A DNA stretch of 64,000 nucleotides from Virgibacillus sp. AGTR. GTDB taxonomy: Bacteria; Bacillota; Bacilli; Bacillales; Amphibacillaceae. This document shows, piece after piece, positions 1-64,000 of the stretch. Positions within the stretch are counted from its first letter, which is position 1; each line of letters begins with the position of its first letter. The notes under the pieces are model-generated. The model made no database searches and was not told the origin of the DNA. It saw only the letters and a program-made list of their open reading frames with translations. Location of the stretch: assembly GCF_016919725.2 (NCBI RefSeq), contig NZ_JAJERH010000007.1, positions 1 to 64,000 on the forward strand. The letters run 5' to 3'. Position numbers and translations under genes: made by a program.

Positions 1-121
1 AATGATAAAAACAAAGAAATTATTGTTAAAACTACTGATATTAATAGAGTAAAAATTAAAAAGTCACCGGATAAATTTAATTCATCAACTATTATATTCT
101 GGAGCAAATTCATATTAAGTA

Positions 122-616
122 TTAAAAGTCAAAACTTCCTTTTACATTAATACTTCTAGTATTTGTAGATGGAGTACGGATGGCAATATAATATGTACCA
201 CTAGGTCCACTTAGTATAAAACTACCACTTGTTTTCCTCCCACCACCATAACTTTTTGTCCAATATTGTTTACCATTACTAGCATTAATAAATCCCAATT
301 GTATTTTTTGTGATGAGGGCTTCCATGTAATTACACCAACCTTTACTTTTTGATTTTTTGACATTTTATACTTGTTTTTAGATTTAACATGTTTATTTAT
401 ACCAAGAGAAGAATGTCTAACCGTAAAATTTAAAAATGGTGATATTTTGTCAATAGATTCTTCTTCAGTAGATTGATCCTTTTCATACACAAGTTCAGCA
501 ACAAAATCTTCTGAATCCATATTCGAAATTGAACTTTCCTCTGCACTTGCAGTACCCACATGAAATAAAAACATAAAAAACAGACTAAACACCATTACAA
601 AATACTTCTTAACCAT
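122..616 (-). CDS. Secreted protein of unknown function, 164 aa
   Basis: The product starts with a clear Sec signal peptide (KKYFVMVFSLFFMFLFHV, then a likely cut after TASA at about residue 25). A charged linker follows, then a Gly/Ser/Thr-rich region of about 95 residues (VRHSSLGINK to KGSFDF) whose alternating pattern suggests a small beta-sandwich. I recognise no family. The start is supported by AAAAAGGAG nine bases upstream. A TATAAT box (704-709) and a perfect 26-bp palindrome (724-749) lie upstream and resemble the operator in front of the blaI-type gene at 4.5 kb, so I infer it belongs to that regulon. It is divergent from the secreted-protein genes at 1152-2816. Confidence 0.7.
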   Translation of the reverse strand: MVKKYFVMVFSLFFMFLFHVGTASAEESSISNMDSEDFVAELVYEKDQSTEEESIDKISPFLNFTVRHSSLGINKHVKSKNKYKMSKNQKVKVGVITWKPSSQKIQLGFINASNGKQYWTKSYGGGRKTSGSFILSGPSGTYYIAIRTPSTNTRSINVKGSFDF

Positions 617-703
617 TGTTACAGCTCCTTTTTAAGCATTACGTTTTACCTATCACTAGTAATTTAAAGATATAACCTATGAATAATTAACTGTGATTAT
701 TCT

Positions 704-749
704 ATTATAATAGCTATATTTACTTTTTACTACATGCATGTAGTAAAAA
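704..749 (-). promoter_or_regulatory. Promoter with perfect 26-bp palindromic operator
   Basis: Minus-strand -10 TATAAT is at 704-709. The -35 position (727-732) lies inside a perfect palindrome at 724-749 whose core is TACTACATGCATGTAGTA. This resembles BlaI/MecI operators (TACTACAnnTGTAGTA-like). Binding over the -35 would repress the gene at 122-616. Confidence 0.7.
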
Positions 750-920
750 TATATTCATTTAGCTTAATTTAAATATGCTTTAAAAAAGTATGGTGTAGTT
801 TTAATAAATAATCTAGACAGTCTTTAAATTTAGAATTAATTTATTAACGATTTATTAGCATCTTTTAAAAATATATTCGTTTTAACCTACGCTAAATTCA
901 TTCTTTTCGGATAGTTAATA

Positions 921-975
921 TTTACAATGAATCACTACGATGGTATAGTGATAATTGTACTACATAATTGTAGTT
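921..975 (+). promoter_or_regulatory. Promoter with two BlaI-type operator sites
   Basis: -35 TTTACA (921-926) and -10 TATAGT (944-949) are 17 bp apart. CACTACGATGGTATAGTG (933-950) overlaps spacer and -10; TACTACATAATTGTAGTT (958-975) covers the expected transcription start and matches 14 of 18 bases of the 724-749 operator core. This should drive the genes from 1152. The rest of the 617-1151 gap is AT-rich with nothing else recognised. Confidence 0.65.
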
Positions 976-1151
976 CATAATTTATTTTTGTAATTGCACG
1001 TCTTTTTAATTACAAAATGAATGTTGATAACTAGTAAAAGGAGGATAGTTAATAAGGAAACTTTAAACGAATGCTGATTTGGAAAAAGAAAATCATAGGT
1101 TTAAAGATTCCCGTAATTTTATTTATATTTATGTACAGGGGGGTTTTAATT

Positions 1152-1830
1152 TTGAAAAAATCACTCAATTCATTTTTAATTATTGGTTTATTATTAAGCC
1201 TAGTATCGCCTTTAAGCGTATTCGCATCTGATTTAACATCGGAAAATACAATGGAGAAAGATTATAAAGAATTGATGGGATTGATTGAGTCCTCAGAGAA
1301 AGAAAAATATAAAAAGGAAATGTCTAATTTAACTCAAGAAGAAATATATGAAAACTTTATAAAAATTGATCAAGAATATGATATTGGGGAGGAATTTTCA
1401 CTAAAAGACCAAGCTTTTATTGAAATGTATGCAAAACCAGTTGATTCTTGGGAAATAACTCCGTTTAAATCAAAGAAAATTTTCTGGATCTAAGAGTCAA
1501 AATGGCGTAACCGTTAAAGTAAGTGGTACAATTAAAGATGACATTCAAAATGTTATTAATCAAAGCTTTGGAGCTTCTAACCTAAAAACTAGTACAACAA
1601 AAGGTGCTAGTAAAGTAAAGTCTGTAAAAACAACAGTTCATCATACTGCTTATGGTTTAATAGGAAGTGGAGGAGTTGGTAAAGTATATTCTGGAACTTT
1701 ATCTACTTCTGGAAAAAATAGTACATTGACTGGAACTAAGAGATACACTGCAGTTGTTGCATATGCTTCAACATGGGCTACTGCTACTGTTAAGCATTCT
1801 GGCGGTACTTTTACAGTTACTCCAAAATAA
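1152..1830 (+). pseudogene. Secreted protein of unknown function, frameshifted
   Basis: A TTG start at 1152 after a GGGGGG-type ribosome site gives a signal peptide (KKSLNSFLIIGLLLSLVSPLSVFASD), then an acidic helical region. The frame stops at 1493. The next frame, entered by skipping one base in the AAAA run at 1476-1479, continues as GSKSQNGVTVKVSGTIKDD to AYASTWATATVKHSGG and stops at 1830. Together they would make about 225 residues: signal, helical pro-region, Ser/Thr/Gly-rich beta-type domain. An extra A in a homopolymer is the simplest explanation: a real mutation, phase variation, or a sequencing error. No family recognised. It is followed 18 bp later by a 40-residue membrane peptide. 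Confidence 0.65.
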
Positions 1831-1848
1831 AATAGTGGGAGGATAATC

Positions 1849-1971
1849 ATGTTAAGTAGTTTTGGGATTATTGGATCTATTATTACATTTTCAGTTTTGG
1901 CTGGATTAATTTATTTGTTTAGAAGACTGATTAAAAGAGATAATAGGAGTATGATTGACCAAAAAGAGTAA
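1849..1971 (+). CDS. Small single-span membrane peptide, 40 aa
   Basis: An ATG follows a strong GTGGGAGGATAATC ribosome site. The peptide has one hydrophobic span (FGIIGSIITFSVLAGLIYLF) and then a basic tail (RRLIKRDNR), predicting a single membrane helix with the tail in the cytoplasm. Its position just after a secreted-protein gene, and the same arrangement and length at 2694-2816, suggest a functional partner such as an immunity or export helper. That role is inference. Confidence 0.65.
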   Translation: MLSSFGIIGSIITFSVLAGLIYLFRRLIKRDNRSMIDQKE

Positions 1972-1991
1972 CTTAAAAGTTACTCTTTTTG
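1960..1991 (+). terminator. Rho-independent terminator
   Basis: Inverted repeat AAAAAGAGTAACTT/AAGTTACTCTTTTT with a tight loop overlaps the stop codon of the 40-residue peptide gene, with a T-run in the 3' arm. It separates the first secreted-protein module from the second. Confidence 0.85.
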
Positions 1992-2166
1992 ATTAGGTAT
2001 CATTATAATTATGATAAGAACTAATGTATCTTGCATAAAACCCCTCCTAAGTTCTATTTTTGGGTAGAAATTAGGGAATAAGAAATATTTAGGGGAATAA
2101 ACTCATTATATAGTATAAAGTAAGGATAAGTGGCCAAGGATTTAGCCTAAATAAAGAGAATGGTTT

Positions 2167-2679
2167 ATGACGGAGAAAAAAACGAAGTCTTTTTGTCGTG
2201 AAGAATCCCCCTGCTACACTTTTGAGGCCAGTCGGTGCACCCTTGTAGTTGCCGAAACTGCTACTGTTAGTGAAAATAACTCAGATTCTGTTTCAACATT
2301 TGCTAGTCATAGTGGAAAACCAGGTTCAAAATGGAAAACAAGTTATAAAGTTGACTTTTGGGGAGTTTATTTAGCGGCCAGAGCTAAAATAAATACTAGT
2401 TACACAGTCAACAAAGGTTCTATTAAGATAACTGACGTTACTAAAGCTGGCACAAAAGCAAATGCACCAACAACCATAGTAGTTGACTCTTTGAAAAAAG
2501 TCATTAATAATAAGAAAACAGTAAAAAGTCGAGGTTCATTTACTAAAGTAAATGGGATAGTTATTGGAGGTCAACCAATCGGGTTTAGCGATTCTTTTGA
2601 TTTAACAACTACTTTAAAAATCACAAGTGCTACTAATTCAAAAGTGAAATGGACTTCTAGCTCTAAATCTTCAAAATAA
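2167..2679 (+). CDS. Exported-type protein of unknown function, 5' end probably altered
   Basis: The open frame codes for 170 residues. From about residue 30 (ETATVSENNSDSVSTFAS onward) it looks like a mature secreted Ser/Thr/Lys-rich beta-type domain, similar in style to the frameshifted protein at 1152-1830. The first 30 residues are not a signal peptide and the ATG at 2167 lacks a good ribosome site. The original signal-peptide region appears replaced or lost, so this may be a pseudogene. A 40-residue membrane peptide follows after 14 bp. The 1972-2166 gap shows no operator like the one at 724-749. Confidence 0.5.
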   Translation: MTEKKTKSFCREESPCYTFEASRCTLVVAETATVSENNSDSVSTFASHSGKPGSKWKTSYKVDFWGVYLAARAKINTSYTVNKGSIKITDVTKAGTKANAPTTIVVDSLKKVINNKKTVKSRGSFTKVNGIVIGGQPIGFSDSFDLTTTLKITSATNSKVKWTSSSKSSK

Positions 2680-2693
2680 AAGGAGTTATTTTT

Positions 2694-2816
2694 ATGGGTG
2701 GTTTTGAACTCAATACGTTCTTTTCTCAAATAATATTTGTAGGGGTAGGGGCTTTAATAGTTTTTTTCCTATTTCGTTATTTGTTAACTAAAAAAAGAAA
2801 AAAAAAGAAAAGATAA
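2694..2816 (+). CDS. Small single-span membrane peptide with poly-Lys/Arg tail, 40 aa
   Basis: ATG after AAAGGAG with 8 bp spacing. The peptide has one hydrophobic helix (QIIFVGVGALIVFFLFRYLL) and ends in TKKRKKKKR, giving N-out/C-in topology by the positive-inside rule. It has exactly the same length and relative position as the peptide at 1849-1971, but little sequence identity. I read the two as equivalent partners of adjacent secreted-protein genes. Function unknown. Confidence 0.6.
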   Translation: MGGFELNTFFSQIIFVGVGALIVFFLFRYLLTKKRKKKKR

Positions 2817-2865
2817 AACTTCAACCCTTTGTGAGCAAATGTTGCTGGTAGATAGATAATACTAA

Positions 2866-2908
2866 AAAGAAGGCGACTTATGCAATGCATGTATAAGCCG
2901 CTTTCTTT
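2866..2908 (+). terminator. Terminator hairpin
   Basis: Arms AAAGAAGGCGACTTAT (2866-2881) and ATAAGCCGCTTTCTTT (2893-2908) pair almost fully. It ends the accessory cluster and could serve both strands, lying between the 2816 stop and the converging sensor gene. Confidence 0.75.
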
Positions 2909-2977
2909 GAGTATTAAAGAATATGATTTCTCGTATAAGTGATTTATTATAATTAATGATGTTTTACTTTATTCTAT

Positions 2978-4129
2978 TCATTCGTCTTCTAAAACTATTT
3001 CACCATTTTCAACTTGTTTAAGAATTTCTTCCCAATCTTCTCTCGAGAATTTAGATTCATCAGATTTCTTGACTGAATTTATTTCATAATTACTCCCTTC
3101 TTCTTGTTCTTCTGTTGACTTGTCAATACCAGCTTTAAAAAGCACCACTTCTGATACTCTATTTATATTTTTGTGAATTAAGTTAGCACTTACAACACTA
3201 CCGCTTCCGATAGCTATAAATATTATGAAGGATAGGAATACAATAGATTTACTAACCTTTTTTGCTTCTAATATTCTCAATAATCTTTTTCTTAAATTGA
3301 CTTGACCTGTCGCAAAAAAAGTACCCAAAAGATATGGGTTTGTCTCTTGATTGGAACGGTAGATCATATTTAAAATGGTTTCACCATATTTTTTTCTCTC
3401 TCTGTGAGACATTTTTATCACGACATCTTCATCGCAGGAAAGTTCACTCCATTTATTGATTTCTTTTTGTAATATATAAACAAATGGGTTATACCAATGG
3501 AGTATGGTTGCGAGCAACGCAGCTCTCTTTACCCATAAATCTTTTCGCTTATAATGTATTAATTCATGCTTAATTATCATTTCTAACTCATCTGGTAGAA
3601 TATCATGCATCGGTAATACAATAGTAGGCTTAAAAACACCAATAATTATGGGACTGATATTTAAACGACAAAATACGATTTCGACAGGAGAGTTTAGATT
3701 CATATTCTCCATCTGTTTGCGTAGAACATCGTATACAATATTTTCTTTTGGAACAGAAAAGCAACTCGCTTTAAGTTTTTTCGTGAATCGCATAAATATA
3801 TATATAAATCTTAAACTACTAATCGTTACGCCAATAACCCAAACTACAACAACGACTTGAAAAAAAGCCGTTGTTAAAGATAAGACAGGTTGAAAAATAA
3901 TAGATTGTTCTATATATTGAGTAGTCACATCTTCGCTGTTAATTACCGATAATAAATCTGACACTAGAAAGACTGGAACAAGAAAAAAGAATAAAGATAA
4001 TTTTCTATTCCGATAATACCACTTTGATGAAAGAGTCCTTTTAGAAAGATATGTTATAAATAGTGAAAATAACAATACACTGCTTCCTGCTATAGATAGA
4101 CCAATAATTATAGTTAGATATTCCACCAT
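2978..4129 (-). CDS. BlaR1-type M56 sensor metalloprotease lacking a penicillin-binding domain
   Basis: Integral membrane zinc protease of the M56 (BlaR1/MecR1) family, about 383 aa. I see N-terminal membrane spans, the zinc motif HELIH followed by YKRKDLW near residue 190, a downstream ELSCDED that can supply the third ligand, and a last span near residue 305. In true BlaR1 the last span leads to a beta-lactam sensor of about 250 residues; here only about 65 mostly acidic residues follow, so the signal is probably not a beta-lactam. Known role of the family: on stimulation, trigger cleavage of the partner repressor. It starts 8 bp after the repressor stop; the ATG after GTAGGTTTGATA is preferred. 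Confidence 0.85.
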   Translation of the reverse strand: MVEYLTIIIGLSIAGSSVLLFSLFITYLSKRTLSSKWYYRNRKLSLFFFLVPVFLVSDLLSVINSEDVTTQYIEQSIIFQPVLSLTTAFFQVVVVVWVIGVTISSLRFIYIFMRFTKKLKASCFSVPKENIVYDVLRKQMENMNLNSPVEIVFCRLNISPIIIGVFKPTIVLPMHDILPDELEMIIKHELIHYKRKDLWVKRAALLATILHWYNPFVYILQKEINKWSELSCDEDVVIKMSHRERKKYGETILNMIYRSNQETNPYLLGTFFATGQVNLRKRLLRILEAKKVSKSIVFLSFIIFIAIGSGSVVSANLIHKNINRVSEVVLFKAGIDKSTEEQEEGSNYEINSVKKSDESKFSREDWEEILKQVENGEIVLEDE

Positions 4130-4137
4130 TATCAAAC

Positions 4138-4512
4138 CTACTTATCATCAAACCATTTTTTGATTTCATCCAATTCTTCAGAATTAATATCGTCATCATA
4201 AAGTGTCGCTAAAAAATTTTTCACAGATCCTTTATACATCGTATTTAAAAAACCCTGTGCTTTCTTTTTTTCGTACATTTCAAACGATAATCTTGGGCTA
4301 TAAACATTTGACCGTCCTTCTCTCTTTACAGCAAGCATCCCTTTATCTTCTAACCTAGAAAGAAAGGTTGCGATTGTTTGCCCTTTCCATTTTTTACCTT
4401 CTTTTACTAGAAAAACTTCCAATAATTCATTCGATTTAAAGGGACGATTTATTTTCCAAATTTCTTTCATTATTTTCATTTCCGTTTCAGATAGACTTTG
4501 GAAATCATTCAA
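4138..4512 (-). CDS. BlaI/MecI/CopY-family transcriptional repressor
   Basis: About 124 aa with a winged helix (LSETEMKIMKEIW, KGQTIATFLSRLEDKGMLA, REGRSNVYSP) and a C-terminal dimerisation region, the standard BlaI layout and size. The start is set to TTG at 4512 because GAGGTG lies six bases before it; a GTG three codons upstream overlaps that ribosome site. Family role: a dimer binds TACTACAnnTGTAGTA-like palindromes and is cleaved through the partner protease. The matching operator upstream suggests autoregulation, and similar sites at 724-749 and 933-975 suggest its targets are the neighbouring secreted-protein genes. Confidence 0.88.
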   Translation of the reverse strand: MNDFQSLSETEMKIMKEIWKINRPFKSNELLEVFLVKEGKKWKGQTIATFLSRLEDKGMLAVKREGRSNVYSPRLSFEMYEKKKAQGFLNTMYKGSVKNFLATLYDDDINSEELDEIKKWFDDK

Positions 4513-4543
4513 TTTATACACCTCGTATTAAATTGCATTTTAC

Positions 4544-4588
4544 ATTATAATTAATTACTACATCAATATAGTAACATGCTACTATATT
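4544..4588 (-). promoter_or_regulatory. Promoter and operators of the blaI-type gene
   Basis: Minus-strand -10 TATAAT is at 4544-4549. TACTACATCAATATAGTA (4556-4573) matches 15 of 18 bases of the palindrome core at 724-749 and overlaps the expected -35. A second inverted repeat, AATATAGTA/TACTATATT, spans 4565-4588. The layout indicates repressor autoregulation. Confidence 0.65.
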
Positions 4589-4648
4589 ATCTTTAATCTT
4601 GTCAATTTGCTATATTTCATAGTTTATAAGAGCTTAACTATAATATGA

Positions 4649-5845
4649 TTATTCTGGATGCATAAAAAATGTAATTACTGCACCGATTGCTAATATTAAG
4701 CCACCCATTCCAAATGCATAAGAGTAATCTCCACTTATTGTTCGAAGGTACCCACCAAGGAATACACCTAATGCAGCAAATATTTGGTGAAGAAGCCAAC
4801 TAAACCCTAGAATACTTCCCATTGCATTTTTACCAAATCGATCACCAATAATCCCCGTAACTAGTGGAATGATTGGCATTGATGAAACTCCATAAACAAT
4901 TGAAAATACATATAACTGCCATATCCCCGGTGATATTGCTAGCCAAATAAATGCTATCAGGCGAATAATATAAAGCATAATCAACAAATTTTTCTTTCCA
5001 AAATTACGAGTTAATTGTCCTGTTACAAACATTGAAACTGCACTCGCAAAAGCAGCAATACCAAGTAATTGCCCCCCAAGTGAGGTATCCCCCCCTAGAT
5101 CAACTGCGAAATTTGGAAGATGCATGGTTACTAAGTATAGTGTAAAACCACAAGAAGCAAATCCTAGGCTTGCAATCCAAAACTGACCACTTCTTAATGC
5201 CTCTGACAATTTTGCACTCTGAGGTGGTGAAAATATTGCCGTAGAATCTCCATCTGGCAATTGACCAACATCTTCTGGATTATTTTTAACTGCAAATAAA
5301 ACTAAAGGCACGACAACAACCAGAATAATCATTCCAAGTACCACAAATGCAGAGCGGAAACCAGTGTTAGCAATTAGATAACCAGTTAAAGGTAATAGTA
5401 AAAGTTGACCAATGTTCATTCCCATTGAACTTCTTGAAAGCATTTTAGCCCGTTTCTTCACAAACCATCTTGATACTAATACTGAGTTGGCCATAGAACC
5501 ACAGCCTGCAAAACCAATTGCGGTAAAAACCCCATAATAAATAAAGAATTGCCATACTTCAGTGATTGTTGCGGATAACAAAAATGCAATTCCCATTAAC
5601 GCTGCACTACTAGCAATTACTGACTTAGGACCAAACCTATCAATCAATTTTCCCATAATCGGTTGGAAAATTCCCCAAGTTATCATATTGAGAGACACTG
5701 CTAAACTAAGTGTTGTTAAGTCCCATCCGTAGGTGTTATTCAGTGGAGCAAAAAATTGCCCTGCTGTCAGGTTTAGACCAAATGCTCCCATAAGTGTGAT
5801 AAATGTAATCAGAATAACTCGATTACCCATAAAAGAATGTTGCAA
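4649..5845 (-). CDS. MFS transporter (oxalate/formate antiporter-like)
   Basis: About 398 aa, 12 predicted membrane spans of the major facilitator superfamily. The loop 2-3 motif is present (GKLIDRFGPKSV). The sequence resembles the monocarboxylate/OxlT-like branch of MFS, but the substrate cannot be read from sequence. A TTG start at 5845 is chosen because AGGAGGAG lies five bases upstream; the ATG ten codons earlier would place the ribosome site inside the gene. It is divergent from the CGNR regulator at 5980, with shared GGTTAAT repeats between, so that regulator probably controls it. Confidence 0.8.
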   Translation of the reverse strand: MQHSFMGNRVILITFITLMGAFGLNLTAGQFFAPLNNTYGWDLTTLSLAVSLNMITWGIFQPIMGKLIDRFGPKSVIASSAALMGIAFLLSATITEVWQFFIYYGVFTAIGFAGCGSMANSVLVSRWFVKKRAKMLSRSSMGMNIGQLLLLPLTGYLIANTGFRSAFVVLGMIILVVVVPLVLFAVKNNPEDVGQLPDGDSTAIFSPPQSAKLSEALRSGQFWIASLGFASCGFTLYLVTMHLPNFAVDLGGDTSLGGQLLGIAAFASAVSMFVTGQLTRNFGKKNLLIMLYIIRLIAFIWLAISPGIWQLYVFSIVYGVSSMPIIPLVTGIIGDRFGKNAMGSILGFSWLLHQIFAALGVFLGGYLRTISGDYSYAFGMGGLILAIGAVITFFMHPE

Positions 5846-5892
5846 AAAATCTCCTCCTATAAATGTATTAACCATTAAATTTCGGTTTTAAT

Positions 5893-5948
5893 GGTTAATA
5901 CAATATACAATTATAATTAACCTGTCAAGTATGCTACAATAGGTTAAT
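5893..5948. promoter_or_regulatory. Three GGTTAAT half-sites between divergent genes
   Basis: GGTTAAT (5893-5899), ATTAACC (5916-5922) and GGTTAAT (5942-5948) give two overlapping inverted repeats in the divergent promoter region. Likely binding sites of the adjacent CGNR-type regulator. Confidence 0.5.
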
Positions 5949-5979
5949 ATTAAAATAATTATAGAAATGAGGGATTATA

Positions 5980-6561
5980 ATGGTTAGTGAAAGTAACTTC
6001 CCACTAATTTCTGGTTATCTATCTTTGGATTTGGTAAATACAGAAGTGGTTCGGAATGGAACCCGATATGATTTGTTGACAAAATCAGAAGATGTAATTA
6101 ATTGGGTGAATACTTTACTAGAGGAGAATATTCTTCTAACTAAACAAATTTCAGATAATGTACAAGAGTGGTCTAGTCAGGTCTTACCAATCTTAAGAGA
6201 GATTCGCTCATTTTTGCGTAAGGGATATGAAAGTTTAGCCGATGGAGAAGATCTTTCTGAAGGGTGGATTAATTATCTGGAAACAGTTATTGAAAAGGCA
6301 CCATTCACTTATAAGGTAGAAAATAATGAGTTAATACCTGTCCCCATTGGACAACCATCTAATGTTTTAATTTCGCTAGTAGCACTGGATGCTATTAAAC
6401 TTTATACAAGCAATAAATTATCCTCTATACATCGTTGTGCGAATCCAAGTTGCGTTTTATTGTTTATCGATACTCGTGGAAGGCGAAAATGGTGTTCAAT
6501 GAGAATATGCGGAAATCGTGAAAAAGTTACTCGCTTTCAAAGGCGACAAAAACAAGAATGA
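5980..6561 (+). CDS. CGNR zinc-finger (ABATE-domain) regulator
   Basis: 193 aa. The N-terminal region has the ABATE pattern (SGYLSLDLVNTEV near residue 12). The C-terminus holds the CGNR zinc finger: CANPSCVLLFIDTRGRRKWCS then ICGNREKVTRFQRR, with four cysteines placed to bind zinc. Such proteins are treated as DNA-binding stress or metabolite regulators. ATG follows GAGGGA. Divergence from the MFS gene at 4649-5845 suggests it controls that transporter. Confidence 0.82.
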   Translation: MVSESNFPLISGYLSLDLVNTEVVRNGTRYDLLTKSEDVINWVNTLLEENILLTKQISDNVQEWSSQVLPILREIRSFLRKGYESLADGEDLSEGWINYLETVIEKAPFTYKVENNELIPVPIGQPSNVLISLVALDAIKLYTSNKLSSIHRCANPSCVLLFIDTRGRRKWCSMRICGNREKVTRFQRRQKQE

Positions 6562-6986
6562 AAGTAATTATTCTAAAAGAAGACTTAAGATTAATATAAT
6601 TGGAGTGACTTACGCAAAGGGCTATTAAAGGATATGATTATAATGAATCACAAATTAATCTGAACATATCCTAACTTTAAACTTAATCATGAGTAAGGAA
6701 AGCAATGTATCCACTGCCCGCTCAGAGGTCACCTATATTATTAACGCCTATACCATGTACTTCTTTTAAGCAATCATTAAAAAATAAAGTCAATACTTCC
6801 TTAAAGAGCCTCGTACAGAATATCTAGAGAAGAAATTCGCCATTCACCAACTTCGCCTTTCCGTTAAGTTGCAGTGATTGAATGAATAAAATAGTCCTTG
6901 AATCTCCACCTACTGGATAATGTATTGTTTATATTAGCAAGCAGCTAGCATTTGAAGCTAGAAGCTAACGTAAACGAGGAGGTTCT
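6562..6986. other. Intergenic region, 425 bp
   Basis: No convincing gene, terminator or member of the dispersed repeat families is visible. Short coding-like stretches on the minus strand around 6730-6860 are interrupted by stops and match nothing I recognise. Confidence 0.4.
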
Positions 6987-8422
6987 ATGCATATGAGATT
7001 TTTTGAGATAGTCGTTATTGTCTTCAACCTTTTGCTGATCGGTTGGATTCTAGTTGCCAAGAAAAAGCCTGTGCCTTGGTTGCTTATTGGTTTCGGTGTT
7101 TCCGCCATTCTAATACTGATACATGGAGTTATTGAAGGCTGGCGCTGGCAGATGATTCCGGCTTATGTTATGACAGTAGTTCCGTTAGTGGCTGTAGCCG
7201 GTAGATTGCTGTTCAAATCCGAACAGTCTGCTGAGCGAGTGGTGACAAAAGCATCCCGCGTAAAACGAATAGCACTGATAACGTTAGCTGTAATCTATTC
7301 TTCCGTGGCCGTTGCGCTGCCGCTTATACTTCCGGTCTTCACCTTTGAGGAGCCGACAGGTCCGTACAAAATCGGCACCGTTACCTACGACTGGAAGGAT
7401 CAGGCGCGGGATGAAACCTTCACGCCAGATCCGGGTGACAAGCGAGAGTTAATGGTGCAGATCTGGTATCCTGCAGATGCTCAAGCAGAAGGAGAAACAG
7501 AGCTCTATTTTTCTAACCCAGATGTGTTTGTGGAGGGGTATAGTAAGCTTCTGAATATGCCGAAACTGTTGTTTACGACGTTCGCTTATGTTAAAACACA
7601 TGCCATTGAGAACGCGGCGATTTCCAATCGGGAGCCATCTTATCCGGTTCTTATTTTCTCGCATGGATTTAGTGGGCATAAGAATCAGAATACTTTTCAG
7701 ATCGAGCATTTAGTGAGTCATGGATATATAGTGGTGGGCATAGATCATACGTACAGTAGTACAGCATCTGTTTTTGCTGATGGTCGTGTTGCAAACTTTG
7801 TGCCACAAGATACCGAATCAATCGCTTACTTGGATAAAGCGAATGAAGGCTGGGTAGCAGATGCCAAGTTTGTGCTGGATCAAGTAGAGAAGCTAGCCAA
7901 TAATGATCCGGATCGTCGTTTTACGGGTCGCATGGATATGAGCAATGTAGGGATGTTTGGCCACTCTTTTGGAGGGGCGACAAGTGCACAGATGCTAATG
8001 TCGGATTCTAGAATAAAGGCTGCAATTAATATGGCATTTTATATGGAAAACAACGGATTCCAGCAGAAGGGATGAAAAAGCCCTTTATGATGATGAGTGC
8101 CGATGACTCCATAGAGGTGAAAAACACCGCAGATACAGTGTCTGTCCAAATTATAGAGGAAACGTTACCGCGGTATAAACATGTGGCTGTAGGTGGAAAT
8201 TACTGGATGAAAATAAAAGACATGAAGCATATGGGCTTCTCTGATTTATATCTGTTTTCACCAATATATGAAAAACTGGAGGGGGTTGATGCCCGAAAGG
8301 CTCATCGGCTCATTAACGATTACACGCAGGATTTCTTCGATCATTATTTAAAGCAGCAGCCATTTAAGCTATTGGAGCAAAATATGGGTGAACACCAGGC
8401 GTTTGAGCTGGAAAAAGGCTAA
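6987..8422 (+). pseudogene. Platelet-activating-factor acetylhydrolase-like alpha/beta hydrolase, frameshifted
   Basis: The first frame (to 8075) has N-terminal membrane spans, an oxyanion motif (VLIFSHGFSGHKNQ), an acidic loop and the nucleophile elbow GHSFGGATSAQ. It derails at 8031: the expected NMDGILYGKQRIPAEG is only readable if four bases are added. The second frame (8072-8422) continues with KKPFMMMSADDS and a C-terminal His region (YKHVAVGG). The site reads ATGGC where ATGGATGGC is expected, so loss of one ATGG unit by slippage explains the break. An intact gene would encode about 478 residues of a membrane-anchored PAF-AH/lipase-family esterase. Start after GAGGAGG. Confidence 0.8.
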
Positions 8423-8449
8423 ATGGTACAGGTGAACAGCCAGGGGACG

Positions 8450-9475
8450 TTAGCCTTCAGGCTGTTCGCATGATTGATCTGACAGTTGCTCTAGCTTTAG
8501 CTGTAAGCTCTGATAAAGTACGAGATTACCTTTTGCAAGCAAATGAAATGAAGGACTTATAATGGAACATAGTGTATTGCAGCGTTCGAGCAGTGGCGCC
8601 CTCGTTTGCTGAACATATTCTGCAAAAGAACGGATAAAATCTTCCTTATTAAATGCTTGCTCTGTATTGACATAAAGCATAATCATATCCTCGACAATGG
8701 CCTGTACATAAGGACTGTCGGCAGCATGTTTTTTATCCACCGCATGATTCAATCGATATTGTATATTCTCAAGCTTTTTCATCCATGTGGCTACACTGTA
8801 ACGAGGTTTATAACCTGTATGTAAGAAGAAAAACTCAATATTATTCAGTTCCTTGATAAATTGGGGATCGTTTATCAGCTCCTGAAGCTCATTCCAAGCG
8901 GCTGTTTGTTTTGCTGTTACCCTCGCTTGATTGACAATATATTTATTGAAAAAATATAACATTGGCTCCTTCCATTCTGAAGGAATCTCTGCAAAAATGT
9001 TCAAGGTTTCCACCTTCTCAGAAATGAACTGTTTTCGTTTCTCGATAGTTAATTCTTTTTCATGAACGAGGTCGTAAACATAACGCAGTGAATCCCCTTG
9101 GTGCTGCTTCGCCTGACGTAAAATCTCAATCATATTGGTGAGTGCGCTAGCCTGTGTCGAAAGCGATTCGATCTGCCAATCGAGTGCCTTTTCAACCGGC
9201 AATTCCCCAGAAATGAGCTGGCTTATTTCATCAATACTAAAATCAAGATAGCGCAAGGTAATCGTTAACTCTAAACGCCATATATCTTCTGCCGTATATA
9301 ATCGATGTCCACCATCCGTATGACTCGTAGGCTTTATTAACCCAATTTCATCGTAATAACGGACGGTTCTGACCTTAGTTCCAATCATTTTCGCCACTTG
9401 CCCAATGGAAAACGTATCCGTCACAGCTTTAGAATCTAAAACCTTCTGAAAATCCATGCCGCTGTTTGCATGCAC
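8450..9475 (-). CDS. MerR-family transcriptional regulator with large effector domain
   Basis: About 341 aa. The MerR winged helix (FSIGQVAKMIGTKVRTVRYYDEIGLI and DGGHRLYTAEDIWRLE) begins near residue 25, followed by a dimerisation helix (LRQAKQ region) and about 220 residues that probably form a ligand-binding domain like those of multidrug or peptide-sensing MerR proteins. GTG at 9475 is taken as start because GGAGG lies eight bases upstream; the TTG five codons earlier overlaps the ribosome site. Its promoter carries a MerR-type operator, so autoregulation is likely. It converges on the broken lipase-like gene, a possible target. Confidence 0.85.
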   Translation of the reverse strand: MHANSGMDFQKVLDSKAVTDTFSIGQVAKMIGTKVRTVRYYDEIGLIKPTSHTDGGHRLYTAEDIWRLELTITLRYLDFSIDEISQLISGELPVEKALDWQIESLSTQASALTNMIEILRQAKQHQGDSLRYVYDLVHEKELTIEKRKQFISEKVETLNIFAEIPSEWKEPMLYFFNKYIVNQARVTAKQTAAWNELQELINDPQFIKELNNIEFFFLHTGYKPRYSVATWMKKLENIQYRLNHAVDKKHAADSPYVQAIVEDMIMLYVNTEQAFNKEDFIRSFAEYVQQTRAPLLERCNTLCSIISPSFHLLAKGNLVLYQSLQLKLEQLSDQSCEQPEG

Positions 9476-9496
9476 ATGACTCACCTCCAATATCTT

Positions 9497-9527
9497 ATTT
9501 TACGTTCTCCAGTTACTGGAGATTCAA
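9497..9527 (-). promoter_or_regulatory. MerR-type promoter with 19-bp spacer
   Basis: On the minus strand TTGAAT (9522-9527) and TAAAAT (9497-9502) are separated by 19 bp containing the inverted repeat CTCCAGTAACTGGAG (9507-9521). The over-long spacer with a dyad is the hallmark of promoters remodelled by MerR proteins. The transcript leads straight into the regulator gene. Confidence 0.8.
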
Positions 9528-9687
9528 CCTGATTATACTACGTAAGCATGTCCCGGAAAGGGAGTTGCTTTGATAATACCATCATTGTATCCTTCCAAAG
9601 GGTGTGTCTTACAAATACTATTGTACTAGAAAAAATAGAATTGTACTGTACGATATACAACTATATACGGCCTTTTTCAAAACTAAA

Positions 9688-9722
9688 CTGCCTTCCCCCT
9701 GTTCCATTCAGGGCAAAGGCAG
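9688..9722 (-). terminator. Terminator after bglP
   Basis: Stem CTGCCTT/AAGGCAG with further pairing CCCTG/CAGGG inside, followed on the minus strand by a T-rich stretch. Ends the beta-glucoside operon. The rest of the 9528-9786 gap shows nothing else. Confidence 0.7.
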
Positions 9723-9786
9723 TATAGGTGCGTTTTCTTGTCTCATATTACTAGGTTAGTTCATTACAATAGAGGGTTTTATTTGT

Positions 9787-11673
<1,887 letters not shown>

Positions 11674-11702
11674 CTAGGCGTTTGAGCGAAAAGAGTATGA
11701 AA

Positions 11703-11787
11703 AAAACCTAAGCCAATAGAAGAGCTAGAACATACTCGTGTTCCTCTTCCATGACTTAGGTTTTGCCTGCTTAATCAGTAACAATCC
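11703..11787 (-). promoter_or_regulatory. Ribonucleic antiterminator (RAT) and overlapping terminator, bglP leader
   Basis: The minus-strand RAT at 11758-11787 begins GGATTGTTACTGATTAAGCA and ends GGCAAAACCT, the LicT/SacT-type consensus. It overlaps the 5' arm of a terminator (AACCTAAGTCATGGAAGAG with CTCTTCTATTGGCTTAGGTT, then a T-run) at 11703-11763. Confidence 0.92.
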
Positions 11788-11849
11788 TAATCGCTTTTAT
11801 GATTTATTTGTTAAGATATTTCATGATGACAGGGCTATCCATCTGGATT

Positions 11850-12680
11850 TTAACGGTTCACGACACGTTCGATATGAATCGTTAAATAAAGCATTTCTTC
11901 ATTTGTCAGCTCGTGATTATATTGCCTTTTAATATAGCTTTTAATCTTCTCGGTGCATTTGGATGCTTCTTTATGCTTTTGCTTAATCATGATATATAAG
12001 TAATCATCATCATTTTTATAATGAGAACCATTAAATACACGTTGGGCAAAATATTTGAGGTGTGTAATAAAGCGTCCGTAGTTCAACGAATCTTCATTGA
12101 ACTCCACATTAAAATGATATTTGACGATATTGATAATCTGTTGAATAAACTTCGTCGTGTTAAACGTATTTTCTGTGTCCTCATTCATATTTGCTTCAAT
12201 AATATGAATGGCGATAAACGCTGCCTCATCCTCGGGCAGCTCGACATCAAACCGTTGATTAATGCGTGCTACTGCTCTTTTTCCAACCGCAAATTCATCC
12301 TTATACAACTGCTTAATTTCCCAAAGAATACCATTTTGTATGGTAATCCCTTGCTGATAACGCTCGATAGAAAAATGAATATGGTCTGGAAGGGATAAAT
12401 AAATTTTTTCATTGAGCTCTGTATTCAAGGCTTCCTTAGCATCCTTAATGATCAGCTCAACCTCAGACATGAGCTCAGCCGGAATTTCTCGTAGCAATAG
12501 CTTAAAGTTATCAAAGGTTTGCTGATCCTTTAAGGTGAACACCTTTTCAATTTTATCCGCTTCGATTTCTTGACCAGCTTTCTTTTGAAATGCTAGCCCT
12601 CTTCCCATGACAACCAATTCCATGCCTTCTTCATCAAATGCACTGACAACATTGTTATTTAGTACTTTATGAATCTTCAT
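11850..12680 (-). CDS. licT: BglG/LicT-family transcriptional antiterminator
   Basis: 276 aa: an N-terminal CAT RNA-binding domain (KIHKVLNNNVVSAFDEEGME, GRGLAFQKKAGQEI) and two PRD domains with conserved histidines (LPDHIHFSIER, FIAIHIIEANM, YLTIHIERV). In this family, phosphorylation by EIIB and HPr sets activity; the active dimer binds RAT RNA and prevents termination. It lies between bglA and bglP and is itself preceded by a RAT/terminator, giving positive feedback. A cre-overlapped promoter lies upstream at 12841-12878. Confidence 0.93.
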   Translation of the reverse strand: MKIHKVLNNNVVSAFDEEGMELVVMGRGLAFQKKAGQEIEADKIEKVFTLKDQQTFDNFKLLLREIPAELMSEVELIIKDAKEALNTELNEKIYLSLPDHIHFSIERYQQGITIQNGILWEIKQLYKDEFAVGKRAVARINQRFDVELPEDEAAFIAIHIIEANMNEDTENTFNTTKFIQQIINIVKYHFNVEFNEDSLNYGRFITHLKYFAQRVFNGSHYKNDDDYLYIMIKQKHKEASKCTEKIKSYIKRQYNHELTNEEMLYLTIHIERVVNR

Positions 12681-12723
12681 TCGCTATCCTTCCTTCACAT
12701 ACAACGTTCGTGAAAAGTAAAAG

Positions 12724-12803
12724 AACCTAAGCCACTTTGAAATAAACCTAATACAGGTCTATAAAAGGTGACTTAGGTTTTGCCTGCTGACCAGTTACAA
12801 CCC
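12724..12803 (-). promoter_or_regulatory. RAT and overlapping terminator, licT leader
   Basis: RAT at 12775-12803 reads GGGTTGTAACTGGTCAGCAG then GCAAAACCT on the minus strand. It overlaps a terminator with arms AACCTAAGTCACCTTT and AAAGTGGCTTAGGTT (12724-12780). About 30 bases separate it from the predicted transcription start. Confidence 0.9.
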
Positions 12804-12840
12804 TAATCATCATATCTATAGTTATTAATAACTTACTAGT

Positions 12841-12878
12841 ATTATAAGCCTATTTCTTTTCATACGTCAACGCTTTCA
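12841..12878 (-). promoter_or_regulatory. licT-bglP promoter with cre-like site
   Basis: Minus-strand -35 TTGACG (12865-12870) and -10 TATAAT (12841-12846) are 18 bp apart. TGAAAGCGTTGACG (12865-12878) resembles a CcpA cre box and covers the -35, consistent with glucose repression. Confidence 0.65.
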
Positions 12879-12918
12879 TAAAAGAAAGAGCATACCAAAG
12901 TTCTTATTCGTTAAAATG

Positions 12919-14475
<1,557 letters not shown>

Positions 14476-14502
14476 TTTTCGTTACGTATATGAATTACCT
14501 AT

Positions 14503-14531
14503 AATCTAGCAGAAGCGATAATAGAAGTCAA
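14503..14531 (-). promoter_or_regulatory. bglA promoter
   Basis: Minus-strand TTGACT (14526-14531) and TAGATT (14503-14508) with 17-bp spacing, placing the start just upstream of the RAT-like element. Confidence 0.55.
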
Positions 14532-14582
14532 TTGGAATAGGTTACATCTATACCATCTGCTTTTGTTCTACAATATAAAAAT

Positions 14583-14620
14583 CCGCTTTTCGTTCTTAAT
14601 GGAACTTTTACGTAAAGCGG
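14583..14620 (-). terminator. Terminator after alr
   Basis: Stem CCGCTTT/AAAGCGG with inner GTTC/GAAC pairing and a T-run after it on the minus strand. Confidence 0.6.
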
Positions 14621-14653
14621 AGAAAGTCACATTTGTATTCTTTTTGCTTTTTT

Positions 14654-15838
14654 TCAACTACCAGTAATAACTCCTTCTTCAACCATTCCTCTAAACTCCA
14701 TGGCTTTCCCGCCTCTTACATAAACACGTGGGACGCGTTTCCCCATTAAACAGGCTGTTTCATAATGAATAGTTCCCATTAAATCAGCAACCTCCTCCAT
14801 GGCGACATAGCCTTCGCTAGGCTCACCAAAAATGGTAATCACATCCTCTAAGCTGACATTCTTATTAACCTCGGTAATATCAATCATTGATTGATCCATA
14901 CAGATTCTGCCGACGATCGGTACGCGTTTTCCGTGGACGGTTACATCGCCACGATTGGATAGTAAGCGCGAAAAGCCATCTGCATAGCCAACGGGAATGG
15001 TTGCTATCTTACTTTCCCTTGTAGTCTGAAAGGTTAGTCCATAACTTATCAATTCATTGCGAGCTAATGTCTTGATATGGATAGGCTTGGTTTTGAAGCT
15101 CATGGCCTGGGTCAAGTTAATCTTTTCCTTGAGATGTTTCTCTGGATATAAACCATAAAGCCCAATACCGACACGTACCATGTCTAGATGCATAGCTGGA
15201 TAGGCGATGGTTGCTGCGGTATTACAGCAGTGAATAATTGGAATATGGCGGTATTGCTTGAGAAATGAAATAACCAAACAAAATTGATGGAATTGCTTCT
15301 CTGTATAAGTTGGATCGGTATTATCTGCATCGGCAAAGTGTGTGAAGGCACCCTCCAGTATGACATAGTCGGATGTAGCTGCTTCGACTACTTGAATGGC
15401 TTTTTCTTTACTGTTCACACCAATTCGATTCATGCCACTTTCGATCTTTAAGTGAATACGTGCGGGCTTCTGCAGCACCTCTGCTTCATGCTTCACTTTC
15501 ATAGCTGCTTCTTCTGTGAAAATTGTCAAGGTAATATCCAGCTCGATCGCTGTTCTCACACCAGCTGGGTGTGTATATCCAAGTACGAGAATAGGGAAAT
15601 CAATTCCTGCTCGCCGCAACTGAATCGCCTCATCTAATAAGGCGACAGCGAGATAGTCAGCACCGGCTGCAATGGCTTCATTTGCAACTTCTACGGCTCC
15701 GTGCCCATAGCCATCTGCCTTGACGACAGCCATCAGTTTGGTTTGCTTGCCGATATGATTTCTAAAGGCGCTGACATTATTCTTAATCGCATCTAACGAA
15801 ACTTCTGCCCATGTATCGCGGTAACTTCCAAGCTTCAT
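14654..15838 (-). CDS. alr: Alanine racemase
   Basis: 394 aa, fold-type III PLP enzyme. The PLP lysine lies in MAVVKADGYGHGA (Lys near residue 40) and the catalytic tyrosine in RNELISYGLTFQ (near residue 273). It interconverts L- and D-alanine for peptidoglycan or, next to ald, for D-alanine catabolism. Start ATG after GGAGAG. Unlike the usual dal placement beside acpS and toxin-antitoxin genes, it lies next to ald/adeR, so it may be a second, catabolic or spore-type racemase; that is inference. Confidence 0.92.
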   Translation of the reverse strand: MKLGSYRDTWAEVSLDAIKNNVSAFRNHIGKQTKLMAVVKADGYGHGAVEVANEAIAAGADYLAVALLDEAIQLRRAGIDFPILVLGYTHPAGVRTAIELDITLTIFTEEAAMKVKHEAEVLQKPARIHLKIESGMNRIGVNSKEKAIQVVEAATSDYVILEGAFTHFADADNTDPTYTEKQFHQFCLVISFLKQYRHIPIIHCCNTAATIAYPAMHLDMVRVGIGLYGLYPEKHLKEKINLTQAMSFKTKPIHIKTLARNELISYGLTFQTTRESKIATIPVGYADGFSRLLSNRGDVTVHGKRVPIVGRICMDQSMIDITEVNKNVSLEDVITIFGEPSEGYVAMEEVADLMGTIHYETACLMGKRVPRVYVRGGKAMEFRGMVEEGVITGS

Positions 15839-15912
15839 TTTGCATCTCTCCTTAGGTGACTACCGATGTTGAATTTCTGCAATGAGGCAACGCACTTTTC
15901 GATCATACCTAA

Positions 15913-16035
15913 TATAAAGTAAAACTTCAATCAGTTGGGGGGTATCCCCCCCCACGGATAGTTCGTACGACAAGGATATGACCTAAAGGCCCTAGAACCA
16001 ATCGTACATTTACTGGCAGTTAGTTATATGTGAAT
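15913..16035 (-). repeat. Repeat family A copy 1
   Basis: Holds both ends of the family A element in inverse orientation: ATAAAGTAAAACTTCAATC at the left and ACTGGCAGTTAGTTATATG at the right, with an internal hairpin of runs GGGGGG/CCCCCC. Lies between ald and alr. Confidence 0.75.
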
Positions 16036-16039
16036 AAAA

Positions 16040-16068
16040 GCACCCTTCATACCAAGGTAGAAGGGCAC
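16040..16068 (-). terminator. Terminator after ald
   Basis: Minus-strand hairpin GTGCCCTTC/GAAGGGTGC followed by TTTTATTC. Confidence 0.75.
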
Positions 16069-16083
16069 ATAGCTGCTATTTAC

Positions 16084-17208
16084 TTATGCGTCTTTCAATA
16101 CATCTTCCGGTGATACGAAATCGTACCCAAGATCTGCTGCGACTGCTTCGTATGTTACTTTTCCATTCATCACATTGACACCGGAAAGGATTGCTGGATT
16201 ATCCTGAATCGCTTTCACAGCGCCCTTCGATGCAATTTGTACAGCATATGGAACGGTTACGTTTGTCAAGCCAACCGTGGACGCACGTGGTACGGAACCA
16301 GGGATGTTGGCAACCGCATAATGGAGAACATCATGCTTTACATAGATTGGATCATCATGCGTGGTCGGGTGGTCCACTGTTTCAAAGTTACCTCCCTGAT
16401 CGATGGCAACGTCAACAATCACAGAACCTGGCTGCATGGATTGAACCATTTTATCTGTTACTAATTTGGGAGCCTTTCTTCCTGGAATGAGCACAGAACC
16501 GATAACGAGATCCGATTCTTTCACCGCTTCTGCGATATTGTACGGATTTGACATTAATGTTTGGATGCTTGAACCAAAGATATCGTCTAGTTGACGAAGA
16601 CGTACTGGGTTTAAGTCGATGATGGTTACTTCTGCACCAAAGCCAAGTGCAATTTTTGCAGCATTTGTCCCAACAACGCCCCCACCAATGACGGTTACTT
16701 TTCCGCGTTTTACCCCGGGAATTCCACCAAGGAGGATGCCTTTTCCGCCTTCCGATTTTTCAAGATATTGTGCGCCAATTTGTGTAGCCATTCGTCCAGC
16801 TACTTCGCTCATTGGTGTCAACAATGGCAATGTGCCGTTTGCTGTAATGGTTTCATAAGCGATGGCAGTTACTCCAGTTTCCACTAATGCTTTGGCTAGT
16901 TCTGGTTCTGCAGCCAAATGAAGGTATGTGAATAGAATAAGTCCTTTGCGGAAGTATTTGTATTCTGATGCAAGTGGTTCTTTTACCTTCATAATCATAT
17001 CTGCTTTTTCCCAAACATCTGCAGCGTTAGCGATCATCTCTGCTCCAGCTTCTTGGTATTCCGCATCTGTAAAATTACTTCCCATACCTGCGTCTTTTTC
17101 GATATAGACGGTATGACCAGCATTTATTAAGTGAATCACCCCAGCGGGTGTCATAGCAACACGGTTCTCGTTGTTTTTAATTTCTTTTGGTACACCGATA
17201 ATCATCAT
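16084..17208 (-). CDS. ald: Alanine dehydrogenase
   Basis: About 374 aa. The N-terminal substrate domain begins [20 protein letters not shown] (catalytic Lys/His in the EYKYFRKG and YLHLAAEP regions); the Rossmann NAD motif is [17 protein letters not shown] near residue 170. Catalyses L-alanine plus NAD to pyruvate, ammonium and NADH; in bacilli needed for growth on alanine and for sporulation. Two adjacent ATGs (17208 and 17205) follow AAGGAG; the first is used. Upstream in the same orientation lies the PucR-type regulator AdeR, known as the activator of ald in B. subtilis. Confidence 0.95.
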
Positions 17209-17295
17209 TATCCAACTCCTTCTCAATCAATCTGTTCTTGTATCATAACGTTTATGTAAAACGGTTTCATTATGAAAAAATATAAAAGGAAAAAA

Positions 17296-17323
17296 CATGA
17301 TTTGTGTAAATGCACAAATCATG
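17296..17323 (-). terminator. Terminator overlapping the adeR stop
   Basis: Stem CATGATTTGTG/CACAAATCATG followed on the minus strand by T6; the adeR stop codon lies in the 5' arm. Separates adeR from ald. Confidence 0.8.
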
Positions 17324-18563
17324 CTTTTCGTATGCTTTCTATAATTAGATCAAGATAGGAATTTGCTTTTTGGTTTGGGTCTTTTAAATCAATGCCACTA
17401 ACCTCTTTAATTCGCTTTAAGCGATAATTCATTGTATTGGGATGAATAAATAGCCTTTTGGCTGTGTTATAGACATTGCTATCACAGTGAAAATACATTT
17501 CTAATGTCGTTAGAAGGGAAGTCCCGTGAATTTGGTCATAAGCCCGTAGTTTTTCGATAAATGGGTTCTTGTATTGATTCATCTTCCGTGCAGCTGCTAA
17601 TTGCTCGATAAATTGGTACACCCCTAAATCTTCGTAGAGTTTTACAGGAGCGATGGTATCTGGTAGCTTTTCTTGTAGTTTTAATACTTCTCTAGCCTGT
17701 TGGTAGGAGTTTTGGATCTGTTGCGCCGGTTGATAAACTAGTCCTGCTGCTGCAAATATGTCCGCTAAGTCTAGTTGTTGGCTAATTAGTGTAATGAAGT
17801 CGTCCATAAAGGCATACATCGTTTGCTTGTAATCGAATGCATCCTTTAGATGTACGAGCATAATAAAATCATTATTGTCAAAGAGACTTGTAATCACATG
17901 TAGCTTGACCTGCGATTCTGATAAGTAAAAGGCATGCTTTTCCATTTGTTCGGTTATTTCATCTGTAAAGCGAATAATGACAATCGCTTTATTACCATCC
18001 AAGTGCATATTGTATTTCTTTTCCCGTTGTTTAATAGCGTCCGTATCTTGCAAATCTCCACGCAACAGCTGCCAAAAGAAGTCTCGATATCCTTCTTCCA
18101 GCTTGCGATGGCGCTGTAGATCTTTGATGAAGAATTTCTTCACGTAAGCAGCCGCTTCTTTGAATAATATTAAATCCTCGTCTGTAAAGGCTTTGTCGGA
18201 TGTGTGGGCCCACACAAATCCTAATATTTCATTTTGGTTGCGTACGGAAATAGCAACGCGATTGCCAAGACCAATCTCGTTAATTTTGGGAATGCGAACA
18301 GGATTATCACTGTCAATTAATTTTGGCATCACACCCTTTTTCCACAATGCATTTATTACCTTATCTGGGACCTTTCGGTTGATAATCGTGGAAATGCGGA
18401 CTTGGTCGATATTGTCTTTATGTTTGCTGTAGGATACGACATGATGATTGGAATCTTCTATTGTAATTGGACATCCGAAGATATCTGCAATCTGGTCTGC
18501 AAGCTGATCGAGGGATGTTATCTTTTCCTTTAAGCTATTCAGTATATCTTTCTGTTGGGACAT
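17319..18563 (-). CDS. adeR: PucR-family activator of alanine dehydrogenase (AdeR-type)
   Basis: 414 aa. The N-terminal half resembles a GAF-like sensor (GCPITIEDSNHHVVSYS, LGFVWAHTSDKAFT) and the C-terminus is a PucR helix-turn-helix (LLTTLEMYFHCDSNVYNTAKRLFIHPNTMNYRLKRI region). In B. subtilis the neighbouring PucR protein AdeR activates ald in response to alanine; size and placement are the same here. It ends in a terminator, so ald has its own promoter in the 17209-17295 gap. Divergent from the membrane permease at 18693. Confidence 0.85.
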   Translation of the reverse strand: MSQQKDILNSLKEKITSLDQLADQIADIFGCPITIEDSNHHVVSYSKHKDNIDQVRISTIINRKVPDKVINALWKKGVMPKLIDSDNPVRIPKINEIGLGNRVAISVRNQNEILGFVWAHTSDKAFTDEDLILFKEAAAYVKKFFIKDLQRHRKLEEGYRDFFWQLLRGDLQDTDAIKQREKKYNMHLDGNKAIVIIRFTDEITEQMEKHAFYLSESQVKLHVITSLFDNNDFIMLVHLKDAFDYKQTMYAFMDDFITLISQQLDLADIFAAAGLVYQPAQQIQNSYQQAREVLKLQEKLPDTIAPVKLYEDLGVYQFIEQLAAARKMNQYKNPFIEKLRAYDQIHGTSLLTTLEMYFHCDSNVYNTAKRLFIHPNTMNYRLKRIKEVSGIDLKDPNQKANSYLDLIIESIRKA

Positions 18564-18692
18564 AGACCTTATTCCTCCGTGTATGGTTTGAACAAATAAA
18601 CAAAATTTTATTCTATTATTTTAGTATATACACAAATCGATTTCATAGTGAAGATGTTATAGTAATCATGCAACACGATGGGAGGAAATACA

Positions 18693-19781
18693 ATGAAAAA
18701 AATCCTGTTAATTGGAAGCGCTTTTATTGGGGTGATTGTTGGTGCAGGTTTCGCTTCTGGACAGGAAGTGCTACAATACTTTACTAGCTTCGGCCTGATG
18801 GGGATTATTGGGGGAGTTATTGCAACCGCTTTATTTGCGTATGTTGGGATGGCACTCGTCTGGGTCGGCAGTAAAATGAAAACGAATTCACACAAGGATG
18901 TTATTTATACAATAAGTGGGGAGACCATTTTTGGTCGCGTGATAGGGACAGTTATTGATTATATTCTTATTTTTACTCTATTTGGTGTTGGTGTGGTTAT
19001 GTTGGCTGGGGCGGGTTCTAACTTAGCTCAACAATTTGGACTGCCAGCAATTTTAGGTACGATCCTTATGACAGTACTTGTCTTGGTACTTGGGATGATG
19101 AATGTGGACAAGGTTGTTTCTGTTATTGGTGGGATTACTCCTTTCTTAATTCTATTTATTGTGATGATTTCAGTCTATAGCTTTTTAACGATGGATGTGT
19201 CGTTCAGTTCCTTGGATGACTTAGCGAAGCAACAGCCGACAACATTGCCAAATTGGTTTATTGCAGGGGTGAATTATGCATCCTTCAATACAGCAGTAGG
19301 TGCATCGATGGCATTAGTAATGGGTGGTGCTGAAAAAGATAGAAGGGCAGCAGCTTTAGGAGGACTAGTTGGTGGCTTCGTGCTTGGATTACTTATTATT
19401 TTGAGTTATCTAGCCATCTTCTCTAAAATCGAGGAGGTTGGCGATATGGATATGCCAATGCTTGCGATTGTCAACGATATCTCGCCAATACTAGGTACAA
19501 TTATGGCAATTGTGATCTTTGCTATGATATTTAATACAGCGATAAGTATGTTTTATTCGTTTGCTGCTCGCTTTACGAAAGTAGAGACAAGCAAGTTTAA
19601 AATCTTTTATACGATCATCCTACTCGTTGGATTTATCGTAAGTTTTATCGGGTTTACCGATCTAGTCTCTCTTTTCTATCCAACCATTGGATATATGGGA
19701 CTTGTATTAATATTAGGTTTGATCTATGCGCCGATAAAACTTAAAAGAGAAGCGAAGCAAAAGCAAATAGAAGAAGCGTAA
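18693..19781 (+). CDS. YkvI-family membrane transporter
   Basis: 362 aa, about ten membrane helices. The start KKILLIGSAFIGVIVGAGFASGQE has the Gly-rich GAGFASGQE signature of the YkvI family, distant relatives of APC/LeuT-type amino-acid transporters. ATG at 18693 follows GGAGG with 7-bp spacing. Divergent from adeR and next to ald and alr, so transport of alanine or a related amino acid is plausible; the substrate is inference. Confidence 0.8.
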   Translation: MKKILLIGSAFIGVIVGAGFASGQEVLQYFTSFGLMGIIGGVIATALFAYVGMALVWVGSKMKTNSHKDVIYTISGETIFGRVIGTVIDYILIFTLFGVGVVMLAGAGSNLAQQFGLPAILGTILMTVLVLVLGMMNVDKVVSVIGGITPFLILFIVMISVYSFLTMDVSFSSLDDLAKQQPTTLPNWFIAGVNYASFNTAVGASMALVMGGAEKDRRAAALGGLVGGFVLGLLIILSYLAIFSKIEEVGDMDMPMLAIVNDISPILGTIMAIVIFAMIFNTAISMFYSFAARFTKVETSKFKIFYTIILLVGFIVSFIGFTDLVSLFYPTIGYMGLVLILGLIYAPIKLKREAKQKQIEEA

Positions 19782-19831
19782 ATAATGCAAAATGATGCAG
19801 GGTATCACAGGGTTGAAACACAGACCAACAT

Positions 19832-19894
19832 CATAAAGTGAAACTTCAATCAGGGGTTCTGTTTATGGGGTATGTCTGCCAGTTATATAGAATA
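19832..19894 (-). repeat. Repeat family A copy 2 (internally deleted)
   Basis: ATAAAGTGAAACTTCAATCA and CTGCCAGTTATATAG, the two ends of family A, lie only about 20 bp apart: a short derivative. Nothing else is recognised in the 19782-20118 gap. Confidence 0.65.
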
Positions 19895-20118
19895 AATAGA
19901 ATTTCGAATCTAGTCGGTGCAGCTTCAACGTTTTAGCACTCTAGTCCGCTTGTTACCTCCTTATAATTACCAAATAAAATTTAAATATTTCTTTAATAGT
20001 GGTAAACTAGAGAGTGGGTTAAATATTTCTAGGAAAGATTTGTAACGAGATACGTCTTGTTTGATGTATCATTCAACAAGAGCGATTACATCTTTTCTGT
20101 TGAAAATAGGGAGAATGA

Positions 20119-21624
20119 ATGGGAATGAGCAAAAACTATACGAAAACAGATGTTATGTTAATTGGTGCAGGTATCATGAGTGCAACGTTAGGATCATTGT
20201 TGAAAGAATTGGTACCAGATTGGAACATTCGTGTGTTTGAAAAGCTGGAAAGAGCAGGAGAAGAGAGTTCAAACGTTTGGAATAATGCAGGTACGGGGCA
20301 TGCTGCATTGTGCGAGCTGAACTATACGCATGAACAACCTGACGGCTCGATAGATATGACGAAAGCAATTAAAGTAAACGAGCAATTCCAGGTTTCAAAA
20401 CAATTTTGGTCTTACCTTGTAAACAGTAATCTGATACGTAATCCAAAGGATTTTATTATGCCTTTGCCTCACATGAGTTTTGTGCAAGGGGAGAAGAACG
20501 TAGAATTTTTAAGAAAGCGCTACAAAACCATGTCAGATCATCCGTTGTTTCAGGATATGGAGTTTTCCGATGATCAGGAACAGCTTAAGAAGTGGATTCC
20601 ACTCATGATGAAAGATAGGATAGCGGATGAACCAATTGCAGCAACAAAGATTGATTCTGGAACCGATGTCAATTTTGGAGAAATAACACGTAAAATGTTC
20701 GATCACTTAGAAAGTCAAGACGTTGAGGTGAACTATAGACATACGGTTGAGGACATTCAACGTTTGAGTGACGGTACATGGGAAGTAAAAGTCCATGACA
20801 TCGATAATGGGAAAATCGAGTACCATACGACAGACTTTCTTTTTATCGGCGGTGGTGGAGGCAGTCTGCATTTACTGCAAAAAACCGGGATTCCTGAATC
20901 GAAGCATATTGGTGGCTTCCCTGTAAGTGGACTATTCATGGTATGTAATAACCAAGAGGTGATCGCACAGCATCATGCAAAAGTGTATGGTAAAGCTAAG
21001 GTAGGAGCTCCACCGATGTCTATGCCACACCTTGATACAAGATTTATCGACCATGAAAAATCATTGCTTTTCGGACCGTTCGCAGGCTTTTCACCGAAGT
21101 TCTTGAAAACGGGATCCATGCTAGACCTGTTAGCTTCGGTTAAAACAGATAATCTCGTGACAATGTCAGCGGCTGGTGTGAAAAATGCTTCCTTGACAAA
21201 ATATTTGATTGAACAAGTGATATCTTCGAAAGAAAAGCGCATGGAAGAATTACGGGCATTTATTCCGGATGCTAAGAGTGAGGACTGGGGTCTAGTAGTA
21301 GCTGGGCAACGGGTGCAAGTGATCAAGGATACGGAGAATGGCAAAGGAACACTTCAATTTGGTACGGAGGTTGTCAGCTCTGCAGATGGCTCGATAGCTG
21401 CATTGCTAGGAGCTTCGCCAGGTGCGTCTACTGCGGTTCACGTCATGCTTGAGGTAATCGAAAAATGTTTCTCTCAACATGTAAAAGACTGGGAGCCAAA
21501 AATAAAAGAGATGATTCCTTCTTATGGTGTCTCACTAGCAGAAAATCCGGAGCTTCTTCAAGAGGTTCATACATCAACAGCACAGACACTTGGACTTGGT
21601 GAAAAAGAAAAGGTGCATAGTTAA
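20119..21624 (+). CDS. mqo: Malate:quinone oxidoreductase
   Basis: 501 aa, normal Mqo length. FAD-binding N-terminus [20 protein letters not shown] and the Mqo signature [21 protein letters not shown] are present. A peripheral membrane flavoprotein oxidising malate to oxaloacetate with electrons to quinone, an alternative to NAD malate dehydrogenase. ATGs at 20119 and 20125 are both possible after GGGAGA; the second has better spacing. Confidence 0.95.
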
Positions 21625-21640
21625 GCTGGAACATCCATTC

Positions 21641-21712
21641 ACATAAAGTGAAACTTCAATCAGTAGGGGGCTATGTTTATCCCCACTTATTCATATTGGC
21701 TGTGTATACTGG
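21641..21712 (-). repeat. Repeat family A copy 3 (diverged)
   Basis: Begins ATAAAGTGAAACTTCAATCA and retains GGGGG/CCCC pairing, then degrades. Lies 17 bp after mqo. Confidence 0.55.
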
Positions 21713-21739
21713 GATTCTGATAACAGGACAGCATTTAAC

Positions 21740-21789
21740 GTAAACGCAGAACCTTTGATCTATGTTAAGATTAAAGGTTCTGCGTTTAC
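21740..21789 (+). terminator. Strong hairpin after mqo
   Basis: A perfect 17-bp stem: GTAAACGCAGAACCTTT (21740-21756) and its complement (21773-21789). No T-run follows on the plus strand, so it may terminate weakly or protect the 3' end. Confidence 0.6.
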
Positions 21790-21939
21790 ATTGTAAGGGA
21801 TGAGTTCTAAAACCATATTGTCAAGATTCTAGCAACTTTTTAATGAGTTCATAAGGTACAATTAAGATAGCATTCATTCATACAAGGCAAAGGGTGGAGC
21901 TGGAGAAGGATATCCCCCATTACAAAAGGAGAATTAGCA

Positions 21940-22488
21940 ATGAATACATTTCCAATCATTGAAACGGAACGGCTTATTTTAAGGGAAGTAACAAATGAAG
22001 ATGCACTAGCTATGTTTGACTACTTATCTGATCAAGACGTGGTCAAACATATGGGCTTGGAGCCATATAAAACACCAACCGAAGTTCTGGAGGAAATTAA
22101 CTGGTATCAGTTAATACGAGAAGAAGGAACGGGAATTCGCTGGGGTATAACTCTAAAAAATATGGATACAGTTATCGGCAGCTGTGTTTTTTTGAACATG
22201 CATCCCAAGCATTATCGTGCAGAGGTAGGATTTGAGTTAAGTAAGCTGTATTGGGGAAAGGGCATTGCTAAAGAAGCACTAAAAGCTGTCCTAGACTATG
22301 GGTATAAGCATTTTGAACTGGAGCGAATTGAGGCTTTAATTGAACCTCTAAATCGTCCGTCCCAACGATTAGTGGAAAAACAGGGATTTATAAGGGAAGG
22401 CTTATTGCGACATTACGAATTTACATGTGGAAAGTTTGATGATTTGTATATGTATTCCATTCTGAAAGAATCGTTTTTTAAATCATGA
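21940..22488 (+). CDS. GNAT-family N-acetyltransferase (RimJ/RimL-like)
   Basis: 182 aa. Typical RimJ/RimL start IIETERLILREVTNEDA, central GITLKNMDTVIGSCVF, and the acetyl-CoA site ELSKLYWGKGIAKEALKAVLDYG with the R/Q-x-x-G-x-A-like loop, then LVEKQGFIREGLLRHYEF. Similar proteins acetylate ribosomal protein N-termini or small amines; the substrate is not predictable. ATG after AAAGGAG. Its stop codon touches repeat family B copy 1. Confidence 0.88.
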   Translation: MNTFPIIETERLILREVTNEDALAMFDYLSDQDVVKHMGLEPYKTPTEVLEEINWYQLIREEGTGIRWGITLKNMDTVIGSCVFLNMHPKHYRAEVGFELSKLYWGKGIAKEALKAVLDYGYKHFELERIEALIEPLNRPSQRLVEKQGFIREGLLRHYEFTCGKFDDLYMYSILKESFFKS

Positions 22489-22756
22489 GACAAACGAATG
22501 AGAAACAAATAAAAATGAGCGATAATTAGTTGAAATTAATTATCGCTCGTATTTTGATTAGAATCATTCATATAGTACCTGAAATAAGCGAGACTCCGGC
22601 GGGAACAGCACGAGTCCGAAGATCCACTTGGTAACGTGCTTTTCTTTACCAAGTTAGCTGAGGCCGTGCTCGCGGAAAGAGCGTATAGTTTCACGGTGCG
22701 GCGTGATAACATGATTATTCGTATTTTGAGGAAAGAAGTTGTGTTTTGTCTCAGCC
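22487..22756. repeat. Repeat family B copy 1
   Basis: About 270 bp, bounded by GAGACAAACG and TTTTGTCTC. Inside are a hairpin with arms GAGCGATAATTA/TAATTATCGCTC (22515-22546) and a GC-rich section (GAGACTCCGGCGGGAACAGC). It is the inverted counterpart of 30644-30930. It fills the gap between two convergent genes and can terminate both. Confidence 0.85.
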
Positions 22757-22762
22757 GCTAAT

Positions 22763-24301
22763 TTATTCCGGCTGATTATCTACGTTTCCGTTGTCTTGAT
22801 AAAATGCTTTAAAGTTATTATAGTTGACCATGCTTACCATTCCATTGGAAGCGTGGTGTAGGTCGTGACAGTGAAACAACCAATTTCCTGGATTATCTGC
22901 TAGAAATGCTACCTCGTAAGTTTCTCCTGGTTTTACGTTTAACGTATCCTTCATAATAGGTGAATGGCTAAGTGGTTCTCCGTTCTTACTTAAAACTTGA
23001 AAAAAGTGTCCATGAAGATGCATGGGGTGCGTAGCTTTATCCATACTATTATTTGTTAAGGTAACCTTCACTTTATCCCCCTTATTTACTTTTAAAGGAG
23101 ATACATCTGGGAAGGTCTTCCCATTAATTGTCCAAACCATGCCCATCTCAGCATCCATGTTCATCTGTGTAGCTAAATCCATTTCATATTCTACATCAAA
23201 GTTATCATTAATGGAGAATTGGGATTCCCTTTGTTTTCCAAGCTGGGTAATATCCACTGTATTGGTCGTTGTTTCATGCTTGTTATCCTGAACGTTTCTG
23301 TCCTCATATACAACATCTATTTTCATGGCCTGTGATGCTTCTGCCTCTCCATGACGGTCAATGGTAAAGTTACTACTGCCATCAGCTGTAAATTCAACGT
23401 CTATACGCTCTCCGGGGGCAATTTCAAACAACGATTTGTTTACGGATTGCGGTTTATTCACCTTTTGTCCATCTACATGAGTAATTTTGTAGTCTATTGG
23501 AATATGTATTTGATGAACCATGTACCCTGCATTTATGAAACGAAGCTTTACTAAATCCCCTTTTCTCACCTTTAGTGGTTTACTATTTTCATAGGATCTG
23601 CCGTTAATAGTAAAGATGTCATAGGAAGACATGTCATGTCCCATTCCTTTTCCATCCATCATTCCGCTCTTATTGTTCATGTCCATGTTATCGTGATCTG
23701 TATTATCTGTATTCTCTACTTGATAATTTCCAGATTCCCACTCATCGAGTACTAATGTATAATCTCGATCTATGTCAGCTTCTTCTTTAGGATCTGTAGG
23801 TTCTACAATGATCGTTCCATACAATCCCTTATCAAGCTGGTCTACGCCATTTTGATGGGAATGGTACCAATAGGTTCCGGGATCGTTTGCAACAAACTCA
23901 TATGTGTAAGATTCACCTGGTAAAACAGCATCCTGTGTTATCCCTGGAATACCATCCTCTGTATTGGGTACAGGGATGCCATGCCAATGGATAGAAACCG
24001 GCTCCTGTAATTCGTTCGTTAGATTAACTTTAACGACTTCCCCTTCTTTGACACGTAGTTGTTCACCTGGAACAGTGTCATTATAGGTCCAAGCATTTAT
24101 TGTATTTTCAGCAGTTAATTTCCATGTGGTCTCCATAGCTGTCAAATCGAATTCATTTACTTTCTTTCCGGTAAAATTCTCCTCTTTAACGTGTGCCGTA
24201 TCCCCTTTTTCTTGATTCGCATTGGTTTCTGATCCCTGTTGCGAACACGCAGACAAAAAACTAATCAGTAAAATAGCAATAAGTAAGTGAGTGATTCTCA
24301 A
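22763..24301 (-). CDS. Secreted lipoprotein multicopper oxidase
   Basis: 512 aa. Lipoprotein signal (LLIAILLISFLSACSQQ, lipobox Cys near residue 19), then three cupredoxin domains. Copper motifs: HWHGIPVPN, WYHSHQNG, HPMHLHGHFFQ and the C-terminal HCHDLHHASNGM (types 1-3 copper). A Met/His/Asp-rich insert (NMDMNNKSGMMDGKGMGHDM) resembles copper-oxidase inserts. Probably oxidises Cu(I), Mn(II) or phenolics at the outer face of the membrane. TTG start with AGGAGG six bases upstream. Divergent from a membrane cupredoxin gene, with repeats A4 and A5 between them. Confidence 0.9.
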   Translation of the reverse strand: MRITHLLIAILLISFLSACSQQGSETNANQEKGDTAHVKEENFTGKKVNEFDLTAMETTWKLTAENTINAWTYNDTVPGEQLRVKEGEVVKVNLTNELQEPVSIHWHGIPVPNTEDGIPGITQDAVLPGESYTYEFVANDPGTYWYHSHQNGVDQLDKGLYGTIIVEPTDPKEEADIDRDYTLVLDEWESGNYQVENTDNTDHDNMDMNNKSGMMDGKGMGHDMSSYDIFTINGRSYENSKPLKVRKGDLVKLRFINAGYMVHQIHIPIDYKITHVDGQKVNKPQSVNKSLFEIAPGERIDVEFTADGSSNFTIDRHGEAEASQAMKIDVVYEDRNVQDNKHETTTNTVDITQLGKQRESQFSINDNFDVEYEMDLATQMNMDAEMGMVWTINGKTFPDVSPLKVNKGDKVKVTLTNNSMDKATHPMHLHGHFFQVLSKNGEPLSHSPIMKDTLNVKPGETYEVAFLADNPGNWLFHCHDLHHASNGMVSMVNYNNFKAFYQDNGNVDNQPE

Positions 24302-24318
24302 AGTATCTCCTCCTTCTA

Positions 24319-24428
24319 GTTATCCGCATATAACTGCTAGTGAGACCCCACTTCAAGTAATAAAGTGAAATCAATATGGATAAGTGTGGGATCAATAAAA
24401 CTTCCACTGATTGAAGCTTCACTCTATA
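24319..24428 (+). repeat. Repeat family A copy 4
   Basis: TATCCGCATATAACTG at the left and GATTGAAGCTTCACTCTATA at the right; CCCCACTT/AAGTGTGGG can pair. It abuts the ribosome site of the multicopper oxidase gene, so it lies in that gene's 5' region. Confidence 0.75.
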
Positions 24429-24495
24429 AAGTCTAAAAAAAATGTGTGAAGAAACGATGCATAAAATCAAAATTTTCTGTGACAACTACGATTGA

Positions 24496-24609
24496 TTTAT
24501 TATCCTGCATATAACTGGCAGTAAGCCCCCACCTCAAGCAATAAAATGAAATCGAAATTGGTAAGCGGGGATCGACTGCCAGTAAATGTCCGATTAGTTG
24601 AACTTTATA
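24496..24609 (+). repeat. Repeat family A copy 5
   Basis: Contains TGCATATAACTGGCAGTAAG and CGACTGCCAGTAAATGTCCG, which pair as hairpin 1; truncated after CCGATTAGTTGAACTTTAT. Between the divergent copper-protein genes. Confidence 0.8.
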
Positions 24610-24674
24610 GTGAATGAATAGCTTAACGATTCATATAATGAAGCAATAGGACAAGTTTGCGAGGAGAATGGAAA

Positions 24675-25559
24675 ATGACAATTTCAATGTTTGTAACCAT
24701 ACTAGTTATTGCTTTACTTTCAACCTTCATTATCTGGAATACAATATATTATCGAAATAAGATTGCTGTGATGTCTGGGATGATGGTGGCAATGGCCCTT
24801 GGAATGAGTGCTGGATTAGCTATTGGTGTAATCATAGGAGCCTTTCTATCTGGGAATTTGTTTGATTCGACAGTGATTGGAATACTAGTAGGAATGGCTA
24901 CTGGTTATTTGGCTGGTATGCCAATAAGCATGATGGCAGTAATTGATGGGGCTTTAGCGGGTATCATGGGAGGGATGATGGGAGCGATGCTAGGGGATAT
25001 GATTGCTGCAGAAAACCAGGAGGCAATGATTCGAATCATAGTTGCATTGTTTGTAGGTACCATGCTCATTCTTTATTATTTAATCAAGCAAGAATCTACT
25101 ACAAAAGCAAGTGGCTGGTTCCTCCATCCCTTAACACTTATTGTGATAAGTTCCCTATTTTTTATGGCGTATCAGCAATTAGGTCCGGTTATGCCTTATT
25201 CAGCCAATGATTATAACAATAGCTATAGCCAGCTTCAGGAAAAGCATCTACAGATAGAGGCTGATGAATATACGTTTTTGCCAAACCGAGCGACGGTAGC
25301 AGTTGGAGAAACAATAAATCTTGTCTTAGCTAACCGTGGGACGATGGAGCATCATTTAGTAATTATCGGATTGAAAGCACAGGGTACATCCTCTGCTCAT
25401 CATCAGGAATCGAATTATTCGATTCAGCTGCATAGTGATGCGGGTGAGAATCAAGTTACTACATTTACCCCGCTTATACCAGGTACATATCGTTATATTT
25501 GCACGATCCCCGGACATAAAGAAGCGGGGATGGAAGGTGAGATAGAGGTGACACTATAA
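24675..25559 (+). CDS. Membrane protein with C-terminal cupredoxin (plastocyanin-like) domain
   Basis: 294 aa. The N-terminal half has five or six Gly/Met-rich membrane helices (ISMFVTILVIALL to TLIVISSLFFMAY). After a linker, residues about 195-294 form a cupredoxin with type-1 copper ligands: His in GTMEHHLVII, and Cys, His, Met in YICTIPGHKEAGMEG. The soluble domain should face outside, next to the divergent multicopper oxidase, and may pass electrons or copper to or from it; inference. ATG at 24675 follows GAGGAG; the in-frame TTG upstream includes that site. Confidence 0.85.
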   Translation: MTISMFVTILVIALLSTFIIWNTIYYRNKIAVMSGMMVAMALGMSAGLAIGVIIGAFLSGNLFDSTVIGILVGMATGYLAGMPISMMAVIDGALAGIMGGMMGAMLGDMIAAENQEAMIRIIVALFVGTMLILYYLIKQESTTKASGWFLHPLTLIVISSLFFMAYQQLGPVMPYSANDYNNSYSQLQEKHLQIEADEYTFLPNRATVAVGETINLVLANRGTMEHHLVIIGLKAQGTSSAHHQESNYSIQLHSDAGENQVTTFTPLIPGTYRYICTIPGHKEAGMEGEIEVTL

Positions 25560-25629
25560 GAGAATTTGATAATTGTCATGAACGTTATACTTATTGTATG
25601 GTATGATCATATTAACTATAAAACTAATG

Positions 25630-25733
25630 TTGATAAGTGTGGGATCAACTGCGTAAATGTCGGTCATACCCTTGAGGTACGAACAATCCGTGGGAGCTAA
25701 CAAAACTCCTGCAGATTGAAGTTTCACTTTATA
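25630..25733 (+). repeat. Repeat family A copy 6 (5' truncated)
   Basis: Lacks the first hairpin arm but keeps ATAAGTGTGGGATCAACTGC, AATGTCGG, ACAATCCGTGGGAG and GATTGAAGTTTCACTTTAT. Confidence 0.75.
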
Positions 25734-25786
25734 CGAAAATAAATTTAAATAAGTAAACGAAGCTTAAAAGAAAAGGAGAGGTTTGT

Positions 25787-26332
25787 TTGCAGAAGCTACT
25801 GTTATCCGTTACTGTAATCCTATTCCTTTTTGGTTGCTCCAATGAAGAAAGTAATGATCATACCAAAAATGAAAGCGTTGTATCTGAGGGTGTAGATGAA
25901 AATGCTTCTGAAACGCTCTCTTTCGAGGAGCAAATTCAAAAAGTAATAAAAGCAAATAGCTATAATCCCGAAGATATTGTCGATTATGATCTTAAACAAG
26001 ACTACATTTATGTATTTTTGTATAATCCTACAAATGGATTAAGTCCAGCGATTTTAAAAAATGAAAAAGACAAGCTTGTTTGGATAAAGAGCTGGGATGC
26101 TATTCAAACAAGTTCCCTTAGCGCAGGGGATGCACCGATTGTTACTATCGTTCAACCAGAGGACGCCGATGTGAAAGATGTTAAAATCTTTGGCAAATCA
26201 GCAAGAATGACTAAGTTCACAATAGAAATTACGGAGGATTTTTCAAAAGAAGTCAAGTATTGGGTTTATTATTCAAAGCAACCTGACGAAGTCCTTGATA
26301 ATATTACTGAAGACATTGAATATATGAAATGA
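25787..26332 (+). CDS. Lipoprotein of unknown function
   Basis: 181 aa. A TTG start after AAAGGAGAGG gives a short lipoprotein signal (LLLSVTVILFLFGCSNEE, lipobox FGC). The mature part starts with an acidic Ser/Asn/Glu linker; the rest is mixed alpha/beta with no motif I recognise. It would be anchored to the outer face of the membrane. Its place after the copper genes may be incidental because family A copy 6 and about 225 bp intervene. Confidence 0.7.
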   Translation: MQKLLLSVTVILFLFGCSNEESNDHTKNESVVSEGVDENASETLSFEEQIQKVIKANSYNPEDIVDYDLKQDYIYVFLYNPTNGLSPAILKNEKDKLVWIKSWDAIQTSSLSAGDAPIVTIVQPEDADVKDVKIFGKSARMTKFTIEITEDFSKEVKYWVYYSKQPDEVLDNITEDIEYMK

Positions 26333-26448
26333 TAATTAATACGTCGCAAATTAAATAATAGATTGATAGTTAAGACGGATTAGTACTTTCTTAATGTTGT
26401 TAAACATGGGAAAAGTGTCTTGTTGTAAATTCACAATCCTGACGATTC

Positions 26449-26472
26449 CCCAAAAAGGTTTTCCTTTTTGGG
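26449..26472. terminator. Hairpin terminator
   Basis: CCCAAAAAGG/CCTTTTTGGG with a four-base loop; between convergent lipoprotein and RidA-type genes. Confidence 0.7.
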
Positions 26473-26490
26473 CCTAATTATACTTTTATT

Positions 26491-26880
26491 TCATTCTTCT
26501 TTACATGCCCATGCATCAACATCCACTTTAAATGGAGGAGCGGCTAAAGCTACTACAAACACCATTGTTGTTCAAGGTAAATACTCCCCTAGGAATTCAC
26601 CAATCATCTCTCTTCTTTTGCCTGCATCCATTTCTCCAACAATATAAAACACAAGTTTAGTGAGATCCTTTACATCCATATTTGCCTCTTGTAAATTAAG
26701 TTTTATATTTTGAAAAGCCAATTTTAACTGTTCTGAGGAATCTTCTGGTACATTCCCCTTAACGTCCATACCAAGTTGACCGGATAAAGTCAGCCACCTC
26801 ATATTGCCTGTTGTTTCTATTTGATGGTTATATGGTGCTAACGGTTTATGAACGCTTTCAGGATTTCTAAATACTTTCAT
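26491..26880 (-). pseudogene. RidA/YjgF-family gene with in-frame nonsense codon
   Basis: Reads PESVHKPLAPYNHQIE and WLTLSGQLGMDVKGNVPED, matching RidA-type deaminases, but stops at TGA (26572-26574) after GEFLGEYLP. The same frame continues with TTMVFVVALAAPPFKVDVDA and stops at 26491, the expected RidA C-terminus. The full length would be 129 residues, normal for the family. The known role of active members is hydrolysis of reactive enamine/imine intermediates. Without the last 28 residues the trimer interface and catalytic Glu would be missing. Confidence 0.82.
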
Positions 26881-27210
26881 TTTAAATCCGCCTATTATTA
26901 ATAGATTTTTAAATTATTGTATATTACTTTCTTTACTCAGAAAACATATGGCACTAAAGTATTATCCCTTTAAATTTATATCTAAAATTTGCTTATGCAA
27001 TATTGGTTCTCCATATTCTCCTTCATATTGAGTACCCTCTTTTTTATGTAGTCAAATTTTAGTCATCGGCTTGAACAATCCGTCAACCTGTAGCTTTCAC
27101 AACTGACTCCTTTTTTTACCAATATGCTGTAAGTTAATATCTCATCTGTTATCACTATTAGAACGTTAGGTAACAACCTTTGCATATGATACAATCTTAC
27201 TTAGTAATAA

Positions 27211-30200
27211 ATGGACGTTAGAGAGAAGCAGGCGATACTAGTGGATATCAAACTAACTCATAAAAAAATAGAAGAAATGTGCGGAACATCCTCCTTGAAA
27301 AAAGGAGTCTCTTTTTTTCGAGCAAATAAAGTGACCTTAAACACCTATACGGACAATTACTGTGAGGCAACAGTTACTGGTAACGAAGACTTTCAGGTAT
27401 CCATCGAAAGAACAGATAAAAATGAAGTACATACAAGCTGTAGCTGTCCGTCGTTAGCCTCATTTTCAAAGAATTGTCAGCATATTGCCGCTGTCTTGCT
27501 GGCGATAGCTGATCGACAGCAGGAGAAGCAGGCGAATCTTTCGAACCAACAGCTAGCAGAAGGATTTATCAATATGTTTGATCAGCGTACTGCTAGGCCT
27601 AGTGGTAGACAACGGCATTTTGAAGATAGACAGGTGCTTTCTCTTGGCTTTAATTGTGAAATAATCTCAAATAGCAAAGGGCAGAGCATGATTGGTATTG
27701 GCATACAGTTAGGTGCGGAGCGAATACAACATGTTCGCGATTTTCTGTCGGCTGTGGGAGAAGGAAATCCCTATTTTCTACCTTCTTATGATCCAGAGCT
27801 TCATTGTTTTACCATTGATAAAGATGCAGTGCTGCAGCAGTTGATTCAGGTGATGACGGATGAGAATGTCTATGTAAGTACCGCACACATGCAAAGGGAG
27901 GATCTCTTACCGATTCCTACGACTGCTTGGCAACAATTGCTGCCATTACTTACCGGATTATCAGATGTAACACTTCATATGAATGGAAAAGCATTCGTAG
28001 GTCTGCGTATAGAAAGGGAGGCCCTGCCAATCCAATTTTCTGTGAAAGAAACGAATACTGGCGATGGTTTTCTGCTAGAAATAGACGGGCTTAATCGTGT
28101 AGAAATCCTAACTATATATCAAATGGTTCTGTTTGATCGCAGTTTCATGCCTTTGGATCGGGAGGATATGACGTATTTGGGAGAGCTTAAGCAAATGCTA
28201 CATGCAACAAAAGCAAAGCATATATTGATCACTACTGAACAGGTTGCAGTATTTATGGAAAACGTCGTTCCTAGACTACGAAAATTAGGTTCCTTACATT
28301 TGTCTGCTAAATTATCATCTGTTCTAACCCAAACACCACTTCGTGGCAAGCTGTATTTGGATCGTGTAAAAAATAGACTATTGGCAAGTATCGAGTTTCA
28401 TTATGAAAATATCGTGATTAATCCGTTAGAGAATCGTCCTATTCCAACGGGTACGATGATTATTAGGGATAGGGAGAAGGAGGAGGCTATCCTCCAATGG
28501 ATGGAGGACAGTCAATTTGCTGTTACAGAAGAAGGATACTACCTGCATAATGAAGCACTCGAATATGAATTTTTATATCATAAACTCCCGAAGCTACAGA
28601 AGCTGGTCAACGTCTATGCGACGTCAGCGGTTCGAGCTCGGGTTATAAAGAGCCCTATTCCGCCAAGAATTAAAGTGAAGGCACATAAGGATAGGATGAA
28701 TTGGCTGGAATTTAAGTTTGAAATTGAAGGTTTTCCGGAACAAGATATTCGCGATTTGTTAGCGACGCTTGAAGAAAAAAGAAAGTATTATCGGTTACGA
28801 GATGGTTCTCTACTCACGTTAGAAACAAGTGAATTTGAAGAAATACAGCGATTTTTACAGGCAGTTCCAAATCAGGATGATGATCTAGAAGCAGGACTAC
28901 ATGTACCAGTAACCAAAGGATTTGAACTATTGGATGCTGCTTCCGATATAGTCTTTACCTTAGAGGAATCGTTCCGGCAGTTTTTGAAGAGGATAGAGAA
29001 TCCTGATCTAAATCAATATCCGATCCCAGCACGTTTACAGTCGGTGTTACGTGAATATCAAAAGTATGGATTTCGTTGGATGAAAACACTGTCCAGCTAT
29101 GGATTTGGTGGGGTTTTGGCAGATGATATGGGGCTAGGGAAAACGATGCAAAGTATGACGTTTATACAGTCAGAGCTTAACACAATTCGAAAACGTGGTC
29201 TTCCCGTATTAATCATTTGTCCATCTTCGTTAACCTATAATTGGCTTCATGAATTGAATACGTTTACCCCGGAGATCCAAGCAGCTATTATCGATGGCAA
29301 TCAAAAGACGCGCGTGGAAAAACGTAAACGGATTATGGGAATGGATGTTGTGATTACCTCGTATCCGCTTTTACGCAGAGATATACATTGGTTTGAGAAG
29401 CAGCTCTTTCACACTATATTTTTTGATGAAGCACAAGCGTTTAAGAATCCAGTGACGCAGACAGCTAGGGCGGTAAAGAAACTTCAGGCCGATTATCGTT
29501 TTGCTCTAACGGGAACACCAATGGAAAATAACCTAGAGGAATTATGGTCCATTTTTCACGTCGTCTTTCCTGTGCTTTTTCAGGGATTGAAGGACTTTCA
29601 CAATCTAACGAGGAAACAGATTATCCGACGAATGCGCCCATTTTTACTTCGTAGAATAAAAAAAGATGTGTTAGCAGAGCTACCGGAAAAAATGGAGGCG
29701 ATAGAATCTATAGAGTTGTTGCCTGATCAAAAAAGGCTTTATGCAGCTTACTTAGCGAAGCTGCGGCAGGATACCTTAAAGCACTTAGATAGAGATACAT
29801 TACGGAAAAATCGTATCAAAATACTTGCCGGATTAACAAGGCTCCGTCAGATTTGCTGCCATCCAGGATTATTTGTTGAAGGCTATAAAGGTTCCTCAGC
29901 AAAATTAGAGCAGCTTAAACAGCTGATCAAAGAGTCAAGTCTTGCCGGTAGAAGGGTATTGATCTTTTCTCAGTTTACGAAAATGCTAGATCTGATAGGG
30001 AAAGAATTAGTATATCAAGGGATTCCTTATTTTTATCTAGATGGAGAGACGCCGTCAAAAGAACGAGTGGACCGATGTCGCCGGTTTAATATGGGAGAAC
30101 GTGATTTCTTTCTTATCTCTATGAAAGCAGGGGGAACGGGTCTTAATTTAACAGGTGCTGATACAGTGATATTATATGATATGTGGTGGAATCCAGCAGT

Positions 30201-30408
30201 AGAACAGCAAGCTGCTGACCGCGCTCACCGCATGGGACAAGAGAATGTCGTGCAGGTGATTAAGCTAGTTTCAAAGGGTACCATTGAGGAAAAAATGAAT
30301 GAACTACAAGCGAAGAAAAAGCATCTGATTGAAGAAATGATTGATCCCCAGAATAAATCAGCCTCATCCATTACTGAGGAAGATATTCGTGAGATACTGA
30401 TGTTCTAG
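27211..30408 (+). CDS. SWIM zinc-finger SNF2-family helicase
   Basis: 1065 aa. A SWIM zinc finger is N-terminal (CSCPSLASFSKNCQHIAAVLL, near residues 90-110). A bacterial SNF2-associated region follows. The C-terminal 450 residues are the Swi2/Snf2 ATPase: Walker A ADDMGLGKTMQS, DEAQ box FFDEAQAFKNP, motif III ALTGTPMENN, motif V MKAGGTGLNLTGAD and motif VI AADRAHRMGQ. Probably a DNA translocase or transcription-recycling factor like RapA. Start uncertain: the ATG at 27211 has no ribosome site; homology to similar proteins begins near the GTG at 27241. Confidence 0.9.
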   Translation: MDVREKQAILVDIKLTHKKIEEMCGTSSLKKGVSFFRANKVTLNTYTDNYCEATVTGNEDFQVSIERTDKNEVHTSCSCPSLASFSKNCQHIAAVLLAIADRQQEKQANLSNQQLAEGFINMFDQRTARPSGRQRHFEDRQVLSLGFNCEIISNSKGQSMIGIGIQLGAERIQHVRDFLSAVGEGNPYFLPSYDPELHCFTIDKDAVLQQLIQVMTDENVYVSTAHMQREDLLPIPTTAWQQLLPLLTGLSDVTLHMNGKAFVGLRIEREALPIQFSVKETNTGDGFLLEIDGLNRVEILTIYQMVLFDRSFMPLDREDMTYLGELKQMLHATKAKHILITTEQVAVFMENVVPRLRKLGSLHLSAKLSSVLTQTPLRGKLYLDRVKNRLLASIEFHYENIVINPLENRPIPTGTMIIRDREKEEAILQWMEDSQFAVTEEGYYLHNEALEYEFLYHKLPKLQKLVNVYATSAVRARVIKSPIPPRIKVKAHKDRMNWLEFKFEIEGFPEQDIRDLLATLEEKRKYYRLRDGSLLTLETSEFEEIQRFLQAVPNQDDDLEAGLHVPVTKGFELLDAASDIVFTLEESFRQFLKRIENPDLNQYPIPARLQSVLREYQKYGFRWMKTLSSYGFGGVLADDMGLGKTMQSMTFIQSELNTIRKRGLPVLIICPSSLTYNWLHELNTFTPEIQAAIIDGNQKTRVEKRKRIMGMDVVITSYPLLRRDIHWFEKQLFHTIFFDEAQAFKNPVTQTARAVKKLQADYRFALTGTPMENNLEELWSIFHVVFPVLFQGLKDFHNLTRKQIIRRMRPFLLRRIKKDVLAELPEKMEAIESIELLPDQKRLYAAYLAKLRQDTLKHLDRDTLRKNRIKILAGLTRLRQICCHPGLFVEGYKGSSAKLEQLKQLIKESSLAGRRVLIFSQFTKMLDLIGKELVYQGIPYFYLDGETPSKERVDRCRRFNMGERDFFLISMKAGGTGLNLTGADTVILYDMWWNPAVEQQAADRAHRMGQENVVQVIKLVSKGTIEEKMNELQAKKKHLIEEMIDPQNKSASSITEEDIREILMF

Positions 30409-30429
30409 GAAATCAAGTATATAGGAACT

Positions 30430-30615
30430 TATTTGAGAACAAAAGCGCAAGCGCCCGATTAGAAATGTAACGACTGGAGCGCGGTGATAAAAGGAATCAA
30501 GGTGAGCTTGCGAACCGCTGATGACTTAGTTTAGGGCGATTCGTGAAGTAGACTAGTTTCTGGGTGCTGGCGCTGGACGTGGCTTAACACACGTCCATGT
30601 ATCCACACGTGAAAA
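30430..30615 (+). repeat. Repeat family C copy 1
   Basis: Starts GAGAACAAAAGCGCAAGCGC, contains GAGCTTGCGAACCGCTGATG and TGGCGCTGGACGTGGCT, and ends TATCCACACGTG. The arms AGCGC/GCGCT can pair. The copy at 36222-36402 is inverted. Confidence 0.8.
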
Positions 30616-30643
30616 TTTTATAAATTCCTAGGCTACAAAAAAA

Positions 30644-30930
30644 AGCTGGGACAAAACACAACTTCTTTGCTCAAAATACGAATAATCATGTTATCCATAG
30701 GAGTATTATCGCTCACCGTGAAACTATACGCGCTTTCAGCGGGCACGGCCTCAGCTAACTTGGTAAAGAAAAACACGTTACCACGTGGAGCTTCGGACTC
30801 ATGCTGTTCCCGCCGGAGTCTCGCTTATTTCAGGTGCTAAATGAATGATTCTAATCAAAAAACGAACGATAATTAATTTCAACTAATTATCGTTCGTTTT
30901 AATTGTTTCTTTATTCGTTTGTCTCAGCCT
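30644..30930. repeat. Repeat family B copy 2 with bidirectional terminator
   Basis: GCTGGGACAAAACACAACTTC at the left and TTTGTCTCAGCC at the right. Includes hairpin AACGAACGATAATTA/TAATTATCGTTCGTT (30861-30897) flanked by A- and T-runs on both sides. Lies 12 bp from the csp stop codon and can terminate both csp and, through family C, the helicase gene. Confidence 0.88.
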
Positions 30931-30941
30931 CTTTGTTCCAC

Positions 30942-31142
30942 CTAAGCTTTTTGAACGCTAGCAGCTTGCGGTCCGCGAGCACCTTGCTCAACATCAAAAG
31001 TAACTTTTTGACCTTCGTCTAAAGATTTAAACCCTTCACTTTGGATTGCAGAGAAGTGTACGAATACATCGTCATTACCTTCGCGCTCGATAAAACCAAA
31101 CCCTTTTTCTGCGTTAAACCATTTAACAATACCTTGTTCCAT
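30942..31142 (-). CDS. Cold-shock protein (CspA/CspB family)
   Basis: 66 aa, the normal size. RNP1 (KGFGFIER) and RNP2 (VFVHFSAI) are present; the protein is acidic with a single beta-barrel. Binds single-stranded nucleic acid as an RNA chaperone in the cytoplasm. The start is ATG at 31142 after AGGAGG with 7-bp spacing; the 21 codons upstream in frame are leader. The 404-bp gap to the next gene includes this leader, and structures typical of csp leaders cannot be judged by eye. Confidence 0.96.
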
Positions 31143-31455
31143 TATGTTGCCTCCTAGTGCGTTCTCGCACATTATATTACTATCCTTGCCCAAAGCGAAT
31201 CTCAAGACGAAAAGTGATTACTCATGCTATCCTTTACACCGAACAAAAATAATTAAATCTTATTATATCATTTGATTATTAAAAAAGCAATAGAGGAACT
31301 GATTTACCGTATTAAAAATTAGTAATGGGATAAGGGTTTTGAGGATTCATTGAAGAAAGAGATGAAATTACGATCAACCGAACCGATATTCATGTGCTAT
31401 CATTTAAGCTCACAGGCAACAGGTTAGTTTGATGATGATATATTGCAATAGAAAA

Positions 31456-31482
31456 AGCTACTCCTCTTTTAAAGAAGTAGCT
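31456..31482 (-). terminator. Terminator after the coat-protein gene
   Basis: AGCTACTTCTTTAAAAGAGG hairpin with arm AGTAGCT and T5 after it on the minus strand. Confidence 0.8.
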
Positions 31483-31546
31483 CGTTGTGGTGTTGGGCAA
31501 TAAAGAGTTCGTTTTTGCTAATGTTTTGCCTTTGTTCCACCTATTC

Positions 31547-32185
31547 TTATTGCAAGTTAGTTCCTTGTTGAGGAACGGTTGTGTAGCTGTTTAGCATTTG
31601 GTTCATATCCTGTTGGCTTAGCTGAGGTACTTGGTAGTACCCATGCTTGTTTTGATAAAGGAATATTTCATAACTTAGCTCAATAAAGTTCGGAACGGTA
31701 TCGGCGATTACACGGCGTAAGACCGGGTTGGTCATTTCCACCGCAGTCATCGCTAGTAGAGAAGTTAGGGATTTTGTTTGTCCTAGCATGTAAGCGGAAA
31801 GCCCTTGATCAGAAAGCTCATTAATTGAGGCGTTTGGTTTTTTAGGCTGCCCTGGCTTGATGCCATAGACGGTATTGTTGTTCTGCTCCATTTCGTATTG
31901 TTGTGTCGGGACTTGTGGATCTTGTCCTGTCTGGAACGCTTGTACAATTGTATTGTATGCTTGTGTAACAAATGTCGATTGGCGTTGTAGGATTTCCTTT
32001 AACTCCGGATCTTGAATGTGCTGATCGTACATTTGATATTGATCGAGCATGCTAATGATGCCAGCAATTACCTCATGTGCATCAAATAATTCATGTCCTC
32101 CATGGTTTTGCATCGGCTGATTTTGTGGCATGTTGCCGGGCTGCTGTTGATTTCCTTGTTGATTCATATTATTCATATTTTCCAT
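31547..32185 (-). CDS. CotF-like spore coat protein
   Basis: 212 aa. The N-terminus is a Gln/Asn/Pro/Met-rich stretch; the centre and C-terminus carry the coat F pattern (LFDAHEVIAGIISMLDQYQM; LSDQGLSAYMLGQTKSL; NPVLRRVIADTVPNFIELSYE; YQNKHGYYQVPQL). Such proteins bind the outer layers of the spore. ATG at 32185 follows AGGAGG. Supports a spore-forming host. Confidence 0.85.
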   Translation of the reverse strand: MENMNNMNQQGNQQQPGNMPQNQPMQNHGGHELFDAHEVIAGIISMLDQYQMYDQHIQDPELKEILQRQSTFVTQAYNTIVQAFQTGQDPQVPTQQYEMEQNNNTVYGIKPGQPKKPNASINELSDQGLSAYMLGQTKSLTSLLAMTAVEMTNPVLRRVIADTVPNFIELSYEIFLYQNKHGYYQVPQLSQQDMNQMLNSYTTVPQQGTNLQ

Positions 32186-32343
32186 CCTAATACCTCCTAT
32201 GTTAATTTTGTCCATGCTTAGATTCTCCGATTTAGGAATTTTCATGTATAAATGTCATTTTTTCTTTTCGGTATATCCACCACATAAATTTTTTTCGAGT
32301 TGGAAACGATAAGATGAATACATAATAGAAGGTAGGATATGCC

Positions 32344-33291
32344 ATGTTAGCATTTGAGCCTAATTGTTGGTCGGAGCATGATGTGTTGGAAACGGTGCTA
32401 GTATGTGCACCATCAATGGTAAGTATTCCAGATATAAAGACAGCTGAGGAAGTACAGTGGAGTGCGCCTGTTAATTATAAAAAAGCACATGAAAATTTTC
32501 TTGAATTGAAAGCAGCTTTACAAAATGCCGGCGTTCAGGTTATTGATTATTCAGCGTATTTAACTAAAGAGGATCAACAGCTAAGTGACCAACTCATCAA
32601 TCGTTTTTTTGTGAGAGATTTAGCCTGTGTATTTGGGAATACCATTCTACCTGGAGAAGCAGGTACGTCGATGAGACGTCCAGAATATGTACAAGCACAT
32701 GTATTAATGGACAAATGGTTTCCAAATTCCTTTAGAATGCATGAAAATAACTACATAAAAGCACTAGAGTATGGGGATGTGCTTTTGCTTAATCGAGATG
32801 CCGTTTGGATTAATGTTGGCATGCGGACAAGTATAGAAAGTGTGGAGCAGATAAAGCAGAGTATATTTGCTGCGGGTTTTTCTGAAATAGGAATTATTAG
32901 CTTACCAAGACGTACAGATACACTACATTTAGATATGAATTGCAATGTAGCTAGTAAGGATGTGGTCGTGTCCAAAAGCTTCGTTCGCCATTTTCCTATT
33001 CATGTTTGGACAGAGCGAGCATCAAGATATGAGATGCCAGAGCAATTCCTAAATCGTCATGGTTTTGAGGTTTACTGGCTTGAAGAATATAATACGATTC
33101 CTGATATTAATTTTCTTAATCTTAATCCAGAAACCATTCTTATTAGTAAGCAAGCACATAAACAAAGGTTAAGAAGTCATCCGAAATTACAAAGGAAGAA
33201 CATCATCGAAATTGAAGTTACTGAGTTAGAAAAGGCTGGTGGAGGCATACGTTGCATGACGCTCCCCCTTCAACGGAAAAGCTCAATGTAA
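32344..33291 (+). CDS. Dimethylarginine dimethylaminohydrolase / amidinotransferase-family protein
   Basis: 315 aa, pentein fold. Landmarks: FVRDLACVFGNTILPG near residue 95, catalytic His in RTDTLHLDMNCNVAS near residue 198, and the nucleophilic Cys in GGGIRCMTLPLQRKS near the C-terminus. Enzymes of this family hydrolyse methylated arginine or transfer amidino groups; here the substrate is probably a guanidino compound. The amino-acid permease follows after 26 bp, suggesting co-expression and uptake of the substrate. Confidence 0.85.
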   Translation: MLAFEPNCWSEHDVLETVLVCAPSMVSIPDIKTAEEVQWSAPVNYKKAHENFLELKAALQNAGVQVIDYSAYLTKEDQQLSDQLINRFFVRDLACVFGNTILPGEAGTSMRRPEYVQAHVLMDKWFPNSFRMHENNYIKALEYGDVLLLNRDAVWINVGMRTSIESVEQIKQSIFAAGFSEIGIISLPRRTDTLHLDMNCNVASKDVVVSKSFVRHFPIHVWTERASRYEMPEQFLNRHGFEVYWLEEYNTIPDINFLNLNPETILISKQAHKQRLRSHPKLQRKNIIEIEVTELEKAGGGIRCMTLPLQRKSSM

Positions 33292-33317
33292 TAATTTTAT
33301 GGGGGGTGACGCTGTTG

Positions 33318-34613
33318 ATGCGTAGAAGTAGGGGGAATATGAAGTGGTGGCAGCTGTCTCTGCTTGGCGTAGGCTGCACCATAGGAACGGGCTTTTTTCT
33401 TGGCTCCAGTATTGCGATCCAAAAAAGCGGCCCAGCTGTTTTAATTCCATTTATTTTGGCGGCAATAGGAACGTACATCGTGTATGATGCATTAGCAAAG
33501 ATGTCTGTGGAGCATCCAGATAAGGGTTCGTTTCGCGCTTATGCCAGACGAGCCTTTGGGAGATGGGCCGGATTCAGTAATGGCTGGGTGTATTGCATAT
33601 CTGAAATGTTGATTATGGGCAGTCAGCTCATTGCATTAGGCATCTTTACGCAATTCTGGTTTCCTAGCATACCCTTATGGTTGCTGGCTGCGATTTATTC
33701 GGTACTAGGGTTGCTTGTTATTCTAACTGGTATGAAAGGCTTTGAGAAGTTTGAGAACGTATTTGGCGTTATGAAGACAGCAGCTATTCTCATGTTTATT
33801 ATTGTCGCCATTACGCTTATTATCCGGGGATCGATCGGTGAAGCAACGCTTCTTGAAAAAGATGGTAATTTCTTTTCCGAGGGTACCTTGGGAATGTGGA
33901 ATGCTATGCTTTATGCGTTTTACGCTTTTGGAGGAATAGAGGTTATGGGTCTATTAGTTGTTGATTTAAAAGAGCCAAAGTCTGCGCCGAAAGCAGGCAG
34001 AATTATGATAATAGGACTTACATTTATTTATGTAATGTCGCTTGCACTTGCTTTGTCGCTAGTTTCCTGGCACAAAATAAACCCAGATGAAAGCCCGTTT
34101 ATAACAGCGCTTTCCACTTTTCATGTCCCTTACGTAACAGACATATTAAATGGGATCTTAATCATTGCTGGTTTTTCAACAATGGTAGCAGCTCTTTATG
34201 CAGTAGTAACGATTTTAACATCCCTTGCAGAGGATCGCGATGCACCAGCACGGATCGCTAAAAAGGGGAAGTGGAAAATTCCGATACCAGCTTTTTTATT
34301 TACCGCAGCAGGTCTTTTTATTTCAACGATTATTGCAATTTTATTGCCAGAGAAAATCTTTGAATATGTGACGACTGCTGCTGGCTTAATGCTGATTTAT
34401 AATTGGGTATTTATTTTAGCGACGTATACGAAGCTAATGCAGCCATCAGTGATGGATTGGATCAAAACAACAATAGGTATGCTACTCATTACTGTCACAG
34501 TTTTGGGCACCGTGATGGAGAAGGCAAGTAGGGTAGGGTTTATCGTGAGCTTGATTTTTCTGTTACTCATTGCCATTGCTGCTAGTATCATTCATAAACG
34601 AAGGCAATATTGA
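33318..34613 (+). CDS. APC-family amino-acid permease
   Basis: 431 aa, 12 membrane helices. Signature KWWQLSLLGVGCTIGTGFFLGSS in helix 1 and the conserved region GSFRAYARRAFGRWAGFSNGW place it in the amino acid-polyamine-organocation group near B. subtilis AAP transporters. The start is ATG at 33318, nine bases after GGGGGGTG; upstream codons overlap the preceding gene. Coupling with the DDAH-type hydrolase suggests arginine-like or guanidino substrates; inference. Confidence 0.87.
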   Translation: MRRSRGNMKWWQLSLLGVGCTIGTGFFLGSSIAIQKSGPAVLIPFILAAIGTYIVYDALAKMSVEHPDKGSFRAYARRAFGRWAGFSNGWVYCISEMLIMGSQLIALGIFTQFWFPSIPLWLLAAIYSVLGLLVILTGMKGFEKFENVFGVMKTAAILMFIIVAITLIIRGSIGEATLLEKDGNFFSEGTLGMWNAMLYAFYAFGGIEVMGLLVVDLKEPKSAPKAGRIMIIGLTFIYVMSLALALSLVSWHKINPDESPFITALSTFHVPYVTDILNGILIIAGFSTMVAALYAVVTILTSLAEDRDAPARIAKKGKWKIPIPAFLFTAAGLFISTIIAILLPEKIFEYVTTAAGLMLIYNWVFILATYTKLMQPSVMDWIKTTIGMLLITVTVLGTVMEKASRVGFIVSLIFLLLIAIAASIIHKRRQY

Positions 34614-34967
34614 ACCATGAGGACTAAAGTGTTTGCATCAAAAAAACGATCAACTAGCAAGAATGGTTCACATATGAAAGTGTCTCCGGAAACTATACTC
34701 TGCTTTCATCGGTCGGCTGGTGAGCCTTCTCATGGTGCGAGCTTTAGGGTTTCATCACAGCCTTTCCTTCTGCACTTCTCTACGTTTCCGGAGATAGCGT
34801 AGTTGATTGTTCGTCTTTAGAATGGAGCTTAAGGAATTATGTGTCCCTAACAGATTATCAATCTCTTTCGCGAAATTTCTGGTAGAATCTGTAACAGAAT
34901 ATGAAATAAAGCAAAAGATATAAATTATCGTGGCTGCTCGTATTAATATCATCAGACAAATAATACA
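34614..34967. other. Intergenic region between convergent genes, 354 bp
   Basis: Short open frames here lack ribosome sites and have no recognisable motif. AGTGTCTCCGGAAACTATAC and TTTCCGGAGATAGCGTAG near 34679-34803 share a CTCCGGA motif that could pair but is not a clear terminator. Confidence 0.35.
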
Positions 34968-36155
34968 TTAAGAGAGCTTTTGCGTTGAATTGACTTTCAC
35001 TGTATCTTCATATTTTATCTTTGTTGATAACCATATCAAAATAGCAGCCATAATCGTAAAGATAAGCAACGTATGGCCATTTTCTATACTCCAGCCAATC
35101 AAAAGAGATATTATCGCTCCACCAAAACTAGCAGCGGCTATAAATATACTCGTAACCTCATCAACATATTTCCCAATGATAATAGAGCTCAATGTCAAAA
35201 CGATAGGGAATATCCCCGCAATACTGAATGCGATTAGGAAAATATTTACTAACTGTAGTAACGGGTATGCAATATAAGGAAAAAGATTCAAGAAAACGAT
35301 CAATAACAAACAGCTTACAATTAGATAGTTTGAATAAGTAATCTTTTTACTCAAATTCCCGATAACTAATCTCCCTAATACAATCCCACTCCAGAAAACA
35401 GATACACTAATTAAGCTATAATTCTCAAAGCCTAGATTTATCATGATTACGGGTAAAAAATTCGCCAGGTTCGTTTCAATTCCTGCATATAAAAAAGCAA
35501 AACATGCAATTAAAAATAAAAATTTAAATTTTATCGGATGATGAATAAAGTGTTGAATAACTTTATTATTATCCGGTGCTATATGAAATTGATGTTTCAA
35601 GTCGTTTATTTCAAATTGATTTTTTGACAATAAGATAGACCATCCGACTAGCATTACTAGTAGTAGGGCAAAAAGAACGTAGAAAGGTAAGAACCAGTTT
35701 TCTATGTCTATAAAAATGTGTACCAAAATAGGGAAAGTAAATGCACCTAACCCGAAAAATACTTCTAATTTACTCATTTTTTCTACATTATCTTTGTGAG
35801 TTGCTATGATTAAAGAGCCTATTGTCGTTTCTAGAGTTCCAGCACCATACCCTAATAAAAACATCATGATACCAATATAGTACCAATCCTTTATAATAAA
35901 GAATCCGCTCAATACAAGGATTAAAACGATTAAACCAAACGTAATGACCTGAAGATGGTTATATCTTTTTACGATCATTGGAGATAGTATTACCCCATTT
36001 ACAAAACCGAAAAACTGAAAAAATATAATAACAGATAGGTCATTTGCTGCAATGTTGAAATAATCTAATAAGTATGGTGTGAGGCTTCCTATACTTATAT
36101 GAATTACACCAACTACGAAGTAAAACATACATCCGAAGATGAATATCCCTCTCAC
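34968..36155 (-). CDS. glcP: GlcP-type MFS sugar:H+ symporter
   Basis: 395 aa, 12 membrane spans. The sequence closely follows B. subtilis GlcP as I remember it (VGVIHISIGSLTPYLLD; KDWYYIGIMMFLLGYGAGTLET; FAFLYAGIETNLANFLP). GlcP carries glucose/mannose with protons and lies directly after ntdABC in B. subtilis, as here. GTG start after AGGAGTG. A strong terminator hairpin and repeat C copy 2 lie between ntdC and this gene, so read-through from ntdABC may be limited. Confidence 0.87.
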   Translation of the reverse strand: MRGIFIFGCMFYFVVGVIHISIGSLTPYLLDYFNIAANDLSVIIFFQFFGFVNGVILSPMIVKRYNHLQVITFGLIVLILVLSGFFIIKDWYYIGIMMFLLGYGAGTLETTIGSLIIATHKDNVEKMSKLEVFFGLGAFTFPILVHIFIDIENWFLPFYVLFALLLVMLVGWSILLSKNQFEINDLKHQFHIAPDNNKVIQHFIHHPIKFKFLFLIACFAFLYAGIETNLANFLPVIMINLGFENYSLISVSVFWSGIVLGRLVIGNLSKKITYSNYLIVSCLLLIVFLNLFPYIAYPLLQLVNIFLIAFSIAGIFPIVLTLSSIIIGKYVDEVTSIFIAAASFGGAIISLLIGWSIENGHTLLIFTIMAAILIWLSTKIKYEDTVKVNSTQKLS

Positions 36156-36171
36156 GGTATCACTCCTATTG

Positions 36172-36203
36172 AAAAAACAGGGACTTTTAAATCCCTGTTT
36201 TTT
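36172..36203 (-). terminator. Terminator between ntdC and glcP
   Basis: AAAAAACAGGGA/TCCCTGTTTTTT, a 12-bp perfect stem with an 8-base loop, ending 17 bases before the glcP start. Could attenuate glcP or end ntdABC. Confidence 0.85.
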
Positions 36204-36221
36204 ATTGGTTCAGGAAATTAT

Positions 36222-36402
36222 AAAATTTGCCTGTGTGGATACATAGGCGCGTATTGAGCTGCGTCCAGTTCCAGCGCCCAGAAACGATGCGAATTCACGA
36301 AACCCCTAATCTAAATCAACATCGGCTCGCAAGCTCACTGTGATTCCTTTACCTTCGTTGATTCGCTCCAGTCCTACGTTTCGCTTGTGCTTTTGTTCTT
36401 TA
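36222..36402 (-). repeat. Repeat family C copy 2
   Basis: Inverse of copy 1: on the minus strand it begins AAAGAACAAAAGCACAAGCG directly at the ntdC stop codon, has GTGAGCTTGCGAGCCGATG and GGGCGCTGGAACTGGACGC, and ends TGTATCCACACAG. Confidence 0.82.
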
Positions 36403-37455
36403 ACTCGTTACAAGCTCCTGATATTTGTTTGTTTTTTCCTTCTGGAAGAACATCTCTAATATTTCTTGAGAACGATATCCATCTGCAAAAGTTGGTATAT
36501 CGACTAAAGGTTTCTGGTTTGCTTTGTTAATCCATGCAATTAACTCATTTCTAAATGAATCAGCCCACCCATAAAACTCAGTTGGAGGGTTGTATAGTAA
36601 AGTAGGTGGTACGGAATATTCTTCCTTGTCTATACCAGCTTTTAATTCATATACAAGAGGATTTTTGGTATGATATTTAAATTCCTTTTTATGACCAATA
36701 ACCTCTATTCCAAAACCGCATTCTTCTATATCAGATATTTTCGAAGTAATTAAGTTAACAAAAACTTGGTTTTCCAGCTGTCCGAAGACTTCAGCATAAT
36801 CATCTACGTGTACATGTTTATCTTCTTTTGTTTTAACATTTGTTTCTATTTTGACATTTACGGTTTCTTCTTTGAAGTTACTTTTAAATAAGTACCAAAT
36901 TAAATCAATAAGGTGAATCCCCAGATCTCCTAGCGTTCCACTTGTTTTTTTACTATTAGCGTCGTCTCTCCAAGTATACTTTTTTCTCCTTAATGCACTG
37001 TTCTTTTTAAAATGAATTTTAATTGCTAGTACGTGCCCCAGTTCGTTACTGATAATTAGGCTTCTAAGGATGTTAACTATTTCTAAATAGCGGTAGTTAA
37101 AACCCATAACAGCTAAGGCGCTGTTTTGTTCTGCCGTTTTTCTCATTAGGTTCGCTTCTTCAATAGATATTGCCATGGGCTTTTCGCATAATACATGCTT
37201 ATTTTCATACAATGCCTGTAATGTATGTTCCTTATGACAAAAGTTCGGAGATGCAACGATAATACCATCTACATCTTGCATCAGCTCAGCGTAATCAGGA
37301 TATGATTTTCCACCGAAGCTTCTTACAAATTGTTCAGAATGATGATTATTTATGTCATGTACACCAACTAGTTCAACATCTTTAATAGTAGATAATGCTA
37401 TTGCATGTGCTTTAGCTATACCTCCAGCCCCAACTATCCCGATTCTTTTCATCAT
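36400..37455 (-). CDS. ntdC: Glucose-6-phosphate 3-dehydrogenase (Gfo/Idh/MocA family)
   Basis: 351 aa. Rossmann N-terminus RIGIVGAGGIAKAHAIAL, EKP motif LCEKPMAISIEEA near residue 95, and DLGIHLIDLIWY in the second domain (the D-x-x-x-H catalytic pair). In B. subtilis NtdC oxidises C3 of glucose 6-phosphate, the first step to kanosamine 6-phosphate. The gene order ntdA-ntdB-ntdC supports the name. Start after AGGAGG; two adjacent ATGs are possible. A 230-bp gap separates it from ntdB, and its end touches repeat C copy 2. Confidence 0.88.
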   Translation of the reverse strand: MMKRIGIVGAGGIAKAHAIALSTIKDVELVGVHDINNHHSEQFVRSFGGKSYPDYAELMQDVDGIIVASPNFCHKEHTLQALYENKHVLCEKPMAISIEEANLMRKTAEQNSALAVMGFNYRYLEIVNILRSLIISNELGHVLAIKIHFKKNSALRRKKYTWRDDANSKKTSGTLGDLGIHLIDLIWYLFKSNFKEETVNVKIETNVKTKEDKHVHVDDYAEVFGQLENQVFVNLITSKISDIEECGFGIEVIGHKKEFKYHTKNPLVYELKAGIDKEEYSVPPTLLYNPPTEFYGWADSFRNELIAWINKANQKPLVDIPTFADGYRSQEILEMFFQKEKTNKYQELVTS

Positions 37456-37685
37456 TATTCCTCCTAATTATTTAACGTACTGTCAAAAGTTTCCTTATAA
37501 AAACGTACTGCTAATAAACGAGGTTATTTATGAGGTGACCCGCAATCCAATAAAAGGATGTAACTAATAGTACCTTCATGTAATGAACCCGTTCGTAAAT
37601 CATTTCCAAAAATAGAAATCGATTAACGTCAAGACGCTGCCGTTTGCGTCTGTCATGTTGTTTTCATAAAACTTTTTACACTACC

Positions 37686-38534
37686 TTATTGAATAATTGA
37701 TTTTAAAGCATTCATGATACCTTGAGAATATGGACCAGTAGATATATGCGTGTGATTATCCTTAGCCTCTTTAACTGCATTTTCTACTAAGTAACCATGT
37801 TTTACCGCTTTTAGCATTTTTAAGTCGTTTCCACTATCACCAAATGCAATAGCATATTCTGGATGTACTTTATATTTTTCTAACATAAACCTCACAATTT
37901 CATCCTTCCCAGTACCTGTTGGGATGAAATCTATATCGTAACTGTCTTCCGGATCCCCAGCAAGCGGGTTGCAACGGTTGATATTTACGTTAAGACCAAA
38001 TTTCTTAACAACTTCTTTAATCTTTGATAAATTCCTCTTATCCATCTTTGTATCCATGGAAGATCGATAGTAAAAATTTTTTTTATAACGAGAACTTCCT
38101 AATTGGGTTTGTGGACTTAATTCAATGTCTTCCTTGTTTAATAGAGATATGATCTCATCAATATTTTTTTTGTTAAAGTTTGTTTGGTCGATGGTTGACT
38201 GCCAATCCAGATCCTGTAGAAGAAAATTATGGTCAAGAAAATAGGTGATTTCTGTTCCTAGATCACTAGCGATAAAATGAGGAAATGACCTGAATTTCCC
38301 TTTTTCCATTTTATGCAATACAGATTCCAAGCTGCTTCCTGTAACCCATCCAATTAATAGTAATCCTTGCTGGCTTTTCTCCTCTAAGTAATCTTCAAGT
38401 TCATACAATGCCTTTTGTCTTTCATTAGTCATTTCATGAGGGTAATATGTCTCATCAAAATCACTGAAAACAATGTATTTAGGAGAATCAACAGTCGGTA
38501 ATAGTCTAAATCCCCCTTTACTACTTGATAACAT
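37686..38534 (-). CDS. ntdB: Kanosamine-6-phosphate phosphatase (HAD family)
   Basis: 282 aa, HAD type IIB. Motif I YIVFSDFDETYYP (nucleophile Asp near residue 26), cap domain, then motifs III/IV GKDEIVRFML and AIAFGDSGNDLKMLKAV. In the B. subtilis pathway this enzyme removes phosphate from kanosamine 6-phosphate. The ATG overlaps the last 14 bp of ntdA, indicating translational coupling. Confidence 0.88.
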   Translation of the reverse strand: MLSSSKGGFRLLPTVDSPKYIVFSDFDETYYPHEMTNERQKALYELEDYLEEKSQQGLLLIGWVTGSSLESVLHKMEKGKFRSFPHFIASDLGTEITYFLDHNFLLQDLDWQSTIDQTNFNKKNIDEIISLLNKEDIELSPQTQLGSSRYKKNFYYRSSMDTKMDKRNLSKIKEVVKKFGLNVNINRCNPLAGDPEDSYDIDFIPTGTGKDEIVRFMLEKYKVHPEYAIAFGDSGNDLKMLKAVKHGYLVENAVKEAKDNHTHISTGPYSQGIMNALKSIIQ

Positions 38535-39837
38535 GGTATAAACCTTCCAATACCAAGTTTTGCTCTTCTACGGCTAAGTCAGGATATAGTGGTAAATGCA
38601 CTATCTCCCTATGTGCTAATTCTGTCTTAGGTAAATGCACTTCCTGATAATTTACTTTAACTAAATCCGTATCTTGTTTGTGTGCCAATACTGGATAGAA
38701 TAAGTCAGTTTCAACATTGAATTTCTCTTTCATTGCTTTCATAACGTGATCCCTACGATCGTTTTTAATTTTGATCGGAAACAAGTGCCAAACGTTATCT
38801 CCATTTAATTCAGGAATTTCTATTAGTCCCTCATTCTGTAAGGTACTCAATTTAGTAATATATCTATTTGCCAACAAAAGTCGCTTAAAATTATTTAATG
38901 ATAAATACTTGATTCTCTGTAATCCGATAGCTGCTTGTAAATTATCCATTTTTGAATTTAAACCGTAATCTATTGCTTTCACATTTTTTTTACCTGCTGC
39001 AAATCCATGATAGCTATATTGGATACATTTCTCAGCAAGTTCTTTATTGTCTGTGGCAATTGCTCCACCTTTTCCACATACTCCAATGTTTTTATAGGGA
39101 TTAAAACTTAATGTGGTAATGTCTGCCTTTTCACCTAGATTAGCTATACCTATTGCTTGACATGCATCTTCAACGACCTTTAAGTTAAACTGATCAGCTA
39201 TATTTCTAATAGAAAGCATATCTGCATGTTTGCCATAAATATGTACTGGCAAGATAAACTTCGTTTTACCCGTAATAGCTGATTCAATTCTATTGCTATC
39301 GATGCAATAAGTGTGCGGATGTATATCTACATATACTGGTACACCTCCAGTTGCAAGCACGGCATTCTCGGTGGCGGCGAAGCTATTAGCTGGCATTATA
39401 ACTTCGTCTCCTTGCTTTAGACCGGATGCTAATAAGCTAATCATTAACGCATCTGTACCACTACTTGTTGCTATCACATACTTTTTTTGTAAGTAAGATG
39501 ATAAGACGTCTTCAAATTCTGTTAAATATGGACCACTTGTATATTGTCCAGTCGGTAATACGTTTGATAAAGTTTCTAGAATATCATTTACCTCATCTTC
39601 AGATATCAGACGATTTACAGGCATGAATGGAACCTTATCTAGTGGTTCTGATTTATGATTCAAAATATCCTTTTCCAAATCAAAATCTTTTTCACTACAA
39701 AATGTTGCATGTAACTTCTGATTTACGATGCTATCTTGAATCTCAAAATGATCTCCTTGTAATTTACTACTTAGATTCTTTAATAACCACAAATTTGTGT
39801 CGCTTTTACCAGTAACTTGGACAATAGTTTTCAACAA
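38521..39837 (-). CDS. ntdA: 3-oxo-glucose-6-phosphate:glutamate aminotransferase
   Basis: 438 aa, PLP aminotransferase of the DegT/DnrJ/EryC1 type. After an N-terminal extension of about 65 residues, also known in NtdA, come TGQYTSGPYLTEFED, SSGTDALMISLLASG, VIMPANSFAATENAV and the PLP lysine in TTLSFNPYKNIGVCGKGG. It aminates C3 of 3-oxo-glucose 6-phosphate to give kanosamine 6-phosphate. TTG start after GGGAGG. Divergent from ntdR, with an operator-like dyad in the promoter. Confidence 0.9.
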   Translation of the reverse strand: MLKTIVQVTGKSDTNLWLLKNLSSKLQGDHFEIQDSIVNQKLHATFCSEKDFDLEKDILNHKSEPLDKVPFMPVNRLISEDEVNDILETLSNVLPTGQYTSGPYLTEFEDVLSSYLQKKYVIATSSGTDALMISLLASGLKQGDEVIMPANSFAATENAVLATGGVPVYVDIHPHTYCIDSNRIESAITGKTKFILPVHIYGKHADMLSIRNIADQFNLKVVEDACQAIGIANLGEKADITTLSFNPYKNIGVCGKGGAIATDNKELAEKCIQYSYHGFAAGKKNVKAIDYGLNSKMDNLQAAIGLQRIKYLSLNNFKRLLLANRYITKLSTLQNEGLIEIPELNGDNVWHLFPIKIKNDRRDHVMKAMKEKFNVETDLFYPVLAHKQDTDLVKVNYQEVHLPKTELAHREIVHLPLYPDLAVEEQNLVLEGLYHVIK

Positions 39838-39877
39838 CTGCTCCCTCCCTATATAATATGATTAAGTCGTATTTATC

Positions 39878-39905
39878 CTAATATATGGAATCGATATCAT
39901 GTCAA
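39878..39905 (-). promoter_or_regulatory. ntdA promoter with LacI-type dyad
   Basis: Minus-strand TTGACA (39900-39905) and TATTAG (39878-39883) are 16 bp apart. TGGAATCGATATCA (39886-39899), a dyad with central CG as in LacI/GalR operators, fills the spacer. Likely NtdR site. Confidence 0.5.
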
Positions 39906-39929
39906 CAACTTTTTTTAAGGAGGGAAATA

Positions 39930-40922
39930 ATGGCTACAATAAATGAAATAGCTAGATTGTGTAATGTATCTAGAACCACGGTATCACGAGTACTGAATAA
40001 TCAGCCTTATGTTTCCAAGGAAAAGCGTGAACAGATATTACATGTAATAAATCAGCTTGATTATACGCCAAGTGGTCTTGCTCGTAATTTTCGGGCCAAA
40101 AAGAACTATATTATTGCAATATCTATTCCGAGAATAGATCATCCCTTCTTTGCCCAATTAATCAAAGGTGCTGTCTCCTTTAATGCATTAGAGAAAAATT
40201 ATAAAGTTCTTATCTTTCAAACTTTTTATAACAAAAAAATAGAATTAAAAGTCTTGGATTTACTAAAAAAGAAAGAGATTGATGGGGTAATTTTGTGTTC
40301 TTTAGAAAATAAATGGGGACTTATTGAACCTTATTTAAAAGAGGGTCCAATTTTATTGTGTAATGAGTATCACGATTCAGCTCCAATCCCAATTATAGGG
40401 TATGATGAATTTGATGCCTCCTATAAAGCAGTTAAATATTTAATCAAAAAGGGACATAGAAAAATTGGGTTTTGCTATGATCTGTCTTATAGTCAAGCGC
40501 AAAAAGAAAGAAAAGCAGGCTATTTAAAAGCTTTATCCGATTATGATCTTCCGTATGTAGATGAATGGTTTTTTGGTAAGGCATTTAATATTGAAGATGG
40601 CTTACGAATTTTTGAAGAGCTGATAAATGTAAAAGAAAAACCTACAGCTTTGTATACAGGGAATGATCAGGTTGCTGCAGGTGTTATTAAAAAAGCAATT
40701 TTATCCGGATACAAAGTCCCTGATGACTTAGCTGTTATTGGCTATGATAATCAGCTGATTTGTGAGGTTACAACTCCAACAATTACAACTATCGAAATAC
40801 CAATAATAGAACTAGGTCAACAGGTTGTTTTAGAATTACTAAAACATATTGAAGAGGGTGTTGAACTGAAGCGTGAAGTTATGAAGCTTCCCACTAAACT
40901 AATCATAAGAGAATCAACATAA
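39930..40922 (+). CDS. ntdR: LacI/GalR-family regulator of the ntd operon
   Basis: 330 aa. DNA-binding domain ATINEIARLCNVSRTTVSRVL with hinge SGLARNFRAKK, then a periplasmic-binding-like effector domain (AVIGYDNQLICEVTTPTITT). In B. subtilis NtdR senses neotrehalosadiamine and activates ntdABC. ATG at 39930 after AAGGAGGG; upstream codons lie in the promoter region. Divergent arrangement with ntdA is the same as in B. subtilis. Confidence 0.88.
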   Translation: MATINEIARLCNVSRTTVSRVLNNQPYVSKEKREQILHVINQLDYTPSGLARNFRAKKNYIIAISIPRIDHPFFAQLIKGAVSFNALEKNYKVLIFQTFYNKKIELKVLDLLKKKEIDGVILCSLENKWGLIEPYLKEGPILLCNEYHDSAPIPIIGYDEFDASYKAVKYLIKKGHRKIGFCYDLSYSQAQKERKAGYLKALSDYDLPYVDEWFFGKAFNIEDGLRIFEELINVKEKPTALYTGNDQVAAGVIKKAILSGYKVPDDLAVIGYDNQLICEVTTPTITTIEIPIIELGQQVVLELLKHIEEGVELKREVMKLPTKLIIREST

Positions 40923-40930
40923 TCATTCTA

Positions 40931-40992
40931 GGTTCACCTAACCATCCGTGGGAAAAATAAAACCCCCCACGGATGGAAGGTTCACTTTATTT
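40931..40992 (+). repeat. Repeat family A copy 7 (3' module only)
   Basis: ACCATCCGTGGG and CCCCCCACGGATGG form a hairpin, followed by AAGGTTCACTTTAT, the family A right end. It lies between convergent ntdR and ycgG and touches the ycgG stop. Confidence 0.75.
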
Positions 40993-41746
40993 AAAAAAAC
41001 GTTGTAAGCTTGCTTTTCATACGTTGAAATGGACAATTGTTCGGGCTCGTGTCATCATCATTTAGAAAGTACTGCTTCCACTCATGGTTATCCTCTTGGC
41101 CATACCATTTGAGATCAGGATGCCCAGGAATGCCGTCATAGTCTGTGAGTCGCTTGCGGATAATGCTTTTCATTTTACGTCCAAAAGCAGTGGACTCGTT
41201 CATTTCTGCAAATACCCATCTTGGCTGAAAAGCCATGAGGAAAAAGGGGAAGTGGCGGCTTTTCCTTTGATGGTGAGCTGGTGTAGCACAAAAGGCAAAG
41301 TACGGCTCGCCATGAAAGCAAAATTCCCATTTATGATGAGCGGGATCTGTCGGAATATCCTTGGGCCATGCTGCTTCATCAAATGCTGTTACATGATTTA
41401 AAATGGACCAGAACAGCTCTCGATAATCCGCTTCCGCGTAACGATTTCTAATTTCCTTAGAGGTTTGAAAAAATACGGCTAACGATGTATAGTTTCCTGC
41501 ATTTCGTGAACAATCGCTATACTCTCTTAAAGCATCAGCAAGCTGCTTTACAGTACTTTCTTTGTTTGGATCACCTGCAAAAAGAAATCGTAAATGATTA
41601 GCTAGAAACCCTTGACGTGCAGGGACACATGGATAGGTGTTTGTATCAGCAATCATGGAAGAGAAGGATTGAAAGGCTTCCTGTTGCCATTTCGGAAGTA
41701 TTTCCAGCTGTTCATCTAGCTGCTGCTTATCATAAAGTAATCCCAT
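40991..41746 (-). CDS. ycgG: YqcI/YcgG-family protein
   Basis: 251 aa, soluble. Matches the YqcI/YcgG family pattern (YPCVPARQGFLANHLRF; WEFCFHGEPYFAFCATPAHHQRKSR; FMAFQPRWVF; NNCPFQRMK). Function unknown; family members are linked to heme- or iron-dependent chemistry only by weak context. ATG after GAAGGAGG. The LysE-type exporter lies just upstream on the same strand, as ycgF-ycgG do in B. subtilis. Confidence 0.82.
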   Translation of the reverse strand: MGLLYDKQQLDEQLEILPKWQQEAFQSFSSMIADTNTYPCVPARQGFLANHLRFLFAGDPNKESTVKQLADALREYSDCSRNAGNYTSLAVFFQTSKEIRNRYAEADYRELFWSILNHVTAFDEAAWPKDIPTDPAHHKWEFCFHGEPYFAFCATPAHHQRKSRHFPFFLMAFQPRWVFAEMNESTAFGRKMKSIIRKRLTDYDGIPGHPDLKWYGQEDNHEWKQYFLNDDDTSPNNCPFQRMKSKLTTFF

Positions 41747-41806
41747 TTGTTTTTCCTCCTTCTACCATACTGTATTATCGAAGGAGAAATTGGGTGCATG
41801 CCTATG

Positions 41807-42436
41807 CTAATTCGCTAAAAGAATATATGCTTGATACCCGAAATATAAACCAAACCCAATTAGAATGATGCCGGCAATCACCGATATGTAATTAAGGGTC
41901 TTTGATTGAAAAAACTTACGAAACGTACTTGCTAGCCCAGCCATAAACACGTCCCATATGAGGATTCCTAGAAATATGCCGCTACTAAATAGGAGAAGCT
42001 GCTGATTGCTATATTGGTCACTAGTCTTCGCTAATACTGCTCCGTAAATCCCCAACCAAAAAACGATATTTAGCGGATTAGAGATTGCCATAAAAAAGCC
42101 TGTCCTAAATGATTTTCCTTTTGTTGATGCAGCCAGCGCTTTATCTTCTCGTAAAGCTTTTCTAGCACTTAAAATACTTTCAATACCCGTATAGATTAAA
42201 ATGAAGAAGCCAAATAACCAGAGAAAGGTTTTCATCAAGGGTGTAGTCAAAAACTGGGCAACACCAAAATAGATAAGCACCATAAATAGGAGGTCACCAA
42301 GCATTGCTCCCAAGCCGACGAGCCAAGCATGAAGAAAGCCATGATGTATTCCTTTATTTAATTGAGCAGCGTTAATAGGACCTACTGGAGCAGATAAAGA
42401 TAGTCCAAGAAGTATATAGCTAAAAAAGGTGTTCAT
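41807..42436 (-). CDS. ycgF: LysE/RhtB-family amino-acid exporter
   Basis: 209 aa, six membrane spans. Family start FFSYILLGLSLSAPVGPINAAQLNKGIHHGF with the conserved GPxN motif. Likely exports an amino acid or derivative. ATG after GGGAGGGG. Paired with ycgG, 60 bp apart. Confidence 0.85.
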   Translation of the reverse strand: MNTFFSYILLGLSLSAPVGPINAAQLNKGIHHGFLHAWLVGLGAMLGDLLFMVLIYFGVAQFLTTPLMKTFLWLFGFFILIYTGIESILSARKALREDKALAASTKGKSFRTGFFMAISNPLNIVFWLGIYGAVLAKTSDQYSNQQLLLFSSGIFLGILIWDVFMAGLASTFRKFFQSKTLNYISVIAGIILIGFGLYFGYQAYILLAN

Positions 42437-42673
42437 AAGTGGCTCCCCTCCCTATTTAAAAAATGCGGTTTACAATTTTTGGGTGGTATTATTTAATGAA
42501 AAGCTTGTTGTATAGCTATCGAGAAGTTCTTAATAGCTTATAATACTATTCTATTCCAAAATGAAGCTTGTACAACCTTTAATTACCAGAAAAGAAGAGT
42601 AAATGAAGAGTAACCATATATGAAATATTCCAGATCCATCAATGCTTCCATTAGTTTTTTCCTTTTTCTTCCT

Positions 42674-42704
42674 AAAAAACAACTTCGGTATCATACCGAA
42701 GCTG
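42674..42704 (-). terminator. Terminator after the DUF3889 gene
   Basis: Minus strand AGCTTCGGTATGATACCGAAGT with T6 downstream: near-perfect stem and T-run. Confidence 0.8.
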
Positions 42705-42721
42705 TATCTGTTCATATTTCA

Positions 42722-43381
42722 TCAAATTTCTTTTATATCAAACGATATCACTTTATCTGTTTTTGGATTATAAACGACGGTCCCTCTAACGGTGATTTTA
42801 TCCTGCGGTGCTTGTAACACATATTCATATACTTCCTCTGTTCGTGTTGCGGAAACCTCTGTTTTTCTTACCTTACTATACTCTGTTATTTGGTAATTAG
42901 GGTAAGCAGTTTGTGTTATTTCCAACAGATATTTCCCCCATTTTTCTTCATCTAATTCAGGAGAGGGTATAATGTCAATATGAATGACACCCATATTTAC
43001 ATTTGCTCCTAATGTTTCGAATGCTTTGCGATGAAGATTAATCCTATTTGGAGGATAGTTTGGAACCTGGTCAACGACCGTTACTAGAATTTCTCGTTGA
43101 CCAGGTATGGATAGATTTCTTATTTTTAGCGTTTGTCCGCATTGGTAAGGAGAGTTTTCCCCTACCGCCGCCGTCATATACAGATTATCTGACCATGGAA
43201 TACCACATTGTGTAATTTGTCCTCCATCCGTCCATGTAGCCTGCCCTCTAACTGGCTGCTGCCGATCTTGGTTATATGGGGGTGCGGTGTATATGTCGCT
43301 ATAGCTATAATATGGAGCTTGTGTAAAAGGATAGGCTGGATGGGGACGTTTACTCTTATAGTGATCATTTGGATAATACAT
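42722..43381 (-). CDS. Double-psi beta-barrel / DUF3889 protein
   Basis: 219 aa, no signal peptide. The N-terminus is Tyr/Pro-rich (YYPNDHYKSKRPHPAYPF). Residues about 48-130 resemble an RlpA/expansin-like double-psi barrel (ATWTDGGQITQCGIPWSD; VTVVDQVPNYPPNRINLH). Residues about 135-219 fit DUF3889 (YEYVLQAPQDKITVRGTVVY). A Tyr/Pro-rich start without signal peptide suggests a spore or surface-associated protein; that is inference. ATG after GGGGAGG. Confidence 0.72.
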   Translation of the reverse strand: MYYPNDHYKSKRPHPAYPFTQAPYYSYSDIYTAPPYNQDRQQPVRGQATWTDGGQITQCGIPWSDNLYMTAAVGENSPYQCGQTLKIRNLSIPGQREILVTVVDQVPNYPPNRINLHRKAFETLGANVNMGVIHIDIIPSPELDEEKWGKYLLEITQTAYPNYQITEYSKVRKTEVSATRTEEVYEYVLQAPQDKITVRGTVVYNPKTDKVISFDIKEI

Positions 43382-43552
43382 CTTTCTTCCTCCCCTCTAG
43401 ACTCATGTACCGTTACTAACATATGAGTGATGAAGGTTGACCGGTGACATTCCCCTTTTGCCTAAATTAGTCTGATTATTCTTTACAACCCATTTCCTAA
43501 ATCCATAACAGCTTTATAGTAGCGTCCTAGATACATAGTATCTTTACATGTA

Positions 43553-44239
43553 TTATCTTGTTTCTCTTACTTTGACAAATCGATAAGCTACATAAATTAA
43601 ATAGATAGGTGTTGCTACATAAAGTAAATATGGAAATCGGCCATGTGACTCGATATTCACTATAATTAATAATGCACCTAAAAAGACAGTCACAATAGTT
43701 CCGTAGCGAGGTAAAGGAATTTTTTTAAAGCTTGGAATTTTAATCGTACTAATCATTAAAAAACATAAAGCAGTAAAGACAACCGTTGTTACAATACTAG
43801 GAACTTCATTATTAAACAAGGTTAATAGTGCTAATATGCCGCCAGCAGCGGTGATTGGTACACCAGTGAAATGATTCATGGATTGTTGCTCAGATGTAAT
43901 ATTAAATCGTGCTAATCGGTATGCGCCGAATAAGGGAAATAATCCGGAAACTGCAAATCCTAGCATGCCATTATTAAAAAATACCGTATAGTATACTAAA
44001 AAGCATGGAGCTACACCAAAAGTTACTATATCGGCTAAAGAGTCTAATTCTTTACCTAATGAACTTTCAGCATGAAGCATTCTAGCGATCCGGCCATCCA
44101 TGCTGTCTAGCATCATGCCGATAAGAACGAGAACAGCAGCATTTTTATATTGACCTGAAGCGGCATAACCAATGGATAGAAAGCCGCAATAAAGATTTCC
44201 TAGTGTAAAGATATTTGGTATTTGTTTCCTTATATTCAT
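43553..44239 (-). CDS. pssA: CDP-diacylglycerol-serine O-phosphatidyltransferase
   Basis: 228 aa, multi-spanning. CDP-alcohol phosphotransferase motif DSMDGRIARMLHAESSLGKELDSLADIVTFG is present, with the D-x2-DG-x2-A-R-x8-G-x3-D-x3-D residues. Makes phosphatidylserine in the membrane. The decarboxylase gene lies divergently next to it, so the two complete phosphatidylethanolamine synthesis. ATG after AGGAGG. Confidence 0.94.
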   Translation of the reverse strand: MNIRKQIPNIFTLGNLYCGFLSIGYAASGQYKNAAVLVLIGMMLDSMDGRIARMLHAESSLGKELDSLADIVTFGVAPCFLVYYTVFFNNGMLGFAVSGLFPLFGAYRLARFNITSEQQSMNHFTGVPITAAGGILALLTLFNNEVPSIVTTVVFTALCFLMISTIKIPSFKKIPLPRYGTIVTVFLGALLIIVNIESHGRFPYLLYVATPIYLIYVAYRFVKVRETR

Positions 44240-44595
44240 GATGTCCTCCTAATAAGTCTATCAATATAGTTGGGTGAATTTCGTCATGTAACTAGTCTTG
44301 TAGAATCTAAAAATCTGTATGTAACTAGTGAAAATATAGTTGATGGCCACTACAAGTCAATTACTTTCTGTGTGTGGCTTCGCGAGTTTCCACGTTGCTT
44401 CTACGGGGGCTTGTCTGAACGCGCTATACCGTAGGAATAACCGCCTATCGTTTGTATGTATGGAATGAGCGTCATTGCTCGTGCACGAATAATTGAAATT
44501 AATTCATTTAAAAACAGAATACAACGCGTTCCCCATTTACTTTGCTGTTAAAGAAAATTATACTATATTTTGTCGAAAGAGATTTACAAAGTTGC

Positions 44596-44753
44596 TTTAT
44601 CCCGCATATAACTGGCAGTAAGATCCGCACTTCAAGCAATAAAGTGAAACAATAAGGGTAAGTGAGGATCAACTGCCAGTAAATGTCCGATTGGTTTAAC
44701 TACCAATTCGTGGTGGATAAAGAAAACCCTACGGATGGAAGTTTTCACTTTAT
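44596..44753 (+). repeat. Repeat family A copy 8, ending 20 bp before psd
   Basis: Full element: TTTATCCCGCATATAACTGG at the left, ACTGCCAGTAAATGTCCG in the middle, CCCTACGGATGGAAG and TTTTCACTTTAT at the right. It fills the psd leader and creates an in-frame ATG (44683) that is not the real start. The 44240-44595 part of the gap holds no gene I can support. Confidence 0.85.
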
Positions 44754-44772
44754 GGTATTGGAGGGACACACA

Positions 44773-45555
44773 TTGTTAAAGGCACTACTTAAGCTACTTG
44801 TAGAACTAACCGGAAATCGATATATATCTAAGTTACTAATAGCTGTGACAACATCAAAATCTAGTCGAATGCTAATTCCTTTGTTTGTAAAAGTGTATCG
44901 GATTAATCTAGCAGAGATCAAGCTTCCACTTTCAGAATACCAGAGTCTTCATCATTTTTTTACTAGAGTACTGAAGCCGGGAAGTCGACCAATCGACAAT
45001 CATGAAGGGGCTCTTGTCAGCCCAGTTGATGGTGTTATTCGTGCGTTTGGCTCGATAAGCGAGACAGAAACATATGAGGTGAAAGATAGGCAGATTTTAT
45101 TAGAAGAAATGCTGGGAAGTAAAGAAAAAGCTAATCAATATAAGGACGGAAAGTATATCATTCTATATTTATCTCCGCAGCATTATCACAGAATTCATAG
45201 TCCAATCAAAGGGCATATTAAAGGGAACTGGACACTTGGAGGTAAATCCTATCCAGTAAATAGGATTGGTATAAAATATGGAAATCGCCCATTATCTACA
45301 AATTACCGCATCATTACAGAAATAGAAAGTAACAAGAAAAATATTGCAGTTGTTAAGGTTGGCGCTCTAAATGTAAATAGTATCCATCTTACCAATCAAC
45401 ATGAACAAGTAGAACCGGGAGAAGAGTTAGCTTATTTCTCATTTGGGTCCACCGTCATATTATTAATAGAAAACGACAACTTTCAGTTTGCAGAAGATGT
45501 ATCAGCATGGCGTGAAATAAAATATGGAGAAAGTCTTGGGGTTATTGCTAACTAG
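44773..45555 (+). CDS. psd: Phosphatidylserine decarboxylase
   Basis: 260 aa. The proenzyme has the self-cleavage motif in AYFSFGSTVILLIEND (Gly-Ser-Thr; Ser becomes the pyruvoyl group) and catalytic regions VSPVDGVIRAFG and YLSPQHYHRIHSPIKG. Decarboxylates phosphatidylserine to phosphatidylethanolamine in the membrane. The start is TTG at 44773 with GGAGGG seven bases upstream; the extra 30 codons of the longer frame come from repeat A. Stops overlap by 8 bp with the convergent dedA. Confidence 0.94.
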   Translation: MLKALLKLLVELTGNRYISKLLIAVTTSKSSRMLIPLFVKVYRINLAEIKLPLSEYQSLHHFFTRVLKPGSRPIDNHEGALVSPVDGVIRAFGSISETETYEVKDRQILLEEMLGSKEKANQYKDGKYIILYLSPQHYHRIHSPIKGHIKGNWTLGGKSYPVNRIGIKYGNRPLSTNYRIITEIESNKKNIAVVKVGALNVNSIHLTNQHEQVEPGEELAYFSFGSTVILLIENDNFQFAEDVSAWREIKYGESLGVIAN

Positions 45556-46147
45556 CTTTCTCCCTTTTTTTCGCCCATCTTTTCCCATAAATATAAAGAA
45601 TAATGATAAAAAGCATGATCCAGAATATTTTGGTGCTATGAAGAAAGACGTGCTTGATAACTTCCCAGTTATTACCTAAAATCATTCCTAAAAAAATAAA
45701 TGTCGATACCCATATCATTGCACCAATATAAGCAAAAATAGAAAAATATAAATAGCGGTAGCTTGTTATACCTGCCATATAGGCGGTAATATGTCTAACC
45801 CCAGGGATGAAATAGCCGGTTAAAAGAAAAAATCCACCAAATTTTCTAAAGCTATGTTGCACCCATGTAATATTTTTTTCCGTTATATGTACTTTAGGAC
45901 CAAATCGTTTAATAAACGGTAGCCCTAGTTTTTGCCCAAGAAAATAACTAATCGAGATACCTATGACAGACCCTAATATTGCTACAAGAAGTGATAAGGA
46001 TAGTGACATACGACCTGCAAATACGCTGTAACCAACGTAAGTGAGTAAAAACTCATCAGGTATTGGTAACCCAATAATACCTAAGATAAGAACAATAAAG
46101 ATCCCTATATAACCGTAATGTGCAACAAAGCTCCCTAAGTCTGACAT
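45548..46147 (-). CDS. DedA-family membrane protein
   Basis: 199 aa. Typical DedA pattern: GLPIPDEFLLTYVGYSVF, GISISYFLGQKLGLPFI, GGFFLLTGYFIPGVRHITAYMAG. Family members act in membrane lipid flipping (undecaprenyl-phosphate or PE) and membrane energetics. ATG at 46147 has GGAGG six bases upstream. Beside psd/pssA, a role in lipid handling is plausible. Confidence 0.88.
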   Translation of the reverse strand: MSDLGSFVAHYGYIGIFIVLILGIIGLPIPDEFLLTYVGYSVFAGRMSLSLSLLVAILGSVIGISISYFLGQKLGLPFIKRFGPKVHITEKNITWVQHSFRKFGGFFLLTGYFIPGVRHITAYMAGITSYRYLYFSIFAYIGAMIWVSTFIFLGMILGNNWEVIKHVFLHSTKIFWIMLFIIILYIYGKRWAKKREKAS

Positions 46148-46202
46148 GTCCATCCTCCATCTCTATTGGCTGTTTCAATTCATTAGCTGTCTATCTGTCT
46201 AT

Positions 46203-46385
46203 TTATCCCACATATAACTGGTAGTAAGCCCCGGTTATGCAATAAAGTGAAACCAAAATGGATAAGTATGGATCAACTGCCCGTAAATGTCCGATTGGTT
46301 CCAAGGCCTTTAGATCATACTTCTGTGGTACAAACAATCGGTGAGGGATAAACAAAACTCCCCACGCATTGAAGTTTCACTTTAT
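46203..46385 (+). repeat. Repeat family A copy 9 (full length)
   Basis: CACATATAACTGGTAGTAAG to CATTGAAGTTTCACTTTAT, with the middle block CCGATTGGTTCCAAGGCCTT and the GTGGTACAAACAATCGGTG arm. 183 bp. The remaining 46386-46746 holds a possible 24-codon frame (46484-46558) that I do not trust. Confidence 0.88.
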
Positions 46386-46746
46386 TTGATAATAATCGCT
46401 TAATTTCCATTATAGATTATAACATGGACTCTATCATACTTACTATGTTGAAATAGGATTGAATAGTATGAAAGATGGTGACGGTGGCTAATAATAACGG
46501 CGGTTTTGGACTAAACATCGCGGAGAGGATAGTTAGCCTTATCAACTATACTTTTTAATAAGTTTTTAATTAATTAGGTCAATAATAAGATGATAGGTGC
46601 TTAAAGAAGGTGTAATAAAAGCGTTCGATATTAAATATTTATACCTTCTAAAGGTAGTAAGGCATTTTAATGTTGTTTCAACCTCGATATGAACATTGCA
46701 AATGGAATAATGTTTACTAACCTCCATTAGAATACTAACTATGAAA

Positions 46747-47430
46747 TTACATTAATCTATATGGAATAATCATCATTCCATCGTCTTCTAGCCATTCAGC
46801 AAAGAGAACATTTTCAAATTTATCTATCCCTTTGCTTAATAATTGATCGTTAAGCCAGTGCATGTCTTTGTTTATCTCTTCTAGATTTTCTTTAATCAAT
46901 TTCCCATCAGAAATTAACGTTATAGGCAGATAAATGGTGAAAGCAGGGAGGTTGAAATCTTGTAAGGTTGTCTTTTGATATTTTGCTTTTTTTAATACAC
47001 TAATAGAACCATTTGGTTCAATAAATGCAAATGATACTTCCCGAATGGAGAAGATTTCACTTTGACGGAGTAAACTTTGTAATTGGTTTATATTCATTCG
47101 ACATTTTTTTAACTGCTGATAGTCAACTTGTCCATTTCGAATTACCATGGAAGGCTTACCTTCAAATAATTTTCTTAAAAATAGAGATTTTTGACCGATG
47201 TAATCAAGGAGAGATAGTAAACCTCCCCAAATAAGGATTGCTACAAAGATATGCAAGATAGGGACCCTTTCTTCATAAATTGCATTTCCCAACAACTCGC
47301 TTAGCACGATTGCAGAAATAAAGTGGAAGGGTGTAAACTGATCGATTAACTTTTTACCTAATATGCTGATAAAGACAAATAGAAATAAGAAACCTATCGC
47401 TAGCTTCATAGACATTTGAATGATTTCCAC
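46747..47430 (-). CDS. DUF421/YetF-family membrane protein
   Basis: 227 aa. N-terminal three membrane spans, then the YetF domain (EGKPSMVIRNGQVDYQQLKKCRM, LRQSEIFSIREVSFAFIEPNG). In bacilli these proteins are linked to spore germinant-receptor function or membrane stress in a few cases; the exact role is unclear. GTG start after GGGAGAA. Confidence 0.85.
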   Translation of the reverse strand: MEIIQMSMKLAIGFLFLFVFISILGKKLIDQFTPFHFISAIVLSELLGNAIYEERVPILHIFVAILIWGGLLSLLDYIGQKSLFLRKLFEGKPSMVIRNGQVDYQQLKKCRMNINQLQSLLRQSEIFSIREVSFAFIEPNGSISVLKKAKYQKTTLQDFNLPAFTIYLPITLISDGKLIKENLEEINKDMHWLNDQLLSKGIDKFENVLFAEWLEDDGMMIIPYRLM

Positions 47431-47635
47431 AGTTTATTCTCCCATCTATTGTTCCGTACTCATATATTCATAGTTTTACCAAGATTGTTTCGATACATAC
47501 AGAAATATAAGATAAAAAGCTTTATCTCATCCGTTTATATGTTGCTTTATTTCAATATATGAAAAGGAAGGGGTGTCCAATGTTTTTAGCAAGCGTATGT
47601 AGAGTAGTTTCTATCGAGGCTACAAAATTTGCTGA

Positions 47636-47671
47636 AAAAAGCCGTACTCATTATGAATGAGCGCGGCTTAA
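47636..47671 (-). terminator. Terminator overlapping the HAAS-gene stop
   Basis: Minus strand AAGCCGCGCTCATT paired with AATGAGTACGGCTT, then T5; the stop codon of the HAAS gene lies in the loop. Confidence 0.8.
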
Positions 47672-48415
47672 TTTGCTATGAATAACAAGGTAAATGGCAA
47701 TACCAACGAAGCTGATGGATGTTCCTAAAAGGAGGTGAAGCGTTTCAGAAATATGAAAGGAATGCAAAACGGTATCTGGTAAGATTAGTAATGCTAGAAT
47801 AATCAACATGGCCCACGTTTTTGCCCAATATGAAATAGCTAGTAGTAAGGCGAGTGTAAGGATTGCAGTAATTATCATACCAAGCATTTCTAGATGGATA
47901 ACGGGTGTTTCTATTACTTCGTTTAAAAAGATTAAACCTATGTACAAACTAATTGGCAATAGGCCAAGTACGTAAAAAATGACATATTCGACTATTTTGG
48001 AAAGATTATGTGCAGCAATATATTTAAATGCTTGAAATACACAAATGATAAAAACAGTAGCAATACTTAAGTAACCAATGATTTCTAATAGAGAATAGGA
48101 CACGCTCCCCTGAAACAGGTCATTCATGATAATAAAACCAAAGGAGCCAAAAACAATAATAACAATATACGTAAACCATTCCTGATAGTCTGTTAGCATT
48201 TCATCAGAGATTTGATCCATATATGCCTTAGGCGATTGCCCAACAATGTTATCAATTGACTTGCCATCTCGCTCTGCCTCGATGAGGTGCACTTGTAATT
48301 CCTCTACGATATCCTCAATTTCATCTGCGTTTTTTCCACTTGAGAATAAATAGATGCGTAAATCTTCTAAGAATCGTTTACTCTTTTTCGAAAGTACAAT
48401 ACGATTTGTATTCAT
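47651..48415 (-). CDS. HAAS-domain membrane protein, PadR partner
   Basis: 254 aa. The N-terminal HAAS region (LSKKSKRFLEDLRIYLFSSG, IEDIVEELQVHLIEAERDGKS) of about 85 residues is followed by six or so membrane spans. HAAS-domain proteins are usually encoded with PadR regulators and are thought to take part in signalling. ATG at 48415 follows GGGGATG; it lies 28 bp after the PadR gene. Confidence 0.8.
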   Translation of the reverse strand: MNTNRIVLSKKSKRFLEDLRIYLFSSGKNADEIEDIVEELQVHLIEAERDGKSIDNIVGQSPKAYMDQISDEMLTDYQEWFTYIVIIVFGSFGFIIMNDLFQGSVSYSLLEIIGYLSIATVFIICVFQAFKYIAAHNLSKIVEYVIFYVLGLLPISLYIGLIFLNEVIETPVIHLEMLGMIITAILTLALLLAISYWAKTWAMLIILALLILPDTVLHSFHISETLHLLLGTSISFVGIAIYLVIHSKLSRAHS

Positions 48416-48443
48416 TTCAACATCCCCTTTATGTAAATAAGCT

Positions 48444-48770
48444 TTATTTTGTCTCATCGCTCAGTACACGGTTTACGCTTGCTTGCAACGTTTGCCACCG
48501 CTCCATAAAATGTTGTAATTCGCTTTCACCTTTTTCTGTCAGTGAGTAATATTTTCTTCTTGGTCCAGCAGTTGATTTTTTTAAGGTTGAAGTTACTAGC
48601 TCTTCTTTTTGCATGCGCATAAGTAATGGATAGATCGTTCCTTCGCTAAATGAATGGAAGCCGTAGTCTTCAAGCTTTTCAGCTAGCTCATATCCATATA
48701 CCTCTGTATCCTTAATAATTGCTAGCAGACAACCATCGAGAATACCTTTCATCATTTGAGTTGTAGACAA
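48444..48770 (-). CDS. PadR-family transcriptional regulator
   Basis: 108 aa, usual size. MMKGILDGCLLAIIKDTEVYGYELAEKL, then FSEGTIYPLLMRMQKEELV and PRRKYYSLTEKGESEL, the PadR winged helix. TTG at 48770 is chosen as start because AGAGGTG lies eight bases upstream. Upstream are two near-identical 19-bp palindromes flanking its promoter, so autorepression is likely. Operon with the HAAS protein gene. Confidence 0.9.
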   Translation of the reverse strand: MSTTQMMKGILDGCLLAIIKDTEVYGYELAEKLEDYGFHSFSEGTIYPLLMRMQKEELVTSTLKKSTAGPRRKYYSLTEKGESELQHFMERWQTLQASVNRVLSDETK

Positions 48771-48792
48771 TGGAGTAACACCTCTTTCTTTA

Positions 48793-48849
48793 CCTTGTAT
48801 TACAAGGTAATGCAAATATATGATTATTTACCTTGTAATGCAAGGTATT
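48793..48849 (-). promoter_or_regulatory. PadR operon promoter with two palindromic operators
   Basis: TACCTTGTATTACAAGGTA (48793-48811) and TACCTTGTAATGCAAGGTA (48831-48849) are centred 38 bp apart. Between and within them are -35 TTGCAT (48840-48845) and -10 TATATT (48817-48822) with 17-bp spacing. The two sites cover both ends of the promoter. Confidence 0.85.
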
Positions 48850-48957
48850 TGTTTTTGTAGTTAAAAAATAATGGGAAAGTGCATTACACAGTAGCCAGTG
48901 GAAGAGTAATTTTCATGTAAATGATATACTAGTGGAAGAAAGGAAGAGGTGGTTAAC

Positions 48958-49335
48958 ATGCAACGTTTAGTCTTTGAAAAGGCGTGGGACAAGACAATTG
49001 ATTCACAGGATAGACAGGACCTCTTGAAAGCATTTGAAAAAGCAAATCAAGCAGATCATCCGGAACGGTTTATTCCATTTTGGCAAGCGCGTAATCACCG
49101 TGATGACCTTCTTATTACAGTAATCATTCAAAATCTAACGGACGATATTCTGACATTGGATGGTGTGCGTTTGACCTACGATGAAAAAGGTTATGCAATT
49201 GCTACCCATACCTTTTCAGATGCAAGGTTAACGCTTGAGCCTAGATGTAGTATGCCGTGGACATTTATTTTTCCTAAGTCTACGATACAACAAGAGCCTG
49301 AATTAGAGTCTGGTTATGTAAGAGAACGGAACTAA
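48958..49335 (+). CDS. SLAP-domain-like protein
   Basis: 125 aa, soluble, no signal peptide. The sequence FEKAWDKTIDSQDR ... PFWQARNHRDDLLITVIIQN ... EPRCSMPWTFIFP resembles the duplicated SLAP module of Bacillus accessory-Sec/S-layer proteins. Function unclear. ATG at 48958 after AGAGGTGG. Starts a possible operon with the dehydrogenase, 57 bp on. Confidence 0.6.
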   Translation: MQRLVFEKAWDKTIDSQDRQDLLKAFEKANQADHPERFIPFWQARNHRDDLLITVIIQNLTDDILTLDGVRLTYDEKGYAIATHTFSDARLTLEPRCSMPWTFIFPKSTIQQEPELESGYVRERN

Positions 49336-49392
49336 AGTAACTATTTCTTTAAACTAGAGGGGCCGGCTAGCCACTTCATATAGGAGGAAATG

Positions 49393-50355
49393 ATGAAGAA
49401 GCGAACCTTAGTGATAAATCTTGATTTGGACGAAACACAGATAAACACAATAAAAGAAATAATACCAGAATGGAGGGTAGTGGCAGATAAACATCCTGAG
49501 AACGTATTGGAGCAATTATCAGAGGCGGAAGTGATTCTGCATTGGAAGAAAGCGATTGCCCCAACCATACTGGAGCAAAATACGAATTTGCAATGGGTAC
49601 AAACATGGAGTGCAGGGGTGAACAGTCTTCCGCTTGCGACTTTAAAAGAAAGGAATATTGTAGTAACAAGTGCGAATGGTGTGCATGCTTATCCAATTTC
49701 AGAGACTATATTTGCTTTAATGCTTGGACTTACTCGTAAAATTCATACGTATGTTCGTCAGCAGCAAGCAAAGCTATGGCATCATGCTCACCTCAACCAA
49801 GAGATTCATGGCAAGACCATTGGAATCATCGGCGTTGGAGCAATCGGTTTAGAAACAGCTAAAATTGCAAAGGCATTTGGGATGCGTGTGCTTGGTGTAC
49901 GACATTCCGGAAAGCCGACAGATGATGTGGAGCAGATGTATCGAGCTGATCAATTAGCTGAAGTTCTGCCGCAATGTGATTTTGTCGTAATAACCTTACC
50001 GTTAACCGAGGAGACGCAGCAGATGTTTGCAGCTCAGCAATTCCAACAGATGAAGGAAACCGCCATATTAATTAATATAGGACGTGGTCCAATTATTAAT
50101 GAGCAGGATCTTGTCCATGCTCTGCAACAAAAGCAAATTGCTGGAGCGGGGCTGGATGTATTTACAACGGAGCCATTACCATCAGAAAGCCCACTTTGGT
50201 ATATGGAAAACGTCATTATAACACCACATACAGCTGGTTCTACTGAGCATTATGCTAAGCGCGTCATCGATGATATTTTTTTGCCCAACTTACAGCGCTA
50301 TGCCAAGGGAGAATTACCAAATATGAATGTTGTTAACCTGGAAAAAGGGTATTAA
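49393..50355 (+). CDS. D-2-hydroxyacid dehydrogenase
   Basis: 320 aa. NAD motif GKTIGIIGVGAIGLETAKIAKAFG near residue 138; catalytic Arg in ILINIGRGPIINEQDL, Glu in DVFTTEPLP and His in ITPHTAGSTEHY. Reduces a 2-keto acid (for example glyoxylate or hydroxypyruvate) or the reverse; the substrate is not set by sequence. Of two adjacent ATGs the second has the better distance from AGGAGG. Confidence 0.9.
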   Translation: MKKRTLVINLDLDETQINTIKEIIPEWRVVADKHPENVLEQLSEAEVILHWKKAIAPTILEQNTNLQWVQTWSAGVNSLPLATLKERNIVVTSANGVHAYPISETIFALMLGLTRKIHTYVRQQQAKLWHHAHLNQEIHGKTIGIIGVGAIGLETAKIAKAFGMRVLGVRHSGKPTDDVEQMYRADQLAEVLPQCDFVVITLPLTEETQQMFAAQQFQQMKETAILINIGRGPIINEQDLVHALQQKQIAGAGLDVFTTEPLPSESPLWYMENVIITPHTAGSTEHYAKRVIDDIFLPNLQRYAKGELPNMNVVNLEKGY

Positions 50356-50402
50356 TGTCGCCATCGTTTAGCAGCCGATTAAGAAGCAAAGGAATGATTT
50401 AA

Positions 50403-50963
50403 TTGAATATATTATGGGATTTTGATGGTACATTAATAGATACATACCCTCGTTATACGGAATGTTTTAAGGAGGTATTACAGGACAAAGCGGATGAACA
50501 CGAAATTTATCAACAATTAAAGATTTCATTTGGTCATGCTATTACCTATTTTAGGATGACAAGAGAACAAGAAGAAGAGGTGAGACGTCTCATAGATCAT
50601 ATCTCGCCCGAAGAAGTAAATCCTTTTAAGGGGTTAGAACATGTCTTGCAATTTGCTGATACCAATGTCATTATGACGCATAAGGATCGTAAAAATTTGC
50701 TACGTGTATTAAACTACCATGGTTTAGCGTCATATTTCACGGATATGGTGACGATCGATGATGGTTTTCCTCGTAAGCCGAATACTTCCTCATATGTTTA
50801 TTTACATGAGAAATATCTGCTTGATTTAGCTGTAGGTGATCGCGAAATTGATCTGATCCCAGCAAAGAAACTAGGAATAAAAACATGCAGCTTCCAAAAT
50901 CAATATATTTCAGCTGATTTCTACCTTACTAGTTATACTGATTTTTTTGAGGTTGTAAAATAG
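50403..50963 (+). CDS. HAD-superfamily phosphatase (phosphoglycolate-phosphatase-like)
   Basis: 186 aa. Motif I ILWDFDGTLIDTYPRY at the N-terminus, helical cap, motif II VIMTHKDRKN, motif IV LAVGDREIDLIPAKKLGIKT. Substrate unknown. TTG start after AAAGGAATG. It follows the D-2-hydroxyacid dehydrogenase by 47 bp. Confidence 0.82.
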   Translation: MNILWDFDGTLIDTYPRYTECFKEVLQDKADEHEIYQQLKISFGHAITYFRMTREQEEEVRRLIDHISPEEVNPFKGLEHVLQFADTNVIMTHKDRKNLLRVLNYHGLASYFTDMVTIDDGFPRKPNTSSYVYLHEKYLLDLAVGDREIDLIPAKKLGIKTCSFQNQYISADFYLTSYTDFFEVVK

Positions 50964-51035
50964 TCGTAGCACATACCCTCCTGAACGAATGGTGATATAA
51001 CACCCGCCCGTTTAGATAAGTCTGTTGTACAAGGA

Positions 51036-51213
51036 TTTATCCCACATATAACTGGCAGTAAGAACCACACTTCATGCAAGTGAAGCTAATATGGATAAGT
51101 GGGGAATCGACAGTAAATATCCGATTGGTTTAAAGGCCTTTAGGTCATACCCTTGTGGTACAAACAATCCGTTGGGGTCAACAAAACCCTTACGGATTGA
51201 ATCTTCACTTTAT
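51036..51213 (+). repeat. Repeat family A copy 10 (full length)
   Basis: TTTATCCCACATATAACTGG at the left, CCGATTGGTTTAAAGGCCTT in the middle, GTGGTACAAACAATCCG and CGGATTGAATCTTCACTTTAT at the right; 178 bp. It fills most of the 50964-51275 gap. Confidence 0.88.
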
Positions 51214-51275
51214 TAACCAATAGGATGGATGGTTATAACTTTTCCATGGTTTAGCTTCTTATGGATGGAAATACA

Positions 51276-51882
51276 TTATATACTTCCACCCGCACTGTTT
51301 GTGGAACTTGACTGTTTCCTTTTTTCAATTGCATTCACTCCCATGACTACAATGACGAGTTCTGCCATGCTTATATGGTTCGTGTGTTTAACTAGTTCAT
51401 AAGCAGGGGAAGAAAAGAAATGATTCATTCGCTTAAACATAGCAATTTCATTACCCTTCGTATCGACAACAGTGAATGCTTTTGAGAAGGTAGGAGAAGT
51501 TATCATATAAGTCCCCCTGCCAGTAGTTTTGTAGCTATATTTTTTTGAGAATGAGAACCAGCTTGTTTTTAATACAATTCCGAAAGAAGTCTCCATCTTC
51601 TAGCGTGTGAAGGGCGTATCCCAACGGTAAGGGTGGTAAGTGGTGGGAGTAGTTCACTACACCAAGCACTTCGCATTGTGATCATATACCGTCCATTGAT
51701 TAGAAAAGGACGCAAGCTTTCCTGAGGCTTGTTTGACTTGCTTGTCATCATATACGGCAACTCCAGAGCGAGAAAGCAGTCTTTAAATCAAGATAGCCTA
51801 TCTCCTCATTATGCTTATTCTTCATAGTAGTATAGCCGGATGATAAAAAGTTATCGGAAATAAAAACATTATTGTTCTCCAT
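51276..51882 (-). pseudogene. Tubby/LURP-one-like protein, broken by at least two frameshifts
   Basis: Pieces in three frames read as one protein: NNNVFISDNFLSSGYTTM and EEIGYLDLKTAFS from 51882; then GVAVYDDKQVKQASGKLASF and WTVYDHNAKCLV in the next frame; then SWFSFSKKYSYKTTGRGTY, FTVVDTKGNEIAMFKRMNHF and ELVIVVMGVNAIEKRK in the third. This is the tubby C-terminal/LURP-one-like pattern of about 180 residues seen in bacilli. The start overlaps the end of ydbT by 14 bp, so it was once translationally coupled. Confidence 0.72.
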
Positions 51883-53356
51883 AACTGTCACCTTCCATAT
51901 CTAATGCTGGTTTACGTCCGGTATACCAAATAAACGCTCCCTTTGCCTGATCATAGGATAGATCATCTAATGTCTCCACATGGATTGGTTTCCCTCGGTT
52001 TGTTGTTGTAATGGTGGCAAGTCCTAAACGTTTTTTTAGTAGTGATTGAGATAAGTCAAATTCGATAATTTTTTCACGAGTTGTTATGACAGTAGTTAAC
52101 GAAAAGCCACCGGAACGAATCTGTAGAAATTCCTCATGAATCAAAAAGCGTGTAAAATAGAAATCTAATATACGAGAAGTATATGTTAATACAAAGAGAA
52201 TCGGCGAAATAATCCACCATTCAGGCTTCCAAATCATTAGTATTGCTGTAACAATTAACCAAAGCCACGGAATGCGACATAATCGTACGATAAGTGACTT
52301 CTTCGGTAAACGTTCCATTTCTGTTTTCACTTCAAAATCAGGAAGCAGCTCTTCGATTAGTGTAATCGCTCGTTTAGTTGGCAAGAATGGATACAAGGAA
52401 TTAACCTCATCCCCGGAAAAATCAACTCCACCTGCGCTAATGAGCTTAACTTCTGCTAGATGTAGTATTCGTTTAAATAAGGATTGTTCGATATGGACAG
52501 CTTGCACGTTTTGTTTTCGTATCGAAAAATGCTGTTCATTGAGTATGCCCTTTCTAATATAAATACGGTTTTCATCAGAAGCTATTTCATATTTTCCATA
52601 CTGAAGGTAGGTTCGTACTAATCCAAAGACTACAGCAGCAAGAATAACCAACATAATAACGATTGTTAACAATAGCCAAGAATGGATGAGGAAGTCGAAG
52701 GTCCCCTCAGCGAAGTCTGTCAGATCGTAAACCTCATTGATATTCTGAAAGACGGAAATGAGTAAAGGAATAAGCAATAAATAACTAAAGGACAACACGG
52801 AGGCCTTCAAAATATCATTCTTGCTTGGATTAAAATGGATCGTTCTTTTTTCATGATTAACCAAGTCCTCAGAGGACTCTATTCTCACACAATCTTTTTC
52901 TGCATCTTGTTGTTTAAATTGATCCAACGTATCTTCCATACGTTGTGCTTCTTTTATTGCTAGAGCGGTAAATGTAAATGAAGCATCATTACTTTCAGCC
53001 CCAGTTTCTAACGTTATGGACGTTAATTGAAACATGCGTAAATAAAATGGCGTATGTGATTGGACATTTTGGACACGTTGGTATGGAATAGTGTGGTGTT
53101 TTTTGGTAAATACGCCTTCCTCTATTTCAACAGCATCCTTTTTTAGCGTATAGGTTGTTTTCCACCATTTTAGAATAATAGAAAATAATGCGTAAACCAA
53201 ATAAACGATAAATAGAATTCTGCCTATTTTCACCCACATAGCATCATTGGATAAGTTAATAATAAATAAAATAAAGAATATGAAGAATGTATTCTTTAGA
53301 GATTTAATATAGGAAACGGGTATCATCAGTGGATGCATTCGCTTGCTTAAATCCAT
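51869..53356 (-). CDS. ydbT: YdbT-type bacterial PH-domain membrane protein
   Basis: 495 aa. Several membrane-span pairs alternate with bPH2 domains (HHTIPYQRVQNVQSHTPFYLRMFQLTSITLETG; HFSIRKQNVQAVHIEQSLFKRILHLAEVKLISAGG; TTREKIIEFDLSQSLLKKRLGLATITTTN), i.e. three copies. The family is YdbT/YvbH; B. subtilis ydbST mutants have been linked to envelope-stress and antimicrobial resistance. Its start overlaps the ydbS stop. Confidence 0.85.
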   Translation of the reverse strand: MDLSKRMHPLMIPVSYIKSLKNTFFIFFILFIINLSNDAMWVKIGRILFIVYLVYALFSIILKWWKTTYTLKKDAVEIEEGVFTKKHHTIPYQRVQNVQSHTPFYLRMFQLTSITLETGAESNDASFTFTALAIKEAQRMEDTLDQFKQQDAEKDCVRIESSEDLVNHEKRTIHFNPSKNDILKASVLSFSYLLLIPLLISVFQNINEVYDLTDFAEGTFDFLIHSWLLLTIVIMLVILAAVVFGLVRTYLQYGKYEIASDENRIYIRKGILNEQHFSIRKQNVQAVHIEQSLFKRILHLAEVKLISAGGVDFSGDEVNSLYPFLPTKRAITLIEELLPDFEVKTEMERLPKKSLIVRLCRIPWLWLIVTAILMIWKPEWWIISPILFVLTYTSRILDFYFTRFLIHEEFLQIRSGGFSLTTVITTREKIIEFDLSQSLLKKRLGLATITTTNRGKPIHVETLDDLSYDQAKGAFIWYTGRKPALDMEGDSYGEQ

Positions 53357-53853
53357 TAGTATTCCACTTCCTTTATCCGCGCTAGTGTTGCAATTTGATT
53401 TCTTAGCGATGTTGCCTCTTGTTCGGATAGTGCAGGAATCTGGTGGGTGGACGCCATCGTCCCAATAGAAATCGTATACAAATTGTATTTTCGTAATAAT
53501 GGACCTTGTTCCAATCCGACATACTGTACTTTGGTCATCGGAATCACTTGATTATGAATGTGCCATTTACCGTGCCGTAATTTTACATACGCTTCGTCTA
53601 CCCCGTATCGCCAATATTTTTGTAGCAATACAGGCTCGAAAAAGATGGACCAGATCGCAGTGATAATATCTAAAGTAAGAACAATCCATAGGACATAAGT
53701 GACCCAATTATACCAGTCAAAATAATTATCAAGTATAAGTAGGATTATTGCTATCAGTATAAAGCTTATATGGATCATGCAATTAGAGATCCGCCAGACG
53801 CGAATGGCGTCTTTGGAAATGTGTTGATCAGGTTCTTTCATGTTTGCATACAT
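53356..53853 (-). CDS. ydbS: YdbS-type PH-domain membrane protein
   Basis: 165 aa: two membrane spans (CMIHISFILIAIILLILD; WVTYVLWIVLTLDIITAIW) followed by one bPH2 domain (WHIHNQVIPMTKVQYVGLEQGPLLRKYNLYTISI). ATG at 53853 is set by GAAGGTG seven bases upstream. Overlaps ydbT by one base, so they form an operon and probably a complex. Confidence 0.83.
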   Translation of the reverse strand: MYANMKEPDQHISKDAIRVWRISNCMIHISFILIAIILLILDNYFDWYNWVTYVLWIVLTLDIITAIWSIFFEPVLLQKYWRYGVDEAYVKLRHGKWHIHNQVIPMTKVQYVGLEQGPLLRKYNLYTISIGTMASTHQIPALSEQEATSLRNQIATLARIKEVEY

Positions 53854-54032
53854 ATGTTTGTCACCTTCTATCATCGAAATAATAAAATTGCTTGTCTTTT
53901 ATTACGAATATGATGTCCGATTTGTTTCAATAGATTTGCGAAAGACGGTAACCGCAAGATTGAGGACGATAAACAAGTGAATTTTTTGTTAAACTAGGAA
54001 TAAGGTAGAAACGTGAAGGGAGTGAGCTTTCC

Positions 54033-54602
54033 ATGATCGATCTTTCCTTTGAAGAAATGTGGGAGCGGATCGTCGCTTGTGATCGAATATATGATGGACA
54101 ATTTTACACAGCTGTCAAGACCACAAAGATTTATTGTCGCCCATCTTGTAGATCGCGTAAGCCCAAAAAATGTAATGTAGAATTTTATGATCGAATGGAT
54201 CAAGTAGAAGCGGCGGGATATAGGCCATGTAAAAGATGTCAGCCAGAGGTAGAGCACTCCCCGCATGTGGCACTTGTGCAGAGCGTTATCTCGTATTTGC
54301 TACAGCATTATAGGCAACGAATTGTCTTGCAGGATATTGCTGATCACATTGGTATGAGCTCCTTTTATTTAGAACGAGTGTTCAAAGAGGAAACATCGGA
54401 AACACCTCGCACGTATTTAGAAAAAATTCGGATGGATAAGGCGGCGTATTTATTAAAAAATACTGATTTGAAGAATTTGGAAATTTGTTATCGAGTAGGG
54501 TTTTATAGTCCATCTAATTTTTATAAAGTCTTTCGTAAACGTCAGCATTGTTCACCTAGTGAATATCGAGACGGCCTAATTCAGCAAGGAGGGGAACAAT
54601 AA
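54033..54602 (+). CDS. adaA: Methylphosphotriester-DNA alkyltransferase / AraC-type activator (AdaA-like)
   Basis: 189 aa. The N-terminal Ada zinc domain has Cys in YCRPSCRSR and RPCKRCQPE (four cysteines; one is the methyl acceptor near residue 37). The C-terminus is an AraC helix-turn-helix (LQDIADHIGMSSFYLERVFKEE). Methyl transfer from DNA phosphotriesters turns it into an activator of the repair operon. It leads alkA and ogt in one operon. Confidence 0.93.
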   Translation: MIDLSFEEMWERIVACDRIYDGQFYTAVKTTKIYCRPSCRSRKPKKCNVEFYDRMDQVEAAGYRPCKRCQPEVEHSPHVALVQSVISYLLQHYRQRIVLQDIADHIGMSSFYLERVFKEETSETPRTYLEKIRMDKAAYLLKNTDLKNLEICYRVGFYSPSNFYKVFRKRQHCSPSEYRDGLIQQGGEQ

Positions 54603-54604
54603 GA

Positions 54605-55519
54605 ATGAAATGGTGCGATTGCCAAACATATATAGAAATAACCCCTCCGGAACATTTTAATTTTCATGAATGTTTGCTATTCCTTAACAGGTCAGATCAA
54701 GAGATTGTACATGTTATTCATGAGGAAGGTGTATATAAGCTGTTAAAAATAAACGATTCTATAATACTATGTCGCATTGTTTATAATGATCAGGTATTAG
54801 CCGTCCATTTTCCAATAGAGGTTCCTTCTACCGAAGAAAAGCGAGAGGTAGTGCGCTTTATTTGTGAATGGTTTGATTTAGATAGGAACGTAGAATTGTT
54901 TTATCAAGCTGCAGAACAGGATCAGTTGCTCAGCCGACTTACATTAACGTATCGGGGCTTACGCATGATTGGTATTCCCGATCTCTTTGAAGCATTAACC
55001 TGGGCAATTATTGGTCAGCAAATTAATTTAACCTTTGCTTACAAATTAAAAAGGCGATTTATAGAGAAGTATGGGGAATATATGACATTTAAGGGAAAAA
55101 CGTTCTGGCTGTTTCCACAGCCAGAAAAGATTGCTATACTAACTGTCAAAGAGCTAAGAGCCCTGCAATTTTCTACTAGAAAGGCAGAATATGTTATCGG
55201 AGTTGCTAGGTTAATACGTGATGGTTATGTAACCAAGGATGACTTACAGGGAAAGGATTACGATACGATAAAGCAGGAGCTAGTAGCGATTAGAGGTATT
55301 GGGAATTGGACAGCCGACTATGTGTTGATGAAATGTTTTCGGAGAGCCAATGCATTACCAATCGCCGATGTCGGCTTGCACAATGCTCTAAAAATTCAGC
55401 TAGGCTTAGATAAAAAGCCATCAATAAAGGAAATTGAAGTAATAGCAACGAATTGGGAAGGCTGGCAGGCTTATGCTACCTTCTATCTTTGGAGGTCTTT
55501 ATATGATGAACCTGTATAA
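54605..55519 (+). CDS. alkA: DNA-3-methyladenine glycosylase (AlkA type)
   Basis: 304 aa. The helix-hairpin-helix GPD motif VAIRGIGNWTADYVLMKCFRR and the catalytic Asp in NALPIADVGLHNAL are present; the N-terminal part is the AlkA_N-like fold. Excises 3-methyladenine and related bases. Starts 2 bp after the ada stop and overlaps ogt by 17 bp. Confidence 0.92.
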   Translation: MKWCDCQTYIEITPPEHFNFHECLLFLNRSDQEIVHVIHEEGVYKLLKINDSIILCRIVYNDQVLAVHFPIEVPSTEEKREVVRFICEWFDLDRNVELFYQAAEQDQLLSRLTLTYRGLRMIGIPDLFEALTWAIIGQQINLTFAYKLKRRFIEKYGEYMTFKGKTFWLFPQPEKIAILTVKELRALQFSTRKAEYVIGVARLIRDGYVTKDDLQGKDYDTIKQELVAIRGIGNWTADYVLMKCFRRANALPIADVGLHNALKIQLGLDKKPSIKEIEVIATNWEGWQAYATFYLWRSLYDEPV

Positions 55520-56006
55520 AGTTGATTTTCCATCACCGATTGGTGTAATAGAGATTGCTGGAACAAAAGACACTGTTTATTCCGTGTTATTTGCTGATCG
55601 TGAAATTGTTGAATATGCTCGAACTTCGGATACGCCACAAGCTATTGAAATTTGCTATCAGCAGCTAGAGGAGTACTTTGCTGGAAAACGATTGGAATTC
55701 ACGTTTCCTTATGAAGTGAGCGGAACAGCGTTTCAAAGAGAGGTATGGCAGGCATTGACGACCATTCCATATGCAAAGACGGCTAGTTATCGTGATATTG
55801 CACGGACTATCGGTAGAGAAAAGGCTGTTCGCGCAGTTGGAAGTGCCAATGGTAAAAATAAAATTAGTATTGCCATCCCATGTCATCGAATTATTGGAGC
55901 AAATGGGAAGCTAACAGGCTATGCTGGTGGTTTATGGCGGAAGGAATGGCTATTGGAGCATGAGCAACGAATCAGCTCTAGTGAAAAAATGGATTTGCTA
56001 TCATGA
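55503..56006 (+). CDS. ogt: Methylated-DNA-protein cysteine methyltransferase
   Basis: 167 aa. Active-site motif IAIPCHRIIGANGKLTGYAGGLWRKEWLLEHE with the acceptor Cys near residue 132. Removes O6-methylguanine by suicide transfer. Start ATG after GGAGG at 7 bp spacing; translational coupling with alkA. Completes an ada-alkA-ogt alkylation-repair operon. Confidence 0.94.
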   Translation: MMNLYKVDFPSPIGVIEIAGTKDTVYSVLFADREIVEYARTSDTPQAIEICYQQLEEYFAGKRLEFTFPYEVSGTAFQREVWQALTTIPYAKTASYRDIARTIGREKAVRAVGSANGKNKISIAIPCHRIIGANGKLTGYAGGLWRKEWLLEHEQRISSSEKMDLLS

Positions 56007-56090
56007 GCAAAATAAAATTTTTTGGGTGTTATCAGAGTATATCCAACGTTTATTCGATGAACATATGGATAAAGGAAGGGTAAGGCGTTT

Positions 56091-56245
56091 ATTTAACCCG
56101 CATATAAATTAGCAGTAAGACCTCATTTCAAGCAATAGGGTAAATTGCCAGTAAATGTCCGATGGATTTAAAGGCCTTAGATCATATCCTTATGGTACTA
56201 GCAATCAGTGGGGGTTTAACCAAAGCCTCCTACTAGCTAATTGCA
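56091..56245 (+). repeat. Repeat family A copy 11
   Basis: CCCGCATATAAATTAGCAGT, TGCCAGTAAATGTCCGATGG, AAAGGCCTTAGATCATATCC and TATGGTACTAGCAATCAGTG; right end diverged. The remainder of the 56007-56474 gap has the fnr promoter but no clear site. Confidence 0.82.
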
Positions 56246-56474
56246 TTCATCATAAAATCAAATAGGTTGTTCCACGAAGTTGGTCATATACTTCTTGGCA
56301 ATGCCCATTTGGCTAGTCCCACACTTTCCGTCTTTTGCATTATCACCTAAACCCAATAAAACGATAACGGAGTTCATTCAATATATTGTAAATTATTACG
56401 TCTCTACATCATAAATGTTCATGATAAAATGATATATGTAAAACCTTTGATACTATTGAAAGGGGCTGATATAT

Positions 56475-57197
56475 ATGCAAACCAGTTTGCTTGAAAAATC
56501 ACCTCATGGTAGAGAGCGTATATCCCATGAGCTGTATGCCCTACTAGAAGAAATTGGTTCAAAGAAAAAAATGTATAAGGACTCCCATCTTTTTCATGAA
56601 GGAATGGAAGCTCATGAAATTTACCTGATTAAGTCTGGTCTGATTCAAATTAATAAGCTTACTGCAGACGGCAAGGAATTATCTCTTCGTATATGTAATC
56701 ATGACGATATTGTAGGCGAGCTTACATTATTTAGTGAGAATGCTAGGTACTTTCTCAGCGCGAAGGTTGTGGAGTCTGGTGAGGTCGTAATCATTAATAA
56801 GGATAGATTGGAAAAAGAACTCCTCTCTAATGCTGCCTTAACACTTGAATTTATGAAGTGGTCGGGAAACCATATGCGGAAATTCCAATCTAAAATTAGA
56901 GATCTGCTCTTGAATGGCAAAAAAGGTGCATTATACTCTACGCTTATTCGTTTATCAAACAGCTATGGTGTAACTTGTTCTAATGGTATTCTTATTGACA
57001 TGGCTTTTACTAATCAAGAGATGGCTTTGTTTTGCGCAGCAAGTAGGGAAAGCGTCAATCGGATGCTTAGTAGACTTAGGAAAATGGACATCATATCCAT
57101 TAATAGTAGCGGAAAAATTCTCATAAAGGATATTCAGTTCCTAAGAGATGAAATTGGCTGTGAGGATTGTCCGATTGAAATATGCAACATTAACTAA
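56475..57197 (+). CDS. fnr: FNR-type oxygen-sensing regulator (Bacillus type)
   Basis: 240 aa, CRP/FNR family: cyclic-nucleotide-binding-like N-terminus (HDDIVGELTLFSENARYFL), dimer helix and C-terminal helix-turn-helix (ALFCAASRESVNRMLSRLRKMDI). The extreme C-terminus GCEDCPIEICNIN has three cysteines, the position used for the 4Fe-4S cluster in B. subtilis Fnr; the N-terminal cysteines of E. coli FNR are absent. Activates anaerobic genes at TGTGA-N6-TCACA. A perfect such site stands before narK at 60360-60375. ATG after GAAAGGGG. Confidence 0.9.
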   Translation: MQTSLLEKSPHGRERISHELYALLEEIGSKKKMYKDSHLFHEGMEAHEIYLIKSGLIQINKLTADGKELSLRICNHDDIVGELTLFSENARYFLSAKVVESGEVVIINKDRLEKELLSNAALTLEFMKWSGNHMRKFQSKIRDLLLNGKKGALYSTLIRLSNSYGVTCSNGILIDMAFTNQEMALFCAASRESVNRMLSRLRKMDIISINSSGKILIKDIQFLRDEIGCEDCPIEICNIN

Positions 57198-57261
57198 ATA
57201 GATGAGTGTTTTTAATGTTTATGGTAAGTGAGGACAACACCGAGTCGCTTCTGGAAAATTA

Positions 57262-57346
57262 TATAGCACAGTATTACGCTAGTACAGGCTGATGAAGAAT
57301 GGCATGCCTATTGCCTGTATTGGCGATCACACTGTGCTATTCTTTA
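57262..57346 (-). terminator. Nested hairpin after mobB / fnr
   Basis: ATAGCACAGT/ACTGTGCTAT outer arms with TACAGGC/GCCTGTA nested. Between the convergent fnr and mobB stops. Confidence 0.55.
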
Positions 57347-57829
57347 ATCAAAGTTATTAAGAAGCCAACTCATGAACGCCTCGATATGATTAAATATTGG
57401 ATACGGATCGGAGCGTTGCTGTAATGGTAGTGATGTTATGACTGCCTGAATGTTTGTCATTTGATCCAAGAGGTGAAGGTCTTGTTCACTCCTAATGAAG
57501 ACAATTTTGCTATAGTTCGCTTGCTTGTATCCTTCTATGATCAACAGCTCTATCCCCATCATTTGATAGATTTTCACTATTTGATCTACATATACAGGAT
57601 TTTGATAAGATAATTGAAGCATACCATCTCCTTCCACTCCTGAGATAATTGCGCCTGCCTTTACGTGTTTTTCACTATCTTTGTTCTCCATTCCCAATGG
57701 ATAACCACCATGGCCGTGATGTTTTAAGGAGGCTACTCGGAATCCTTGTTTGGAGAACGTTTTAATCATTCTGGATACAAGGGTTGTTTTTCCGCTGTTT
57801 TTATATCCGACAACTTGAATAATTTTCAT
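57344..57829 (-). CDS. mobB: Molybdopterin-guanine dinucleotide adapter protein MobB
   Basis: 161 aa. P-loop VVGYKNSGKTTLVSRM at the N-terminus, then SLKHHGHGGYPLGMENKDSEKH and LLIIEGYKQANYSKIVFIR. GTP-binding partner for molybdenum-cofactor maturation. ATG at 57829 with GGAGG upstream. It follows moeA with the moaE-moaD remnant between, the B. subtilis order moeA-mobB-moaE-moaD being altered. Confidence 0.92.
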   Translation of the reverse strand: MKIIQVVGYKNSGKTTLVSRMIKTFSKQGFRVASLKHHGHGGYPLGMENKDSEKHVKAGAIISGVEGDGMLQLSYQNPVYVDQIVKIYQMMGIELLIIEGYKQANYSKIVFIRSEQDLHLLDQMTNIQAVITSLPLQQRSDPYPIFNHIEAFMSWLLNNFD

Positions 57830-57840
57830 ATGAATCCTCC

Positions 57841-58125
57841 TCAACCACTGCTTACAGATGGGATGAAAGCAACCGTATCCCAGATTTTACTACGCCTTCG
57901 TTTCTAGCATATCCTTCGTTAATCGCTACATTGTTTGATCTAATCCGAGAGGATACATGTTCTTTAGTTTTTCTTTAAAATCTGTAATTGTTATTTGTCT
58001 AACCGTAAGCTTGATATTCCAAATAAAGGGTACGTTCCCTCTGCCCATTCTCGGACAGTACCAATAAATGTTGTTATTGCATCAGCTTTCCTTTTAACTA
58101 AGGCATCGACCTGAATTGGTTATTC
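57841..58125 (-). pseudogene. Fused moaE-moaD remnant
   Basis: From the moeA side, FNIVE, a stop, then PIQVDALVKRKADAITTFIG and TVREWAEG match the MoaE N-terminus; a frame change then gives TLYLEYQAY (58005-58031), also MoaE. Directly after, a MoaD-like segment follows (TITDFKEKLKNMYP, SNNVAINEGYARNEG) and, after a one-base slip at 57878-57884, DTVAFIPSVSSG ending at 57841, the MoaD C-terminus. The second half of moaE and start of moaD are deleted. Molybdopterin synthase would have to be encoded elsewhere for nitrate reductase to work. Confidence 0.78.
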
Positions 58126-58144
58126 TACAATATTAAAATAATAC

Positions 58145-59389
58145 TTACATATCATCTAATAAAATTACCGAAATTTCACTACCCTGTTTGTATCCCCTTG
58201 TACCAGCAGGAAATTCGATAAATACATTGGCAGCCCCAAGCGAGGAGACAACGTTGGATTTATCCAACCCAATTGGTGTCGCGACTAACTTTCCTTGATG
58301 AAAAGTTAGACGGCCCCTGACAAATCTGTCAAACGGATTTGGTTTGGAGAAATCAGCACCCAATATTGCCGTTTCCTTTTTTAAAAGTGGATGAAAAGCA
58401 TGGAGAAATTTTCGAATTGCCGGCCTTGTAAAAAGTTCAAAACCTACAAAACAGGCAGATGGATTCCCTGATAAACCAAATAACAGCTTGCCTGTTTTTT
58501 TTGCAACAGTTGTGACACTGCCAGGACGCATTCCCACTTTATTAAATAGAATTTCTGCTCCCAGTTCTTTATAGATATCCTGCATATAATCGTAATCTCC
58601 GACTGAAACACCACCGGTAGTTATTAAAATATCGACCTGATCCAATGCCTGTTTCACTTGCTCAAAGCATGCTGTGAAATGATCACTGAACTGACCAAAA
58701 TAATAGGGTTCCCCTCCTGCACGTATTACTTGTGATTGAACCATATAAGCATTACTATTTCTAATTTTACCTGGCTGTATTTCTTCATCTAACTCTAATA
58801 GTTCACTACCAGTTGCGATAATTCCGACAGTTGGTTTTTTGCTTGTGGGAACATGCTTATAACCGAAGGTGGCTAATAAGGCAACTATTCCTGGACTGAT
58901 ATAGGTGCCTTTTTTAGCTAGAACCTCTCCAGATTTGGCATCCTCACCGGTAAAGGAAATATTCTCTCCTTGTTGTAGCCTTCGTTTAATTTGGATGTAT
59001 CGTTTTTCACAAGCTTCATACTCTTTTACAGATTCAAACATAATAACGGCATCGCAACCATTGGGGACTTGCGCACCTGTCATGATTCGTACGGCTTGCA
59101 TTTTGCCAACCTTCCCAGTAAACACGCTCCCGGCACCAATCTCTGCAATAACTTCATAGTTTTGAGGATTGGTACTAGCAGCAGCTTCTGTATCCTTAGA
59201 ACGAACTGCAAACCCATCATAGGGCGAGCGATCAAAAGGAGGGATGGGATGATCAGCTACCAAATCGTCTCCAAGGAAATGTCCGTAGCTTTGATGGATA
59301 GGGATGTAATGGATACTTCCCTGGGGAGCATATTTGATCACACGTTTTAATGCTTCGTTCACTTTAATTGGTTTTCGACGTTCAACCAT
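58145..59389 (-). CDS. moeA: Molybdopterin molybdenumtransferase MoeA
   Basis: 414 aa. Domain start EALKRVIKYAP, PPFDRSPYDGFAVRSKDTE near residue 58, RIMTGAQVPNGCDAVIMFE near residue 110, and the catalytic-fold motif LITTGGVSVGDYDYMQD near residue 250. Inserts molybdate into adenylylated molybdopterin. ATG after GGAGG. First gene of the molybdenum-cofactor group. Confidence 0.94.
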   Translation of the reverse strand: MVERRKPIKVNEALKRVIKYAPQGSIHYIPIHQSYGHFLGDDLVADHPIPPFDRSPYDGFAVRSKDTEAAASTNPQNYEVIAEIGAGSVFTGKVGKMQAVRIMTGAQVPNGCDAVIMFESVKEYEACEKRYIQIKRRLQQGENISFTGEDAKSGEVLAKKGTYISPGIVALLATFGYKHVPTSKKPTVGIIATGSELLELDEEIQPGKIRNSNAYMVQSQVIRAGGEPYYFGQFSDHFTACFEQVKQALDQVDILITTGGVSVGDYDYMQDIYKELGAEILFNKVGMRPGSVTTVAKKTGKLLFGLSGNPSACFVGFELFTRPAIRKFLHAFHPLLKKETAILGADFSKPNPFDRFVRGRLTFHQGKLVATPIGLDKSNVVSSLGAANVFIEFPAGTRGYKQGSEISVILLDDM

Positions 59390-59639
59390 TTAATGTAACC
59401 TCCTAAACGATTAGTTTCTTATAGAAATTTTGTGCTTGTGTCATAGAATTCGTTCCATGAATGAGGCTCCTGCCATCTTTAAAAAAGACAATGCGTTAGA
59501 GTTCCTATTTCATGAAAAGCAAAAGGAATTTACCCCCTTACTAAATTGATAGCCTAATTGAATTGTTTTTGTACTAAGTTAAGAAAGTATAAAATCAGTG
59601 CAATGACTGCGTTAAGCCAAGTAGTTATTTTGAAATGTT

Positions 59640-59800
59640 TGTGTATATTGGCAATGCTCCGACTAATTACTTCGCTTTCGGCGGGCACGGCCTCAACTAA
59701 CTTTGCAAAGAAGAACACGTTACAAAGTGGATTTTCGGCTCGCGCTAATCCCGCAGGAGTCTACGTAATTAGTCTCCGCTATGAGAATGTGCAACAATTC
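59640..59800. repeat. Repeat family B copy 3 (partial)
   Basis: TCGGCGGGCACGGCCTCAAC, AAAGAAGAACACGTTACAAA and CCCGCAGGAGTCTACGTAAT parallel the GC-rich part of copies 1 and 2, without the terminal hairpin. Confidence 0.7.
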
Positions 59801-59884
59801 TTGTCATAAGTAATAGGTTGACTTTTTTTACAATGGGTAAAGTGAAAATCGTTATCCGTAAGTATAAAAACAGCTGTGTTACTT

Positions 59885-60095
59885 CATGCTAGCGTTGTAG
59901 AGCCTGATAATAGCGAAGGCCGGCTACTTCAACTCCTGTGGGAAATGTTTGACCTGAAGATCCACTTTTTTGAGCGGGTTTTGCTAAAAAAGTTAGCTGA
60001 AGGACAAACCCCACGGAAAGGGAAGTGGGCAGCCGGAGTGATTCCATAATAGCTACTAGAGGAAGCGTAAATCTGAGCATTTAGTGATAAGGACT
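59885..60095. repeat. Repeat family B-like copy 4 (diverged)
   Basis: CTGTGGGAAATGTTTGACC, GAAGATCCACTTTTTTGAG and AAAAAAGTTAGCTGAAGGAC follow the family B core in the copy-1 orientation with many changes. Confidence 0.5.
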
Positions 60096-60151
60096 GAGCG
60101 AATTTTGCTCAGTTTTTCTTATTTTTTCTTTTGTTATATTCATGAACTGGT

Positions 60152-60236
60152 TACCCCCGACGGATTGAAGTTTCACTTTATCCCGCATATAACTGGCAGT
60201 AAGTCTCCACTTTAGGTACTAAGAGTGAAACCAATA
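60152..60236 (+). repeat. Repeat family A, two truncated copies joined (copy 12)
   Basis: A right end (CCCCGACGGATTGAAG, TTTCACTTTAT, to 60181) runs straight into a left end (TTTATCCCGCATATAACTGG, GTGAAACCAATAATAAAG); the TTTAT is shared. It is the only head-to-tail junction of the family in the window. The 59390-60444 gap otherwise holds the two B repeats and the narK promoter. Confidence 0.78.
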
Positions 60237-60291
60237 ATAAAGTGCTTTTTGTATCTGTAATTTAAGTTAATCATAGCGCATTATGCGAAGT

Positions 60292-60307
60292 TGTGAAAAA
60301 CATCACT
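60292..60307. promoter_or_regulatory. Upstream FNR-like box
   Basis: TGTGAAAAACATCACT fits TGTGA-N6-TCACA with one mismatch. It lies 68 bp upstream of the perfect box before narK. Confidence 0.5.
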
Positions 60308-60359
60308 CTATACTTATGGTATGTCACTGCTTTCTCTGTGAATTACTACAGGATAAATC

Positions 60360-60403
60360 TGTGATGTTTTTCACAGCCAATCATCAAGTAAATCGATATC
60401 GTA
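60360..60403 (+). promoter_or_regulatory. narK promoter with perfect FNR box
   Basis: TGTGATGTTTTTCACA (60360-60375) is an exact TGTGA-N6-TCACA site. A -10-like TATCGT at 60398-60403 puts the site at about -41.5, the position known for class II FNR activation in B. subtilis narK. Confidence 0.85.
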
Positions 60404-60444
60404 AAGATGTCGAGATCAACTTGGAGAAAGGGGAAATTATTCCT

Positions 60445-61968
60445 ATGAAAAAGCCTGGTATACAGTTATCGATGCAAACATCTAGCCTAATTGTTGGATT
60501 TATGATCTGGGTTTTAATCTCATCTTTAATGCCTAGTATTCGGGAAGATATTGTTTTAACATCAGGTCAGGCTTCACTAGTAACTGCAATTCCTGTGATT
60601 CTTGGGTCTATATTACGTATTCCTATTGGATTTTATGCCAATCGATTTGGCGCACGATGGGTATTCATAGTTAGCTTTATCATCCTACTATTCCCTGTCT
60701 ATTATTTGAGTATTGCAAGCTCCTTTACAGATTTATTAATAGGTGGATTACTTCTCGGGGTTAGTGGTGCTACATTTTCTATTGGGGTCACATCGCTACC
60801 TAAGTATTATCCAAAAGAAAAACATGGTTTTATTAATGGTATTTATGCGGTTGGGAATGCAGGTACGGCCATTACAACTTTTGCAGCGCCTGTTATCGCT
60901 CAGTCTCTGGGCTGGCAAAGCACTATTCGATTATATATCCTTTTAATAATCCTTTTTATTGGATTGAATTTTTTGTTTGGTGATAAACAGGAAACAAAGG
61001 TCAAAAATTCGATGTCTGAGCAAATAAAGGGTGTGTATCGTAATGCTACACTTTGGTTTTTAAGTCTGTTTTATTTTGTAACATTCGGTGCCTTTGTCGC
61101 TTTTACGGTATTTCTTCCAAACTTTTTAGTGAATAATTATCATTTAGATACAGTAGATGCGGGTTTGAGGACGGCTGGATTCATTGTGTTAGCCACGCTC
61201 TTTCGCCCTTTAGGCGGCTGGCTGGCAGACAAATTCAATGCGTATATTATGTTAATGATTACCTTTATCGGTATCGCATTTTCGGGGATTTTATTGTCCT
61301 TTTCCCCAGGAATTGGCTGGTACACCATAGGGTCTATTGCTGTTGCTATGAGCGTGGGTATTGGGAATGGAACCGTCTTTAAACTTGTTCCTTTATACTT
61401 CTCTAAACAAGCAGGTATTGTAAATGGCATCGTCTCTGCAATGGGGGGATTAGGTGGCTTTTTTCCGCCAATCATACTAACAGCTGTTTATACGATAACA
61501 GACCATTATTCTATCGGTTTTATGGCTTTATCTCAATTTGCATTCATATGTTTAGTGATCGTCCTGTTTTTATATTACCAAGATCAGATGAATATTGAAC
61601 GGAAAATTATTGAAAGTACTGCAGAAGCAATTATTATAACCAATAAGGATGGTGTTATCCAAAACGTGAATCCTGCTTTTACTCGTGTTACCGGTTTTAC
61701 AAAAGAAAATGTAATTGGCAAAAAACCAAGTATACTACATTCTGGAAAACAGGATGCTGCCTTTTATAAGAAAATGTGGGTCCATATCCATCAAAAGGGA
61801 TTCTGGGAAGGAGAAATTTGGAACAAACGAAAAAATGGAGAAATATACAAGGAGTGGCTCAATATAAGTGCCGTTAAGAATAATGTTGGTGATGTTAAAT
61901 ATTATGTAGGCATGTTTAATGATCTGACAGAATTCAATCAGTCGAAATATAGAGATCATCATAGTTAA
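60445..61968 (+). CDS. narK: NarK-family nitrate/nitrite transporter with C-terminal PAS domain
   Basis: 507 aa. Residues 1-385 form a 12-span MFS transporter of the nitrate/nitrite porter group (FMIWVLISSLMPSIREDIVLTSGQ; VTSLPKYYPKEKHGFINGIY; PLYFSKQAGIVNGIVSAMGGLGGFFPP; nitrate-signature Gly runs). Residues about 390-507 are a PAS/PAC domain (ESTAEAIIITNKDGVIQNVNPAFTRVTGF; KNGEIYKEWLNISAVKNN). No kinase or GGDEF follows. NarK proteins are usually about 400 aa, so this is a fusion. ATG after GAAAGGGG; the longer frame upstream covers the promoter. Confidence 0.88.
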   Translation: MKKPGIQLSMQTSSLIVGFMIWVLISSLMPSIREDIVLTSGQASLVTAIPVILGSILRIPIGFYANRFGARWVFIVSFIILLFPVYYLSIASSFTDLLIGGLLLGVSGATFSIGVTSLPKYYPKEKHGFINGIYAVGNAGTAITTFAAPVIAQSLGWQSTIRLYILLIILFIGLNFLFGDKQETKVKNSMSEQIKGVYRNATLWFLSLFYFVTFGAFVAFTVFLPNFLVNNYHLDTVDAGLRTAGFIVLATLFRPLGGWLADKFNAYIMLMITFIGIAFSGILLSFSPGIGWYTIGSIAVAMSVGIGNGTVFKLVPLYFSKQAGIVNGIVSAMGGLGGFFPPIILTAVYTITDHYSIGFMALSQFAFICLVIVLFLYYQDQMNIERKIIESTAEAIIITNKDGVIQNVNPAFTRVTGFTKENVIGKKPSILHSGKQDAAFYKKMWVHIHQKGFWEGEIWNKRKNGEIYKEWLNISAVKNNVGDVKYYVGMFNDLTEFNQSKYRDHHS

Positions 61969-61995
61969 TAAGTGATAATTTTGCTTTTTTGTAAA

Positions 61996-62011
61996 AGTGA
62001 TTTCTATCACT
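61996..62011. promoter_or_regulatory. FNR/CRP-like dyad before ric
   Basis: AGTGATTTCTATCACT, a perfect dyad close to the FNR consensus. A TTACAT at 62032-62037 lies at the spacing expected for a -10 activated from -41.5. Confidence 0.55.
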
Positions 62012-62069
62012 GACTCTAGAAAGGAAATAGCTTACATTGGAGATAAGTTAGGTATTGGAGGTAATCATA

Positions 62070-62759
62070 ATGAATACATTTACGAAAGATCACACACCAG
62101 CTCATATTGTAAAGATGTTCTCGAAGGCCAGTGACTTGTTTAAGGAGCATCAGATTGACTTTTGCTGTAACGGAGACCGCCCTCTTAAGGAAGCATTTGC
62201 TCAAAACAATCTTGATGGAGATGCGATTTTAAAGGAATTAAATACCAATTATCAAGGATGGCAGGCAAATGATTCTACTGTCGATTGGGGTACGTTCTCT
62301 ATATCAGAACTAGTAGATCACATCGTTCATACACATCATGCCTATTTGTTAGAGGAACTCCCTGCATTAGGGGAATTTGTTACAAAGGTTTTTCGTCGAC
62401 ATGGAGCAGATCAACCACATTTAATAGAATTGCATCGATTATACAATCATTTCAAAGTAGAAATGGAGGAGCATACTTTAAAAGAAGAGAATGAACTTTT
62501 TCCTTTATTGAAGGAATACGAATTAAACCCGAATGAAAAGCTGTTACAGCAAATTTATGAGACAATTCATAAATTAGAAAAAGAGCATGACGTTGTTGGA
62601 GAAGACTTGAAGGAAATGCGGGCCATTACCGATGGATATCAACCTCCTGTGAATGCATGCGGTACGTATCAAATTACCTATGCTAGATTAGCTGAATTGG
62701 AAGATGATACATTCCAGCATGTTCATTTGGAGAATAATATCTTGTTTAAGCGAATATAA
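62070..62759 (+). CDS. ric: Iron-sulfur cluster repair di-iron protein (Ric/ScdA)
   Basis: 229 aa. The ScdA_N domain is at the start (AHIVKMFSKASDLFKEHQIDFCCNGDRPL). A hemerythrin-like di-iron domain follows with ligand residues in LVDHIVHTHHAYLLEEL, LHRLYNHFKVEMEEHTLKEENELFP and KEHDVVGEDL. Repairs nitrosylated or oxidised Fe-S clusters; fits beside nitrate/nitrite reduction, which produces NO. ATG at 62070 after GGAGG. Confidence 0.93.
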   Translation: MNTFTKDHTPAHIVKMFSKASDLFKEHQIDFCCNGDRPLKEAFAQNNLDGDAILKELNTNYQGWQANDSTVDWGTFSISELVDHIVHTHHAYLLEELPALGEFVTKVFRRHGADQPHLIELHRLYNHFKVEMEEHTLKEENELFPLLKEYELNPNEKLLQQIYETIHKLEKEHDVVGEDLKEMRAITDGYQPPVNACGTYQITYARLAELEDDTFQHVHLENNILFKRI

Positions 62760-62763
62760 ACGA

Positions 62764-62808
62764 CACAAAAACCGAGAATGACATATCTTTTGTCGTTCTC
62801 GGTTTTTG
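62764..62808. terminator. Bidirectional terminator after ric
   Basis: AAAAACCGAGAATGAC/GTCGTTCTCGGTTTTT, with A- and T-runs at the stem ends. Confidence 0.9.
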
Positions 62809-62814
62809 GTAGTC

Positions 62815-62960
62815 TAGGAAATTAAAAAATTTGCCGATGTGGATAAATAAGCGCATGTTGAGCTGCGTCCGGCTTCAGATTACTCTGAAGCAAAGACGCT
62901 TTCCTGGATCTTCAGCTCGCGCTTTTCCTGTAAGGTGTGATTCGGATACATCGCACATAG
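62815..62960 (-). repeat. Repeat family C copy 3 (partial)
   Basis: TAGGAAATTAAAAAATTTGC, GATGTGGATAAATAAGCGCA and GTTGAGCTGCGTCCGGC match the copy-2 end; the GCGCTTTTCC part is diverged. Confidence 0.7.
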
Positions 62961-63044
62961 AAAAAGATAAGCGCTCTTTTTACTATTTTATCGTTCCGCT
63001 TTTGCTATCTATTTTAGTTATGTATCCGATCCATGTGTTTCGTA

Positions 63045-63704
63045 TTAGCTCCGTGGGTAAACAAATTCATTTAGGAAATAAGGCACAATGCTTCTATGAG
63101 ATGCTTTTCTTTCCTCTACAAAATGCTTTATCTCTGTAAAAAATGCCTCATCTAGCAATGGATATTGCACTGTTCGAACTTGGTCTAAGATTGAGTTATG
63201 TTCAATTACTGCGTCAACACTTGCGATTAATTGATCAACAAGTTTTTTGCTTGGTGTGATTCCCATAACATCTTTATATATTTGTGCATCTTCTTCTATA
63301 TCTAATACATGATATGGCAGCTTCATATCGATATGGATGCCATCAACAAGGTTTTCCGCGTATAATGCACGAACCTTTTGGTAATAAATTCCGCTAGTTG
63401 TTACAATTATTCTTCCACCAAAAAGTGCTCTCACTTGTTGCAATAGGTCACGCACTTCATCTAATGGGTTAATCAGAAATTCGCCTCCACTGAACATTAT
63501 AGCATCGAATAAAAAGCCACTTTTCTTCAAATAGTCATATAAATCATTTGTGGTCTTATATTCTTTTGGTGTGTTAGCGATGATTTCCTCATAATTATGA
63601 CAGCCCAAACAATGAAGGGGACAGCCTGACAATGAATGAATCAATAATGTGGTATGATTAGGCAAGTCAGTAAATGTGCGAATAAAGTTATTGTATAATT
63701 TCAT
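63045..63704 (-). CDS. nrdG: Anaerobic ribonucleotide reductase activating enzyme
   Basis: 219 aa radical-SAM protein. The cluster motif is SGCPLHCLGCHNYE (Cys-x3-Cys-x2-Cys near residue 35), followed by FDAIMFSGGEFLINPLDEV. It forms the glycyl radical on NrdD. Longer than classic NrdG (about 155 aa). ATG at 63704 is preferred; it starts 20 bp after the nrdD stop. Needed for dNTP synthesis without oxygen, matching the fnr/narK context. Confidence 0.88.
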   Translation of the reverse strand: MKLYNNFIRTFTDLPNHTTLLIHSLSGCPLHCLGCHNYEEIIANTPKEYKTTNDLYDYLKKSGFLFDAIMFSGGEFLINPLDEVRDLLQQVRALFGGRIIVTTSGIYYQKVRALYAENLVDGIHIDMKLPYHVLDIEEDAQIYKDVMGITPSKKLVDQLIASVDAVIEHNSILDQVRTVQYPLLDEAFFTEIKHFVEERKASHRSIVPYFLNEFVYPRS

Positions 63705-63724
63705 TGTGATGTTATCACCGCTAA

Positions 63725-64000
63725 TTAACGGTGGACAGCCTCCTTCAACGCAGCTTCTTTTAATCGTTTTCTCATCGCCCAATCGTATCTTCTCGCTTTT
63801 GACCAGAAGTTATATCTCCCTTCATAATATCCCTTATCATCTACATGGACGTTGTTTCTGGAGATCATTTTCAAATAACCAATAACTCTGCTGAAAGTTG
63901 CAATGTCTTTTGATTCACAGACGGGACAACGATGAATGTTCTTAGCATCTTCAGCAATGATTTTCTGACCGCAACTCATACAAGACGTAATCGTTGGTGT
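63725..64000 (-). CDS. nrdD: Anaerobic ribonucleoside-triphosphate reductase, C-terminal end (runs off window)
   Basis: Only the last 91 codons are inside. A zinc ribbon is visible (SCMSCGQKII and HRCPVCES, four cysteines), followed by the glycyl-radical region FSRVIGYLKMISRNN and a C-terminus rich in basic residues (NFWSKARRYDWAMRKRL). The full protein would extend beyond base 64000. Co-transcribed with nrdG. Confidence 0.85.
   Translation of the reverse strand, partial: TPTITSCMSCGQKIIAEDAKNIHRCPVCESKDIATFSRVIGYLKMISRNNVHVDDKGYYEGRYNFWSKARRYDWAMRKRLKEAALKEAVHR

What the first reader, a model, noticed from the sequence alone, without database searches (positions are those of the whole stretch)
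122..4588. BlaI/BlaR1-type regulon controlling secreted proteins of unknown function
A BlaI-type repressor and M56 sensor protease without a penicillin-binding domain sit next to divergent secreted-protein genes and two 40-residue membrane peptides. Operator cores upstream of the repressor (4556-4573) and of both secreted-protein transcripts (724-749, 958-975) share 14-15 of 18 bases. A known signalling pair therefore seems to control an unrecognised exported system, perhaps an antimicrobial, envelope-stress or competition module. The sensed signal should bind the short acidic tail of about 65 residues or the membrane part.
Basis: partly seen in the sequence, partly recalled or inferred. Interest (0 to 1): 0.75.

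Follow-up and report, generated by a model that had tools for sequence, protein, structure and literature searches.

The report
Penicillin-type switch controlling bacteriocin-like cassettes
A repressor and membrane protease related to the switch bacteria use to detect penicillin, but without the penicillin-binding part, appears to control plasmid-derived genes for secreted proteins paired with tiny membrane peptides that look like antibacterial toxins and their immunity peptides, although both toxin genes look broken in this genome.

Summary
BlaI (4138-4521) and a 385-residue M56 protease of BlaR1 type without a penicillin-binding domain sit beside secreted-protein genes. The promoter at 921-975 repeats the two-operator geometry of relatives' blaI promoters; none expected per 64 kb.

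New here. The secreted genes belong to two undescribed families that travel as cassettes: a secreted protein, then a 30-40-residue one-helix membrane peptide. Cassettes lie on small plasmids and in prophages. Peptide and secreted protein diverge together (Mantel r 0.88, 79 of 40,320 permutations). Best reading: narrow-spectrum bacteriocins with immunity peptides under inducible repression (0.5). Activity is untested. Both are broken here: one frameshifted, one with its N-terminus replaced and a plasmid-like scrap in the replaced stretch.

The whole gene set is not conserved: the cassette relatives examined lack BlaI/M56, and M56 relatives carry other cargo. The last 36 residues of M56 form a mobile module (75% identity to Evansella against 29% in the core; absent from closer cores). 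A new variant of a known regulatory kind.

The parts
4138..4521 (-). BlaI-type winged-helix repressor, 127 aa
   Evidence: Pfam Penicillinase_R E=1e-23; sequence match to solved BlaI and MecI
2978..4135 (-). M56 membrane metalloprotease, 385 aa; four predicted helices, HELIH zinc motif plus downstream Glu; no penicillin-binding domain; extracellular tail of about 69 residues
   Evidence: Pfam M56 E=4e-43; invariant H190, E191, H194, E231; Foldseek to BlaR1 8exr TMt 0.69
2978..3094 (-). conserved C-terminal sensor tail of M56 (SNYEINSVKKSDESKFSREDWEEILKQVENGEIVLEDE plus stop codon)
   Evidence: 75% identical to Evansella tail while cores are 29% identical, 0 of 305 core windows as high; also in Kurthia and G039
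4556..4573 (.). operator O1 in the blaI promoter
   Evidence: one mismatch to the consensus; genome-wide search
4576..4605 (-). candidate blaI promoter TTGACA-18-TAGCAT
   Evidence: consensus scan; such matches are no commoner than chance in this A+T-rich region
724..749 (.). operator O2, 26-bp perfect palindrome between the divergent secreted genes
933..950 (.). operator O3a, dyad CACTACGATGGTATAGTG in the spacer and -10 of the right-hand promoter
   Evidence: geometry
958..975 (.). operator O3b, about 25 bp downstream of O3a
921..949 (+). promoter TTTACA-17-TATAGT (extended -10) of the right-hand operon
122..616 (-). secreted protein C, 164 aa with signal peptide and acidic pro-region; no convincing relative found
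3..113 (-). start of a hydrophobic protein directly after gene C, cut by the contig end
   Evidence: open-ended ORF MNLLQNIIVDELNLSGDFLIFTLLISVVLTIISLFLS
1152..1830 (+). secreted pre-pro-protein A; reading frame broken near 1474-1482
   Evidence: pieces match Priestia plasmid protein L004:1834-2556 over both halves; profile search
1849..1971 (+). membrane peptide a, 40 aa, one helix, basic C-terminus; candidate immunity peptide for A; intact
   Evidence: 41-55% identical to peptides beside close A relatives
2100..2250 (+). foreign DNA (limits approximate) that replaced the 5' part of gene B; 2146-2196 is 88% identical to a 2,048-bp P. megaterium plasmid
   Evidence: single copy in genome
2167..2679 (+). 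secreted protein B remnant: mature domain kept, signal peptide and pro-region lost
   Evidence: 48-52% identical to full-length 277- and 290-aa secreted proteins
2694..2816 (+). membrane peptide b, 40 aa; candidate immunity peptide for B; intact
   Evidence: 30-47% identical to peptides beside B relatives L106 and L107

Best explanation
The locus is an inducible BlaI/M56 switch that has captured bacteriocin-like cassettes. At rest BlaI binds paired TACTACA-N-TGTAGTA operators and silences its own operon, the right-hand operon (secreted A, peptide a, secreted B, peptide b) and the left-hand secreted gene C. A signal outside the cell, most likely detected through the conserved C-terminal tail, activates the M56 protease, which destroys BlaI and releases all three units. 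A and B would be Sec-secreted pre-pro-proteins whose C-terminal domain attacks the envelope of close relatives; each cognate 30-40-residue membrane peptide protects the producer. In this genome A and B are both broken, so what remains functional is at most the switch, the two putative immunity peptides and protein C. Shown by sequence: families, operators, cassette structure, paired divergence, plasmid and prophage carriage, gene breakage. Inferred: repressor binding, proteolytic induction, toxin and immunity activity, the role of the tail.
For: Operator specificity: 3 of 4 near-perfect sites in the genome are here. Promoter geometry (TTKACA, dyad in the spacer, second dyad about 25 bp on) at 921-975 is the same as at the blaI promoters of Kurthia, Siminovitchia, Evansella, G039 and G196, and at a promoter facing the divergent lipoprotein genes in G276; 0 in 40 simulated windows. 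Conserved M56 catalytic residues and BlaR1 fold. Peptide directly downstream of A in the window and in 9 of 11 other loci, and of B in 3 of 3. Peptide and protein identities covary, r=0.88, 79/40,320. Cassettes on small plasmids or replicons with RepL or Mob genes and beside terminase or holin-endolysin genes. Peptides a and b are intact while A and B are broken.
Against: No member of either secreted family matches a known bacteriocin profile in Pfam or NCBIfam. Retention of the peptides is weak evidence because they are about six times shorter targets than the secreted genes. The Mantel test does not separate immunity from any other physical partnership. The cassette relatives examined lie without BlaI/M56. 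Two A relatives (G483, pBRLA07) have no recognisable peptide. The single-sequence fold of A's domain was unusable (pLDDT 37).
Confidence: 0.5

Rival explanations
1. The regulation is real, but the secreted proteins are protective or structural envelope proteins made under cell-wall stress, and the membrane peptides anchor or chaperone them. The switch would be an envelope-stress response rather than a weapon.
For: Several M56 relatives sit next to lipoprotein pairs, once with an ABC transporter (L053, L047, L050), more like defence or stress genes. BlaR1 relatives respond to cell-wall-active drugs (general knowledge).
Against: Cargo-only presence on small plasmids and in prophages, sporadic distribution (about 10 of 399 genomes) and frequent decay fit weapon-immunity cassettes better than housekeeping stress proteins.
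Confidence: 0.25
2. The small membrane peptide is itself the toxic or pore-forming partner, and the secreted protein is its partner or delivery factor: a two-component membrane-active system.
For: One hydrophobic helix with a Lys-rich C-terminus resembles small membrane toxins; paired divergence fits any physical partnership.
Against: The peptides have no secretion signal and stay intact where the secreted partner is broken, which would be harmful if they were toxic to the producer.
Confidence: 0.12
3. The cassettes landed next to an unrelated BlaI/M56 pair and the operators near them serve only the pair; the secreted genes are not regulated by it.
For: The cassette relatives examined are not beside BlaI/M56.
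Against: The operators lie 3.6-3.8 kb from the blaI operator, in the promoters of A and C, with full regulatory geometry at A, and are absent elsewhere in the genome apart from one site.
Confidence: 0.08
4. The locus works as an autoinducing circuit in which a secreted product of the locus is the signal for its own M56.
For: Secreted products and a surface receptor in one regulon is a common arrangement.
Against: The same tail occurs in Kurthia, G039 and Evansella, where none of these cargo families was seen nearby; no significant resemblance between tail and cargo pro-regions.
Confidence: 0.05

Closest known systems
BlaI-BlaR1 / MecI-MecR1 beta-lactam induction systems
   Same: Winged-helix repressor, M56 protease with HExxH and BlaR1 fold, paired TACA/TGTA operators at the repressor's own promoter and at effector promoters
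   Different: No penicillin-binding sensor domain; a 36-residue tail module instead; effectors are secreted proteins and membrane peptides, not a beta-lactamase or PBP. The genome has a separate true BlaR1 (603 aa, with transpeptidase domain) on contig C35 and no such operator was seen beside it.
BlaI-M56 pairs of Clostridioides plasmids (pCD6 family)
   Same: M56 pair without a penicillin-binding domain on small plasmids, followed in pCD6 and in one of two pairs of pESS10701d by a small secreted protein; described as of unclear significance in PMC6807378
   Different: The secreted protein is a peptidoglycan-binding-domain protein, unrelated to A, B or C; no membrane peptide found after it; different tail
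Geobacillin 26 / alicyclobacillin 24 class III bacteriocins
   Same: Sec-secreted proteins of about 240 residues from Bacillota (PMC13176240)
   Different: No NCBIfam match to that or any bacteriocin family at E<=1; those are helical with a C-terminal helix, whereas A's C-domain is Ser/Thr/Gly-rich and looks beta-rich
BLB8/JUQZ-1 family bacteriocin (NF053514)
   Same: Small secreted proteins of Bacillales; very weak match to the 134-aa secreted neighbour in L047 (E=0.028)
   Different: 14.7 bits against a cut-off of 40; A, B and C do not match

Membership tests
BlaI/MecI/CopY repressor family | Penicillinase_R winged-helix domain | tested here: met
   Pfam E=1e-23, above cut-off
BlaI/MecI/CopY repressor family | TACA...TGTA dyad operator at its own promoter | tested here: met
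   4556-4573 and dyads at blaI promoters of seven relatives
BlaR1/MecR1 beta-lactam sensors | M56 membrane zinc protease domain | tested here: met
   Pfam E=4e-43; BlaR1 fold match
BlaR1/MecR1 beta-lactam sensors | extracellular penicillin-binding (transpeptidase-like) domain | tested here: not met
   absent; protein ends about 69 residues after the last helix; present in the genome's other copy
BlaR1/MecR1 beta-lactam sensors | cleavage of the cognate repressor after induction | not testable with these tools
   needs biochemistry; the MecI Asn-Phe dipeptide that I recall as its cleavage site aligns with Thr-Leu in this BlaI
bacteriocin plus immunity peptide cassette | secretion signal on the effector | tested here: met
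   hydrophobic signal peptide by inspection in A, C and intact relatives; lost in B
bacteriocin plus immunity peptide cassette | cognate small membrane protein directly downstream | tested here: met
   A: window plus 9 of 11 other loci; B: 3 of 3; paired divergence r=0.88
bacteriocin plus immunity peptide cassette | killing of related bacteria and protection by the peptide | not testable with these tools
   no assay available
geobacillin 26 family | match to a curated family profile | tested here: not met
   no NCBIfam match to a bacteriocin family at E<=1 for window pieces or relatives

The most novel reading that the evidence does not exclude
BlaI/M56 pairs without a penicillin-binding domain are a general class of inducible switch with exchangeable extracellular tails that mobile elements use to control secreted weapon-immunity cassettes, from Bacillales to Clostridioides plasmids.
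Probability: 0.25. Interest if true: 0.72.

Novelty: new variant of a known kind. Interest (0 to 1): 0.52.

Why it matters
If right, the best-studied antibiotic-sensing switch of Gram-positive bacteria has a sibling without the antibiotic sensor that controls secreted competition proteins, which would help explain why BlaI/BlaR1-like pairs are common on plasmids without any resistance gene (a puzzle stated in PMC6807378). It also defines two undescribed families of secreted proteins with matched 30-40-residue membrane peptides, small enough to test directly in laboratory Bacillus.

Tried and rejected
Geobacillin-26-like toxin: no NCBIfam match, different predicted make-up. Known bacteriocin, phage or defence families: nothing significant in Pfam, NCBIfam, PHROGs or PADLOC for A, B, C or the peptides; weak one-helix hits are composition. 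M56 tail as a mimic of the cargo pro-region: alignment scores not above shuffles (p 0.08-0.55). Fold of A's C-domain from a single sequence: pLDDT 37, not used. Viral contigs (IMG/VR) and phage records: no relative of A or C. Relatives of C: none convincing in plasmids or 310 genomes. RNA families at 1-6000: none. DNA at 2060-2260 as a repeated element of this genome: single copy. Conservation of the Asn-Phe cleavage dipeptide of MecI (recalled, not looked up): an Asn-Phe exists nearby but does not align. Literature searches for BlaI/M56-controlled bacteriocins found none; the library is open-access only. Peptide retention as proof of immunity: rejected as weak because the peptide genes are small targets.
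Full report
What was checked. The window is bases 1-64000 of contig C183 (117,609 bp) of a 4.7-Mb draft genome, so the locus lies at the very start of a contig and its left flank is unknown. Gene calls and families: BlaI at 4138-4521(-), M56 at 2978-4135(-), secreted protein C at 122-616(-), membrane peptides at 1849-1971 and 2694-2816. The M56 has the zinc motif HELIH and the third ligand Glu, both invariant among relatives, and its AlphaFold model matches S. aureus BlaR1 (8exr TMt 0.69), but it has no transpeptidase domain. The same genome carries a true BlaR1 of 603 residues with transpeptidase domain plus a second BlaI on contig C35, where no operator of the type seen here was found. The two systems look separate.

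Operators. TACTACATNNNTGTAGTA with at most one mismatch occurs at four places in the genome: 728-745, 958-975, 4556-4573 and one unrelated place. At two mismatches the genome has no more hits than the reversed control, so specificity rests on the close matches. 724-749 is a perfect 26-bp palindrome, the only perfect one of 18 bp or more in 64 kb. The right-hand promoter has TTTACA at 921, a dyad in the spacer and -10 (933-950), TATAGT at 944-949, and a second dyad at 958-975. The same arrangement stands before blaI in Kurthia, Siminovitchia, Evansella, G039 and G196, and in G276 it faces the divergent lipoprotein operon; none appeared in 40 simulated 64-kb windows. Dyads also precede blaI in G010. 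Binding itself was not tested. The promoter scan alone finds no excess over chance, so the argument is the joint geometry, not the hexamers.

The secreted genes. Gene A starts at TTG 1152 after a strong ribosome-binding site, has a signal peptide and a pro-region with the motif YDIGEEFSLKDxxFIxxYA, and shifts frame near 1474-1482. Its two halves both match one 240-aa secreted protein of the 5-kb Priestia megaterium plasmid pBM-Cp-1-9, so it is one broken gene. A four-row profile found the family in about ten of 399 genomes of the order, and a more remote member lies on Brevibacillus laterosporus pBRLA07. Intact members lie on plasmid pBM-Cp-1-9, on pBRLA07, beside terminase genes (G504), beside holin and endolysin genes (G454), and in G315 and G483. 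Gene B's mature domain is 48-52% identical to 277- and 290-aa secreted proteins: one on a 4.6-kb contig with a Mob gene and a weak RepL match, one beside RepL and Mob genes. In the window its first part has been replaced, and 51 bp inside the replaced stretch are 88% identical to a 2-kb Priestia plasmid. That is direct evidence of plasmid DNA in the locus. Gene C has no convincing relative.

The membrane peptides. Directly after the secreted gene stands a 30-40-residue peptide with one helix and, in most, a basic C-terminus: in nine of eleven other A loci, in the window, and in all three B loci. Within A, peptides and secreted C-domains split into the same subgroups; across eight pairs their identities correlate at r=0.88, reached by 79 of 40,320 permutations. 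The B peptides form their own group (30-52% with each other). Window peptide a belongs to the A group and b to the B group, so each sits with its partner. Several relatives with a broken secreted gene (G317, G295, G200, G465, G429 and the window) keep an open peptide frame; this fits immunity, but the frames are short, so it is weak evidence.

The sensor tail. After the last helix the M56 has a disordered linker and then about 36 residues predicted as a small strand-helix-helix-strand unit (pLDDT about 70-80). This unit is 75% identical in Evansella although the rest of the protein is 29% identical, and no core stretch of that length is as similar (0 of 305). It is 61-64% identical in Kurthia and G039. 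M56 relatives from Siminovitchia, G010 and G276, with 46-49% overall identity, do not have it. The unit therefore moves independently of the core and is the best candidate for the sensing part. Its conservation across loci with different cargo argues for one common signal rather than a locus-specific one. It does not resemble the cargo pro-regions.

Generality. The regulator pair carries different cargo elsewhere: lipoprotein pairs with an ABC transporter (G276), a 134-aa secreted protein (G010), none recognised (Kurthia, Siminovitchia). Clostridioides plasmids carry BlaI-M56 with a secreted peptidoglycan-binding-domain protein directly after M56 in pCD6 and in one of two pairs of pESS10701d; a survey of such plasmids found BlaI/BlaR1 genes on most pCD6-like elements and called their significance unclear (PMC6807378).

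Verdict. Known regulator architecture, new sensor module, and new candidate effector families. Regulation of A-a-B-b and C by this BlaI: about 0.9. Cassettes as bacteriocin plus immunity: about 0.5. In this genome the weapons are probably dead, and what is left would be immunity plus protein C.

Noticed in passing
L109:374-1447 (plasmid pCD6): In pCD6 the blaI and M56 genes are joined into one reading frame by an internal deletion, compared with the separate intact pair in L112:4039-5411.
   Followed up: partly
L056:1498-1875 and L057:1498-1809: In two species of one genus, a degenerate M56 remnant keeps the full conserved tail; both lie at the same chromosomal place, near a cell-wall-hydrolase-like gene and a probable spore-coat gene (identified by eye).
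   Followed up: partly
L047:8975-11241, L053:7688-9951, L050:3889-6166: An undescribed pair of lipoproteins (no Pfam match for the first, weak beta-propeller matches for the second) recurs beside these BlaI/M56 pairs, once with an ABC transporter and BlaI-type operators facing it.
   Followed up: partly
L047:7753-8157: A 134-aa secreted protein stands divergent to BlaI/M56 with operators between; very weak match to the BLB8/JUQZ-1 bacteriocin family (E=0.028).
   Followed up: partly
L045:3208-5852: An ABC transporter that looks BceAB-like (by eye) sits convergent to the tail-bearing BlaI/M56 pair of G039.
   Followed up: no
window 3-113 (-): A hydrophobic protein starts directly after secreted gene C and runs off the contig; it could be C's membrane partner.
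   Followed up: partly
window 6987-8422: Two adjacent reading frames (6987-8075 and 8072-8422) look like one hydrolase gene split by a frameshift, a second broken gene near the locus.
   Followed up: no

Follow-up and report, generated by a model that had tools for sequence, protein, structure and literature searches.

In Virgibacillus sp. AGTR, a predicted nitrate/nitrite porter of the NarK/NarT type runs directly into a complete PAS domain, and this fusion is kept in many Bacillales. The gene lies in the 64,000-nucleotide stretch of DNA analyzed here (hereafter the window). By sequence and predicted fold, the PAS domain is assigned to the NifL-like FAD redox class. The best reading, to which we give a probability of about 0.5, is that the flavin redox state of the attached PAS domain adjusts nitrate/nitrite transport.

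Domain structure of the fused protein

narK-PAS is a single intact frame from the ATG at 60445 to the stop at 61968, without internal stops. A ribosome site rated good, GGAGAAAGGGG, is located at 60423-60433, and alignments of homologs begin at the residue encoded at 60445; a second in-frame ATG at 60283 is therefore not favored as the start, and it is also unlikely because it is located before the putative promoter. Pfam assigned MFS_1 to residues 15-340 (E 1.9e-52) and PAS and PAS_9 to residues 386-493 (E 1.7e-15) and 394-496 (E 4.3e-17), respectively, and detected no output domain after the PAS in the 507-residue protein. The frame and these matches bear out an earlier note on this DNA, which had described a NarK of normal length continuing into a full PAS domain with no output domain. 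The features of the gene, in which a 12-helix porter is followed by one PAS domain, are as follows.

60445..61968, + strand: narK-PAS coding sequence, 507 amino acids (open frame; Pfam MFS_1 and PAS; 88 other distinct full-length homologs)
60445..61578, + strand: MFS part, residues 1-378, 12 TM helices, NarK/NarT-like (Pfam; PDB sequence and fold matches to E. coli NarK/NarU)
60616..60618, + strand: R58 codon (TM2), aligned with the NarK TM2 substrate arginine (alignment; at least 98% conserved)
61204..61206, + strand: R254 codon (TM8), aligned with the NarK TM8 substrate arginine (alignment; at least 98% conserved)
61510..61617, + strand: TM12 and linker, residues 356-391, one predicted continuous helix of fixed length (AlphaFold2; indel count)
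61600..61935, + strand: PAS domain, residues 386-497, NifL/MmoS (FAD) type (Pfam; sequence and structure matches)
61777..61779, + strand: W445 codon, F-alpha Trp of FAD-type PAS, equivalent to NifL W87 (invariant, 89 of 89; criterion of PMC10468136; gap-free structural register)
61822..61824, + strand: N460 codon, second FAD-site residue, equivalent to NifL N102 (invariant, 89 of 89; structural register)

A PDB sequence search returned NarK and NarU of E. coli as the sole solved relatives of the MFS part. The AlphaFold2 helices form a 12-helix NarK-like MFS fold, and the top nine Foldseek matches were all NarK/NarU (TM-score on target, 0.73-0.78). Among whole-transporter models the best was NarK TIGR00886 (E 6.8e-64), whose score of 216.2 bits is under the NCBIfam cut-off of 311.7 bits, a naming threshold and not a biological feature; we therefore call the protein NarK-like or NarT-like, not a TIGR00886 member. 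R58 and R254, conserved in at least 98% of the 89 homologs, align with the substrate arginines R89 and R305 of NarK. The motifs G137 N138 x G140 and G334 G335 x G337 G338 are conserved to the same degree; they represent GNxG (TM5) and GGxGG (TM11), the glycine-rich nitrate signatures of the NNP family. The MFS part is, by these features, a predicted nitrate/nitrite porter of the NarK/NarT type. E. coli NarK and NarU (PDB 4u4w, 4jr9, 4iu8) share the fold, both arginines, and both glycine motifs with it, but they have no PAS domain and are only about 21-23% identical to the window's protein in structural alignment.

The closest solved sequences to the PAS domain are MmoS and NifL. With a model of the isolated domain (pLDDT 88), NifL PAS1 ranked first both in Foldseek (E 5e-12) and in VIA-align (Z 18.9, rmsd 1.8, 116 residues). 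The structural register is gap-free, model residues 2-117 lying on NifL 24-139, so that W445 falls on W87 and N460 on N102, whereas NifL E70 is replaced by Pro. According to a survey of PAS domains, the F-alpha Trp is the primary determinant of FAD binding and an Asn or His is the second; FAD-binding members make up clusters 4, 9, and 14, with Asn in 4 and 14 and His in 9 and 14 (PMC10468136). W445 is on a predicted helix (438-451, AlphaFold2), and at the second site N460 is invariant; position 436 is Gln or His. Just 16 of the 112 PAS positions are conserved at 98% or more in the 89 sequences, and the rest are mostly variable.

Key residues of other PAS cofactors were absent from the 89 sequences. 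No Cys is conserved, neither as the LOV adduct Cys, whose equivalent position by alignment is the invariant P428, nor as the [4Fe-4S] cysteines of the NreB type; a conserved FixL-type heme His is missing too, as His reaches at most 37 of the 89 at any PAS position, the commonest being 436. This argues against LOV, Fe-S, and heme readings, which we rejected. FAD binding is likely because the Trp and Asn determinants are invariant, no Cys or His is conserved, and the match is NifL-like. Among the redox, oxygen, and ligand signals that the earlier note had proposed, redox sensed through a flavin is favored on these sequence features.

Distribution and history of the fusion

Besides the window's protein, we found 88 distinct full-length fused homologs (59-73% identity), including proteins from Oceanobacillus, Paenibacillus, Brevibacillus, Sporosarcina, and Neobacillus; the set of 89 consists of the closest hits, in which near relatives are over-represented. 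A scan of named genomes yielded 216 related stretches, and the best 80 of the 216, which were kept, all had 59-73% identity and all extended into the PAS. They came from genera including Oceanobacillus, Siminovitchia, Virgibacillus, Lentibacillus, Gracilibacillus, Neobacillus, Cytobacillus, Brevibacillus, Paenibacillus, Sporosarcina, and Planococcus. The same domain order elsewhere, for which the earlier note had proposed a search, was present at full length in 54 of 159 genomes of the window's family group and in dozens more from the order and class samples. Among 398 genomes sampled from the phylum, full-length fusions occurred only inside the window's own class, and a PAS-less relative was found in one genome outside it. 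One further fused copy, on a 1.44-Mb Niallia replicon, came from a search of plasmids. The arrangement is thus uncommon for NarK in general, as the earlier note had held, but common among the NarT-like porters of Bacillales. An assembly or frameshift artifact, which that note had named, together with absence from every other genome, as its possible refutation, can be dismissed as exceedingly improbable, because 89 distinct uninterrupted fused frames occur in several families and the PAS is under purifying selection, and nothing was found in its favor.

No description of a NarK-PAS fusion by that name was found by keyword in the open-access literature, an earlier mention in subscription journals or domain databases being possible. 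A study of the B. azotoformans and B. bataviensis genomes lists narK at 1500 bp and says nothing of a PAS (PMC3475470). Both halves are of known kinds; their joining in one protein, how widely this occurs, and the FAD signature appear to be undescribed in the open-access literature searched.

An AlphaFold2 model of the protein (57 sequences, pLDDT 84.5) predicts TM12 and the linker as a single helix. None of the 88 homologs has an indel in residues 360-400; the C-terminal tail past residue 497 ranges from 0 to 13 residues. Such a rigid connection of fixed length would fit the passage of a signal along the helix. Over 38 close pairs, the PAS had a median dN/dS of 0.056 and the MFS part one of 0.028. 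Identity over the MFS part is correlated with that over the PAS (r 0.81, Mantel p ≤ 0.001), as would be expected if one fusion had been inherited as a unit.

In a tree of 125 MFS parts, built by a quick method and with many open forks, fused and PAS-less porters were intermixed within one clade, with 13 state changes, at least 7 of them forced by strong branches. The simplest reading of this tree is one early gain of the PAS followed by repeated loss; separate gains are a possible alternative history. PAS-less copies reach 72% identity to the window's protein over the MFS part. A decayed PAS downstream of the PAS-less genes was considered and rejected, as no remnant was found 3' of them. Because the PAS-less relatives are nested in the same tree, the PAS is separable; transport seems to proceed without it, and the PAS is probably regulatory. 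The closest PAS-less outgroup clade comprises Staphylococcaceae-like NarT-type porters (group f56, e.g., loci L122 and L123) with 51-54% MFS identity, for which we infer the Staphylococcus label from identity and context. Some of their loci adjoin nar/nre genes, but these porters terminate after TM12. One genome (G380) probably carries both forms: a PAS and NarK end lie at a contig edge (L130), and a PAS-less NarK is on another contig (L129). Recent copying of the PAS from a neighboring NreB-type kinase is unlikely, because the PAS domains of such kinases share only about 30-35% identity with the fused PAS, against 51% for a probable diguanylate cyclase encoded at another locus (L136).

Promoter and gene neighborhood

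The window contains the following features around narK-PAS.

56475..57197, + strand: Crp/Fnr-family regulator (Pfam, NCBIfam)
57344..57844, − strand: mobB, molybdenum cofactor synthesis (Pfam, NCBIfam)
58145..59389, − strand: moeA, molybdenum cofactor synthesis (Pfam, NCBIfam)
60292..60307, + strand: second Fnr-like box, one mismatch (a lone match of this kind could be chance)
60360..60375, + strand: Fnr-type box TGTGATGTTTTTCACA, centered 77 bases before the start codon (exact TGTGAN6TCACA match)
60397..60402, + strand: TATCGT, a weak possible −10 element at the spacing of an Fnr-activated promoter (sequence reading)
62070..62759, + strand: RIC (ScdA/YtfE-type) iron-sulfur cluster repair protein, the next gene downstream (TIGR03652, above cut-off)

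Exact Fnr boxes were found upstream of 22 of the 89 fused genes against 0.1 expected and of 10 of 36 PAS-less genes against about 0 expected. Between moeA and narK-PAS lies a dispersed noncoding repeat of about 570 bp (about 59563-60128), with at least 41 matches in the genome at 90-98% identity. It folds as a single long imperfect hairpin (z −7.5); in the copies read, the left end often follows a T-run resembling that of an intrinsic terminator, and a terminator-like hairpin stands at the end. This genome is the only one in which full-length copies were seen; relatives have parts of it (about positions 94-219) at 70-85%, and no Rfam family matches it. A riboswitch or structured leader of narK was rejected, as nothing reached the Rfam gathering score, matches at E ≤ 1 were at chance level, and the structured stretch is this repeat. 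Immediately before the RIC gene, the inverted repeat AGTGATTTCTATCACT (61996-62011) could, by eye, be a box for Fnr or an NO regulator. Further on, an NrdG-like activase (63045-64000, − strand) follows a frame resembling the end of an anaerobic ribonucleotide reductase, another pair for anaerobic growth beside narK-PAS. Elsewhere, at 22763-25559, a multicopper oxidase-like protein (− strand) that looks secreted adjoins a membrane protein with a C-terminal cupredoxin-like domain (+ strand), as judged by eye.

Among 100 fused loci, 93 have at least one gene of the nar, nas, nre, Moco, or Fnr/RIC/hemerythrin-type groups. Family searches on representatives identified NarG, NarH, NarJ, NarI, NreA, and Moco genes as recurrent neighbors in relatives, together with an NreBC-type PAS kinase and regulator and a NasC-like reductase. 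narG was present in 45 of 54 genomes with the fused gene versus 20 of 101 without it (p 1e-14), counts that combine two slightly different samples of 159 and 155 genomes. The neighborhood places the gene in a nitrate-metabolism context. The window genome's own narGHJI is on a separate contig (L145, G000:C138:5000-24900) with a Crp/Fnr gene; no narK was near it in the stretch read, and the genome yielded no other close NarK. NarG and NarH of this cluster are 92-93% identical to Oceanobacillus copies and NarJ and NarI only 50-59% identical to their best matches; it could be a mosaic or recently transferred cluster. In some fused genomes without narG, a NasC-like reductase is near the gene, so the porter may also serve assimilation.

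Possible function of the attached PAS domain

In many nitrate-respiring bacteria, oxygen halts the uptake of nitrate by way of the cell's redox state, through a sensor that is unknown; all of 23 mutants of M. tuberculosis NarK2 kept the oxygen response (PMC3445494). As this inhibition is reported for M. tuberculosis NarK2 and E. coli NarK, in which no PAS is described (PMC3445494), a PAS is not required for it, and a flavin PAS cannot explain those porters. Where Bacillales have the fusion, the attached flavin PAS is a natural candidate for the sensor. The last TM helix of the porter would extend into a cytoplasmic, NifL-like PAS that binds FAD, and the redox state of the FAD would report oxygen or respiratory state. 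A redox change could then travel along the TM12 helix, perhaps via PAS dimers, and the movement of TM12 would alter the rate of nitrate/nitrite exchange. As oxygen is known to inhibit nitrate uptake, oxidized flavin would, by analogy, most likely slow it and reduced flavin would permit it.

Such gating in cis, which the earlier note had raised as a possibility, is the best-supported idea. It is supported by the NifL-like PAS with its invariant Trp and Asn and the fixed-length predicted helix that carries it, by purifying selection on the PAS and its divergence in step with the MFS part, and by the Fnr boxes, the nar/nas/Moco neighbors, and the narG co-occurrence. It is also supported by the close relatives that lack the PAS, since transport itself is then not PAS-dependent, and by the documented redox control of hypoxic nitrate transporters (PMC3445494). 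Against it, repeated loss of the PAS on the tree would make the control dispensable in some lineages, and where the porter is near an assimilatory reductase, an oxygen shut-off is less obviously useful.

PAS domains often dimerize and signal to partners, and two other readings draw on this. In the first, which is unlikely though the strongest of the rivals, the PAS reads flavin redox or transport and signals in trans to a sensor kinase, nitrate reductase, or other PAS protein, the porter being its anchor; nre-type sensor genes adjoin 33 of 100 fused loci. However, no partner is constant: a strong NreA match occurs in only 14 of the 54 fused family genomes, the window's genome yielding none, which makes a fixed NreABC partner less likely, and the rigid, indel-free linker favors coupling to the transporter. 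In the second, slightly less probable still, the PAS does no sensing and has a structural or assembly role, in dimerization, stability, or docking to nitrate reductase; the PAS-less relatives do suggest an accessory, but the invariance of W445 and N460 amid mostly variable positions speaks against it. There is a rather small chance that the PAS senses something else, such as a heme-bound gas, light, or a small ligand, e.g., nitrate or nitrite. PAS pockets bind many ligands (PMC8694187), and LOV domains are also close structural matches; the invariant FAD residues, P428 at the LOV Cys position, and the lack of a conserved His or Cys count against it.

Other known systems share some of these features. 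NifL PAS1 of Azotobacter (PDB 2gj3) and MmoS PAS-A (PDB 3ewk), the best matches, are FAD redox sensors with the same Trp and Asn, but they belong to soluble signaling proteins whose targets are protein partners and not a carrier. The E. coli energy sensor Aer (PDB 8dik) likewise has an FAD-type PAS with the F-alpha Trp and senses redox or energy state, but its output is a chemoreceptor signaling domain. In KCNH (EAG/ERG) potassium channels a PAS is also joined to a transport protein, but these channels have another fold and their PAS is in a LOV-like cluster (PMC10468136).

These results suggest that Bacillales with the fusion tune nitrate uptake to the redox (oxygen) state inside the transporter itself. 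That the protein is an exchanger gated by a covalently attached flavin sensor, with oxygen/redox control of uptake placed in one polypeptide in many Bacillales, is a tentative proposal whose chances we put a little short of even. A NarK with a flavin-type PAS, and with natural PAS-less sisters as matched controls, makes the question of the oxygen sensor directly testable, and the protein would, if the proposal is true, be an example of a PAS domain acting on an MFS carrier.
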